From NCBI RefSeq assembly GCF_965638725.1, contig NC_134949.1, positions 189,289,706 through 189,353,705 on the forward strand: DNA of 64,000 nucleotides, in the 5' to 3' direction. The notes under the pieces were generated by a model. That model had not been told where the DNA came from. It did not search any database and worked only from the letters and a program-made list of their open reading frames with translations. Positions 1 to 64,000 of this stretch are shown here, piece after piece (position 1 is the first letter of the stretch; each line of letters opens with the position of its first letter). Source of the DNA: Aptenodytes patagonicus. Taxonomy: Eukaryota; Chordata; Aves; Sphenisciformes; Spheniscidae. The translations under genes and the position numbers were made by a program.

Positions 1-424
1 ATTTCTCACTAGTTGAATTTTATTCATGTCAGTCTCAAAGTCATCTGTTCTGAGAAGTTCCCAAGTTGATAAAACATTTATTAGGGTTGCGCCAGAAAGA
101 TTTTTATTAACACTAGCAGTATTTAGAGAGCAATCAGTACAGAACTCTAAACAGTAATAAATTATTTTTTAAAGGTATGAAAGAGATGCTTTCATTAGAG
201 CAAACACCGTCAATCTTTCAATCTTTGCTAACCTAATATAGTCTTTTAAAGGCATGCAACAATGAAATACGACTAATTTTCTAAGATAATTGTGAAGTGA
301 CCAACACAAATATATAAAGATTATATAGCAATATATAAAGAATGCTGAGAACCAAGCAGGGACCATATTTTAATTCTGTCATGGGGCCAGAGTAGTCAAA
401 TATCACATTATAGGCCTCCAGAGA
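1..424. other. AT-rich non-coding stretch
   Basis: No gene, RNA or repeat is recognised here. Short reading frames are the size expected by chance in AT-rich DNA and show no domain. The first CR1-like bases appear at about 425, but that boundary is soft. Confidence 0.5.
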
Positions 425-1248
425 AGATGCTTGTGAAGGAATTCCACTGACAGGTTATCGATACTGTCTCCCATAAGATTCTCAACAGAGGAAAGTGCAA
501 AGTCTTGCACCTGGGGAGGAACAACCTCAGGCACCAGTATATGCTGGGGGCTGCTCATCTGGAAAGCTGCTTTGCAGAAAAGTACCTGGGGGTCCTGGGG
601 GACACCAGGTTGAACATGAGCCAGCAATGTGACCTTGCAGTAAAGAAGGCTGGCGGTATCCTGGGCTGCATTAGAATGAGTGTTGCTAGCAGGTGAAAGG
701 CAGTGATCCTTCCCCCCTGTTCAGCCCTGGTGAGGCCACGCCTGGAGTGCTGTGTCCCATTCTGTGCTCCCCAGTACAAGAGAGACATGGACATACTGGA
801 GAGAGTCCAGCAAAGGGCCACAAGGATGATTAAGGGACTGGAGTATCTCTGTTATGAGGAAAGGCTGAGAGAGCTGCGACTGTTTAGCCTAGAGGAGAGA
901 AGGCTCAGAGGATCTTATCAATGTATACAAATACCTGAGGGGACACTGTAAAGAAGACGGAGCCAGGCTCTTTTCAGTTGTGCCCAATGTCAGGACCAGA
1001 GGCAATGGGCCCAAACTGAAACACAGGAGGCTCCATCTGAACATCAGGAATCACTTTTTTTACTGTGAGAGTGACTGAGCACTGGCACAGGTTGCCCAGG
1101 GAGGTTGTGGAGTCTCCATCCTTGGAGATATTCAAAAGCCGTCTGGACATGGTCCTGGGCAACCAGCTCTAGGTGACCCTGCTTGAGTAGGGGGGCTGGA
1201 CAAGATGACCTCCAGAGGCATTCTGTGGTTTATTCTGTGATTCTGTGA
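425..1248 (+). mobile_element. CR1 LINE 3' part with internal deletion (dead)
   Basis: This is a CR1 non-LTR retrotransposon remnant read on the plus strand. Around 461-485 it encodes the DTVSH segment that follows reverse-transcriptase motif A. It then passes directly, in frame, to the KCKVLHLG segment at about 493-516 and on through the C-terminal CR1 region ([41 protein letters not shown]). The intervening RT block with the PQG and FADD motifs is missing, so the copy cannot have catalysed reverse transcription. A TGA interrupts the frame at 694-696. The 3' UTR ends in ATTCTGTGATTCTGTGA at 1232-1248, the typical CR1 terminal repeat. The tail reads TTCTGTGA rather than TTCTATGA, which suggests a different, probably older subfamily than the copies at 28.7 and 40 kb. 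The 5' limit near 425 is approximate. Confidence 0.9.
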
Positions 1249-3419
1249 CATCATTATAATGTCCTTGCCCTATAAGCAAAGTTAGAATTGATCTTATCAT
1301 TAGTATGTTGTGAAAGTCTTTCTACTGTACACTAATAACTTTCCAGCCCCAGTAAAATAGTTCTGCTGCTTATCTGAAACGCAAGAATATTAATAAAGGC
1401 ATATGCAAGATTTGAGCTTGTATGTATGTCTGGATGCGAGCAGTCATACGTAACTGCTAAGGCTCAACGAGAGTCAGGAGTTGGAGCTAGATCCATGCAC
1501 CATGATCAAGGTAAGCTGAGAGCAGAATCTGGAAAATCCCAAACCACTGGGCAAGATCACAGTGTAGTCAAAAGTCTGCTGAAGATCAGCAGCAAGGTCT
1601 TAAGGCAGAATTCAGGAGGCAGGAAGAAGCAGCAAGATGAGGAAGCACAGCTTCTACTGAATGGCTTTGTCAGATGACATCAAATAGCTGATAGGTGGGT
1701 GCCCACTACACAAGCTCACAAGCCTGTCAATCTGGAGTCTGCTTGAGCTTGACTACTAAGGCAAAGCCTTCCACTGTGGAAGCCAGTAGTTGGAACAGTT
1801 TTGGTGCTTCTTTTGAGTTCAAGAACAATGTAATGTACGCCTGGATGAACCAAGGTACCACAACATTCAAAAGCAATAAATTCAGCTTTGAATTTATTGC
1901 AGTCAGTAGCTTCAGTCCTCCAAATAAAAAATGAAATCCACCTTCAAACTGAGATCAGCTATGCAGTATCCAGTTTCCTTCCTACTTTATTCTCCTAATT
2001 CACCACTTTTACCTAATTCATTGCATTTACCAAATTTGAAGCACGTCTCAATAAACATCTATGCGGAAACTCAATTTCTATTTCTTGTGGCTGTAGTAAT
2101 GGGAAATACTCTACTAGACAAACAGAAAAGTGAACCTATAATATCTACATTTTGTAATGCGTTTATGAATTATAGGAACACATAAAATTTGCCTCTATCA
2201 TAACAGAAAGGCGAATTCGTCCTCTAAGCTGTGTGTGTTACCTAGTATATTCTGAAAATATAAAAAGAAAAATCACAAGGGAATTGGAAAAGCCCTGAAG
2301 TTTTTCCTGCTGGCATATTTTTTAAATCACTTCTGAATTTCCTTAGCTTCAAAAGGACAGTCCAACCTGGCCTTTTATTCTGCTGAGTAACTAGACATAT
2401 TAGCCTTCACAACCTGACCTTTTATCTCCAGAGACCTGTTTCTTGCAAGTATAAAGGCGTTAATAGAAATCTTCAAAGAGTTCACAAATTTCTTTTGTTT
2501 TATATTTCATAGCTCCAATACAGTTCGTAATTGCTAAAATAGATCTTTTTTTTTTTCTTTCCCTGTCTGAGGCTGTAAGCTAGCAGCATACGAGCTTTAT
2601 TGCTTCTTTCGAGAAAATGTTGCTTTAGCCATTCGAAGCCTGTCAGGTTCTGCCCACAGTCCCCTGAGATTAGTATTTAACTGCCCTCAAAAGGTAGCTC
2701 AATTTATAATTCTCAAAGCTGCTGTTTAAACAGGATTTTTCTAATTTTAGATCTCTCTGAAGTTTATGACCAGCAGCTCCTTTCTCTCCTCCCATCCCTC
2801 AATCCACCCCAAAGCTCTATTAGCAACTTTCATTAATGCAGTTTCAGATATTTTCCAGGCAATATCTGATGTTCCACAACCTATCATTTCTGCATTCTCC
2901 CTCTGTTTCTTCTCTCAAAAAGTATCCTGCCTCATTAAGGTGCTGTTTATTCTGCAGACAGGCAGATTTCAGTGCCATCCTGCCAGGTTATCTAGACAAC
3001 AAGCAGGTTCAAGGGGAGACTTCAAGTGGAAGAGAAATCCACTGAGAGCCATGAAGCCTTTGGCCGCTGCGGGGGACTACACGAACCTTTGGTCTGCTCT
3101 AGTGTGATGGCTTTTAGGATCAGATCAAATTAAAGTCCCACATATTCAAAGTGTTTTATGTGGAGTACCATCAAAGGATGAAGAGTTCCATTGAATTTAG
3201 AGGGCTGGGGGGAGTTTAGGTTTCAGCTTTGAAGATCACATAAGGAACTGAACCACAGTGATATCAGAACAAGTGTTTAATCATGGTATATGTGAAAAGC
3301 AGAATGGTCCTTCACATAGGGTAAGATGCGCAGTTTCCATAGTTTCTTTTCCCTGTGGGAAAATAAAAGAAAATGTGTGGTTTTAAGTTTTAGCTCTCAG
3401 TTAGTGATATCTGGAGCAA
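1249..3419. other. Non-coding stretch, no recognised gene
   Basis: Mostly AT-rich. The part from about 1,420 to 1,760 is richer in purines and holds a small open frame (1426-1677) with no domain I recognise; it could be an old unidentified repeat. A poly-T run lies near 2,546-2,558. No exon structure is supported. Confidence 0.4.
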
Positions 3420-4110
3420 AGGCGCAGATGACGAAGGCACTCTTGGAGGAGGACCGGGTGTGGCAGCGGCTGCCGCCTGTGCCGCAGTGGCTGGGGACAC
3501 CCCACAGGGACCTGCAGCCTTGTTGTTCCTCCCCACCACAGGCATCCTGAGCCAGGAGGGAAACAGGGGACAGGAAACAGGGGACAGGAAAACAAAAGAC
3601 TGCTCCTGTCTGGCCTTTTCTCACTGGCAACCTCCAGCTCTGAGGAGAGAGACTGGAGGACAAGGGAATGGAGCTCTACAGGCCAGGGGCTGCTGAGGTG
3701 TAGTGCTAGGAGAAGGATGGGCGTGCCCTGTGCAAGAGGCTTGCCTGGCAACGAGCGATTGGCTGCAGTCGGCTCAGGGTATGTCATCGCTGGTTGTTAG
3801 GCAGATTTGGGTCACCTGGAAACCCTCCGTGGTAGGGGGTGTGTGCAAAGAGGCCGAGTGCTGGTAGAAGCCAAGATGGCTGATGCTGTTACTGTTTGGA
3901 CTACCCAGGCAGTTCTCTGGGCATGGCTGTGGGTCTAGGTGGGCTCAAGCTTCACCTGTTCCACCATGTGGCGGGTCTCTGAGGAGAGTCTCACTGAGAG
4001 GGGCTTGTTCCGCAGCAGACCACTCTGGTTTGGCCTTGAGTGAAAGCAAGGCATTGAGTTCAAGGGCAATCAGACAAGACCGCAAAAGTTCAGTCCTTGA
4101 GGCCAATCAG
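3420..4110. other. GC-richer patch, possible promoter or unidentified repeat
   Basis: This segment is clearly richer in G+C and CpG than the DNA on either side, though still short of a classic CpG island by eye. On the plus strand it contains an inverted CCAAT box (GATTGGC, about 3,758) and a YY1-like CCAAGATGGC (about 3,873) just before a 118-codon open frame at 3883-4239 that shows no recognised domain. These are the kinds of elements found at a TATA-less promoter with a short first exon, but they could equally be chance or an old LTR. No product is proposed. Confidence 0.25.
3560..3591. repeat. 14-bp tandem repeat
   Basis: The unit GAAACAGGGGACAG is present a little over twice in direct tandem inside the GC-richer patch. 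Confidence 0.8.
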
Positions 4111-7100
4111 CATTTAGGGTTTTATTATCGGTGGGGTTTTTGTCTAGATTTTGAGAATCTGGCCGATGAACTGTTTCCTTCCTTTCACAGGATGCAGTAC
4201 TCTTGCCTTTGTCACAGACTGCTGAAAGCACTAGACTGATGGCACCAACAAGTAATGTTTGTCGATATTACCTTAGGAGGGATTAATTTAAGCTTCCCCA
4301 TATCACTAAATCTCCTTCTATCACATCTCAATTTAGCTATAATTGATCTCTTCTGTCTCTAAAAAGCATGCTGTAGAATAATCTATATTACATCCATGTT
4401 AAAATATACACCTCTTTTAGCCCTAACACCACCCCCCCAGTTATCAACCTGTCTTTGTTTACTTCACTAGAGCAGACATCGGAAATCCTGCATTTCAGTC
4501 CAGCTATGGGACTGCTCCCTTTACCTACAAAGGCCTCAGTCCTAGCATAAAACAAAACAGTGATTTGTCACTTAATCAGTAGTGGAGAATATATAACACC
4601 CCCCATCATCCTGCCGTATTAATTTCATGACTGCTGTGGGTCAAAGTCTCGAGAGGGTTTTTTTTGTGCAACTTTACTAAAAGCAATAGAGGTATTCCTA
4701 CTTGCACCAAGCTACATTTTACATCTCTCGAGTTCTCTCTCAGCATGTACACACAGCAGAATTTATAACAATACAGCTAAGAGAGCAAGCTTTTTATCCT
4801 ACAGAGTTATCTTCAACACTAGTCCCTAATCAAGCATACTGTGTCAGCAGTGCTGCAAATTAAAAAGACACATACTATATAGGAGGAGACATGAGACCTG
4901 GAGCTCCTGTAGCGAGCTCCATTTCACTGTACAGTTGTACACATAACAGCAGTTGTAAATTGTCTGAACTACTGATATAAAATAGAGTTATAAAGGTCAA
5001 GAATATTTCATAAATGTCTTCAATATTATCCAGCGCTGGCCCACAAGACCACCAACAATAAATATAATAGTGGTAAATTGTACAACACTTCCTGAAGACT
5101 TATTATAAAGCTGCTGCCAACCTTCAGGTCTAAGCAAAATATAATCCTGCACGTTGTGTTATTGTTTTGTTTGGTATAAGAGCCACTTTCAGGGTGTGCC
5201 ACTTGGCCAGAGTTTTTCACTTATTGCCAAGAACAGCAGCCATGCAAAGTCATTATCTGAAACTAGCATTTCTGTCATTGAAATTTGTATCTGAAAACAC
5301 CACTACTGTGTTAACAGTGGTTTGGGATTTTTACAGTCTGGATTATACTACCTGCAAACCACTCACACTGAAACTTGTAAGGATGCTTACTCTTCTGAAA
5401 ATGAAGTGGGACAGCAGGGCAGGCTTCTAAATTTAAGAGGTGGGGAGCAAATACGTTGAACCTAGAGGGTTTAACTTGTGACTGCATGAAGAACAAATTT
5501 ACTGGTTTGAAAGTTTCAATGGAATTTGCCTTTTTAAGCACATTACTTTTTAAAACTAGTTGAATATTTCATGCTAGTATGAATAGAACTATTACTGCTG
5601 TTTAACCTTGTATCTGTAAATACTAACCTCTTGTCCCCTAAAAAAGGCTTTGCATTTTGTCCTTATTTGCTAGGATTGACAATAATCCCAGGCAGAATCA
5701 TACTGTTTTAACATATTTGGTTAAAAGCCTGATAAACTTTGGGGTGTTTTAAAACACTCACTAAACACGTTTTAGTTTTATGTCACTTCTTTAAAATTTG
5801 TTTCTGTGGTGCTATTGTGAGTTACCATTTTTCATCTTGTTCTTACTAGTGCTGGCAGTCATGTGTAAATGGACATATTTTGGATTCAGTCAATCTCTAT
5901 CACTGCCTTGGAAAGAAACTTTTGATGATAGAATGTTTCTGTTAATCTACTTTATCTCTAAACTTTTATTGGCTTTCTTGCTTACTTTTTTACTATTCTT
6001 TTTCTTTCAGGAAGAAATACGATCAAAATTACATTAGGTTTAGTCCTAAAAGATTTTGAACACCTATCATTTTAATTTAATCTGGCAGGATCTGACAATG
6101 CTTGGCACCATTTATCATGCCCATCAAAGAACAGATAGAGAGGTTTGGCAGAGCAGTTGATTGAGTTCCCTTTTGTTAATGAAAACAATGCTGCCGACAA
6201 TCCATTAAAAACATCCCATTTCTTTTTAATATTCCTGGAGTAGTAAGAGTAAAGCCAGAAGGAAAGCTGAAATTGGAAGAATTGTTTTAGACTTCACTTG
6301 TCTCATTTGTGTTTAGACCTATATGGCATTGGGTCCTCCTGATAATTTTGTATTCTGATCTCTGTGGCAGAAGACAAGAGGTCTGGATCTGAACTTTGCA
6401 GCAAAAGTAGGTACCTAGAAATTAGATTGTTGATTCACGTCCTCCATTCTTTTCACAGCATTTTAGCAAAAACAGGAGAAGCAGCAATAACTTGCTGCTC
6501 CATTTACCAATGATATATTTTCCTAAATTTAATCCAAAAAGAAATCGTGTATGCATTTTGATTTGATCAGTGTTTAGCTTTTAACACAAAGATATCTAAT
6601 TAAAGGTGTAATATGTATGCTACAGAATAGGCTAAAGTATGTCAGCCCATTTTAAAAGAAAATTGTATGTATAGATGTAACTTTTTGTCCTATTTCCTCT
6701 CAGCACTCCCACCTTTTGAATCCCAGAATACACAGAGCTGTTCTTCTGCCCTGTCACTCTCTCTTTGACAGTGTTTCTTGGGGTCATAATGCAGTCTTTC
6801 CATCTGTGATGGGTACCTAAATCTAATCCACAGCTGAGTTTAACATTTGCGAAAAAGATAACCTTGAACTCTGCTGACCTGCCAAACAGTCCTCAATAAA
6901 ACTGTTCCAGATCCTCTCCTTTAGTTTTTGTTGTCTTTGAATCTTTGCAGTTGTGTAATAATTGCACAAAATAGAGACAAACGAGAGGTTTCATTAGCAT
7001 AAACAAAATCTACGTAAATTATTCATGGAGATTTACCATTTTCAGTTGCCAAAGCCTCACTCTTGGTTCATTTAAACTTTTTTTTATAGCAGTAAGTTCA

Positions 7101-10100
7101 GTTAGATTTTAATGCAAATGAAGCTATTCTAAATTAAGGCTTCCTTCTCAAATACTTACTGCAAACAAGCAGCACACACGCTACCCTCTTATTCTGCAGA
7201 ATAGTAATTTGAAAACAAAGGTAGAGCAGATAAATCAACTCAGATTTCATTTATTCATTAAATATCACATATGTCCACATATGCTTCTTGTTTGTGTTAC
7301 AAAGCATAAACCAGCTAAGACACCATAAAAATAACACAACAACAGCACATTGCAAGAAATGAAAAGCAAACATATTTGGAATTGCTACATAAGGTAAGGG
7401 AAAGACTCATAAATTTGTAAGTTGATTCATGATTTTATAAAATTTAGGAAGCAGTTTAAAACTTAACAATTTCTCCCAGGTTTAGAAAAAGTTAAATAGT
7501 GGTCGTTTTTTAGGTTCTAGTTGTTTGTGTTTTTCTTCTTTTTTTTCCCCACCCAGTGAGCAATTGTGTTAAAATCAGAGGATATAGAGCAATTATCTAG
7601 TGACTCAGCACAACTGTTTTATTCAGTTTCTTTTGAGTTTATTTCTGTGGCAGGCAATACTTGTTACACTTTTTTTCCTCAGCCTTGATTTAATATTCTA
7701 ACACGCAGACTATGAATCTGTTTTTTCAATTATTTGCAGGCCTGGAATCCCTCCTTTTGGGAGATTCAGTGAGACTACTTGTGGGCACAGAGAACTACAC
7801 CAGAAGCCAGGGTGTTTTAATACTAGAGAAGAATACACTTTTAAAACCATAGACTACAGTATTAATGTAAATAAACAGGATATATCAAACAAAATTTCAT
7901 CCAGAGACTGTGCAAAAAAACCCTTACAATGTTTTTCATTTTAAGATGGATTTGATCAGTTTATGAACTATGACTGATAATATAGAAAATATCATTACAG
8001 CAGAAAAAAAAATGTTCTGTACTGAAATAGGGGAATCTGTTCATGATAAATGTTCACACTGAGATTTTGCCATATCGATGAGGATTTGTGCAGGATATCA
8101 GGACACATTCAAAGTGCAATGTCCAGGAAAAAAAAAATATACTCTATTAAAATGCTGACACAAATTGTGTATTTGTTTTAAGGCTGTTCTTAAAATAATT
8201 CCTCAGGTCTATTAAATGGAAACAAAATGAAATCTTTTTCATTTATAGTAAATTTCTCTTTGCCCATATGTGAACCTAAAGGCAAAATCCAGCCTTTATG
8301 AAGGCTCTGGCTTCCCAGGGCTTGTTTACAGTTTATACCAATGTGAATTTCTCTGAAGTAAATATTGTAGGTAGTGAATGTATCCTCCATGAGCACTAGC
8401 ATTATTCTCTTCATATCTGTCTCAGCAAAGTGAACCTCTAGCACTTAGCAGTAAAACTAGCTTCTCATTTTCTTTACATGTTTCATCTTTCAGGAATAAA
8501 AAAAACCAAACTTGCTTTTCTTCTTACAGGAAGCCTTTTTTATTTTTCTTTTTCCATTTTTTTTCTTTTTTTTTTTACAGAAGTGTAAACAAACACATAC
8601 ATGCACAAAGTATTACAGAAGCTTGTTGCTTGAAGAAAAATGTCACATAGAGACATGTTAGGTAACAGTCACACTTATTAGTCTCTTATACCCAATTTTT
8701 CTTAAAATAAGTTTGGACTGCAGCTGGCAAGTCCAGGTGATTTTTTTCTCCCCTGTATTTCTTTAATTTCTTTCTTCTGACAATATTGAATTTTCTATCA
8801 CCTAAGTTAAAAGCACTGAATTTTTCCAGTGTTTTGTTGTCATATGTGTTAAAGAGAAGGTGAATTCAGTCTTTCCCTTTCTGTTGTTGGTTTTTTTTAG
8901 TTTCTTTATCTTGTTTTGTTTGTTTTTCTTCTTATATAGTTCTGGAGAATTCTGTACTGCTGTATTTTAAATTTTAGCTTTATTGCTATTTTTGATTGTT
9001 TCTCTGTTTTTTTTTTTTTTAATTTATTTTCATTCCCTAGCATCTACAGCAATCAATTCTGTGTGTTTACAGTGTCAGCAGTACTCTGTTTTGCTCAATT
9101 AATGTGAATTTCTTGCAGTACGTAAATTTTTAAGTATAAGAAATTTTAAAAGTACAGATTGAAATGATGTAATTTAACAACTTTTAAACTATTTTTTTAA
9201 AACCATAAAGTATTTGGAAATATCAAAATCTGTACTCAGACTTTAAATTTCAAGTAACGTCTTAAAAATTGAACTCAGCACAAGTTTAGGTGAAGGCAGG
9301 TAAGTTTTGACACTCAGTGATTCCATAATGGTCTTAACAAAACTTTAACTGAGTTTTTTGTTTAGAAGTATTTACACAATGCTTCTCCTCGAGGATAATT
9401 GTATAGTTACCTCGGATTCACCTTAAATGAACAATTTGAAACCTAAAGAAAAAAAAGGAACACAGCACTGGAAGGACGTGTGTTTCACATATGCCCTGAG
9501 AAAGGAGAGGAATCTAGAACTAAATGTATTGCAAGTTCACAGAAACTTTTACATACAGGTATAACAACAAATCTGTTGAAATTATCGGAGACCAATTTGT
9601 GAAGAAATCAGCCATCTCTAGCAGAAGTGAGTGAGTATTATTAGAATCAGAGGTAACTTTACAGAAAGCTACTATTAATTGCTATCCAAATTGATTTTGA
9701 TATGGCAGAGTCTGAAATATTTGCTCAAAAAATTACAGAGCATGTCCATCTATTAATTCATTAAGAGTGCAATCTCCCAAACATTGGCAGAACACTGGCA
9801 GAAAAATTGTGGTTAACAGCACACAGTTCACTGGAGCTAGTAAGCACCAGCTTTACAGCACCTCCTTTCATATAAAGCAATGCTTTACGATGCAAATGAT
9901 CAGCTCTTCTGGATTTCTCACAAAATATTTTTAGGGACATAGGTTTAAAAAAATGGATATTTGGTGATGGCTATTTTGTTTCTTTTTACTACAATCAGGC
10001 ACAAAGTGTGTTATTCATCTGTCTAGAGGCTGACCTCTACAGTATGGGTGAACCAGTTGCCATAGTTAGTTTTATAGTCAGTAGAGAGACATAGGTGTAC

Positions 10101-10403
10101 ATAGGACATGCACTCTCATCCTAATTAGGTCAAATGACTCTGACGTAAACCTTAACATGTACATTTGTCTCTCCTGAATAAAAATACCCTAAAGTCATTA
10201 GCTCAGGGGTGGATCCCCCAAGCAGAAACACTTAATGTTACACGATATAATGGCCCTTCACTGTTTATTTACCTTTGTTTATATAACTTTTGTCCTGTTT
10301 GAGTGACATTTGCACCCCTGTATTACAGTTACAGGCTACTCAGTTAAAACTGTGTACTAATCCAGTGGCCCCTGGCTTATATATTTTCAGTGTTTTCATA
10401 CTT
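4111..10403. other. Long AT-rich non-coding stretch
   Basis: No coding, RNA or recognisable repeat feature is seen in about 6.3 kb. Open frames are short and lack domains. The DNA has many T-rich and A-rich runs (for example 8,540-8,577, 8,890-8,940 and 9,005-9,030). It may be intergenic or part of a very long intron; the sequence does not tell which. Confidence 0.5.
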
Positions 10404-10608
10404 AGAATCATAGAATCATTAAGGTTGGAAAAGACCTCTAAGATCATCGAGTCCAACCGTCAAACCAACACCACCATGACCACTAAACCATGTCCCCAAG
10501 CACCTCATCTACACGTCTTTTAAATACCTCCAGGGATGGGGACTCAACCACTTCCCTGGGCAGCCTCTTCCAATGTTTAACCACTCTTTCAGTAAAGAAA
10601 ATACTTCT
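10404..10608 (-). mobile_element. CR1 LINE 3' end, short 5'-truncated copy
   Basis: Read on the minus strand, this is the last ~200 bp of a CR1. It runs from the sequence encoding the ORF2 C-terminus through the 3' UTR to the terminal repeat (plus-strand AGAATCATAGAATCATT at 10404-10420). The 3' part closely resembles the ends of the copies at 28,704 and 42,881 but keeps its own differences in the segment around 10,470-10,500. The 5' truncation point near 10,608 is approximate. Confidence 0.92.
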
Positions 10609-10878
10609 CAGGTTACAGAATGTAGAATATATTTAGTGACTTATACTGGGATTACCTGATTTTAAAATATACAGAAGACACGTGAATATTTTTGATATAA
10701 ACAAGACTTTCATAATGCTAGTGACAAATTATTAATGATTGTCCAAATGTAATTCCCCCCCACGCCCTTGTACTGCATTTCACTGACTGAAACACATTGG
10801 TCTTCATAAAAGCCATTGTATATGGAAAAAAACACACAGGGAATTGTTACTTATTATTTATGTGTTTCTATGTGCATG

Positions 10879-10883
10879 GCATT
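10879..10883. repeat. Target-site duplication GCATT, left
   Basis: The 5-bp GCATT directly before the LTR is repeated exactly at 11949-11953 directly after it. A 5-bp duplication is usual for class III (ERVL-type) integrases. Confidence 0.75.
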
Positions 10884-11085
10884 TGCGGTGGGTTGACCAT
10901 GGCTGGACGCCTGGTGCCCACCAAAGCTGCTCTATCGCTCCCCCTCCTCAGCAGGACAGGGGAGAGAAAACATAACGAAAGGGTTGTGGGTCGAGGTAAG
11001 GACAGGGAGATCACTCAGCACAGGGAGATCACTCAGCAATTACCGTCATGGGCAAAACAGACTCAACTTGGGGAAATCAGTTTAA

Positions 11086-11091
11086 TTTATT
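11086..11091 (-). promoter_or_regulatory. Putative LTR polyadenylation signal AATAAA
   Basis: AATAAA on the minus strand (TTTATT on plus) lies about 200 bp before the LTR 3' end, a sensible place for the R/U5 boundary signal. There is no transcript evidence. Confidence 0.4.
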
Positions 11092-11310
11092 ACCAATCAA
11101 AATCAGAATAGGATAATGAGAAAATAAAACCTAAATCTTAAAACACCTTCACCCCACCCCTCCCTTCTTCCCAAGATCAACTTCACTCCCGATTTTCTCT
11201 ACCTCCTGCCCCTGTGTGGCGCAGGGGGACGGGGAATGGGGGTTGCGGTCAGTTCATCACCCGTTGTCTCTGCTGCTCCTTCCTCTTCAGGGGGAGGACT
11301 CCTCACAGTC

Positions 11311-11650
11311 TTCCCCTGCTCCAGCGTGGGGTCCCGCCCACAGGAGACAGTCCTCCATGAACTTCTCCAATGTGAGTCCTTTCCACGGGCTGCAGTTCTT
11401 TACAAACTGCTCCAGCGTGTGTCCCCCATGGGGTCACAGGTCCTGCTAGGAGCCTGCTCCAGCGCGGGCTTCCCATGGGGTCACAGCGTCCTTTGGGAGC
11501 ATCCACCTGCTCTGGCGTGGAGGCCTCCACAGGCTGCAGGCAGATATCTGCTCCACCGTGGCCCTTCATGGGCTGCAGGGGGACAGCCTGCCTCACCATG
11601 GTCTTCACCATGGGCTGCAGGGGAATCTCTGCTCCAGCGCCTGGAGCACC
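11311..11650. repeat. Degenerate internal modules within the LTR
   Basis: Phrases such as CTGCTCCAGCGTGGG, CCATGGGGTCACAG and CATGGGCTGCAGGG recur every few tens of bases. They form an imperfect minisatellite-like block inside the solo LTR. Confidence 0.65.
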
Positions 11651-11948
11651 TCCTCCCCCTCCTTCTTCACTGACCTTGGCGTCTGCAGAGTTGTTTCTTT
11701 CACGTATTCTCACTCCTCTCTCCGGCTGCAGTTGCTATTGTGCAGCAACTTTTTCCCTTTCTTAAATGTGTTATCCCAGAGGCACTACCACCATCGCTGA
11801 TTGGCTCAGCCTTGGCCAGCAGCAGGTCCGTCTTGGAGCCGGCTGGCATTGACGCTATAGGACATAGGGGAAGCTTCTAGCAGCTTCTCACAGAAGCCAC
11901 CCCTGTAGCCCCCCCACTACCAAAATCTTGCCATGCAAACCCAATACA

Positions 11949-11953
11949 GCATT
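11949..11953. repeat. Target-site duplication GCATT, right
   Basis: Exact match to 10879-10883 on the other side of the solo LTR. Confidence 0.75.
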
Positions 11954-14900
11954 TTACCACAACATAAGGAGGGAAGGCTTCTGTCCTAATAACCTTGCAA
12001 TCCACATACATTTATGAATTAAATAAGATTTTTACCTGCAACATAAAAATAATTCAAATATTTCACTTGCTGTGTAAGAGGTGACATGCCTCGTGTTCTG
12101 GAAGGCTAAGTTAGGACTAAAATGGACTGTACCTTGGCTGAATAAAGTAAGATACTAGCATAGCGGTACTGCAACCTGAAATAACAGAGTTCCAGCATGA
12201 TTTTTTCCTAATCATTTTAGCCCTTTCTCTGAATAAAACTTAAAAATTACAGTCTATATCCAATGGAAGATGATGGTACTGCTGCATATGAATTATCAAG
12301 TGGGAAGTTATGAAACAGTATAGCATTGCATTTTTATATTAGGAATGGAAATTTCATGTTTCTGGTTCTGTTGATGGATCCATGCCAAATTAATGAAAGT
12401 GGGAGAATTTCCAAGGTGGCAGAAGAAGCATAAGAGTTGAATGAATCTGAAATTACCCTTATAGAAAAAGATCTGGAGAATTAAATAGAGAATAATCACC
12501 TTTCTTCAGGCACTGTATACCTCTCTATAGCAAGGATGTAATTCTTTATTAAATTCTATAGACTGGATTAAACCTTGAACAGAAAGAACCTAATTTCTTG
12601 TTAAATTTCTTAACTTTGTAGAGGAATTTTTTTTATAACTCTATTTCATTCTACAGAACCTATAGAAATGGATTTTCCACTTCACTAGGTCTACTGCATA
12701 CTGCATTTCCTGACTTTAAAAGATAGCAAACAAAGATCATCCTTTGTGAAAAGGAACATTTATGCTTCCACTGACCAAGCCAGTCTCTCTTCTTAGTGTC
12801 AAAGGGTGAAAGGAGTAGATGTCAAGGATGCTGAGATCTTCTGCAGAGAGAGGAAAGAGCAGAGAGGAACCAAAGCCCAGTATACATAATCTCCACAAGA
12901 GAGGGCACATAGTCATAAAGAGGACTAAAGCTTCTGCTGTTCTTATGTCCACCTGGGACACCTGGCTTAGGACCATGGTTGCCACTAATACTGTATATAG
13001 CTGTGTTTGACTCTAATGGAGAATTAAGGTGAAAGACTTCAGTCTGCAGCTATCTTGTGACACAGAAGTTTATTCTACACTAGTCACGTACATTTTGTCA
13101 TCTGGATGGCTCTCCAGTCTCTTCTGACTCTATTGACCAGAAGCAGGATAAATATCTCAATCTCTGAGGTGCCCTAGGGTATCTAAGATATCCACATGGG
13201 ACTGACAGATATGATGTAAGACCTATGGTAGACCTGTGTCCTTCTGAAAGGCCAGGAAGGAAATCATAGAGAAGCTGAAATGGCACTGGACATTGTGTAT
13301 GGATTGTTGAATCAAGCCATAGATTACCACTGAGTGTAATGGAAACTTAGACAGCTAGTTCACATGTACCTCTCTACCTTTGGTCTTCTCAACCTGTAAG
13401 CTAAATCCCACCCACTTTGTCTCATTAGGTTCTGTTCAGTTGCCTAAACATAATTGTTGAGTGCCATTCAAAATTTTCTAGGATATCTTCTGGGAGATAC
13501 CTGAGACTGGGAGATTTAGACCAGAAGAAACAGAAGACCCACGCTCTTCTGGGCCAACATGTAGAAGCCAGAGGGAATACCCCACGGTCTGTGTTTAGCT
13601 CACTGCCAATGTTACACAGCTGTGTTGAAACTATATTATAGAGTTTCACTTTATTTTGGGTTTAGTTTTATTTCTAATAAGCATTTTACAGAATATGGTA
13701 AAAGAATATGTAAGAGAGATCTTTGGTGAAGTCTTCTGGAGTAACCGTTGTTTGCCTGAGAATAAATTCAGAGGGTCAAGGGGTCCTTTTCAGTCCTGTG
13801 TTCCTAACTAAAGAAATTATTTATTATTAGTTTAAATGTTTGTATTTTTGATGCTGACAATATAGATCAACCTCTGCTATCAATCCTTTGGCTAGCATGT
13901 GTACATGGCTAAGTTAACAGTTTTACACTTTCCAACAAACTAAATCAGTCATGTTCAGATAGCTTTCCCAATATTTTTCTTATCTGATCATTGCATGCCT
14001 TTCGAAGTGCCAGCTCTTCATGCCAAAAATTCTATACTAGGAATGGAAATGAATCCTACCTCAACTTCCTGTGTGTGTACATATGTTTGTAAATGTTGTG
14101 AGGTGTCAGGCCAGTCCTGCAAAACAGCTTCAGAAAGCCCTGAGGAACCATTACAGTAGTGAGGTGCTGTGTCAGTTCAAAGGTGCTCTGGCCATGTTTC
14201 TCCAAGAAGCCTGAGGAAGACAGACAAAGCAAGCAGGAGAATTTCTAAATAACATGTTAAGCCAGCTGGTTTGAGGCTTGGTGATACATTTATTTCAGCA
14301 CCAAGCATTATATAGACATGATTAAAAATAATGACAGCAAACAGATGGTCACTCTTCATGGAATTATACTGAAGACATTTGTGGATTTTTTTTCTTTGAA
14401 TGTATTGCAACAAAATAATTTATTTAACAATCATGCTGTGTCTTAAAAAGTAAAGAAATTTTAATACTAGTCAGCTTGTTTTATAAGAATTTTTCACCTA
14501 AAAAGATGATGGAACTAAAACACAAACATGCTTCCAAATATTATTTGGACATTACGTATAAGTAACATTTGTTTAAAATGTGTGCAAAAAACCAGTGTAA
14601 TAAAGCATGTTAATAGTGTTTGGAAAGATTATCTTTTTTTTTTCAGGAATATAAACATATTGTTCAGTAAGGAAATATGCAGACATATTTAAAAGCTTTA
14701 ACCTCGCGAAAAGCTTGATCTGGACAGAGTACATTAGCCTTAAGTTGTTTTCAGGGTGAATAACCTTTATAAATATAAATATTTTTAATAGCGACGAAGG
14801 GCAAGCTGGTAACAAAGGGTTATTGAGAAAGATCAGTGAATAATCCCATCACATGCATCAATCTTACACATCCCATGAGCAGGTCTCTTCACTTATTTCC

Positions 14901-17900
14901 CAACAGTGTGCCATTAAGGCCTCATCATGAATTTCTCTGTCAGGTTCAATCCTATTGACTTCAGTTTTGTCTGATTGAAGAGTGTATACTTGGTCTTTAC
15001 TTGTGTGAACAATTTATAAGTTTTAAAATAAACTTTTCTCTCTGTATATTTCAGTTGAACCTTGTCACTTTTCTGCTAGCTTTGCTTATAGCAGATGTTG
15101 CTGAGAATAGGAGGCAGGACTACAAAATTGAGCTATTGTACTGTCAGCCCATCTCTGTGAAACCCCACTGGGGTTGTGTGCAAGCACGCAAAATGTGTGC
15201 TTTCTCCCCTTCAGATATGTGTCCCAAATGAAGGATGGCTGTGTGTGGCAGCACCTGTGGTTATTCCATTAGCTCAAGGGACAGAGACCTGCACTGCAGA
15301 GCTACAGATTCCACCTCTTCTGATGGCTCCTCTCAGTTCTCTGTAGTGGAAAATAGACCTTATTTTCAATTTGATTCTGCTAGAAAATGGTAATTATGGA
15401 TTTGAAAATCCTGATCTTACAGTGTTGTTTTTACAGTTTTTATGTTATTAAACTACCAGAATATCAGAGATGCAAAGTCAAGCACTTAAATTATCAAATG
15501 TATTATCTAAGGTGCCTAAGCAATCTTAAATCTGCCTCTCTTTCAGTGTACCCTTCTGATATGAGATCACATTATAATTTTCAGGTGGTTCCCTTGCTTC
15601 ATTTGTTAGAAAGCTAGATATCGTTGAGACTACCTGAAAGAATCAGACTGGTAAAATTCATGAGGTTTTGCCTGTAAGATCCATACCTTGTTTACTGCAG
15701 AGACTGGTGTGTTTGTAGTGAATTCAGCGGGGAATTGAGGAGCATAAGAGGTTTTTTCTTGTGGTTAATGTAGTCAAATATCACCCTGGACATACTTCTG
15801 CCACAAGTGCCCTTAAATGAAAAATGATGCAATAAATGTTTCTCTCGGAGTACTTGGAATGGAATTATTCTAATTTACTTTGAATGACTGAACTCATCCT
15901 TTATGGACAATGGAAAGGAATAGACATTACTAGATTGTCATCCCCTGACCTCTCTCATTCTCCATCTTGAGAATGACTGGAGAAATCCTAACACCTACAA
16001 ATCGCAAGTGAAATCAAAAGAAGCCGCATTTTGATCATAGAAAATCAGGTTCTAGATGTTTCATATGTGGCACAAAATATTAATGGACACTTGTGTTGTG
16101 CTGTGTGGATGTGTCAGCTTAGTTCTGGAAACAATTTATGCATGCAAAAGAAGGTGTCTTTCCAATTTCAAACCTCCATACACTCTTCAATAAACATGAC
16201 AGCTCATTGGCTTGGACTGGCATCAGCTCAAGAGTCTCTGCACCAGGTGACATTCCCAGTAGTGCAGTGTAGGATATGTGTAGTCAAGTCTTAAATCTCA
16301 TTTTAACTTAGTGGTCCAGTTGGACAATGGCATAATCTGTATTTTTCAGATACATTATTTCAAATTTCTGAAACACAAGAACAATGTCCAAAAGAAAATT
16401 AAAAAGAATCATGCATGATAAATGTGATTTGGGGATACATACATAAAGACTTGAATATAAAATAGCATTCTATAGTTATGGGTTTAGAGCTAAATCCCAT
16501 GTCCAGTAGAATTCCCATTGTGGATCTTTGTGAGTATTTAGTCAGCTTGCCAATTCCTTGTGTCCTGGTTAACTGAGGGAGGTAGGAATTTAATAATAAT
16601 AAAAAAAGAATCAGTGTGTATAAGCACATAACTAACTAATGTGACTTAATCTATGTATATCAGGGGGCTAGCATATCTTGACAGTTTTGATAGCTTGAAT
16701 ATCTGGGGGGAGCAGAAAAGAGAGAAAGATCCTGAGCTGGTATGTATAGCTTGGCTACAATGGTTACAGCTATTTTCACCATCTGAGAATTTAGTTGCTC
16801 TTATTACTCCATTATCATACGCCATAAATCCTACAGACCACACTATGCTATTATACATGTTGTTTATGCTGTGCATTTGTAAAAAAAAAAAGTAAGTTTT
16901 AGAAACATTTTAGTTCTTTTTTTTTTTATTATTACTATTTTTCATGCCCTTCTACTTTGAGTCAGGTTGGCTTCTTTACCATGCCTTCCAGAGCATGGGA
17001 TACAGAGGGAAAGGAAAATGATAGCTAATAAATTTTTGAAGCCTCTAAAAATTACCTTCTGTAAAATAGCTTTTCTATACATAATAATGTCACTGTTTTA
17101 TGGCCTGATGTTGCCTGACCATCTATTATGAGAAGCTGAGGCCCCTTTTCAATGGTGTAAAGCTCACATTTATAGCCTTATGTGGTTGTAAGATATTGGC
17201 CCTTAAACATGTTACTTACGGGATAGAGAGAATTGCCTATTCTGGGGCTGAGTATTATTTGAATGCATAGGAAGGGAAACAGGGGAAACATGATTTTGAT
17301 AGTGTGTCTGAAAAAATATACTTCAGAAATACATTTAAAACTAAATATAAAATTTTGACGCTAAAAGCCCCAACATATCACTGACTACCAAGATTTTACT
17401 TCACTGTGTTGATTCATTACCATGGTTCTGTGTGGGAATACAGTACTAGCTGGAGTAGAAGTCATTTCGAAACAATCCTAAAGAATTTATTCTAACATCC
17501 ATTGAGTTAATAAAGCTTTTAATAAGGTAGAGTAAGAGAAGTAGCAGACCTTAACTGGGTAGTTTTGCAAAATGATGAATGCTTAAGGTAACTCCCAAAT
17601 GAGGTTCATATTAGAAAATTCAATCACTAGTTTTACAAAATCCACAAAGCTATAACGTCACTGTTCATCAGAAAAGTGTCAGGTCCCCTGTGTTTGTATT
17701 GTAAGCCTAAAATTGTATATTTGTGATATCTGAAAGATGCATTTCTTCAAAATATTTCAGTGAAAGAATCGAAAATGTTCAATTTTGAATGGCTGTTTGT
17801 TATTTTTTTTCAATGTATTTACCACCTGTGGTTATTAACCCTTAGCATTAATGAATTCAGGATTGCAAACACCTGCTACTGCTTCTAGTTTAGTCCCTTA

Positions 17901-20900
17901 CCAGGATCAAACTTTACATTGTTGGAAGGGGAATTTCATCTTTCACTGCATAAATTATGCACATATTTTATTTGGTCAAAAATATGGGAATCCCATACCT
18001 TTATTGGAATTCTACTTGCAGTTTGTAAACCTGATATTTATGTTCACAGTTCAGAGCAGATGATGAATAAATATGAAGTGGGTAGGATGGAGAAAAAGGT
18101 TAGAGACTTTAGCAATTTCTTTTATTGGGTACCTTATTTGCAACTATAAAGTTTGTACTGTACTCTTGAACCCTATTAAGATGCAAGGAGTTCATGTTTA
18201 CCATACCTGTGTGGGAAGGAGCTGATATTATATTTGAACGCTCTCTGCATGTTGGATTTTTAGAACACAGGTTTCTAAACTCAGTGACATTAGATTGAAT
18301 CTTTTCATATGGTTACTTTAGCTTGAAAATCTTTTTCTACTTAGTAAAATCTTGTGTTTTAAAGTGCTGCTGGAGCTGCACGGGAGTTTTATCTGCATTA
18401 AATCATCATGAAAGATCACAATATTGAGTCTCAGAGGTTTTAGATATATTAACATTCCAATAGGATGCTGAAGATCTTTTTTTACTAGCAAGAACTTGAT
18501 GTAACTTGACCTTATAATAGGAAAATAGGATTTTTCTATTCAGGTTTTCTAAATACAGTGTCAGTGCAGATGTGGGGAGAAAGACATTGTAGTGTTTTAA
18601 ACACCTCTTACAGTAACTACATTTACAGTGCTGGTAAAGAGGCTGTATTTAAGTTTTTCCCTTAGGAAATCAAAATTAAGTACTCCTATTGTTGTCTCCT
18701 CTTTATATCTCACACATGTGCATTGTATTAGGCTCTTCTTTTGGAAATATTGCAGAGGAAAGAACATTTTGTGAAAGAATCCTGGAATGCTTCAGTTCAG
18801 TTAGTTTAAGGAAAGAGATTAATAGAAATTTCAGCTGAACACAAAAGCAGCCCGGAAACCTTGAGACAGTTGCTTAAAAATTGCTTTTTCATGATTGCTG
18901 AAAACTACATTGCTATTCTGTATTTTTAAAAAAAATCCAGTGTGTTGCTCTAGTATGATCAATCCTCTTGTCCAGTATGAGTATTTTAATATTGTCTGCA
19001 TATCTTCAAATTTAGATCTTACGTTATTATTCAGATGCAGATTTTGATAAATATAAAAAAGGAACCTTAATAAACAAACAATAATGGATTAGGTGGACAG
19101 ACTATAAACACAGGAGGCAGGATAACTGCAGGAGCAATAGTGGTTCTCAGGTTACAGGCTACCTAAAGAACAATCTTCATGCAAAGAAAAGAAGAGAAAA
19201 GTGACAGATACACTAGAAGGCTAATGCTATGTTAAACACTAAAAAAATATTATAAGACGGTATTGATAAAAATTCAAAAGCTTGCTTTAAATGTTCTCCT
19301 AGCTCAAAAGCACTCCAAAAACTTTGGGAAGCAAAAGACTTTTATGTACTGTTTTAATTTGTTTCTTTTCTTTTTTTTCTTCTGCTGTTACAAGGGCAAG
19401 AATAGCTGACTCTCAGGGTCATGGCAAATTGATTTTGTGTTGTACACTTAAAAGGAGATTTCTAAAGTTTTGTTTTACTATTACTTGTTCTGAAAGATTT
19501 CCATTTTTATTATTGATTTTGATTTTTTTTCTTTGCTGTGCGATGCTTTAGGAACAAATGACATCATTTCCACGGAGCAAAAGTATACTCCTGAATGTAA
19601 TACCTGTGAGCATTTTGGTGTTGTACACCAAATTTAAAACAAACCAGACCAAAACCCCCAATGCATTAGAAAATAACTGCAATGACTATTGTGTGGGTTT
19701 TTTTTTTAAACTGTAACAGATCTGCTGCTTTAAAGGGCATAACCCTCAATATAAGAGGTGGGTGTTGGAGGGCAGAGAGCTAATCGTGGGATTAATGTAG
19801 ATTTCATTTATAATCCCGCCTGTGTTTATATGCCTTTATCCACTGCTAGTGTGGAAACAGGACAAATCCCCTTTTAATTCTTGTTATTAATGAAGATTTG
19901 TGCCTTCAGTGCAAGCCTTGTGCTTGGGAAATACATAAGCTTACCATTGCAGCTGGAGGACTTAGAGGTATTATTCCTCAGGGACTTGCAGTACCATCTC
20001 AAGTTCAAGATATGCACGGTGGGAGCACATCTGTTGATACGTCACATCATGTTGCATTCTGTTCTGATACAGATAGGACCATAGTGAAATACATGGATGT
20101 GGAGAGCAGAGCTTGTCACCAGTCCCATGCCATCCGTCCTGGCTCTTGACCATTGTCACAGAGTTATGCTGAGCTGCACCAAGTTACTCTGAAGAGTGTA
20201 TAAATCCTGAGCAGGCATACATAGACTCAGTACTATTTGAACAGGACACCTAACGTTAGTCCCAGTTCTTTTTGTTCATTTAAGGTTTTTGTTCATAGTT
20301 AACATGGTAATACCTGAACTCAGAAGAGAGGATGATAACTGTTGTGAACGACGCGAGGAAAGGGATGGATAGTACATACAATAATTTCATCAAAGTTAAC
20401 CATTCCAACTTTGTACCTTCTTGGCCAGAGCCAAATTGCTGAAGTATCTTTTTTCAAAGAGTAAACAAAAAACCCCCACCCAAACTCAGCTGAGTGTTGC
20501 ACAAAGTCCTTTGCCATACTTTCTGGTTGGAAGCACATGGTTCAAGGACTTACACACCACTTCTACCTTTGGAACTTCTTAGAAGGTACTTTTGAACATT
20601 TTTTTGGTTACCAGACTGTACTTTTGGAACATGCCTTACTCTCTTTGCTGAGTATACAGATGCTGAGGTCTCAGCTTGAAGATCTGATATGAGGCGCCCA
20701 AATTTTAGTGCAGTGTAAGAAAGACAGCTAATATAAACTGAATGGCCTTTGCTTTTTGTTCTTTATTGACAGCCTCAGTACAGCATTGTTTGTCTGAAAC
20801 TTCTGTCTCTGAATCCTAACCAGTTCATCTTGAAGGCTATGTTATAATCAAATGTTTTATTATCTTTGTTTCTGTTGATGTCCTATCAGATAATATGCTG

Positions 20901-22957
20901 TTGGGAGCTTGTGTCTGACCAATGTACAACACTAATAAATAGACTATCTGCCCTTCCCTGTGGTTTGAGGCAGCATTGTGGAGTGTGCAGGCTGAGCTAC
21001 AAAAGGAATGTAGAAGGAAAAAAAAAACAAATATTATAACAAGAATGACTCAAATTATAAGGGAGAGAAATCTTACAAAGATTTTGTTGATGAAATTACT
21101 TTCTTCACTGCATGAAAATTAAAGAATCCCTGGACCCAAGCCCCTTTAATACCCCAAACAAGGCTCTTGCCGCCACAGGAAGTCAATTGTCTCCATGGCA
21201 ACCAAAACAAATAGTGAATATTGCCTTAGCAGCCACAAAGAATAAAAGGTGCATCTAAAATTAATTTATGTCTTGGGATCAGACACTTGAGATGAGACAA
21301 CTGGTCCATAAAGTACCCCAGAGGAGATAGTAAAAGGAAAACAAAGTCAGTCCCTTGTTGAGTTATCGAGGGAGCTGTGCCTGGAGTGCATAAATTTGCT
21401 TTTCCTCTTTTTTGAAAGAAGAATATTGTCAACCTGTCCATATTTACATGGATACTCCCTTAACTCTCCTCTATAAATCTAATTCTTGACAAAGAAGATT
21501 TGGTAATAATTGCCTGAAAAGGCAGTTACCTCATAATCTCCCTCATTGTGCTGAAGGATCTGTTCTTTATTGTGTTAATTAATTTGGGATGAATGAATTT
21601 CTTCCTATTTTCTTCCCTGTCTTAAAAAAAAAAAAAAACAGAATTTGTTTCATAAATATTCCAGTAGAATAAAGAAAAGAAGGATTAGCATGCAGACCTG
21701 GAACTATATAAAGATTCCATTACATTTATAAAATGAGAAGACAAACTCATGATAGAGTTATTTGTAAAATAAATCAAAATAGAGAAAAGACCACCAAAAT
21801 CATGTGATTTCTGTGTAACAGTGCAGCTAATCTAGTTATTTGTGCATTTGCAGTCAACACCAATACCATATTTCTCCTCGGAATCCTCCTTTTCTGGACA
21901 GCTTCTTACTGCTGCGGGATACACTGCTCCTGCTGTAAAAACAATTCCATTGCATATGTCTGATTGTGTAAGTGAGCTTTGGTTCATGCTACAGGACCTA
22001 TGGAATAGCATCCCTATCACAAATGCCCTAAATCGTTGACATTTAGGAAGACCTAACTAAGATGAGATCACTCGTCATATATACTCTGTTTCTTATACTA
22101 GTCCCTAAGCAACTCTGTTGGCCACAGTTAGAGTAGTGGGTAAGGTGAGCCTTTGGTGTGTTAGGGCATTTCTCATGCTTTTACAGTAAGCATAAATAAT
22201 GCCCAGAGTTTCAAAATTCTTCAAACCTGGCATCTCCTACTACAACACCTAAATAAGTGAATTTTCAAAAAGCTTTTTCTCAGGTAGACCTGCTGTGTAT
22301 TGAACCCTTTGAAAGTCTGGCCCTTTGCCTGAAATTTTTATAGATTTTACTTCTTTGTGTATTATGAAAAGTAAAATTTAGTTTTGTCTTAAAAGTATAT
22401 TTTTTCTTCCCCCCCACCTTGAAAATGTAGTATTGTGATATTTGTATCGGCAAAGTGGTAAAAAAAAAAAAAGACTGAGCCATTAGTAAGACATAGCAAA
22501 AAGAGTCTGAAAAATTACACAGATAGGGTAGAATTGCTATTATTTAAATTCAATTATACTTTCTATGCATTTCAGCTTTTGCTATGAGTTATCATCTTTC
22601 TATAGTATAATACAAAGACAAAAATCTAGTAAAGAATTTTGATCCATCTGCTTTCCACAGCTGATGACATTTTCTCAAATGTAACAAAGTAAGAAAGTTA
22701 AAGAGGATTTCTTGCCATTTGAATATTATTACCAGTTGTTAAATGATGAAAGGACATTACAGCCAGCTCTAAGATGTCCCCAAAGAGAAGAGACTGTGCT
22801 TGGTACATTTTTTTCCTTTTGTTCAGTTATTAAAAATAGAAAACTACCGTATTAGAAATATTTTTGAAATGGTGGTCTATGGGCTAAAGTTGACTGCAGT
22901 GTGCAGTCACTGAAAATAATTCAGCACACCTTTTCTTGTTAGCTGTAGAGACTCATC
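11954..22957. other. Long AT-rich non-coding stretch
   Basis: About 11 kb without a supported gene. It contains ordinary homopolymer runs (for example 16,880-16,890, 16,918-16,928 and 21,625-21,639) and scattered short frames without domains. The phrase CCTATTGACTTCAGT near 14,951 resembles a motif I recall from very old amniote repeats, but it is too short to annotate as one. Confidence 0.45.
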
Positions 22958-22958
22958 T

Positions 22959-23027
22959 ATCCCGGATGGCTCAGTTAGTAACTGAAGCCAGACATGGTGA
23001 ATCTGAGCCTTGGCTGCCAGTACTTTT
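22959..23027 (+). pseudogene. tRNA-like fragment (weak)
   Basis: The bases CCCGGATGGCTCAGTTAGTA (22961-22980) resemble the acceptor/D-arm half of a tRNA, with a near-match to the polymerase III A box. CAGAC...AATCTGAG (about 22,989-23,007) resembles an anticodon stem and loop. The T-arm/B box is not recognisable, so this cannot be a working tRNA gene. It could be a decayed tRNA pseudogene, the head of an old tRNA-derived SINE, or chance. Confidence 0.3.
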
Positions 23028-26000
23028 GTTTTCATTCATTAAATTTCATTAAAGAAAATACAAATCTTTAAAATGAAGTCTTGCTGTCACTTTAGCAATT
23101 TTTTTCATGAAGAGGCAACTCTGTGTGATTGTAATGCAAAATGTGCCCATGAGATAATCTTTTTCTCAAGTAATTTAAAGTTTAGACATCTAGGCTATAT
23201 TTGTCAGAACATTCATCAGAGTTGAGGAAGTAGGGCAGGCTGGTGCACAATGCCCCACATCTTTGTTACTAAACTGTGGTGGCTCCAAAAACATGTGGCC
23301 ACATGTGACATACCTGTTGTGAATAGTCCCTGGTACACTCTAGTTCCTAAGCTGTGCCCAGGAGCTATTTGGGAAAGTGGTAATTGGCATTGCCCAAAGT
23401 CATGCCAGGCAAAGTCTGAGTAGGTTAACACCACCGAAGGTCTGGTTCCAGTGCCCGGAAGGGATCCTGTGCATTGCTTACTTTATTAGCATATACCTGT
23501 CCCCAACTTAGGCACCTGTCTTAGGACAGGAAGAATCCTGTCCCTGTGTGGAAATTCCTGTCTTTTTCCACTCATTAATAAAGGAGTATAAATGACCAGT
23601 TAGGACCACTTGCCTATGTTTTAGAGGGCTGAATCCAGAGAATCTGAATATAATTCCTACAGATATCTGTTGTGTTTAAAATATTTTCTTCAGACATTAT
23701 CTTATACTTTCTTATCACAAAAGATCCACACAGGACCTTAAAAAGCAGAAGAAGAATCTTTTAGATAAACTGATGTGAAAACTTATTCCTATATACTCTG
23801 TCTTGGACAAACTAGGAAACCTAGAAAAGAATCAAAGAATATGTAATAAGAGAAACAAATGAAGGAAAACTCTTATATAATAATTTTATTTATTGAATAA
23901 GGACAGCATCTCAAAAAAACAACCTGGAATATAATGGTTCATGTTAGTAACTGTACTGTAAATATGATTTCAGTACTTTAAAGAGGATGCCTACTTAAAT
24001 AATCAGACCTTGAACAATATTCTGTTCTAGAACTTTAAGTCTTTTAAAAGTCATTGGTAAGAAATCTGCTCAAATCATCCCCTACATGATTAACATAACT
24101 AGCCCTTTTTGTAACACTACAGCACTGTTGTTCAGTGTGATCTAATAAGCATGTAAAATACTTGAATATAAAATACAAAACAGTGAAAGAGAAATACAAA
24201 ATTGTGAGTAGAAAAGAAAGGAACAATTCACAACATGGACACATGTCTTTATGCTAAGAAGGGGTTAAAATCTAGAAGATATAACAAGACATAATAAACA
24301 AACCAGGAAAATTAGGGAACTTGGACAGAATTTACGTATTTCATAAAAAGATAAATGAACAAGTGGAATAAATTTACAGTAAAGGCAATTGAAATAAAGA
24401 TTATAAATAAAATATGAAATATAAAGTATAAATGAGGTTGGAAGACTTAGATTTATTTCCTGAGAAAGAGGAAAGTGAATGATCATAGAGGAAAAAGTGG
24501 GAAGGTGAGACTAATATATTAAAAATGGAAGGTTGTAATTGCATTCAATGAGTTATTTTTCATACTTCATTGAAGTAATTGTTAAAGATAATTTATAATA
24601 TATAATTAATAAACAGGAGTCAAGATGAACTTTTTTTTTACTTGTAATTTTGGAAGACCCCTTGACAAAATGGAAAATGGTCAAAAAGGGCAGCAGTACA
24701 AATAATGAGCATTATGTATAAGCTAAGCACCTGGTACTTTACATGGAGAAGTTACAATGTAAATATTTAAAGAGAACAGATGAATGTGAGGACTCCCAAC
24801 ATAAAATAAAATAGGAATAATAAATACCCTGCAAGTTTGAAAGGTCAAAAGTCTCTCAGACACAGATTAAATTTTCATGGTGTTTTCACTGGAAATATAA
24901 CTGTGTTCCCCTAACAGAAACATGACCTCAATTAATTTGTGTTCTAAACAGAGGAAAAGCAATACAGAACAGCTTTTTGTTATTTTAAAATAAAAATAAG
25001 TATGCTAAAAATCTTCCATATACAATAAGCAATTCATATAACAATGAATATAAAGTTTTCCCTCAATTCCTCTTACACATTCAATAGCAGAATCTTTAAG
25101 AGTCAAAAGATTTGCTGTTAAGCATCTGCAAATGTCCATTAGATAACCGCATTTGGGGCTTTTTTAAAAAAAAAAAATATTTTTATAGTTAAAGAGAACA
25201 ACAACACTATGTAAGGATACACAGCATCATTTCAAAAAAGAGAAAACAGGGATCTAACCCTGTAATAACCTGACTTTAGTGGGACTGTGTCTGTGTATAA
25301 AGATACTTCTGTTCTAAATCCTGTTAACGTTCGTGCCTTGGGCAATATGTTACAGAAGACAAAGAATTTCACTTTTACAGTCAGTGCCACAATACTGAGA
25401 CATCAAGAACACTAACCTCAGCCAAATCTTTTAAAGCTGATGTTCTTTAGCTCAGTGTTTTGACAATGGCTTTCTCAAGGGCATATCCCTTTTAATGTTA
25501 ATTTATTTGCAGTCTTTTGTCTCCATAGGAAGAATCAATGCCATTTAATACTCAAACCTCCTGGAGGGGAAACAGCAGAAGCTGGGTTAGGTAAAGTCCA
25601 GAATAAACTTTCAATCAGCATAGTATGAAAGTGTACAAAGACCCTGAATTATTCTGCCTCCCCACAACTGATAGCCTACAGCCTGAAGGTTACTTTTCTC
25701 TGGCCACCTTTTCCTCAGAAGAGATGTGTAACAGTCCAGTGTCTTCCCTGTTCCTGCGTAGTCCTGTATTTACCACCCATGCCACTCTGACTAGGAGAAG
25801 TAATAAGATAGCTGGAAGGCACCTGTCTTGTAAATGTGAGTGACTCAGTAGAGATCACTGGGCTAAGTCACCAAGGAGGGACCACAACTGAGATTCCTTT
25901 ACCTTAGCTATAGCATATTCCTAGCCCTGTGGTTGAAACGGTTGCCCATCATATACAACAGGGACCACAGGAGTGAAAGGTGGGACTAGAGCTTGCAGAA

Positions 26001-28698
26001 GACACTCCAGAACTGGAATCTGGTCTAGTGGCATTGAGTTGCTAGTGTTTTGGCATAAGTGTTCATTATCACTTACGTATAATGCTTCAAATCATCTGAG
26101 GCAAGATAAATGGAAATATTTGCAAAGGTTAGACTTAGCTGAGTGAGACTATTTTACCAAGGCTGCCTTTACAGACAGTGGAGTGCAGCAGTTTTGATGG
26201 GGCTGATTGCGAGCATCTAAAATTAGTTTTTTGCTCTGAATCAACTACAGGAGAAACCTCCCCTTTTACTGACTGTAGACAAAGCCTACGCAAACTACTC
26301 TTGATAACGCTAAAGATAGACTTTGTGAACACTGCACAGTATCCTCTTTAAGAATCATAATTTGGATGTCTTGGCTGTAGGTCTGGGTTTTATTTACTCT
26401 GTGCTGGTGTATTATCCATTGCAGGAAAGTGCTCATTGTGCCATTGAAGGCCTTGAAAATAATTTTCAATTTTAAACACTTGAAATACTTGATCTATAAA
26501 GGCCTTTCAGGCCAGATGTTTCATAAATTTGAAATAAAAATAAGCAGAACACATTTACATCAAGAAGGATTGTGGAAAGAGCAAGATTAGAATGACACAT
26601 ATAAAAACTTACAGCCATTACACTGGACACCGTAACTCCTCTGTGGAGCACACAGAAAGGCCACTTTAATAGAACATTATATTAGCATATTCCCATCACA
26701 TAAAAGTAAAATATAAAATCAGTTAGAAAGTCAAGTGGATATCACTAAAGTTGTATTAAAATGGGACTTAATTGAGAAGTATTATATTAGTAGTATTTTA
26801 TTTCACATGTATAAAGGCAAAAAAGGGAAGGAGAAACACTCCTGATCAGCAGTTCTGTTGCCTAGAAGAAATCACCTATAGATTTCACAGATTATTTCAC
26901 ATAGCCAGGAACTGTCCGTTGAACTTAGCAGCCATGTGGAACTGTAGGAAAATATTCACACCTTTGAAATTGTTGTGTGCCTTAGAAGTTGGCTGTTTTT
27001 TCCTCTAGAGTTCCTTCACAGACTTCCCTGAGCTCTACAAATAATAAGGAAGCCTTACTGCACACTATATACTAGATCCCATTCCTTGGGTAGACTAGAA
27101 CAGTTTAAATAGCTTAAACACTTTCTCAGTATGACTTCACTGTGAAGTGTTAGGTACCAAAGCACAGGTACCTAGTGCCATTTGAGATTCCCCAGGCATC
27201 CAAGACAGACAGATATGACATGCAGGAAACCTGCTCCCTGCTGGAGTTAGCTGTAAGGGAGGAAGGATACTCCACAGAGCCATATAATGCCACAAGTTTT
27301 TGTTTAGGCAGTTGAGTTTCATTGGAGGTGTCTACAACACAGGGGTTCAGGTTTGGACTGCAGGTACCTACAAGTAGCTGTGTTAGGGTGAATAGCCCAA
27401 AAGGCTCCAGTGACTGTGTTAATGAGTTCTGCATTGTCTATAATAGAAGCTTAGGTGACTGTCTCTATAGTTGTTTTCTATTACAAAAAAAAGTGAAGAG
27501 AAATATGCAATTATAGTAAGAGGAAATTCTTCTGATTATTTTAGAAGTGTGCCTTAGGATAAGATGAAACACACCACTAAGTTCCTATTTCCATACACTG
27601 TCAATAAAAGGAAATCTAGCAAATTAGCTCAGATGTAAATGTTTACATTTTACCACTTGAAGCAAACCCAAAAGTCCAGCTGAGTTTGGTGTAAGGAAGG
27701 CCTGTCTTGCAGATCCCTGTCTCTGACTCTGTTTAGAGGCTCACCCAGTATTTAAGTCTTTAGACTTGCTGCTCTTGAGACAAGACCTTTGTTTTGTTCC
27801 TGTCCAGGAAACCCACCAAGGTCTATATATTAATGATGAATATATTTACATTGTTTGATGGTGTGTTGTAGGAGAATCTGTATTCTCTATGCTAATAGCA
27901 CTCTTGTCATGCTCACTAATCCTTTGTTTCAGTGCCCCAGAAGTCTTTCTTACGCAAATCAATTCACAGGGGCACTTTAACATGTAAATCGCAATCTGCC
28001 TCACATGTGAGGAATTGATGGATTTTAAATTCCTTTTCTGTGGGGAAGTAATGAATGGTACTTATTTAACATATACTACTACACTAGGTGCATCTCCAGT
28101 ACTTAGTGTCAGTGCTGTATGAAGTCTAATACAGCATTCATAGTTTTAGGAGTACAAGAGAGAAGGACCAAAAATCTATGATAAATATACTTCTTTTCCT
28201 CTTTTACGTACCAAAAGTAGTAATCCTGATAAAACATTCAGTGGTCTAGGATCATGACTGAGAATATGATACTGTTCTTTCATTGTGGAGTGAATGCTAA
28301 GTCCTGTAACAAAATGTTACTGAATATTTTTAACTGAATGCAAGACATTTCACATTAAAAAAGAAAAAAAAAAAATTTGTCAAGTCAGAAGAGAACAGAT
28401 TCACCAAATGAAAATACGATATGTACAAAACCAGACATATAAAAAGAGTTGGACAAACTAAATAGGAGAAAACTAGGTAAAGGAATATTTGTGAAATTTA
28501 AACACATAGAAATTACTGATTCTGAATAATATGCATCCTGGTGTATAAAAGGAATTAGCAAAATTTTATCACCCCAAATTTTTGTAAAAATTCAAGCAGA
28601 CTGCAGGAGAAGGTGGGGGTTTGCAAGGCAAAAACCAACTGTTATTCAAACTGATATCAAAAGATAATAAAGTCCTGAAGACTGTACTTATCAGAGAA
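23028..28698. other. AT-rich non-coding stretch
   Basis: No gene or clear repeat recognised in about 5.7 kb. The part around 24,000-25,200 is especially A-rich. Short frames carry no domain. Confidence 0.5.
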
Positions 28699-28704
28699 AG
28701 GTCA
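28699..28704. repeat. Possible target duplication AGGTCA, left
   Basis: AGGTCA at the CR1 3' terminus recurs at 29541-29546 beyond the U6 end of the chimera. The first two bases of the right-hand copy also match U6, so the duplication may be as short as four bases. Confidence 0.4.
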
Positions 28705-28709
28705 TAGAA

Positions 28710-29423
28710 TCATAGAATCATAGAATAATTGAGGTTGGAAAAGACCTCCAAGATCTTCGAGTCCAACCGTCGACCCAACACCACCACCTCCCTAAGTGCC
28801 TCATCTACACGTCTTTTAAATACCTCCAGGGATGGGGACTCCACCACTTCCCTGGGCAGCCTGTTCCAATGTTTCACCACTCTTTCAGTAAAGACATTTT
28901 TCCTTACATCCAATCTAAACCTCCCCTGGAGCAACTTGAGGCCATTTCCTCTCGTCCTATCGCTAGTTACTTGGGAGAAGAGACCGACACCCACCTCGCT
29001 ACAACCTCCTTTCAGGGAGTTGTAGAGAGCGATGAGGTCTCCCCTCAGTCTCCTTTTCTCCAGGGTAAACAACCCCAGTTCCCTCAGACGCTCCTCATAA
29101 GACTTCTTCTCCAGACCCCTCACCAGCCTCGTTGCCCTTCTCTGGACACGCTCCAGCACCTCGACGTCCTTCTTGTAGTGAGGGGCCCAAAACTGAACAC
29201 AGTAGTTGAGGTGCGGCCTCACCATTGCCGAGTACAGGGGCACGATCACTTCCCTCCTCCTGCTGGCCACACTATTTCTGATACAGGCCAGGATGCCATT
29301 GGCCTTCTTGGCCGCCTGGGCACACTGCCGGCTCATGTTCAGCCGGCTGTCAACCAGCACCCCCAGGTCCTTTTCCGCCAGGCAGCTTTCCAGCCACTCT
29401 TCCCCAAGTCTGTAGCACTGCAT
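28710..29423 (-). pseudogene. CR1 ORF2 C-terminal part (237 codons, open)
   Basis: This is the C-terminal region of the CR1 ORF2 protein, downstream of the RT catalytic motifs. Visible segments include [53 protein letters not shown] and [10 protein letters not shown]. It is uninterrupted and, by eye, nearly the same as the matching part of the 40-42.8 kb copy, so the insertion is fairly young. Relative to that copy, bases spanning the normal stop codon are missing, so the frame reads on into the 3' UTR and ends near the tail. It lacks the endonuclease and RT core and has no own start, so it is not a gene. Confidence 0.9.
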
Positions 29424-29458
29424 GGGGTTGTTGTGGCCGCATGGGGTTGTTGTGGCCG
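29421..29458. repeat. 19-bp perfect tandem duplication at the U6/CR1 junction
   Basis: CATGGGGTTGTTGTGGCCG occurs twice back to back (29421-29439 and 29440-29458). The related CR1 copy at 42.1 kb has this segment once. The second copy touches the U6 sequence directly. Confidence 0.95.
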
Positions 29459-29509
29459 AAAAAATATGGAACGCTTCATGAATTTGTGTGTCATCCTTGC
29501 GCAGGGGCC

Positions 29510-29542
<33 letters not shown>
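29459..29542 (-). pseudogene. RNU6 (pseudogene): U6 snRNA pseudogene, 5'-truncated
   Basis: U6 snRNA is the catalytic-core RNA of the spliceosome. The minus strand here matches vertebrate U6 from about nucleotide 25 (CTAAAATTGG) to the terminal U-run. It includes the ACAGAGA box (29518-29524), which pairs with the 5' splice site, and the AGC triad region. I see only two substitutions against the U6 sequence I know, both G to A at former CpG sites (ACG to ACA and TCG to TCA), consistent with methyl-CpG decay. The first ~24 nucleotides are missing, including the 5' stem. No U6 promoter (PSE or TATA) is evident beyond 29,542. It is a retrocopy, not a working gene. Confidence 0.95.
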
Positions 29543-29546
29543 GTCA
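29541..29546. repeat. Possible target duplication AGGTCA, right
   Basis: Partner of 28699-28704. Its first two bases (AG) overlap the last matching bases of U6. Confidence 0.4.
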
Positions 29547-32500
29547 CAGACAACTGATCCTATGCATGTGGCTGTATCAATATGAATGTGTTATTCTGTA
29601 AAGGATAGACTGTCGTCTTTACCATGAAAATAGAGGGTTTCTTTTGTTTTGATTTGGTTTAAGCAGAAAACTGAAATTTAACCTAAAGAAACACATGATA
29701 AAATGGTAGAATTCTGCACACTTGGTTCTAGCCATATTCTTTGTCTGCAGTGTAGTGTACTGACTGTATGGTCCTTTTAATAAAAAAGTTCATCACATTC
29801 ATTTCCACCTAAATTTATACTTTATTCTGTATGCAGTGTCTGTTTACGCTAAAGAATGACACATGAAAAAGAGGTTGTTTTTTAGAAATATGACAGGTCT
29901 AGATGCTTTTGGTTGGTTGTAAAGTACATACTTAGGCCTATAGTTTTAATGATTACAGTAAAATATAACTATCTAGGTACATTTTACAGTGCAAAATTGT
30001 AAGGTAACTTCTTTCAGCACTTAAATTGGAAGGACTTCCTTTTAAAAAATGTCAATCAAAATCAACAACATGTCTTTTATGAAGTCTTCCTTTTTCTAAA
30101 GACAAAAATGCGGTGCTGTGCTGTTTAGGAGATCAGAAAACAATTTACAAGTGAAAAGAATCTGACCTGACATGCTTGACAGGCCAGAAGAATTAAAAAT
30201 ATATACCAGTTTCTGAGAATCTCTATGCTCAAACCATCTCAGAAGGAAATTAAGTCCAGGTAAAACTAAAATCCAAATAATCTTTGGAATTATATATGTA
30301 TACATATGCACCATTCCCCCTGTGCCTCAAAATATGGGAGTAGTCCCTCTCATCTGTTAGTGATATGTAACCAAAACCACAATACTTAATTTTCAAATCC
30401 TCTCTAATTCTCCAGGTTAAGAAAACAAAACAAAGTTTTGCAGAAACTCTTTAAGGGATGGGATCCAGCTCACTGAATATAAGTATAGAATGTGGAGGAC
30501 TACATCAAAGTTAGTCATCTTAATCTCCCTTTATGAAGGGAAATAGGCATTTGTAGGGTATGAATCATCTCTTTCTAAAATAGGTCAAAAGACTTGTGCG
30601 TTCAAATGTCCATTTTTCTTCTTTGACTGAAAATGCAATTTCATGTGAGTGATTCAGATGTAGTTGTCTGCACCATAGATGTCTAAAATGAGGTGAGAAG
30701 TATATTGCCCAAAATTATTTTAATGAAATTACTCATTTGAAAAATACTTTTATGAAGCTGAAGTTGCATTATCATCTCATACTTGTCATACAAGTATATC
30801 CAAGTATATCTAACAACTTTCTGTTAGGCTAAAACTATAACATTTTAAAATTACTATTTAAAATAATAAAAAAAAATTGTTAGGTTGTGTGAATTATCAT
30901 ATTAATCATTCTCTAAAGGCTGCTATGGTACAAAGACTTCTTCCCACATTTGGTTAAAGACCAAGTGTAGAACTTGCATGTATATGTACCATAGTATACT
31001 TTCTGAAATTGGCTGAACTTGTGCACACATTTGACAGGGCATCCCTATTTTTTTTTACTTTTAGAAGAAACTTGTTTGAAGTTTTACCTCCTCCTTCTTT
31101 TCTCCATGTAGCAGCTTTACCTAGATGAATGGGAGCAAACAGAATCTTCAAAGAACCTTTTCTTCTGTGGTCTAGTGTCCACAGAGGTGAGATTTCTCTC
31201 ACCTAACTTTAGGTGTCACCACTGCAATTTTCTGTACCTCAACTAGTTGCTATAGCCTTCCTTTGTAATCAGTGGTGAGAAATAGGTGTTTCAAGGCATG
31301 ATTAACGTTAAACATTAAATTCCTATTAGATGAATCACTCCTGAGAAGTACCTACTGTCATTCATTGGAAAGAAACTTAGTGTGCCAGTCTCAGTCATAA
31401 GGCAACTCTACACTGCTCACCAAAAGTGAGCCAAGGAGCAAACCTTTGAGCACCAATTTGTTGCTATCTCAGTTTTTGGCTCTGTTTTGGACTCTTCCAG
31501 CTAGCTCTCTCTTGCCAGAGAAGTAGTTATCTGTACATAGCTGAATAGGAACTAGGCAGTGTCAGCTAGTCTTGGGGGCCAGGCCATGGTTTCTTACCTT
31601 GACATACCCATAAATGTTTACATGCTAGATGTCTGCCTTTAGTCAAATGAATCCCACCTAAGGTGTTTCCTTGTATTTATAGTATCTTGGAGAACAGGGC
31701 AATACCAAAATTGCTTAGCTTCCCAGAGCAGAAAGAAAAAATCAATTCAGTCCAGTCTGTAGGGAACTTTTTTTTTTGGTGATATCCTTAATTCATAGAG
31801 CACAGTTAGCACTACTTACTTTCTAGATGGAGCCTATCTGAAAATATGACATCTATTAAGAAACAGACCTTTCTTCACCTCAATAATTGCAAGCATGGGG
31901 AAAAACAGAAATAAATGCAAGACTGCAGTAAAGCAGAAGACATTTAGTGGCGTGAAGTGGTGGTTGTATGTGCAATATGTGATTAGGAAATAACCTGGAA
32001 AAATGACTGTTAGGGTACAAATAAATTCACGGTTGCCAAGTTTTGGCTGCTCCTGGCATGTCATTTTTCCCTCTCTTTAACATACCAGGTTATGTATAGC
32101 TGCAATTAAACAATAAAATGCATAGCATTTTCAAATGAACAGCTTGTGAATAAGTGCGGCATCCAGTGCAAATTTAAGCTTTGGTGGTGATGCAGTAGTT
32201 TGAAATGCTTGAGAATACTAGCTGTGGATAATAATCTTAAATATGTAGTATTATTTAATGTGCCATCCAACTCTTGTGATGTATGTTAATTTCTTCATTT
32301 AGCATTTGTACGGTACTACTCGAGTGATGACCAATTCTGTTTTGCTAGATGCTGCTTAAGAGCACAATAAAATGATATTTTGTGCCCTTTTCCCTGATAA
32401 TTATTGCAAAGTCATAATGTTAGTAAACCACTGTTTTTCCACAGTTGTTTAGTGGTTTCCCTTCTGCTGTAAGACAAAGCTGCAAAAGATTTGATAATCC

Positions 32501-35500
32501 ATCTGAGAATGATATTTTTTGCCTTCCATTAAAGTTCTTCAGAGTTTGACTTTATTAGGATACTTGTTTCATGTTAAATCCATTATGGTTTTTTTAACTA
32601 GTCTGAAAAAATGTCTATGCACATTTTCGATTTTCTTGCAGAAATGTTAACTCTCCTAAGTCTCCAAAATGAGAGTGAAAAATACAAAAGCAGTGGTGAG
32701 TTATCATTCCATCAACTTCTAGGCAAATCCTAGTTGCCTGCAAAGGAACCTGAAAGAGATGCTATGGCTTTTGAAACCATTTAAAGGATCTTTTGTAGGT
32801 CAATTGTAGTGTATGAAAAGGTGGTGACAGTACAAAGAAGTGACCTTTATTCATGATCTTTAAATGTTCTTGATATTTCTAACATAAGTCTCACAGTTTC
32901 AGTGATCTGGTGGGAGGGTTTTGTTTTGTTTTGTTTTGTTTTGTTTTCTAGTGTTTGAAAGTTTAGACGATATAAGGTCAATAAGGGACTTGTTCTGACT
33001 CTGTACCCCTTCATTTCTGCTGATATTAGCAGTACTGAGACTTCTGCCCTTTATAGAAAATAGAGTTGGGTTTTTAAGATCACAATATAACGTGCACACA
33101 TTTTTTGAGCCTGTGTTTTTCATGTTTACATCTTTAAAAAAGAATATGCTGTATACTCTCCAAAAGACACAGAGAGGGCAAAGAAAATGCCATCCAAATA
33201 AATACATGCCAAAGTATATTTGCAGCATCTTTCTAAGAGATACTCCAGTTGTTTTTATCTCCTCTTTAGATTAATTCTGTTTGTGTTTGCTTATATATAC
33301 CGGGGAGTTGTTAAGGGAGAGCAGTATGTAAGAAGAGGAGTTTGTTTCTATTGTCACAGCTTTGATACCTATTTATCAGTCCATAGAGCTTCGCCTGGTT
33401 TTGGTTTTGTTTTCTGGGCTTCTAGAAAACATTGTACAATGAGAATATATGTTTGTACATATTTACTTATGTGTGTATATTTTAGTAAGGGGATTATTTT
33501 GCCTGGGCAGGCCAGAGGACACCTGCTTGCTGACATAAAAATGTCTCTGTACCTCTTTGCTGCCAGCATGGGGTTAGAGCGTATTTCTATGGAAATGAGC
33601 TCCTTACTATTTATATTTGCTGGCTCTCAAATGATTCATTAATAGTATCACCTTATGTAGCTTGGCACAACTATACCTTCTTGTGTGAACAAAGTGCTAT
33701 TGCATCAATAAAAACAGCAAAAGTGCTGTTCATTATACTTTAACAAATGAGGAATTTAAAATCCATCAGATTGTCATGTGTGAGACAATAACGTGATTTA
33801 CATATTAAAATGCCCCTGTGGGTGGATTACCATAGAAAAGATCATTACATAGTAGAGCTGTTTTTCCCCTTCATCAAAATCTCTTTTTAAATGTCTCTTA
33901 GAGAAACAAGCAAAGTGAAAACTGTCTTGATTATATATCTCATTTCATTTCTCTTGTCTTTAAAAATCAGAGAAGTTGAAGAGCCCAATAAAAACCCAAA
34001 ACAACTTAAGAAATAGGAGAAAAAATCCTTGACAGACTGAAAATGGTTATTGAAAGGAGGGAAAAGATGGAGCAGAGGGTGAGAGAGGAATATATTCTGA
34101 GTCTACCAATACATTAGATGAGTTTGTACAAGCAGAATAAGCCTCGAGAAATTTATGTCAAAACCAAAACAGGAATGATTGTTCCAAGATCAACTGCTGT
34201 CACATGTACAAGCACAACGAATAAGTGCCAATTTATGCTACCAACTAGTTACTACAAATACATTTTTCTTTTTCACTTATATATTAACAGTACAAGAACA
34301 ATATGCTTGCATGGTTAGACAAAAAAGGACTACATTATATAGAAATTAAGACTATGATTGAAAGAAGATTTCAGTGTAGCACTCACTCATGCACCTAGAA
34401 TTTTGTATTCTCATATTTCCAGATTGAGTATTTTTGCATGATGGATAAATGTTAACACTGACAGTTGCTGGAGTTAGAATTTCCACGTGTAAAACATATC
34501 CACATATGTGGGCATATGCATGCAAATTTAGTCCTTGGACCTCCGCAGAACTGATACTGGAAAAACATCCATGCAGGTGTCCGTACATGCAAGGTCTTTT
34601 AGATACAAGCAGAGACCAATGTGAAAATTAGGCCATGAAGATCTAAATTTCCCCATGCGCACTTATTTAGCATTTTGTGGCAAAAATACACACACTGGTG
34701 ATTTTTGATTCTCAGCATGGGCTACAACATTTTTTTCATAAAATAGACTGTATTGCTTTTCCTATGAATTACACCTGCTTCCTCTAATGGAGAAATGCAA
34801 TGATGCTTTGTAGCACAGGATCAGCTTGAACAGTTTCCTAAACTGTAGCTTGTAGACTGCCTGTGATTTGCAAAAAAACCTTACTTTGTCTATATAGATT
34901 GTTGTTGGTCACATAGTCCAGCTCTCTTATTTTTCTTCTCTCCTTATGTCATATTAAAAAAAAAAGTAAAAAAGCTCATCAGATAATTTCCTAACATTAC
35001 GTTTTCATGCAAATAATTGCTACTGTGTGTAATCATTAGTTAGTTGTTAGTGGTCAATGTGAGCAGAGGGTGGTCCTTGAGACAGATTCTATGTTTAAAC
35101 ACATCCCATGAAGAAGTTTCTGGAAGCCTTATCTTCTCAAAATTAAATTAGAGCTGACAAAATGTCTCTGCGCTGGCTGCCATAAATTCCTAAAGCCTCT
35201 AGCTGCTGATTTAGAGATTTTTGCTAGATTGTATATTGTATATTCTTGAGGCAAGCTTAATAAAAACATTCTGTTTTTGTATAATCAATCTTTTTGTCTG
35301 TGTGTTTGCTCTGATCCAAAACCTATTAAAGTCAATTAGAGTGACTGTGTAAATGAAGTGATGTAATGATAATGTAAGAGTCATTGTGCTGTGACTTGCA
35401 TTAAGCTCTAAGCCAACTTCTTGTAACTCAGCTATTTCCATAAACCTCAGCAGATTTGGACTGACCAAGTGATCATTCAATTAATGAAAATGTCGTACTT

Positions 35501-38243
35501 TATCTGTTGATAAACCTCTGTGTGAAATAATTTCTAATATTACAGAGGTTATTCCATGACTTTACCTCTAAAGTTCCTTTCGTTTGTGGATTGTTAGTGG
35601 TCTATATCGAGCAGCACTGACATTCTCTGACATGTTATCAAGCAGAAATGATTATTAATACTGTATTGAAGACATAAGAAATGAAGAAATCTTCATTACA
35701 TTGCTTTGTTTTAGTACATATAATCTCTGTCTAGTGTGTGCCTAGGGAAAAATGGTCTTTTTTGACCCCCATTTTGAAGAAAAGAATAGAGTTAATTTAA
35801 ATTGTTTTTTCTTATGGTTTTTGTTTTGAAATCTGACATTTCCTCTTAGGAGAAAACAAGATATGTATACATGGATGGAGAGAGAAGAAAATAGGAGAAG
35901 ATAAGAAGAAAGTGGATTCTGAAGATGTATGTCAATTAATTTGCTAAGAGACTGCAAGGATGTGATGAGACCACTGCTACCATGGCAGGGTCCCTAGGCT
36001 TTTCAAAATGTTTGGGTTTTTTTTTTTTGTTTTTATTTTTGCCAATCTGTTGCAGACAAACCTTTTTCTATAGGTTCAGCATTGATTTTAGCATGAAATC
36101 AAAGCACAAAGAAGGTAAAAAGGTAAGTGGCAAAATTTGAACACAGGAGATTGGTAGAGCAATAGAAGAAAGGTAGGGTGTACTAGAAAGAAGGCTGGAT
36201 TTCCATTTCTTTTCAGAGGACATACTGAAAGAACTTCTGTTATTTGGTTCCTCCTCTTAGTTTATTCTAAGCAGAGCATTTTTAGTGATCAGGGAAGGGA
36301 AAAAAAAAGGCAGACAATAGCATTGTTATCTTGAGGTGATGATGTTGACTAAAGTTCTCTAAAAAGTAAGAGTGAGAAATAAGCTGCCAAATGGTTTCTT
36401 TTAGAAATGCTTTATTAAAATAGCTACCAAACTTATCTCTCAGATCTATCCATCAGATCAATAATACAGTAGTGTAAATGTGCACATTCATCCCACTGTA
36501 ACAGCAGTGTGGTCTGGTTGCTCTAGCAGTCCTGTAACCTCGCCTGGGCACATGAGCATGTAGTCAACAGTCCTAATTCAGTCAGTCCTCATCCTTTTTA
36601 TTTTTTTGATCCAATTTTTCTGTATTTTCTTTCAACAACAGTTTTACTCCTATCATGCAATTTTCCAAAGTGGATGTTGTTGTCATGATTGTGCTTTTTT
36701 TGGAAACAAAAGGGCTTTTATTGACTCCTATGAAAGTAAAGTTAGGCCCAAACTTCATATACTTGAAAATTGCAAATCGTTACATCTTCAAATCTTTCTG
36801 TGATCTTCAACCTCACTACAGTTCACTTCAAGCTGCTGAGGACTTCTACCCCAAGATTCTTTAGACACAAAACCAAAGACAAAGATCAAAAGTCTTGCAA
36901 GCAGCTGTTACTCATCTCATATACTTCAGACAGGGAAAAGTTAAATATTTGGTCTGAGCTAGATACCACCCTCTGTAGCCAACACACTTTATCTCCAGAG
37001 TATCTTCTTCCATCCTAGCAGGTTTAGGCTAGTTGTTCTGAATTTCATTTTTAATGGTGAACTTCACTTCTTTAATAATGCTTATTTCTATTCATTGACT
37101 CTGAAAATCAAACTTCAGTTAGATGTGTAATTACTAGACAGTTACAGCTAAGTGAGAAATCCTGTTCCTCAGGAAGAATTTGACTCCTCTTTGAGCATGT
37201 ATCCACCGTAAAGTATCAATATCGCCGAGGCTAAGATTCCTTGTAATTTCCCAGTCAGGAACTTTTCTCCCAGTGTTACAAATGGTGCAGTAAAGATTTC
37301 CTCAAATTTATCAACCAGAGGTAGAATGCTAAGGAGCACCTCACAGTACCTTAGACTCCTACTACTTTTCAATGGAAATTGTGAGCTTCAGTCTCTTTAG
37401 ATTTTTTTTAAATAAATTGTATTCAAGAGATTCTAAGGTACCATTGAAAGTATTGTAAAAAATTATTAGAACAAGACAGTAAGCTGAATATTACTTTCAG
37501 TAATAATCTTGAAATCAAATTGGGTAAGATAGAGTGCCTGCTAGCAGAACTTGTGCCTTTCTAGTGAACGGCCATCTTCTTCTCGTCTAGTACTGCTGGT
37601 GTGCTGATACTAAGGGTTCACTCATTCACTCCTTCAATAGGCATCCTGTTTGACCATGAGGGACTAGGGCCACAATACACATTATATTATTATTTAAATT
37701 TGTCTTTATAATATTACTTACATTTATCTGTTATCAAGAAAATAACATGAAAAGAAAAACACAAGCAAAATATTCCAAAGCTTCAAAATTTGAGTGAGGA
37801 CATTTTTTTGGCAATGTGGCAAATTAGGGCTAATTATTGTACAGTGCCAAAGGCATTCTCTTCAGGAGCATGATTAAATTCTTTCCTCCCACTCTCCCAT
37901 TAATTCACTCTTACCTCTGTGTAAATTCTGCTAATGTCACTGTGACTGTTTTAACTGACTGAAAAAAACACTGACCCACACCACCTCAGGAGAAATGCTT
38001 GAAGGTTTTCTGCAACAATCTTAAAAATTTTTGGTGTGTACATAGAATATGTGGTTGCAACTGCAACATCTTTGAAAGTGACTACTACCTTCACTCAGAC
38101 AGGATTCATTTTGTAGGGGGAGTTAGCTATACCCCCATCTTCTTCATATGTCTTCCTTTAGGAGCACTGGGGCTCCTGGAAGAGCAAAGAAGGGACAGTC
38201 CTTACACCTAACAATCCTGACTGGTTTTTATTTATGTGGGATA
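29547..38243. other. Long AT-rich non-coding stretch
   Basis: No supported gene in about 8.7 kb. It includes a (GTTTT)n microsatellite (listed separately) and a segment at about 31,190-31,350 that resembles 51,216-51,370, probably an old interspersed repeat of unidentified family. Confidence 0.45.
32918..32947. repeat. (GTTTT)n microsatellite
   Basis: Six uninterrupted GTTTT units. Confidence 0.95.
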
Positions 38244-38244
38244 A

Positions 38245-39732
38245 TCATAGAATCATAGAATTATAGAGTACTAGGTTGGAAGGGACCTCAAGGATCATCT
38301 GGTCCAACCTTTCTTGGCAAAAGCACGGTCTAGACAAGATGGCCCAGCACCCTGCCCAGCTGAATCTTAAAAGTGTCCAATGTTGGGAATCCACCACTTC
38401 CCTGGGGAGATTATTCCAATGGCTGACTGTTCTAGTTGTGAAAAATTTTCCTCTTGTGTCCAGCCAGAATCTCCCCAGGAGTAACTTGTACCCATTACCC
38501 CTCGGCTTCTCCATGTGACTCCTTGTAAAAAGGGAGTCTCCATCTTCTTTGTAGCCACCCTTTAAATACTGGAACATGGTGATAAGGTCTCTCCTAAGCC
38601 TTCTTTTCTCAAGGCTGAACAAACTCAGTTCTCTCAGCCTTTCCTCATATGGCAGGCTTCCCAGTCCTTTGATCATCTTTGTGGCCCTTCTCTGGACCCT
38701 CTCCAGCCTCTCCACATCTTTTGTGCATAGCGGGGACCAAAACTGAACACAGTATTCCAGGTGTGGCCTGACAAGCACTGAGTGGAGTGGGATAATGGCT
38801 TGTTTATCTCTGCTGGTGATGGCCTTGTTGATGCAACCCAGCATCTTGTTGGCTTTCTTTGCCGCAGCAGCGGCAAAGTGACACTGTTCACTCATATTGA
38901 GCTTGTTGTCCACCAGGACCCCCAGGTCCCTTTCCACAAAGCTGCTCCCCAGCTGGGTAGATCCCAGCCTGTGCTGCACTCCTGGATTATGTTTCCCCAG
39001 GTGCAAGACCTTACATTTGTCTTTGTTGAACTTCACAAGGTTCTTGTTAGCCCACTCTTCCAGCCTATCCAGGTCTTCCTGCAGGGTGGCTCTCCCTTCC
39101 AAAGTGTCCTCTTCCCCCCTCAGTTTGGTATCATTGGCAAACTTCATCAGGGCACACTTGATCCCATCATCCAGGTCACTTATGAAGATACTAAACAGTG
39201 TTGGGCCCAATATCGATCCCTGGGGGATCCCACTTATGACAGGTTGCCAGTTTGAAAAGGAGCTATTTACCACCACCCTCTGGGTGCGGCCTGTCAGCCA
39301 GTTCCCCACCCACCACACAGACCCCTTGTCTAGACCGTAACGCATCAGTTTCTCTAGGAGGAGGCTGTGGGAAACCGTATCGAAAGCCTTGGAGAAATCC
39401 AGGTAGACAATGTCCACCGCTCGCCCCACACCAACCAAGCAGGTTACTTTGTCATAGACGGCGACTGGGTTTGTCCAGCACAATTTGCCCTTGGTGAACC
39501 CGTGCTGGCTTTTCCCAATCACGTGCTTCATTTGACTTGTGGTAGCCCCCAGGAGGATTTGTTCCATAACTTTCCCAGGGACTGAAGTAAGACTGGTGGG
39601 CCTATAATTTCCTGGATCCTTCTTTAAGCCCTTCTTGTAGATGGGGGTGACATTAGCCCTTTTCCAGTCTTCTGGGATGTCCCCCGATCTCCACAACTTC
39701 TCAAAGATTATAGAGTGGCCTCGCAATGGCAT
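38245..39732 (-). pseudogene. Older CR1 ORF2: reverse transcriptase and C-terminal part (495 codons)
   Basis: CR1 reverse transcriptase copies its RNA at a nicked target. The frame shows the fingers/palm block ([22 protein letters not shown]), motif A with its catalytic Asp intact (YLDFSKAFDTVSH), the GIPQGSILGP motif and the C-terminal [15 protein letters not shown] region. Motif C reads FAND instead of FADD: the Asn codon is at 39133-39135 (minus strand), so one catalytic Asp is lost. A frameshift near 39,705-39,735 separates it from the upstream piece of the same ORF (39701-40027). It is a dead copy, open mostly because it has been little disrupted by indels. Confidence 0.9.
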
Positions 39733-40027
39733 CAGCCAGCTCTCTTAACACTCTCGGGTGGATGATATCAGGGCCCATTGATATGTAGGGATCAAGCTCC
39801 TGTAGTAGTTCACATACCAACTCTTCCTTCACTGATGGTAGGTTTATGTTTGCATCAACCTGGATTTTTGCTCCCAAGGCCTGGGGCCCAACAGTGCTGG
39901 TAAAGACAGAGGTGAAGAAAGTATTGAGAACCTCTGCCTTTTCAGCATTGTTAGTGACTATTTCACCTCTCCTGTTTAACAGTGGGACAATATTTTCCTT
40001 CTGTTTCTGCTTGTTGTTTATGTACCT
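39701..40027 (-). pseudogene. Older CR1 ORF2: segment just before the RT domain
   Basis: This encodes the linker between endonuclease and RT (YINNKQKQKENIVPLL, AEKAEVLNTFFTSVF, SMGPDIIHPRVLRELADAI). It is cut at its upstream end by the nested CR1 at 40028. Its downstream end overlaps the 495-codon frame in another phase, which marks a frameshift. Confidence 0.88.
40023..40027. repeat. Possible target duplication TACCT, left
   Basis: TACCT precedes the young CR1 and recurs at 42882-42886 after its tail. Part of the match could be microhomology rather than true duplication. Confidence 0.55.
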
Positions 40028-42789
40028 ACATCTACACCAATGCACGCAGCATGGGCGGCAAACAGGAGGAGCTGGAAGCCATTGTGCGGTGGGAGAGATA
40101 TGACTTAGTCGCCGTCACAGAAACATGGTGGGGTGACTCTCATGACTGGAGTGCTGCAATGGATGGCTATAGACTCTTCAGAAGGGACAAGTGAGGAAGG
40201 AGAGGCGGTGGGGTGGCCCTGTATGTTAGGGAGTGTTTCGATTGTATAGAGCTCAACGATTGTGATGATGGTACGGTTGAGTGTTTATGGGTAAGGATGA
40301 GGGGGAAGGCCAACGAGGCAGATAACCTGCTGGGAGTCTGTTATAGACCACCCAACCAGGATGAAGAGGTGGATGAAGCATTCTACAAGCGGCTGGCAGA
40401 AGTCTCTCAATCGCTAGCTCTTGTTCTCGTGGGGGACTTCAACTTCCCGGATGTCTGCTGGAAATACAACACGGCAGAGAGGAAGCAGTCTAGGAGGTTC
40501 CTGGCGTGTGTGGAAGACAACTTCCTGACACAGCTGGTAAGTGAGCCTACCAGGGGAGGTGCCTCGCTCGACCTGCTGCTTACTAACAGAGAAGGACTGG
40601 TGGGAGATGTGGTGGTCGGAGGCCGTCTTGGGCTTAGCGACCATGAAATGGTAGAATTCTCCATTCTTGGTGAAGTAAGGAGGGGGGGCAGCAAAACCGC
40701 AACCATGGACTTCCGGAGGGCAGACTTTGGCCTGTTCAGGACGCTGGTTGAGAGAGTCCCTTGGGAGACGGTCCTGAAGGGCAAAGGGGTCCAGGAAGGC
40801 TGGATGTTCTTCAAGAAGGAAGTCTTAAAGGTGCAGGAGCAGGCTGTCCCTGTACGCCGTAAGAACGGGCGGGGAAGACGATCGGCCGGGCTGAACGGGG
40901 AGCTCTTGCTGGGACTCAGGAAAAAAAGGAGAGTTTACCGCTTGTGGAAGAAGGGGCAGGCGACTCAAGAAGAGTACAGGGATCTCGTTAGGTCGTGCAG
41001 AGAGGAAATGAGAAAGGCAAAAGCCCAGCTAGAACGCAATCTGGCTGCTGTCGTTAAAGACAACAAAAACTGTTTTTACAGTTATATTAATGACAAGAAG
41101 AGAGCCAAGGAGAATCTCCATCCTTTATTGGATGCGGGGGGGAACATGGTCACTGAGGATGAGGAAAAGGCTGAGGTACTCAATGCCTTCTTTGCGTCAG
41201 TCTTTAATAGTCAGATCAGTTATCCTCAGGGTACTCGGCCCCCCGAGCTGGAAGATAGGAACGGCAAGCAGGATGAACCCCCCATAATCCAAGAGGAAGC
41301 AGTCAACGACCTGCTACGCCACCTGGACGCTCACAAGTCTATGGGGCCGGATGGGATCCACCTGAGAGTGCTGAGGGAGCTGGCGGAGGTGCTCGCCAAG
41401 CCACTCTCCATCATCTATCAGCAGTCCTGGTTAACGAGGGAGATCCCGGACGACTGGAGGCTTGCCAATGTGACGCCCATCTACAAGAAGGGCCGGAAGG
41501 AGGATCCGGGGAACTACAGGCCTGTCAGCCTGACCTCGGTGCCAGGGAAGATTATGGAGTGGTTCATCTTGAGGGCGCTCACAAGGCATGTGCGGGACAA
41601 CCAGGACATCAGGCCCAGCCAGCACGGGTTCATGAGAGGCAGGTCCTGCTTGACCAACCTGATCTCCTTCTATGACCAGGTGACCCGCCTAGTGGATGAG
41701 GGAAAGGCTGTGGATGTGGTCTACCTGGGCTTCAGTAAGGCCTTTGACACCATCTCCCACAGCATTCTCCTAGAGAAGCTGGCGGCTCACGGCTTAGACA
41801 GGTGTACTCTGCGCTGGGTCAAAAACTGGCTGGACGGCCAGGCCCAGAGAGTTGTGGTGAATGGAGTTCAATCCAGTTGGCGGCCGGTCATGAGCGGTGT
41901 TCCCCAGGGCTCAGTACTGGGGCCGGTCTTGTTTAATATCTTTATTGATGATCTGGATGAGGGGATTGAGTGCACCCTCAGTAAGTTTGCAGATGACACC
42001 AAGTTGGGCGGGAGTGTTGATCTGCTCGAGGGTAGGAAGGCTCTGCAGAGGGACCTGGACAGGCTGGATCGATGGGCCCAGACCAAGTGTATGAGGTTCA
42101 ACAAGGCCAAGTGCCGGGTCCTGCACTTCAGCCACAACAACCCCATGCAGCGCTACAGGCTTGGGGAAGAGTGGCTGGAAAGCTGCCTGGCGGAAAAGGA
42201 CCTGGGGGTGCTGGTTGACAGCCGGCTGAACATGAGCCGGCAGTGTGCCCAGGCAGCCAAGAAGGCCAATGGCATCCTGGCCTGTATCAGAACTAGTGTG
42301 GCCAGCAGGAGTAGGGAAGTGATCGTGCCCCTGTACTCGGCACTGGTGAGGCCGCACCTCGACTACTGTGTTCAGTTTTGGGCCCCTCACTACAAGAAGG
42401 ACATTGAGGTGCTGGAGCGTGTCCAGAGAAGGGCAACGAGGCTGGTGAGGGGTCTGGAGAACAAGTCTTATGAGGAGCGTCTGAGGGAACTGGGGATGTT
42501 TAGCCTGGAGAAGAGGAGGCTGAGGGGAGACCTCATTGCTCTCTACAACTCCCTGAAAGGAGGTTGTAGCGAGGTGGGTGTTGGTCTCTTCTCCCAAGTA
42601 ACTAGCGATAGGATGAGAGGAAATGGCCCCAAGTTGCGGCAGGGGAGGTTTAGATTGGATGTAAGGAAAAATGTCTTTACTGAAAGAGTGGTGAAACATT
42701 GGAAGAGGCTGCCCAGGGAAGTGGTTGAGTCCCCATCCCTGGAGGTATTTAAAAGACGAGTAGATGAGGCACTTAGGGACATGGTTTAG
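40027..42789 (+). pseudogene. CR1 ORF2 protein (endonuclease-reverse transcriptase), one stop, catalytic loss
   Basis: A single frame runs from 40027 to the TAG at 42787-42789 with one break, a TGA at 40192-40194. That stop replaces an expected CGA (Arg), a typical CpG decay. Counting codons from 40213, the apurinic-type endonuclease shows [10 protein letters not shown] (about 42-51), GDFNFP (about 74-79) and SDHEM (142-146). The reverse transcriptase shows [20 protein letters not shown], motif A (about 503-513), [10 protein letters not shown] and FADD with catalytic Asps at 594-595. Motif A reads [10 protein letters not shown]: the catalytic Asp is replaced by Gly (GGC at 41728-41730, codon 506), whereas the older copy has YLDF. 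Conserved C-terminal CR1 segments follow. There is no native ATG start because the 5' end is truncated. It is a well-preserved but inactive copy. Confidence 0.93.
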
Positions 42790-42881
42790 TGGGTGGTGGT
42801 GTTGGGTCAACGGTTGGACTCAATGATCTTAAAGGTCTTTTCCAACCTCAATGATTCTATGATTCTATGATTCTATGATTC
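40028..42881 (+). mobile_element. Younger CR1 LINE, nearly complete ORF2, nested insertion
   Basis: This CR1 inserted head-on into the older minus-strand CR1. It begins within the start of the endonuclease domain (YIYTNARSM) and so lacks ORF1, the 5' UTR and a few N-terminal ORF2 codons. It ends in a perfect (ATTCTATG)n tail at about 42,852-42,881. TACCT flanks it on both sides. The insertion must post-date the older element. Its 3' 750 bp are nearly the same as the chimera's CR1 at 28.7 kb, so both come from one recently active CR1 subfamily. Confidence 0.95.
42852..42881 (+). repeat. CR1 3' terminal (ATTCTATG)n repeat
   Basis: More than three units of the octamer end the young CR1. This is the sequence CR1 reverse transcriptase uses at initiation. 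Confidence 0.9.
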
Positions 42882-42886
42882 TACCT
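42882..42886. repeat. Possible target duplication TACCT, right
   Basis: Partner of 40023-40027 at the far end of the nested CR1. Confidence 0.55.
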
Positions 42887-43006
42887 GAAGAACCCTTTCT
42901 TGTGGTTGTTGACATCTCTGGCCAATTTCAATTCAAGCTGAGCTTTTGTTTTTCTAACTGCATCTCTGCAGACCCTGGCAATGCCCTTGTATTTCTCAAC
43001 AGGTAT

Positions 43007-43483
43007 TCATTCAGTTTTCCATCTCTGGTAAGCTTCTCTTTTGGTTTTGAGCAGACTCAGAAGCTCGCAGTTAAGCCAAGGGGGTCTCTTGCTCTGCCTA
43101 CTTCCTTTACCTTTAAAGGGAATGAACTGTTTTTGTGCTTCCAGGAGAGCATTTTTGAAAAACTCCCAGCACTTGCTAGCTTTTTTATCCTCCAAGGAAG
43201 CTTCCCATGGAATCCCTCCCAGCTGAGCTCTGAGTGAGCTGAAATTTGCTCTTCTAAAATCTAAAACCTTTGTCCTATTATTAACCTTCAGCATGCTTAG
43301 CAGGATCCCAAACTCCCCAACTGTTGTGATCACTGCAGCCAAGGCTATCCCTGAGATATTACAAAGCAGTTTTTCTTGATTTGTGAGTAGCAAGTCCAGC
43401 AGTGCCTCATACCTGGTTGGCACATCTAACATTTGTATGAGGAAGCAGTCCTCTACGCATTCCAGGAACTTGATGGATGACAT
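43007..43483 (-). pseudogene. Older CR1 ORF2: C-terminal endonuclease part
   Basis: Conserved CR1 endonuclease segments are visible: FLECVEDCFLIQ, LLDLLLTNQEKL, VGEFGILLS and LDFRRANFSSLRAQLG, followed by the basic linker (RPPWLNCELLSLLKTKREAYQRW). The usual SDHE-like catalytic stretch is degraded: VITTVGEF stands where younger copies read [10 protein letters not shown] frameshift separates this from the next frame upstream (43453-43938). Confidence 0.85.
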
Positions 43484-43938
43484 GTGAGCTGCTGTATTGT
43501 TCTTGCAACAAATGTCTGGGTAGTTGAAATCACCATAAGAACCAGGTTCTGTTGACCTGAAGCTTGCTTAAGTGACCCAAATATTGCTTCGTTGGCCTTA
43601 TTGTCTTGGTTTGGAGGTCGGTAGTAGATGCTTACTGTAAGATCCCCCTTGGAGACAACCCCTCTGATCTTGACCCAGAGGCATTCAATAGGGCTTCCAC
43701 AATTGCCGTAGTTGAATTCTATACATTCAAGGTTCTCCTTATCATAGAGCATGACTCCTCCTCCTCTTCTTCCCTGCCTGTCTTTATGAAACGGCCTATA
43801 ACCATCCATAGCGATCCTCCAGTCATGTGAGTTGTCCCACCATGTTTTGGTTATTGCTATGATATTATAGCTTTCTGACTGGGCGCGGAGCTCCAGTTCC
43901 TCCTGTTTGTTCCTCAGGCTGCATTGGCATACATACAC
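43453..43938 (-). pseudogene. Older CR1 ORF2: N-terminal endonuclease part
   Basis: Shows the start of the CR1 endonuclease: NKQEELELRAQSESYNIIAI, TKTWWDNSHDW, AMDGYRPFHKDRQGRRGGG, ECLWVKIRG and YYRPPNQDNKANEA. The frame is lost at the GDFN-like motif, after LVLM at about 43,535, by a small indel that continues the protein in the neighbouring frame. Confidence 0.87.
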
Positions 43939-44145
43939 TTGAGGTCGTTGGTCTTCTGGGTTCTCATCTTGGGAGGTAGCTAAGGAACATTTGTCGCTGC
44001 TCTAGCTGGCCTGGCTTATTCCCCAGTTGGTTGCAATGGCGTGAGTGTTGCCACTTTGGACTCCCCCCCACGCCTAGTCCTTCAGTTTAAAGCCCGCCTC
44101 ACCAAGTTGGCCAGCCTGCTGCCAAAGATTCCCTTGCCATCCATC

Positions 44146-47100
44146 ATAAGATAGATTAAAATATAATACTATCTTTTCCACTCTTTAGCATGGAGACCAA
44201 GCTGAATTTGCCCCTATGTAATATTTGCCATGTATAGAAAACATGTAACTATTAAGTTTACATGCTCAAATACAGAAGAGAGAAGCAGGAAAAAAAAAAG
44301 AAAATATGTGTACCTAAAAATATCTTCCCTGAGTTCATATATTTTTAAACATCACACTTAGTAATAAAACAAGGATTTTCATTTTACTTGTCTCCTAATC
44401 AGCTATCAGAAGCAACTCCCAGAAGCTTTTCTGTTGACATTCAAAGGCTTCATAGGCTGCTAAGCTGCACATACTTCTATGGAAGATAGGAATTATATGC
44501 CTTACAAGCCAAGATTTTGCTGGTGCCAGCTGGGGCTAGCTGTACAGTTGCTGTGCGAGATATCTGTAATAAAATTTTACTCACCTACGGGGACAGTTGA
44601 ACCGCAGGTTTCCATCCTTCTTCTGTTCCTGTTGCTGTGTGTGTGATCTCTAGTGCATCTTTTTTTGTTGACATGAGCATAGCTTACCAAAGAATTATCT
44701 TCAGTAAGTATTTTAGAGCAGGCTAATACAGTTTCTACCTCGGTATTTCTTTAAAATTGAATTCTAGGCTTCTGAGTGACACCAAAGAAAACAAATCCAT
44801 TTTGTTTCAGTGAAACAAATAAGTGAAATATACTAATTCATACGAAACTCAAATGGTGGCAACTGAGGTTTCCCCACACCTCAAACTCCCCTTAATTTGC
44901 ATTTGAGGGAAGACTTCACAGTAGCAATTTTAGAAGATGCACAGCTGAAATGCAAGAGTAATTTCATTTGACTGTTGAAATAAAACAACACTGACACATA
45001 TTTGGGTGGAAAAGCATAGAGGCAGATTCTAACCATACCGAGACTATCTCACTTAAAATCTAGAATTACTCTACAAAAAAAAGCACTTGTTTGTGATTTG
45101 CTGCACTGTAATTAAAATAAAAATCCTGCTTGAATTTTATAGATTGAACCATTTATGCCATTTGAAGCCCATTTTAATTTACCAAAATGGCCCCAAAACT
45201 GTGTTGGGATGGAAGATAGGATGCAGTTTGTGACAGCTCTATTAAATAGCTTGTGCAATTTCTCAGCTTTACAAGAAAATCTATACAGATAACATATTGC
45301 ACACTATTTTTACTTTTAAGCATTCTAAAGATAGATGGAATGATAATGACTTACATGTATAAACATACTTTTCACCCGGAAAGATTAAAAATGCATTCAA
45401 TAAAATGAACATATAAAATAGCTTGACAAACTGCAGACACATAGTCACATCTGTATTACAAATTCAGTAAATGCTTAACAACACAGCACCACTACAAAAA
45501 TGCATGGTAGGGAGTAGAGAAGATTATTGTATCTAATTGAAAAACTGTAACAGGGAATCTAGTTTGAATGTAATTACTTAAATTGGAATTTCCTGCTCTC
45601 TTCTACCCAGGTTCTTATACAGCCCTCACCAGTGTAATATGTGAGTATATCCCAGAAGATCATTAACTGATGTGACTAGCATTTGTCACATCTTATTCTC
45701 ACTCCTTTCCTTCAAGTGGAAAATTATCTGAAGTTTTTTGGTCTAGAAAGATGCATACTTACATAATTCATGCCTGACATACTATGGATATTTGTGATTG
45801 AAAGTAAGATCAAGTAAACTCTTACTGCATTTGAAATGGTAGCTGCTGGAATTCATGTAATGATCATAGTATCTGGAAATTTCTTCTGCACTTTGAGAGG
45901 GGACCACAGACAGCTTTACTCAAACATATTGTCTTCCAGAGTAGAACTGCTGTTTTGTTTGCTTGTTTGTTTGTTTTTGGTTTTGTGTTTGTTTGTTTTT
46001 TGTGTGTGTGTGTGTGTTGCTTTTAAGTACTGTTCCTTTATAGGACAGCATGGGAGCTTCACTGTGCAATAATGCAATAAGCTTCACTGGTATTTACTTC
46101 ATAGGACTAGATGAACTATGGATAATCACAATAGTTAATAGAATTCAGCAATGCTATCAATTTTTCAGTATAACAGAATAATAAAAAAAAGGGAATAGAA
46201 TGACTGTATATTACTATATTTCTTATTTTTAGGTTCATGTTAGGATGTCTTTTACACATCTAAGAGTTTTTGAGGAGACTTTCATATTCAACCATATCAA
46301 CTTCCACTGCTTTTATGAGTAACTAAAAAACCCAAATTACTGGCATAGAATGGTTAATTGTAAGAATTTCTTTGGTGTATGTGACCAGCAGAATTTTTTT
46401 TTTACTTCATCTTTAGTTCATAGTTAGATATTTGTGACTCCAGAATCTACCAGGAAATGTAAGATTAATTATTATTTTTTCTCCCATAACATGGTAATTT
46501 GAGAAGCTGCTGAGGAAGCACTGGAAAAGAAAATGAGAAATTGGAGAGGTGTGCTGGAGGATACAAAGAGATATCAGGCACATCTTGAAAGAAAGACTCA
46601 GGAAATAGATTTTATGAGATAAACGGAGCAACGAGGAAAAAAAGATCTCGTTAGTGTCTCATGTTTTTCTCTCTTTACAGATTGAGCACTAAAACAGAAA
46701 TAATGCAGCTGGTTTGAGATCAGCAGTTTTGTTGCGAATAGAAGTCTGAGAAAACAGATCAGTGAGCACCAGAGCATTATAGGGAAAAGGATGCAGATTC
46801 TCCCTTAGCTCAGCCTTTCAAAGCATTCCAGCCTACCATGATTGTTCTTGAAAGGATAAGAGAGACAGGACTCCCAGCCTCACAAATCATTTAGGATAGT
46901 CAGCTATATTAAATTTAAAAAGGAGGAAACCCCCACACAGTTCCTGTGCTGCAGTAATTCTGTTCCATTGTTGATTTACTGTATTCTGGCTTTAGGATGA
47001 GGTCCTGCACGCTGTTTTGATTTTGACCATTTCAGGGAATGTACTGTAGGGAGGAATTTTTTTCCTTTGCATTTAAAAAAAATGCATGGAAAGTTTTCAT

Positions 47101-50100
47101 TACTTTTTATCTAATAAAATAACACTTGTAAACTTAAAAGATATTTCTTTAAGATCACATTTGAAATTTACAGATTTATTTAGAAGTTTATGTTTTTAAT
47201 AGCAATTCAAAGGCCAAGTAGAAACTAAGGATAGATATATATATTCTGATGATATTGTCTAAAATGTGGATATCTATTCTATTGTTATACTGTAAAGTGG
47301 ATTGTGATGTCCTTCAGAACTGGTCACCCCTCTTTTCCCCCGCTGCTCTGCAGTTACCCTGGGAGTCATCCAGACTTTAAGATTCTTTTCAAGGTTGAGG
47401 CTAATCACAAAAACACCTTATCCCTCTTCACTACTTCGGTGTCTACACTGTCTGTTCCTCACTTCAAAGACATATAACTCTTCTGCAACAGAAATTCACA
47501 CTAGCTGCTCTGCTCTGAACCCAAGTACCACGACGCTGTTGACAGCCAAAGGTATGTGTTGGTTAGCATGTTTGGAGGATGGCTGGTTACTATGGCACAG
47601 TCTGAACTGGCTCTAGCAGGCCAGACGAGAGATGTGATGTGCTCCTTGAGCTAGCTCTTCTCTCTCTGTATTGCTACTGTTGGAACATCTGCAGCTGCAA
47701 TAGCCCTGGCATGTTAATTTTGAACAGCAAACCTTCAATTGTCTTTTCTATTTGCCCTTTGACAGACTACATCCATGGTTCTCAGGTGAAGACTCTGAAT
47801 TTTGTGGTGGTGCTGCAGTCAATTTCAGTAACCTTCAAGAGTATTTGTCCTTTTACTGTGCAAGTAAGCTCACACTTTATGTTAGTGAGATGCGTAATTC
47901 TGTATATTTTCTCTTTAATACTCCTCAAAGTTGTGTTATGTCAATTTCTAAGTGAGGAGGCACAGCTACAGATTTGGACTGTGAACTGGGTTTGGATGTG
48001 AAATACAGTATGGACCTAGCTTAGACAAAAAGTAAGGTCTCTTTTGGATGCATATTGCAAAGAGTCTGTATGGCCTCATGGAAGGAGAGCAAGAAACAGA
48101 ACAATGCTGTGTAGAAAGTGTATGAAGAATAAAGTCCAAAAGCCAAGAAACTAATGAAATCTATGAGACGAAAACAAAGCAAATTATTTCTAAGAAACTT
48201 TAGATTTTTATATAGACTTTCAGCAAGAAAGGCAAGATTTCTCTAATAATCAAAATATGCTAATCTTTAAAATGAAGTTAGTTCACTGAAAAATGGGCTT
48301 AATTTGTTGCTTCCTAGAGAAACATTCTAAAAAGAGCTGTAGCAACTAAAAAACACTGTACTGAATCAGGCTCTGAGACTGAGCAGAGAACTGCATTCAG
48401 CCTGTGGCAGCTCCATTGTGTCAAATCTAATTCAGAGCATTTAATATTTTTTTTTGCTTGTCCTCAGTTTCGTGTATCTTCTCTGCAGACATTTGAATGA
48501 GTACAAAATATGTCATTCATTTCAATCTGAGAGACACAAGAGACGGTTGCTTCAGTGATGCTGTTTTATTCTTAAAAAGAACAACTGTCTGATGCAGGTT
48601 CTCATCTGGCATGTATATCGTCATTCTTAAATGGATATGAAGGCGCTGTCACGCTCATCCTCTCCTCTCCGCTTCATATTGATCTTTACAATAGACAGAA
48701 AGTCTTAACCTTTGGAATTTATTACAATGGCTTTTCTTGCCTTATCAATTCTAGTGGGTTGAGCTCTTTGTATCTGCATTGAGATCTTTCCTATCTTCTT
48801 GCTCTTCTTACATTTCAAAAACTCTGCCTAGTTGCAAAACTCTTGTTAGAAGACATTATATGAATGTTTTTTGGTTTCTAATCTGCTTGAAAAATAAGTG
48901 GTACACTTTCCAGGAATTAAAATTATGTCTCAAAAGGAAATAGCTCTTCTTCAGAAAACCCTATGTCTAAAGAAAGATGGTTGTCTCTGACCTGATCCCT
49001 TCTCTCCCATCCCATTTACTGTTTTTCTTCTCTCTTCAGATTTCAGATTTGATCACATTGCTGCCAGAACATTTAGTTTTATTTAAATGCAATGACACAA
49101 ACATTGCTAATCTGGTTTCCCTTCATTCGTTTGCGCACTTGCTGTCAACAATGGTTTTATCAGCCATCAAAATCTAATTGAAATGGCAGTGCTGCATGTA
49201 GTCATCCAATAATTATGAAATAAATAGACTGAAAATTCAAATGCATTTGAAAAAAACACCCCTAAAGTAACATAAGCAGAAAAAGGTAATTAAAGAGCTC
49301 CCTCTATGATTTTTTATTTTTTTAAAATGCATATTTATCTGAAGACATCACTTCTAAGATCCAGAGGTAGATTACTATGCATTGTTTCTGTATTACAGAA
49401 AGAAGACTGACTGGATGGAGTTAATATGGAAAATTGTTCTAGTAAATAGTACAAAAAAGCACTTCGTCATTGCACCACCAACACATGCTTTGCTTTCTCT
49501 TCGGAGAACTCCTGCGGTAATACACATACGACAGTTAATAGATTATAAAAAGCAGTGCCCTTTATCATCTAAACACCAAAACTTTAGAGGCTTGCAAATA
49601 GAACAGTCTTTTCAGTGATTGTAGAAATATGACGTCAAAAGGCTGTTCTGCTTCTTATTTGAAAACTCATCGTGTTATTCTATATACTCCACACCCTACC
49701 TTAAGAAAATCAGGGCTGCAAATTGCCCACAGACTAGAGTTTTGCCTTAATGGAAAGAATATAGCAGTAATGTATTTAAACTTTTGAAAGAAAGGGTAAC
49801 AGAGCTCTCAAAATAAGCCCTGGTCATGAATGTATATATATAGTCCTGTGATGGGTTGGCATAGCAACTATGTCTTAGAACTCTGTTGCTGCCTAAGTAA
49901 ACAGCTAAAGCACCGAGCATGTCTCTGCTAAGCTGTGTCCATCTGTAGTACAAGCATGTATTGTACATTTTCTTCCATAGATGGGGATATTTTAGTGGTG
50001 CTCACTTATACTGCCATTGTTGTCAGTGTTTTTATCATAAAACCTTATTTTCTTACTGCTTTCGTGATGTAATTGAACAGAAGATTCTAATTTAAGGGTT

Positions 50101-51599
50101 TTTTTTTTTTTTTCAATACAGGAAAAAGCTTGGAATAAATAGTCTCAGCCTAGACACTTTTTTATGCCCTTGGTTTGTGTAATTTTTTAATAGCATATTT
50201 TTCAGAATGCCAACAAAAGCTAAATGTGAACATAAATTAGTCATGGCAATCACTTAAATGAGCGGCATACCAGATTGCACATATCACAAAAGGCTACTCC
50301 ATAATTCAGTCTTTTTATATGTATTTGTGACAATTTTTATTCAATGTGTTACCCTAATATATATTTTAAATAGCTATCGTTTAACCTGGCAGCCTTTCTT
50401 AACTGCAAAACATGCATTTAGATGTATATCATCTGATCTTGAAAAACAAACAAAGCTTGTGATCCTTTAAATAAAGATTCATTTATGAATAGTTTATAAT
50501 GAGTTTACAAAATGATTCTTTAAAATGGTTAATCATTTATAATAAAGTCTAACTGAGTCATATGTGTCTTATAATCAGTTCAAACACCTATCAACATAGT
50601 TATAACTATCTGCAACAGATGGTACTAATGCCAATAATATACTGGTAAACTATTAATAAATACTTTGTAGATGGCAATAATCTGTTCATTAGAAGTTATT
50701 AATTGATAGATACAAGCTCGCTACTATTCTGTTAGATTCTTTAAAAAATTACTAGCCATTTTAGTTAATAAACCTTTGCAAACTATTTATCCATTTTTAA
50801 TGAATAAAATAATGTTGCAATTAGTAAATTCTAAGTGTCTGATTCCCAGAGTGGAATGTTAGATTCTCTTTGATGTGGTTTCCCTGAACATTTTGCTCTG
50901 CACCTCTCTCCCTAGTGAGCTTGACAATTCATGCCATTAAGGCTCAATAACACACTCTCCTCTCCTTCTTCCACCTTCATTTGTTTCTTTCCTAGGAACC
51001 TTTTATGGGTTCTCTTTTCCTCCTGCTGCTTAGAAAAATGTAATTCAGGGGGAAAGCCCTCATGTCCCACCTGAGAGCACGTGGGCACAGAGGATGGCAA
51101 GGAACCAAAATTGCTCTGCTCATGCTCCGGTGTATTTAGATATGATATAAGATGCAATGCCTGTTAAAATAGTTCACTATAGCATTGATAGTGACTATGG
51201 TATTGTCTTGGGGTGGGATTTGTCTCACTTCATATTAGTTCTCCCTAGTCTCCCTCAGTAGACTGCCTCTGTAGTCAGTGGAGAGAAATAAGCCTCTTAA
51301 TAGGCATATGATATCTTAAGAGAAGTGCCTTAGTAGGTGTAATGAGTCATCCTCTGGAAAGGCTTAGCTCTCAAGCTTCTGCTGACTACAGAAAGAGGCT
51401 GACAACATGCTTTGGCTGAATACTCAATTCTAGATGACTGAAATTAAATGACGTGAATGATGTCAGTAGTGTGGGATTCAGCTCAGTGTTAAAACGTCTA
51501 AATTTAGTTGTGTGTAATATATCTATACATCTATATGTGCACTAGGTATCTAAACTTCCACCATATTGGTAGTAGCCTGTCAATATATCAGCCTGGAGA
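44146..51599. other. AT-rich non-coding stretch
   Basis: About 7.4 kb without a supported gene. It contains a TTTG/TG microsatellite (45,951-46,018), a poly-T run (about 50,098-50,113) and a degenerate repeat-like segment at 51,216-51,370. A 120-codon open frame at 47639-48001 has no recognisable domain. Confidence 0.45.
45951..46018. repeat. (TTTG)n followed by (TG)n microsatellite
   Basis: A block of TTTG-like units runs straight into an alternating TG run at 46001-46017. Confidence 0.95.
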
Positions 51600-53760
51600 G
51601 TAGTTATCCCCTGTAAGGTAGACATATATATTTGGCCAGCTGAACAGTCTTAAGGACTTCATTGGCTGTGTTGGCTATATTTCCAGTGACTGTAATAGGA
51701 TCTTATGCTTCTAACTCACATGGAGAGTGTGAGCACTAAATTCTGTGAGACAACAGAATTTAGAGAATCTGAACTTTGCCACTGATGCCCGAATAACACA
51801 CTGCAATGAAGAAATAATCTGTGTTGGTGTGCAAACAAAAAGCCCAGTTATAATTATGACTGTGGACTGTTCCAAAGCCTGTTGGGATTTTGTATAATTT
51901 CATTGCCCTTTATCAACTATTGTCATGAGAATAAAAACCTTTAGCAGGCATGCTGTCCTATAGCCTAGCTTCTGTTTCTTCATAGGCATCACAAAGCTAC
52001 TCTTCAGGTCTTAAATATCTTGGCTTAGTGCAGCACTGCTGCAGAGTATGCAATGCCACTGCATTCTGGATGAACGGGACACTATTCCTATATGGCTTCA
52101 ATGTATACCTGAAGAATTTATTTTTACTGACCTTGGGTTTATGATTCAATTGACTTTATATATGATGCTATCTTGGATTCTCAGCTCATCTGGGCACTTC
52201 CAGTATTCTTGGAAGCAGACAAGGCTTCTCCCATGGTGTTTGGCTGTCCTGACAGAGTGTGACAGAATGATAGATGCAAGCACTTGTAAATCTATGTCTT
52301 GTATCATTTGTTCTCAGACATGTTGTAGCCCCTACCTTGAAACTGGCACATAACAGACTTAGCTGATGCTTCTGTCTCTCTGCATTTTCTGCATTAATAT
52401 CAGGCTAGAGATTTCACATTCTTGTTAAGTTGCTGTAGTTGTGCACTGCAAGGCTGCTCTGGATAAGAAATCAGCGATGTATTTGTCAGTTTCTTTCATG
52501 CTTACACTTTGCAGTTTCAGTAGCATACACTAAAGGCTTTGTGTGGCTGACAGTGTTTTTTAAAAAGCACTCCCAAGTGATTTATGGGTACTTCCTACTG
52601 GGATAGTTTTTCTATCTTTGACCATATTGTTCAAACTTTTTGCATGCAAACACTGTTATAAGAAACCGCTTTTCAATTTTGACTCATTTGGATTTGGGTG
52701 ATGCTAGTAATCCTAGACATGACAACTTCAGGCTGCCTTTTCTGTAAGAGTACTGTCCCATCTCACTAGCATCACACTGGCAGTAGTTTCTTTATTCACA
52801 TCCCTGTATTGATATATCTACTGGCTGTTATTGAACTAATTGTCCTATGACATCTTTGTTCAGCAGTAGCTTCAAAGATTTGCACACACATGTTGGTTTC
52901 CCCCTCTCCATAAATGTATTTTGTAATTACTAGTAGCCTTTGAGTAATTAGTATCTCAACTATGGACATTTCTCACTTTGTGTTTACTTTCTTAGATTTA
53001 AGGTGTTGGGAAAAAAGAGGACTGTTATATGTGAATTGTACAGCAGTGAGTATTGCTCATCATGAAGACATCTCGTACTTACACAGTTTGTGACTGATTT
53101 ACCTGATTCCTATGTCATGCAAAGGAAGTTATGATTGAGGTCTGCTATACCCTCTACCATAGTGTGTCTGTCCAACATCAACTATGATATAGTTGGACTA
53201 ACTTTCATTCCAGGGAACATTCTCAGACAATTTGGATACACTTCTGTTGTGCAGAATGTGGTGAGGTAGCCACTCTGGCTACTCAGGAATACTTGCCAAT
53301 ATCTATCTTCTGCATTTTGGAATTTGGCACTAGGTCTTTTCCTTGTAATTTTTAATTTTTGCTTTTGCCAGGTTAGGTAATATTTCATGACCATAGACAT
53401 TTGGCAGTGAGCACTTTTTGTGTTTTATTTAAATAGGTTGAGTCTATACAAACGCGCTTCTTGCCTGACATTTCAATATCTACCACACTACTTAGCCAAC
53501 ATGTATGCTCTGTGACTTTCACAAAGATGTCTTTATCTATCACATGCTTATTTGCTCCTCTTCTTTATATATTTTTTTCTTCTAACGCACTGGACACTTT
53601 GAAAGGCAGGTGCTGTTCCAGCAACATTGCTTCAGCTATCTTCATATGTAATGTAGAAGAAACCATTTCAGATTTTCAGAAACGTCATGGTAACCTTTAG
53701 CAGACAGGTACCACGGTGGGTTTGCCTGCTCTAGGTGTTTGGGTTTTTTTTTTTAAAATT
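51600..53760 (-). pseudogene. Decayed Ty3/Gypsy-type retrotransposon pol (RT, RNase H, integrase)
   Basis: On the minus strand, pol motifs of the Ty3/Gypsy order appear one after another, broken by many stops and frameshifts. RT: KVTE and WLSSVV (about 53,483-53,519), RVCID and LNK (about 53,421-53,456), EILPNLAKAKI (53354-53386), YWQV (near 53,297), SGYLTTF (53254-53274). RNase H: FACKKFEQYG (52621-52650) and YIADFLSRA (52455-52481). Integrase: DELRIQDSIIYK (52155-52190), the zinc-domain-like SHIGI preceded by IH and a stop (52083-52106), a CDAYEE stretch (about 51,976-51,994) and a core-domain-like DYFFIAV...YSG (about 51,785-51,819). The order RT, RNase H, integrase and the wording of each motif fit Gypsy rather than retroviral or LINE RT. 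The copy is long dead. Both ends are approximate; no LTRs and no convincing protease or gag were found. Confidence 0.85.
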
Positions 53761-54506
53761 TTTATTACAGTGTGAATCATTGCTCCCTGCCTGAACTCTA
53801 CTAAATTTATGAATTAACTTCTTCTATCTGAAAGCATTGTTCCTGTGTTAAACAAGATGCTTGAAATTCCAGCATTTATAATTTGGTTTTGTGCTTGCAA
53901 TTGTTATTGCAAATATCATCATATGATTTTAAAATAGGTTAGCCTGATTGCGGGTTTTTTTGCTTATGTAATGCTGAGGAAATCTTCATGTAGTGAACTT
54001 GCTATCTGCCCTTAAATTTCCTATATTTTCTACTGTCTTGTCTTTGCAGTTGATGATAGTCCACACTATGCAAACCATTTATTTTTGCTAATTTTCACTG
54101 TATTAGTGTAATACATGTGCAAAAAAAAAGAGATCCTTTGAATCAATATTTGCTTTTTTGATTTAGCAGACTGATTTGTCTTTACTATAACAGTTGTATA
54201 TGTCCTCATATGCGAAGCATTTCTACCATTGAGCTTTCAAGTCTTCTTTGTAACTTTAATATTTCTTTGAGTTATACTTGTTGGACTATTTTGGGAGGAT
54301 TTTGGCGTTTCTTCCCTATTTCCATGCTTTTTCAATGCTGGTCAGTAAATTACTTATCTGTCTGCTCCACTAAAGCTCTGCACTTGGTTGTGCATAGTCT
54401 TTTGGGTTGCATGTGTCTGTCACTTTCTGTAGAGCTTCTTTGGGATTCCTGAGCTGGTGTATCTTTCATCTCTACTGTTGATTTATCACAGGTTAATTTA
54501 ACTCCT
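53761..54506. other. Unassigned stretch upstream (minus sense) of the Gypsy pol
   Basis: If the Gypsy element was longer, protease and gag should lie here. I could not recognise a DTGA protease site or a clear CCHC knuckle. Poly-T runs lie near 53,743-53,752. Treated as unresolved. Confidence 0.35.
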
Positions 54507-55051
54507 TGTGTTGAGCTGAAGCCCACCTGGCAGATAAGTCCCCACCCAGTCATTTACTCACCCCCACCCCCAATGGGATAGGGGAGAGAAACAGAGGGCA
54601 AAAGTGAGAAAAACTTGTTGGTCAAGATAAAGATATTTTAATAAGTGAAGGGAAAAAAAACCAAGAAAAACACCAGGTGATGCAAGGGCAATCGCTTACC
54701 ACCTCCCACCAGCAGTTTGGTGCTCAGTTAGTCTCTGAGCAATGGCTACATTGGAAAAACTCCCTCCCCCCTCAGTTTTATTGCTGAGCATGACATTGTA
54801 TAGTATGCAATATCTCCTTGGTCAGTTTGGGTCAGCTGTGTGCCCTCCCAACTTCTTGCCCACCCCGCAGCTTACTTGCTGGGAGGTATCAGAGTGAGAA
54901 ACAGAGAAAACCTTGACATTGTGCAAGCAGTTCTCAGCAATAGATAAAACATTGGTGTTTTATCAACACTATTTTGGTCACAAATCTAAACCACAGCACC
55001 GTATGGGCTGCTATGAAGAAAATTAACTCCATCCCAACCAGACCCAAGACA
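54507..55051 (-). mobile_element. Solo LTR, ERVL-like (about 545 bp)
   Basis: The minus strand begins TGTCTTGGGTCTGG at 55051 and ends in CA at 54507. The order of segments (GATGGAGTTAATTTTCTTC near the start, TTTTATCTATTGCTGAGAAC, the GGGAGGGCACACAGCTGACC block, a TATA-like region, then a C-rich end) matches an LTR type I recall as very common in birds. The TATA-like site reads AATAAAACTGA (minus, about 54,774-54,784), where related copies typically have a TATAAA form, so the promoter is decayed. Flanks CTCCT (54502-54506) and TTCCT (55052-55056) match at 4 of 5 bases, compatible with a worn 5-bp duplication. No internal retroviral region is attached. Confidence 0.8.
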
Positions 55052-55730
55052 TTCCTAAAATTTCTGAATCACACACCAGCCATCCTATGAAGCTTAGCAA
55101 AATACTTTTTTATTTCATCAGTCTTCATTTGAAATTATTGAGAAAATGCACATAACTTTTTTGTGTCCACATAAAACTTTTTGAGAGGATTTGTTCAATT
55201 GTTTAAGATTTTCACTGAAATACATAAATTTCGTTAGAGCTTGGGGCATGCATAGCAATTTATAGAATATCTTCTCGGGCTTGTCTACACTGAGGAGTAT
55301 AACAGTGCTTCCTAGGTCTGGGCCCTGATGAATCTGTCTGCTGCACTGGCATTCCAGTTTGGGATGACATTGTCTCCTCCCCTTCTCCATGCCCTTGCTC
55401 CCATATGAAAGAAATCTGAATTTGCAGGAGGGGCACGGTGTGCTTTAGTTTTGTCTTCCAGGTTAAGCAATCAAGGGAAAGAACAAGGTGGCATAGCCTT
55501 GGCTTCCAATCTAGAGACAGTTTTAGTTTGCATCCTTTTTAAATGGATTACTTTGCAGTTTTCCCTGTATGGGCTAAAGATTGCTTACTTAGTCAGGGAA
55601 GTTCTTCTCATGCTCATCTCCTTATGCAGCTGAATTGTGACCTTTTCTTTCTCTGAGTTTCTTTTTTTTTTCTTGTTCTTTTTTTATCTTGTTTTACATT
55701 TCTGCTGGAATTCATTTCTGGTACAAAGTG

Positions 55731-55791
55731 ATCAAGGAGGAGAGAGGAAGAGAGGGGGCGGGGGGGGGGGGGGTCGAGGAAGAGGAGCAGA
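55731..55791. repeat. Purine-rich tract with a 14-G run
   Basis: A GGA/GAG-rich stretch surrounds AGAGGGGGCG followed by fourteen consecutive G (55760-55773). Confidence 0.9.
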
Positions 55792-55954
55792 GTAGAAAAC
55801 CAATGATGCCTCCAGATCTTATTTCTTCCTTTACTTAAGCTCTTGTTTCCTACCAATAACCTCTTGGACAAGAGTTCTGTAAGGTCCTACTGATCACAGT
55901 ATAGGGCCACCCTGTCAGGAAGCTATTTAGCTTAACAAAAAGAAATACAAATCC

Positions 55955-56093
55955 AAGATCTGGATTCAATAGTAATAATAATTCAATAATCTGGACCGAT
56001 CTGGATCTGGATTCAGTAATAAATGGGTAATAATCTGGATCTGGATAATGCAATAATCTGGATCTGGATTTGATAATAATAATTCAAGATCTG
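55955..56093. repeat. Degenerate GATCTGGAT / AATAAT minisatellite
   Basis: Units built from GATCTGGATTCAATAAT are repeated imperfectly about six times, with the short core ATCTGGATCTGG recurring inside. Confidence 0.85.
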
Positions 56094-57229
56094 CTATGAC
56101 TTGCTGGTCTCGCAACTCATAGTCTCTGTCTATGCATTAACAATAATTTATCTTACTGTCTTACAGTCTTACAACAACAGAGTTGTTGAAAGTTTTCATT
56201 AGTGCTTGTAAATAGCATTAATATCCTTGTCTGAAAAGGGTACAGAAGCTGTACAGAAGTAAAACATTTTTTAATGTATTTTTACAGCTCAGATTTTTGT
56301 CTTAAGACAAAGCATTCTCTGTACTAGACCATATGATGAAAGTTTGAATATTTTTTTTTGAAAAGTAAATGCATTGGATACTGAGACCTATCAAGCATCT
56401 GTCTTGCGTACAATGTGACTGCATTAATAGAAGTTTTAATATGCAGGTTTCTTCCCTGTGCATGGTGTATGATACTGATTGTAAATTATTTTGTGATGAT
56501 AGACTGCAACTGCTCTGAAGGAGGTAGTTTGATATATGATATTGATACATTGTAGATTAAAACTCCCGTAGTTTCTCCTTAATAATAACACATAAGAATT
56601 ATTATGATCTATTGCTGTCAACATTCTGAAGATTCATTTGTTTGTTTCTTTTAACAACATACAGAACACAAGCATAGGCAAAAGAAAATGTGAAACCTGG
56701 GGAAAATTACAAACTAAGAAATTTATATTTTAAGTTTCAGTACTATTGCCTCAGAAAGTATGTATTGATTTCACAGTCCTGGGAAACAATACCGAGAAAG
56801 GCGTTTGGTAATGGCATGCCTACGTATGATTCTTTTAGTGCAAGTAACAGCAAGTTCAGAAGCGAAAGGTGAAATTCTGTCCCATTACTACTGAAAGGTT
56901 TATAGAGAGGAAAAAAATGCCTACCAGATTTTAATTTTTGTGGCTTTATCGCTAATCATCTATGATCTTTCTCTTTCAACAGCACAAGAAGCAAGTCAAA
57001 AAGGTGTTGCAGAGTGAAGTGCAAAAGTCCTGCTGAATTCTTGCTGTCCGAGGTCAGGCAGTACTTTGTGTAGGGTTATGTGATGGGGTTACAGAATAGG
57101 GATGCTGCAGGCGAGAAATAAAAGTCATGGAGGGGAAATGCTGTGAGGGTCTTGCTTGAGATGCTGCAGTGGCTTACATGTTAGGTGTCAATGCAGACTG
57201 AACATGCCTGGGGCTAGAAAGCTCAATCC

Positions 57230-57251
57230 AAAAAAAAAAAAAAAAAAAAAA
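57230..57251. repeat. Poly(A) run, 22 bases
   Basis: Uninterrupted A run. An AATAAA occurs upstream at about 57,115-57,120, but no processed transcript is recognisable before it. Confidence 0.9.
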
Positions 57252-57286
57252 GACATAATGTTGAGCTTTACAGTGCCTGACTTTTA

Positions 57287-57327
57287 TGCCTCAGACCCTG
57301 GATTGCAATCCAGGATTCTCTGAGGCA
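57287..57327. repeat. 41-bp imperfect inverted repeat
   Basis: TGCCTCAGA and CCTGGATTG are mirrored by CAATCCAGG and TCTGAGGCA, with a 1-base bulge on the left and a 4-base bulge on the right and no spacer at the centre. Confidence 0.8.
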
Positions 57328-58575
57328 CCTGCACTTTGTGCAATGTGTTGGAAAAGACAAACACCTGAAGAATGTATTCATAGTAAGTAGCATAGCGTGT
57401 GGACGCTGCCTAGAGGCAATCCATAAAGAAACATGGAAGAAAGGGATGTTTCTGAATGCCTTCCTATTTCTAAAATCCAGGCATGTAGATAGTGTGTTTT
57501 TTCCAGCTAAAGCTACTTTTGTGTTGAGAATGTATAAAGCAAGTAAGAGAAAATCTAAGCATATATTTTTACCTTTGTTCTATATGCATTTTACCTTTCA
57601 GAGAAATCAGAAATTGTACTTTGCATAGAAAAGCTACTATTTAAAGGTATAGTCTGTCAAGTGCTTACACTGCAAGAAAAGTGGGTTAGGGCTCATGTAT
57701 GTGGTGGTCTCAAAGAAAAAACACAAGGAAACTATTGCATGGTGTGGCACATGACAGTGACTGGAGAGCACGCTCAAGATTGCTCACAGAGTCAGGTATA
57801 AAACCAGCAAACACTTCCACATGTTGGCTTTGGAGACACCCCTTGGCTAGAGCTCATCTTGTTGGTGTGTCACATCCTGCAGAGCGGAGTTGTGCCAAGG
57901 AACAAGATCAGATACCAAAACCAGTGCTGTAAGTGACATCTGTGACGGAGCTAGCGATCCCAGCTTCTCAGCAGAGCTGGTTAGTTTTAAAATATGCTCT
58001 GCTGATAGGTCTATACTCCTTCTAGCTCAGGAGATAACAGTGATGAGGCTATTCCAGGTTTTTTGTACCACACTCCATTGCTTGTTGGAGACATGCCTGA
58101 ACTGTCCTGATTCCCTGTTGACTGCTTCATTAGACTAGTCTGTATTCTCATACTGATTTTATTGTAAGCTGTTCAATGTTTTAGGGAAATATACCACCTA
58201 TGCTTTTTTTTGCTTTTTGTTGGGCTAACTGGTACCTTGAGAGTACCACAAACATTGTATCTATTTAGACAGATGTATGCACTTCTGTCATACATACATG
58301 ACCACAGGTGTAATCTCTGTGAGGTATAGGTTTACAGTCATGAAAGTATACAGACACATGCTCATTACAGTAATATTACCCCCCCAACCTGTTAAATATA
58401 TTTTTTGCAGTTTGACAAAATTAGAAATTGAAGTTTATTGGGCAAATGAAAGCAGGCTTTCATTAAGGCTTTGGTTGTACCCAGTGGAAGGTGATTGAAT
58501 AAGTAAGGTCTTGCTGTGTTAACACTACAGAATCCGTTATAAAAACATAAACCCACAATCTTTAATCATAGCTGT

Positions 58576-58608
58576 AATAACAACAACAGCAACAACAATA
58601 GCAATAAT
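58576..58608. repeat. (CAA)n-like imperfect microsatellite
   Basis: CAACAACAGCAACAACAATAGCAATAAT pattern. Confidence 0.8.
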
Positions 58609-61032
58609 GTGTTGTTTTTTATTTTTGTGGAGAGGAACCTTTTCAATTTTCTGATCATTGTGCTATTGACCTGCCTTTCTTTTTGTTTAAAACCTGATGG
58701 ACCCTTGGGGAACAGTGTCTATAGCACTGATGGAGAGCTGCAAATAGTGTTTCTGTGTATGGAGACCTTGGCTTTCCTGGTATTTTTGAAAGATAGGCTT
58801 TTGATCAGACTAGCAAGGGGTCCATTGATTTACACCTTTATGCTCAGCTCCAGATAGAGTCAGGCTACATTCTATAGGCTGTATTGAAAAAAAGCTGTTA
58901 CATTCCCATATGGCGATAAATTCTGCAAAGAAGGATACATATTATTAAAAGAACTTTAAGTGATATTGCTTCTAAAAGCTCAGCATATAAGCTAGGCATG
59001 ACTTTTGTAATGCAAATAGTCCCACCAATGATCTTACAGTTAGTACCCACATTTTTACTTAATTATCCAATACGTATTGCTGTTCACACATGCAAGCACT
59101 GTGCTAGTCTATCAATCTCTCCTATATGCTTGTAAAGCTATGAAATTCAGGGTGAAAGGTCCTGTACAAAAGCAGCCTGTTTATTTTAGTGTACTGGAAG
59201 AGGATTTAGAAGGAGCTTCTTTCATTAGTTCATTCATACTCACACTGTTGACCAATGGCCTCTAAATTTCCCTTCCATGATGGAACAGTTAATATTCTGC
59301 TAATATTTCTGCTGATATTTATGGTGAAATACTGGAATACCTGGAAGCGTTGTCCACTGAGTGCTAGTGCTGAGGTATTCATGAAGTATATACAGGTCAT
59401 CCTAAAACAGGGTTGTCAGCAGAGATTTGCTTCACTCATGTTGAAGTTAAAATTATGTCTGTAGTACTTCATCTTGAACTCTCTCATTACATTATGTGAG
59501 CATCTGAAAAGTATAATGCCTACTTATTCCTTTCCCACATAAATAAAAGAAGGGTTAGAATGAAAAACTCTGAGACTGATTTTATTTCTTTTAGTTATGT
59601 GGCTAAATTACAACATTGGAAAAATTACTTTGGGTTTTGTTCTAAGTAAAATATTTTAGTTTTTGTCTGAAAGAAACGAAAAGCTCTACAAATTTCTTTT
59701 CATGACAAAAAATAATTTATGTCCTGAAAATTAGGATTCTTTTCCTTTTCCAGATATCTGCATTTTATAAAATCAGTTTAAATATTTTTCAATGCAATTT
59801 TCATTTCAAAATGGAAAAATACATTCAAGTATCTTCTTTTTTCTAAATTCAACATATTCACTCAAGCAATATTTATGTGTAGTTTAAGTTTTCTCAAAAC
59901 AGTTTTTCACCTAATTTTTTTTTTCCTCAGAAGGGTTGGCCAGTCATAATTTCTACTTGCAAGTTTCTAAGGAGGTATGAAAATGCTGTTGGTAAAACCT
60001 GGTTAGCCTGTTCATTTAGATAGTGTGATCTCTTATTTGTCTTATTCTGATGAAACTGTTCCCTTGCTGAAAGCATCTGGAACAAAATGGCACGCTTAGC
60101 ATTCATCATTTCCTTCTTCTCAGGAAAGCTGAAAGTTTCACCCTTTCTGTTGTCCTGGCTGATGGACAGCAATTTATTGGAAAAATATTTAACTGCAAGA
60201 GGTGTTATATGCGAGATTCATTTAACTTTTACATTCATTGTTGGCAACTCGCCATTCTTAATGCTTGTTTATTTGAACTTGCCTTTACATACTTATGTAA
60301 ATTTTTGTTTACTATAAGTTTCTAACATGAAAGACAGTTTTGTTTTCATTTTTTTATAATTAATTCTCATAAAAAATAGATTGTCAAGATGCAATGGTCT
60401 CATGCTTTGTTGATGTTATCCTGCAATTTAATTATATTATAAGATGATCAGAGACTGATTTCACAAGCTTTTTTAGAATGAGCTATATTTTCAGACACCA
60501 TTTTCCAACTACCAGTGAAAAAAGCCTTCTTGAACCTTTTGAAAGGGAAGACAGTAAAAAATGAGATGTAACACCTCTAGATCTAGAGGTTATAGATTGC
60601 ATTCCCTCGTGTATGGCTACATCAAATGCCTCTGCAAGATTTTTTGTCATTTGTAACCAAAATCCTTACATCCATATTTAGATATCACCGTGTCAAGTAT
60701 AGTAATTTTGGCAGGAATGGGTACAATATGCATAACCATGTAGTCAACTGTAATATCCATTTGCAAAGCTGTCTCGGGGAAATGAGACTATGAGCGTCGG
60801 AGCAATAAATTTCTTCAGTTAACATAAACAAATCTGTGCCTGATTTGCGCTCTATGTGCAGTTCCTCCTGTATGAGTTCTTTTTCTAACTTGGCTTTTGT
60901 TTTTGCTGTATGATGTAAACACTGATATTTACCTTGCAGATATTGTTTGCAAACATTGTCTTCTATTTTGGTACGCCTAGATGGGCTTCCTATATATTTT
61001 TCAACATTTTTCAACACTGTATATTTTTCAAC

Positions 61033-61094
61033 ACTCAGGTGAACCTGAGTTCACCATGTGTGGTATCTTTAAAGAGAGTTTCAGGTAAACCTGA
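61033..61094. repeat. Two small related inverted repeats
   Basis: ACTCAGGT-GA-ACCTGAGT (61033-61050) and TCAGGT-AA-ACCTGA (61081-61094) are near copies of each other. Each could form a hairpin, and each holds E2-box-like CAGGTG or CAGGTA sites. Confidence 0.6.
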
Positions 61095-64000
61095 GAGCTC
61101 TGACTTCAGATAAGTCATGACAGGTGATAACCATTCCTATCTTAAGAGTTGAGACCACTTTCTGCAGCTCCCTCTCCTGAGCAATTGTTCTGAGAATCAC
61201 AGCCTCCATACTTTTCTAGGCTACTTTTTAAAAAATCAGTTTGATGTACCAATATCTCACACTCGAATCTGTTCTACCTCACTTCTGCCAAATGTTCCAG
61301 AAAGAGTCTGTAGCCCTCAAATCTTTCTTAGATTTGTATTTGATTTGCAGATCTGATATCTGTAATCAAAGAAATATGTTTTATATTTGGGGAATGGGAC
61401 CCACTTGTTCCAGCTTAGTCACCTAACTGGCAACTACATTTTAGCAGCTAGTGAACCAGTTTTCTAAAAATGCATGCTTCACTTCCTTACAGTCAATAAA
61501 AAGCAGTGGATGCCTGCGAACGCCTCCAGAGGGAGATCCTGTCTGCTGAAGTTTCACTTGTTTAAGTTTTAACAATAATTGTCAAAACAAACAGTTTGTT
61601 TTCAGCTAATGCGGCTTCCTGCAATTAAAGACATGAGCTGTACTATACCCAGTTACTAAGGCTAAAGTCTCCTTCTGTGTTTGACTGTACTGACATGCAG
61701 GTTTCATTAACGCTTACGACTCATTAGCCAATTTTGACCAGACTGCTCTTACTGGACTGGATGTTAATCTGGAGACAACTTAATTACCTTCTTACTGCCA
61801 AAGCACCTTTGGACTAGGGACTCTTTTCTTAGGGTCTTTGAAAGTGTTTGTGAAGGTTTGCAAATAACTGTCGTTGGCTTTCTTTCCACAGTAGCACTCC
61901 TGTTCTCATTATAAATGTTCTTTCATGCTTTACCATTCCAAGGACTCCTTGTATCTCTTCCCTGTCATTTTGGGCTGGCATGATTATCACAGTCTTAACC
62001 ACATCAAGAGCAAATTCATAGCCCTTTCTGACTTGCCGTGTTTTCCAGATTCATTAGTCCCAAGAATCTGCATGTTTGATTGTTTAATTTGAAATCAGTT
62101 GTTTTGTTTTGTTTTTTTTTTTTTTCCCCCAAAGCTTTTCAGAGATATGGATGATATTCTTCTGCCTGTTTTCTCCAGATCAAAACATAAGCTTTCTCAC
62201 TCTTAGAACTCTCTGTGCCATCAGAATCAAAAGACATAGTAAATGGACAGAGGTAGGTTTTTTACTTAAAAACATCTGCCAGAAATCTTTTGATATCTAT
62301 AGTACAAAATAATATTTGGATTGGCTAAATCCTTCAGTATTTCTCTCCTTGTTTTCTTTTTACCTTTTTAAAAGACTTAATTCTTTTTGCCAATATTTCA
62401 GTAAAAGCTTGTGATCTTTTTTCCCATCAATGACAAATGATTACATTCACTTGCTGGTCGTTCTAGTCACTTTATGATCTTAAAGCAATGAGTTTAATTC
62501 ATTCTTGATTGGTCTTTATCCATTTTGAACTTTTCTTTGTTCCTTGAAAGAGGAACTTCTCAAATTGTTTTGGTCTCTTGTACCTCTAATAAATGCAGTA
62601 CTGCAGTAACATTAGGGTTCCGCACAAATTGTTTTAAAGTATACTTTTAAATCTGTGCACCCACAAACACACATTGTTTATCCATTGGACAAAATCTACT
62701 TTCAGATCATTTAAGATGATTATAATTGATAGTTACAATCCTTTATGGAACCAGATAGATGAAACAATAGCACCCTCCACCCCAAATTCAGCCATCTGTC
62801 ACTGTCCAAAACACTGAGAGCAAGCATGTGAGTGTGCCCATATGGATGAAAGAGTTTTGCTAGCTATTGTTGTTGAAGATGTGTGCATCTGTGACAGAGA
62901 GATGCAAGTCCAGAGAAGCAGACAGGCAAGACTGTAAGTAAAGATCAGATGTATTTTGAACAAATCCGGAGAATGCAGCTTGAAGAAAAGGTAAGAGTAA
63001 AAGCTTTTGAGAAATGTTCTGATTGAAAATAGCACTGACAACTGTGACCAAAGGCAGTGTTTAATGCATTTTTAATTCCTTTGTTTATTCCCTACTTTGT
63101 TATGAAAAGCAGGATTCTGAACATTTTCATAAACAAATAGGATTATATCAAAGAAACACCTGACTCTATTACCAGTTTCTCTTTGAGAGACAAACAATAC
63201 TTACATCCCCTCGTTTAGTTAGAAGACAGACACAATATATGTGTACATATGTGTGTATCTATAGCTCTCTAATGCCTACTTTATCTGAAGATAAATGTCA
63301 GAAAACTTAGTCTGAATGAAGTGATCTGTATTCCTTAAGTCTCTATGCTTCGTATTTACAGATTACACATTACTTATTCACTATTTCTTGCCCCATTACA
63401 AAATCAGGGTGTCAAAACTTTGCTTATTTTTCTGTGCTGTTCTAGAAGACTACATCAACTACAAGACGTAGGCACAAGCATGTGAATTACAGAGACCTTT
63501 TTTTCCCCTATACAATCCCTTTCCATAATAAACATACCTAAGCATAGCATTTGGTCTTCATTTTGACTTTTGTTTATTGTTTATTACTGAAGAGGTTTGA
63601 ATTTTGAATAGGTTTTCATATTCATATCCCTGTATAAGTTTGTATAAATACTATTTTTAATTTTTTTTTAAAGGATATTGAAATAGGATTGCTGTTTCAA
63701 TAAATAACTGAATACACATTTACCTTCTGAAGTATTAACGGTCTATTAATGTAAATTTTTTTTCAGCCTTTTATAAAATATATATATTACTTACTGCACT
63801 GATAGATCATAACATAGCTTTTGAATGAACATGTAATTCTAAAAAAGTTTTTTGTAATTTCAGTAATCTTTTTTAGAGATTACTGAATCTTAACACTGCC
63901 ATTTGGGAGTTTCTGTACTAAGATAAAGTCCAGTCTATATTAATGTAATAAAATTCCTATTTAAGAGCAAAGTGAGACAGTTTTTTATTAACAAAGGCAC

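Follow-up and report, generated by a model that had tools for sequence, protein, structure and literature searches.

A genuine U6-CR1 chimera was confirmed in the window, i.e. the whole stretch of 64,000 nucleotides of Aptenodytes patagonicus DNA analysed here. At this locus, the mature 3' end of a U6 snRNA copy is joined in sense to a 5'-truncated LINE with an intact 3' end. Further fusions were found in the genome, and the CR1 reverse transcriptase, like that of mammalian LINE-1, therefore seems to switch to small nuclear RNAs as templates. Chimeras of this kind are already known; CR1 is the LINE clade for which the matter was previously open. The question left open for turkey is thus answered in one bird genome: like L1, L2 and RTE elements, CR1, which is an abundant LINE of birds, forms chimeras with snRNAs.

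Structure of the chimeric locus

The original prediction described a gapless transition from U6 (nt ~25 to its U-run) into a young, 5'-truncated CR1 with a normal tail, and this structure was borne out with its coordinates by Rfam, blastn and a CR1 alignment (Table 1). The U6 oligo-T runs without gap into CGGCCACAAC on the same strand, and the CR1 tail is reached at about 28703. The Rfam U6 model covers positions 29567-29460 of the minus strand, with base-by-base homology only from U6 nt 25 (29542). A functional U6 gene was excluded, because U6 nt 1-24 are not recognisable at this locus. Relative to a U6 reference sequence, 2 of the 83 bases differ, both being G to A changes in CpG (nt 80 and 88). 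The LINE portion is homologous to other copies of the same element, which we take to be CR1 from its 3'-end motifs.

Table 1. Features of the U6-CR1 chimera and of the CR1 copy used for comparison (positions in the window).
Feature	Position	Strand	Evidence or remark
U6 snRNA copy, 5'-truncated, nt 25-107, oligo-T end	29460..29542	-	Rfam RF00026, 98.2 bits; blastn 97.6% over 83 nt
CR1 LINE, young, 5'-truncated, 3' tail (ATTCTATG)n complete	28703..29459	-	94.5% identity with the comparison CR1 (42131-42878), 748 alignment columns
Tandem duplication of 19 bp at CR1 start, units 29458-29440 and 29439-29421	29421..29458	-	left edge coincides with the U6/CR1 junction
Putative target-site duplication TGACCT, 5' copy	29541..29546	-	last 2 bases (CT) overlap U6 nt 25-26
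Putative target-site duplication TGACCT, 3' copy	28699..28704	-	first 2 bases overlap the CR1 tail
Comparison CR1, second young copy in the window, outside the chimera	42131..42878	+	alignment to the CR1 of the fusion

The normal CR1 sequence at the junction position, CTTCGGCCACAACAACCCCATGCAG, matched the genome 8501 times with at most one mismatch (4265 forward, 4236 reverse), and its reversed control 0 times. This count confirms the TTCGGCC context, which the original prediction had given for related CR1 copies; consequently, the assignment of one or two junction T to U6 or to CR1 is ambiguous, as expected from the TT microhomology proposed there. The comparison CR1 carries TTCAGCC where the usual CR1 has TTCGGCC.

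Two features had escaped the earlier description, namely a 19-bp tandem duplication at the junction and the hexamer TGACCT on both sides of the insert. With up to three mismatches allowed, the duplication matched a single place in the 1.35-Gb genome. As it is single-copy compared to 8501 normal copies, it arose in or after the fusion event. The same numbers exclude a CR1 subfamily bearing the duplication, and a U6-headed SINE family is excluded because the junction duplication is single-copy genome-wide. In addition, the terminal 20-mer of the U6 3' end has six matches without mismatch, and the different downstream sequence at each of them argues against an snRNA-headed SINE family.

TGACCT is the longest repeat abutting the insert and overlaps both partners by two bases. 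A repeat of at least 6 bp has a P of 0.018 under a null of random 5' flanks, so that the flanks are only suggestive of a target-site duplication; the hexamer could also have arisen by chance.

One target-primed CR1 insertion accompanied by template switching probably generated the chimera. The CR1 reverse transcriptase would have copied CR1 RNA from its 3' tail upward, left the template at the CGGCC site and dropped back by 19 nt on the CR1 RNA, so that these 19 nt would have been copied a second time. From there the enzyme would have switched to the 3'-terminal oligo-U of a U6 RNA, one or two T being compatible with either partner. Copying of U6 would have ended at nt 25-27, close to the base of the 5' stem-loop, and the insert would finally have been sealed, leaving a short target-site duplication. 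We infer both the order of the jumps and their occurrence during reverse transcription. This route is supported by the gapless join on one strand, the intact CR1 tail, the TGACCT flanks, the recurrence of the arrangement, the joins of U1, U2 and U5 to CR1 described below and the edge of the duplication lying at the junction. Leaving the CR1 template twice at one position is consistent with stalling or run-off of the reverse transcriptase. Alternatively, the duplication could stem from later replication slippage, in which case the match of its edge with the junction would be coincidence.

Recurrence of U6-CR1 joins

Nine U6-CR1 joins were found genome-wide: seven involve the oligo-U end of U6, two of these being less certain, and two are internal to U6. 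The join counts are lower bounds. The original prediction had named multiple U6-CR1 joins of independent origin, at differing places in CR1, as support for template switching. Such joins are indeed present in the same genome: they begin at differing CR1 positions and in differing CR1 families. Together with the structure of the window locus, this recurrence supports the proposed role of CR1 as partner in a chimeric retrocopy. Chance adjacency of U6 and CR1 was excluded by the recurrence at several loci.

The query of the genome with U6 identified 12 copies. CR1 is the partner at half of them (the window locus, C7:38135635, C1:143141595, C1:1637876, C2:28463737 and C3:26404055). The remaining six are found within or next to LTR-type sequence, and not one of the 12 is free-standing. 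Further U6-CR1 joins at C2:47072554, C2:170488530 and C6:5484458 were detected by a U6 family search, which gave 22 matches with 48 of 142307 first-look candidates scored, and by the search with the U6 3'-end 20-mer. The latter yielded 17 matches, 11 of them with one mismatch, and its reversed control five. Three of the 11 one-mismatch matches (L050, L055 and L056) were counted as U6 chimeras. One more of the 11 is L053, treated below. In L058 (93%) and L054 (85%), U6 similarity extends over 27 nt with no CR1 adjoining, and five others show U6 similarity over at most 18-24 nt, which is chance-like. All eight matches of a mid-U6 pattern search fell on known loci.

At the oligo-U-end joins, the U6 portion starts at nt 25 (window), 69 (L035), 73 (L036), 72 (L062), 73 (L063), 12 (L061) and 1 (L060). 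Its 3' end is complete except in L061, where U6 ends at nt 106 and thus without the last T. In the window, L035, L036, L061 and L062, CR1 homology sets in no more than 10 nt from the junction. In L060 and L063, CR1 homology was detected with a small CR1 library only from 176 and 150 nt onward, respectively; the gapless join is thus inferred at these two loci, which are for this reason less certain. By eye, an esterase-like ORF1 pattern can be made out in L060; its Pfam match stayed below threshold.

The two internal joins are located at U6 nt 67 (L037) and nt 70 (L038), and neither locus contains another U6 match longer than expected by chance. Since internal initiation was never observed for U6/L1 according to the available part of Doucet et al. 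2015 (PMC4476161), these joins may represent a peculiarity of CR1; they may equally be CR1 copies inserted into already broken U6 copies.

Abutting flank repeats of 5-6 bp were found at four of the nine U6-CR1 joins (window 6, L035 6, L060 5 and L062 5 bp), compared to a chance rate of 6% per locus for repeats of at least 5 bp under the null. At the remaining five joins, the repeat is at most 4 bp long, which weighs against the proposed route.

An older U6 pseudogene into which a later CR1 inserted exactly at the U6 3' end would also give a U6-CR1 arrangement, and the abundance of CR1 (8501 matches to a single 25-mer when one mismatch is allowed) speaks for such a pair of independent events. 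We nevertheless regard it as very improbable: the arrangement is repeated at five to seven loci with a complete or nearly complete U6 3' end, all 12 matches of the U6 query adjoin CR1 or LTR-type sequence, and TGACCT brackets the entire insert. An assembly error at the junction is hardly conceivable in view of several independent loci with differing CR1 positions, the matching repeat at both flanks and the long contigs (C1 comprises 227 Mb).

A stand-alone U6 gene was not present among the 12 matches of the U6 query; working U6 genes may be unassembled. The 13 weak matches of the family search (L009 and L011-L022) are degraded or doubtful, and the small CR1 library detected no CR1 directly downstream of them. 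L011 (C1:71605733-71605832) contains a degraded U6-like copy, with 5S rRNA-like sequence (as read by eye) no more than about 50 nt further downstream. At L053 (C5:29666221-29666240, minus strand), about 20 nt resembling the U6 3' end stand directly before a CR1 tail; this locus is possibly a tenth U6-CR1 join and was left uncounted as too short.

Other small nuclear RNAs and LTR-type partners

The original prediction also suggested a search for other small RNAs joined to CR1. Human U1, U2, U4 and U5, used as one query, gave 43 matches with 40 of 57 candidates scored. Nine near-identical clustered U1 copies were set aside, and short stretches of the other 34 copies were examined. Sense CR1 was located downstream of 9 of these 34 Pol II snRNA copies, comprising U2 (L077 and L081), U1 (L078, L080, L089 and L100) and U5 (L084, L085 and L098). 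L078 is less certain, as it was assigned to CR1 through a 158-nt stretch that shares 61% identity with the ORF1 side of L060. The snRNA matches begin at nt 1-9 and end before the mature 3' end, in L078 and L080 by just 6-7 nt. Between the snRNA and its CR1 partner lie 0 to about 20 unexplained bases, which are T-rich in L080, L089 and L100; these intervening bases are a further point against the proposed route. LTR-like sequence, similar in kind to that beside U6 copies, was read by eye downstream of three U1 copies (L076, L082 and L099), and neither CR1 nor LTR-like sequence was seen within the short stretch fetched for the other 22 of the 34. Consequently, joining to CR1 is not limited to U6, and joins at the mature 3' end were found in this sample only for U6. 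Altogether, 18 CR1-snRNA joins were detected in one genome, L060, L063 and L078 being less certain.

The LTR-type sequence beside the other six U6 copies presumably belongs to endogenous retroviruses, judging from primer-site and LTR features. These copies comprise U6 nt 42-107 (L039), 64-107 (L040), 57-94 (L041), 48-107 (L042), 3-103 (L064) and 1-103 (L065). In L039 (C1:172874259-172874324, minus strand), U6 nt 107 is directly followed by a complete tRNA-Lys(CTT), predicted by ARAGORN and present from its first base onward; antisense LTR-type sequence comes next. It looks as if the strand had been copied through the entire primer tRNA of an LTR element and had then jumped to the U6 3' end. 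The LTR-type sequence at L040, L041, L042, L064 and L065 is of the same element group as that at L039, and portions of these five loci align with one another or with L039 at 72-94%. Packaging of U6 by MLV and RSV is described in the available part of a published report (PMC4997597).

Template jumping, RNA ligation and known chimeras

The original prediction assigned mammalian U6-LINE fusions to template switching by the L1 enzyme. L1 is indeed an established partner, and excerpts of Doucet et al. 2015 describe U6 chimeras with L1, L2 and RTE elements (PMC4476161). Template switching is not the sole route proposed: RNA ligation has been published as a rival for human U6/L1 (Moldovan 2019, as cited in the accessible text of PMC13174262). 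In this process, RtcB would fuse the 3' end of U6 with the 5' end of a fragment of CR1 RNA, and an ordinary CR1 insertion would then copy the product. The position of all seven U6-3'-end joins at the mature oligo-U end (without the last T in L061) is in agreement with ligation. Nevertheless, ligation alone does not account for the backward jump of 19 bp at the same CR1 position, and the junction T common to both partners fits annealing. Moreover, the U1, U2 and U5 joins, which are independent of the special U6 3' end, and two U6 joins stop short of the mature 3' end and are left unexplained unless fragments were ligated. We consider ligation an unlikely origin of the window chimera. If the reading of a double departure from the CR1 template is true, the window locus bears on the choice between template jumping and RNA ligation, for which the 18 CR1-snRNA joins constitute a natural series of test cases.

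The original prediction knew of no description of such a fusion for CR1. This holds in part: a 5'-truncated U6 with a CR1-like element was reported from turkey as a single case, which the available text of Doucet et al. 2015 calls inconclusive owing to an assembly gap (PMC4476161). The turkey copy and the window locus share a 5'-truncated U6 and a CR1-like element in a bird, and differ in that the junction and both ends could be read in the window. No further report of a U6-CR1 fusion was recognised in the literature searched, which covered few subscription papers.

The window chimera resembles mammalian U6/L1 (Buzdin 2002, as cited in the accessible part of PMC13174262), in which U6 also stands in sense at the 5' end of an often 5'-truncated LINE; the target-site duplication flanking U6/L1 has a putative counterpart in TGACCT. 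In U6/L1, U6 is described there as consistently full-length, whereas it is 5'-truncated in the window and in most of the seven oligo-U-end joins; furthermore, the partner in the window is CR1 and the flank repeat is short. The U6-L2 chimeras of platypus likewise have a non-L1 LINE as partner; almost all of their U6 segments are 5'-truncated, and their target-site duplications are small (1-9 bp), according to the excerpts available (PMC4476161). For Anolis, the same source lists U6 joined to L1-like, L2-like and RTE-like elements. The window locus differs from the platypus and Anolis chimeras by the CR1 clade. For PittSINE of passerines, which consists of a tRNA-Asp head and a CR1 tail, a template switch of the CR1 reverse transcriptase to a small RNA was proposed as it is here (PMC5729268, in part); PittSINE is a SINE family with a tRNA head, in contrast to the single-copy U6 chimera of the window.

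In four of the seven oligo-U-end joins, U6 begins within nt 69-73, a part of the internal stem-loop. For clustering within any 6-nt interval, post hoc Monte Carlo simulation gave P values of 0.026-0.040 for all seven joins and of 0.009-0.015 for the five clearly truncated ones. Mammalian U6 carries m2G72 according to the accessible parts of two reports (PMC13109388 and PMC10415138), and a stop of U6 copying near this nucleotide is a lead only. One can speculate, as a doubtful joint reading, that the U6 3' end might be a general landing site for the reverse transcriptases of unrelated bird retroelements, namely CR1 and a lysine-tRNA-primed LTR element. CR1 copying would then stop near nt 69-73 beside G72, so that the chimeras would record structure or modification of U6, and the double departure would reflect end-to-end template jumping and not RNA ligation. 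The U6 portion of L035 has an A at nt 72.
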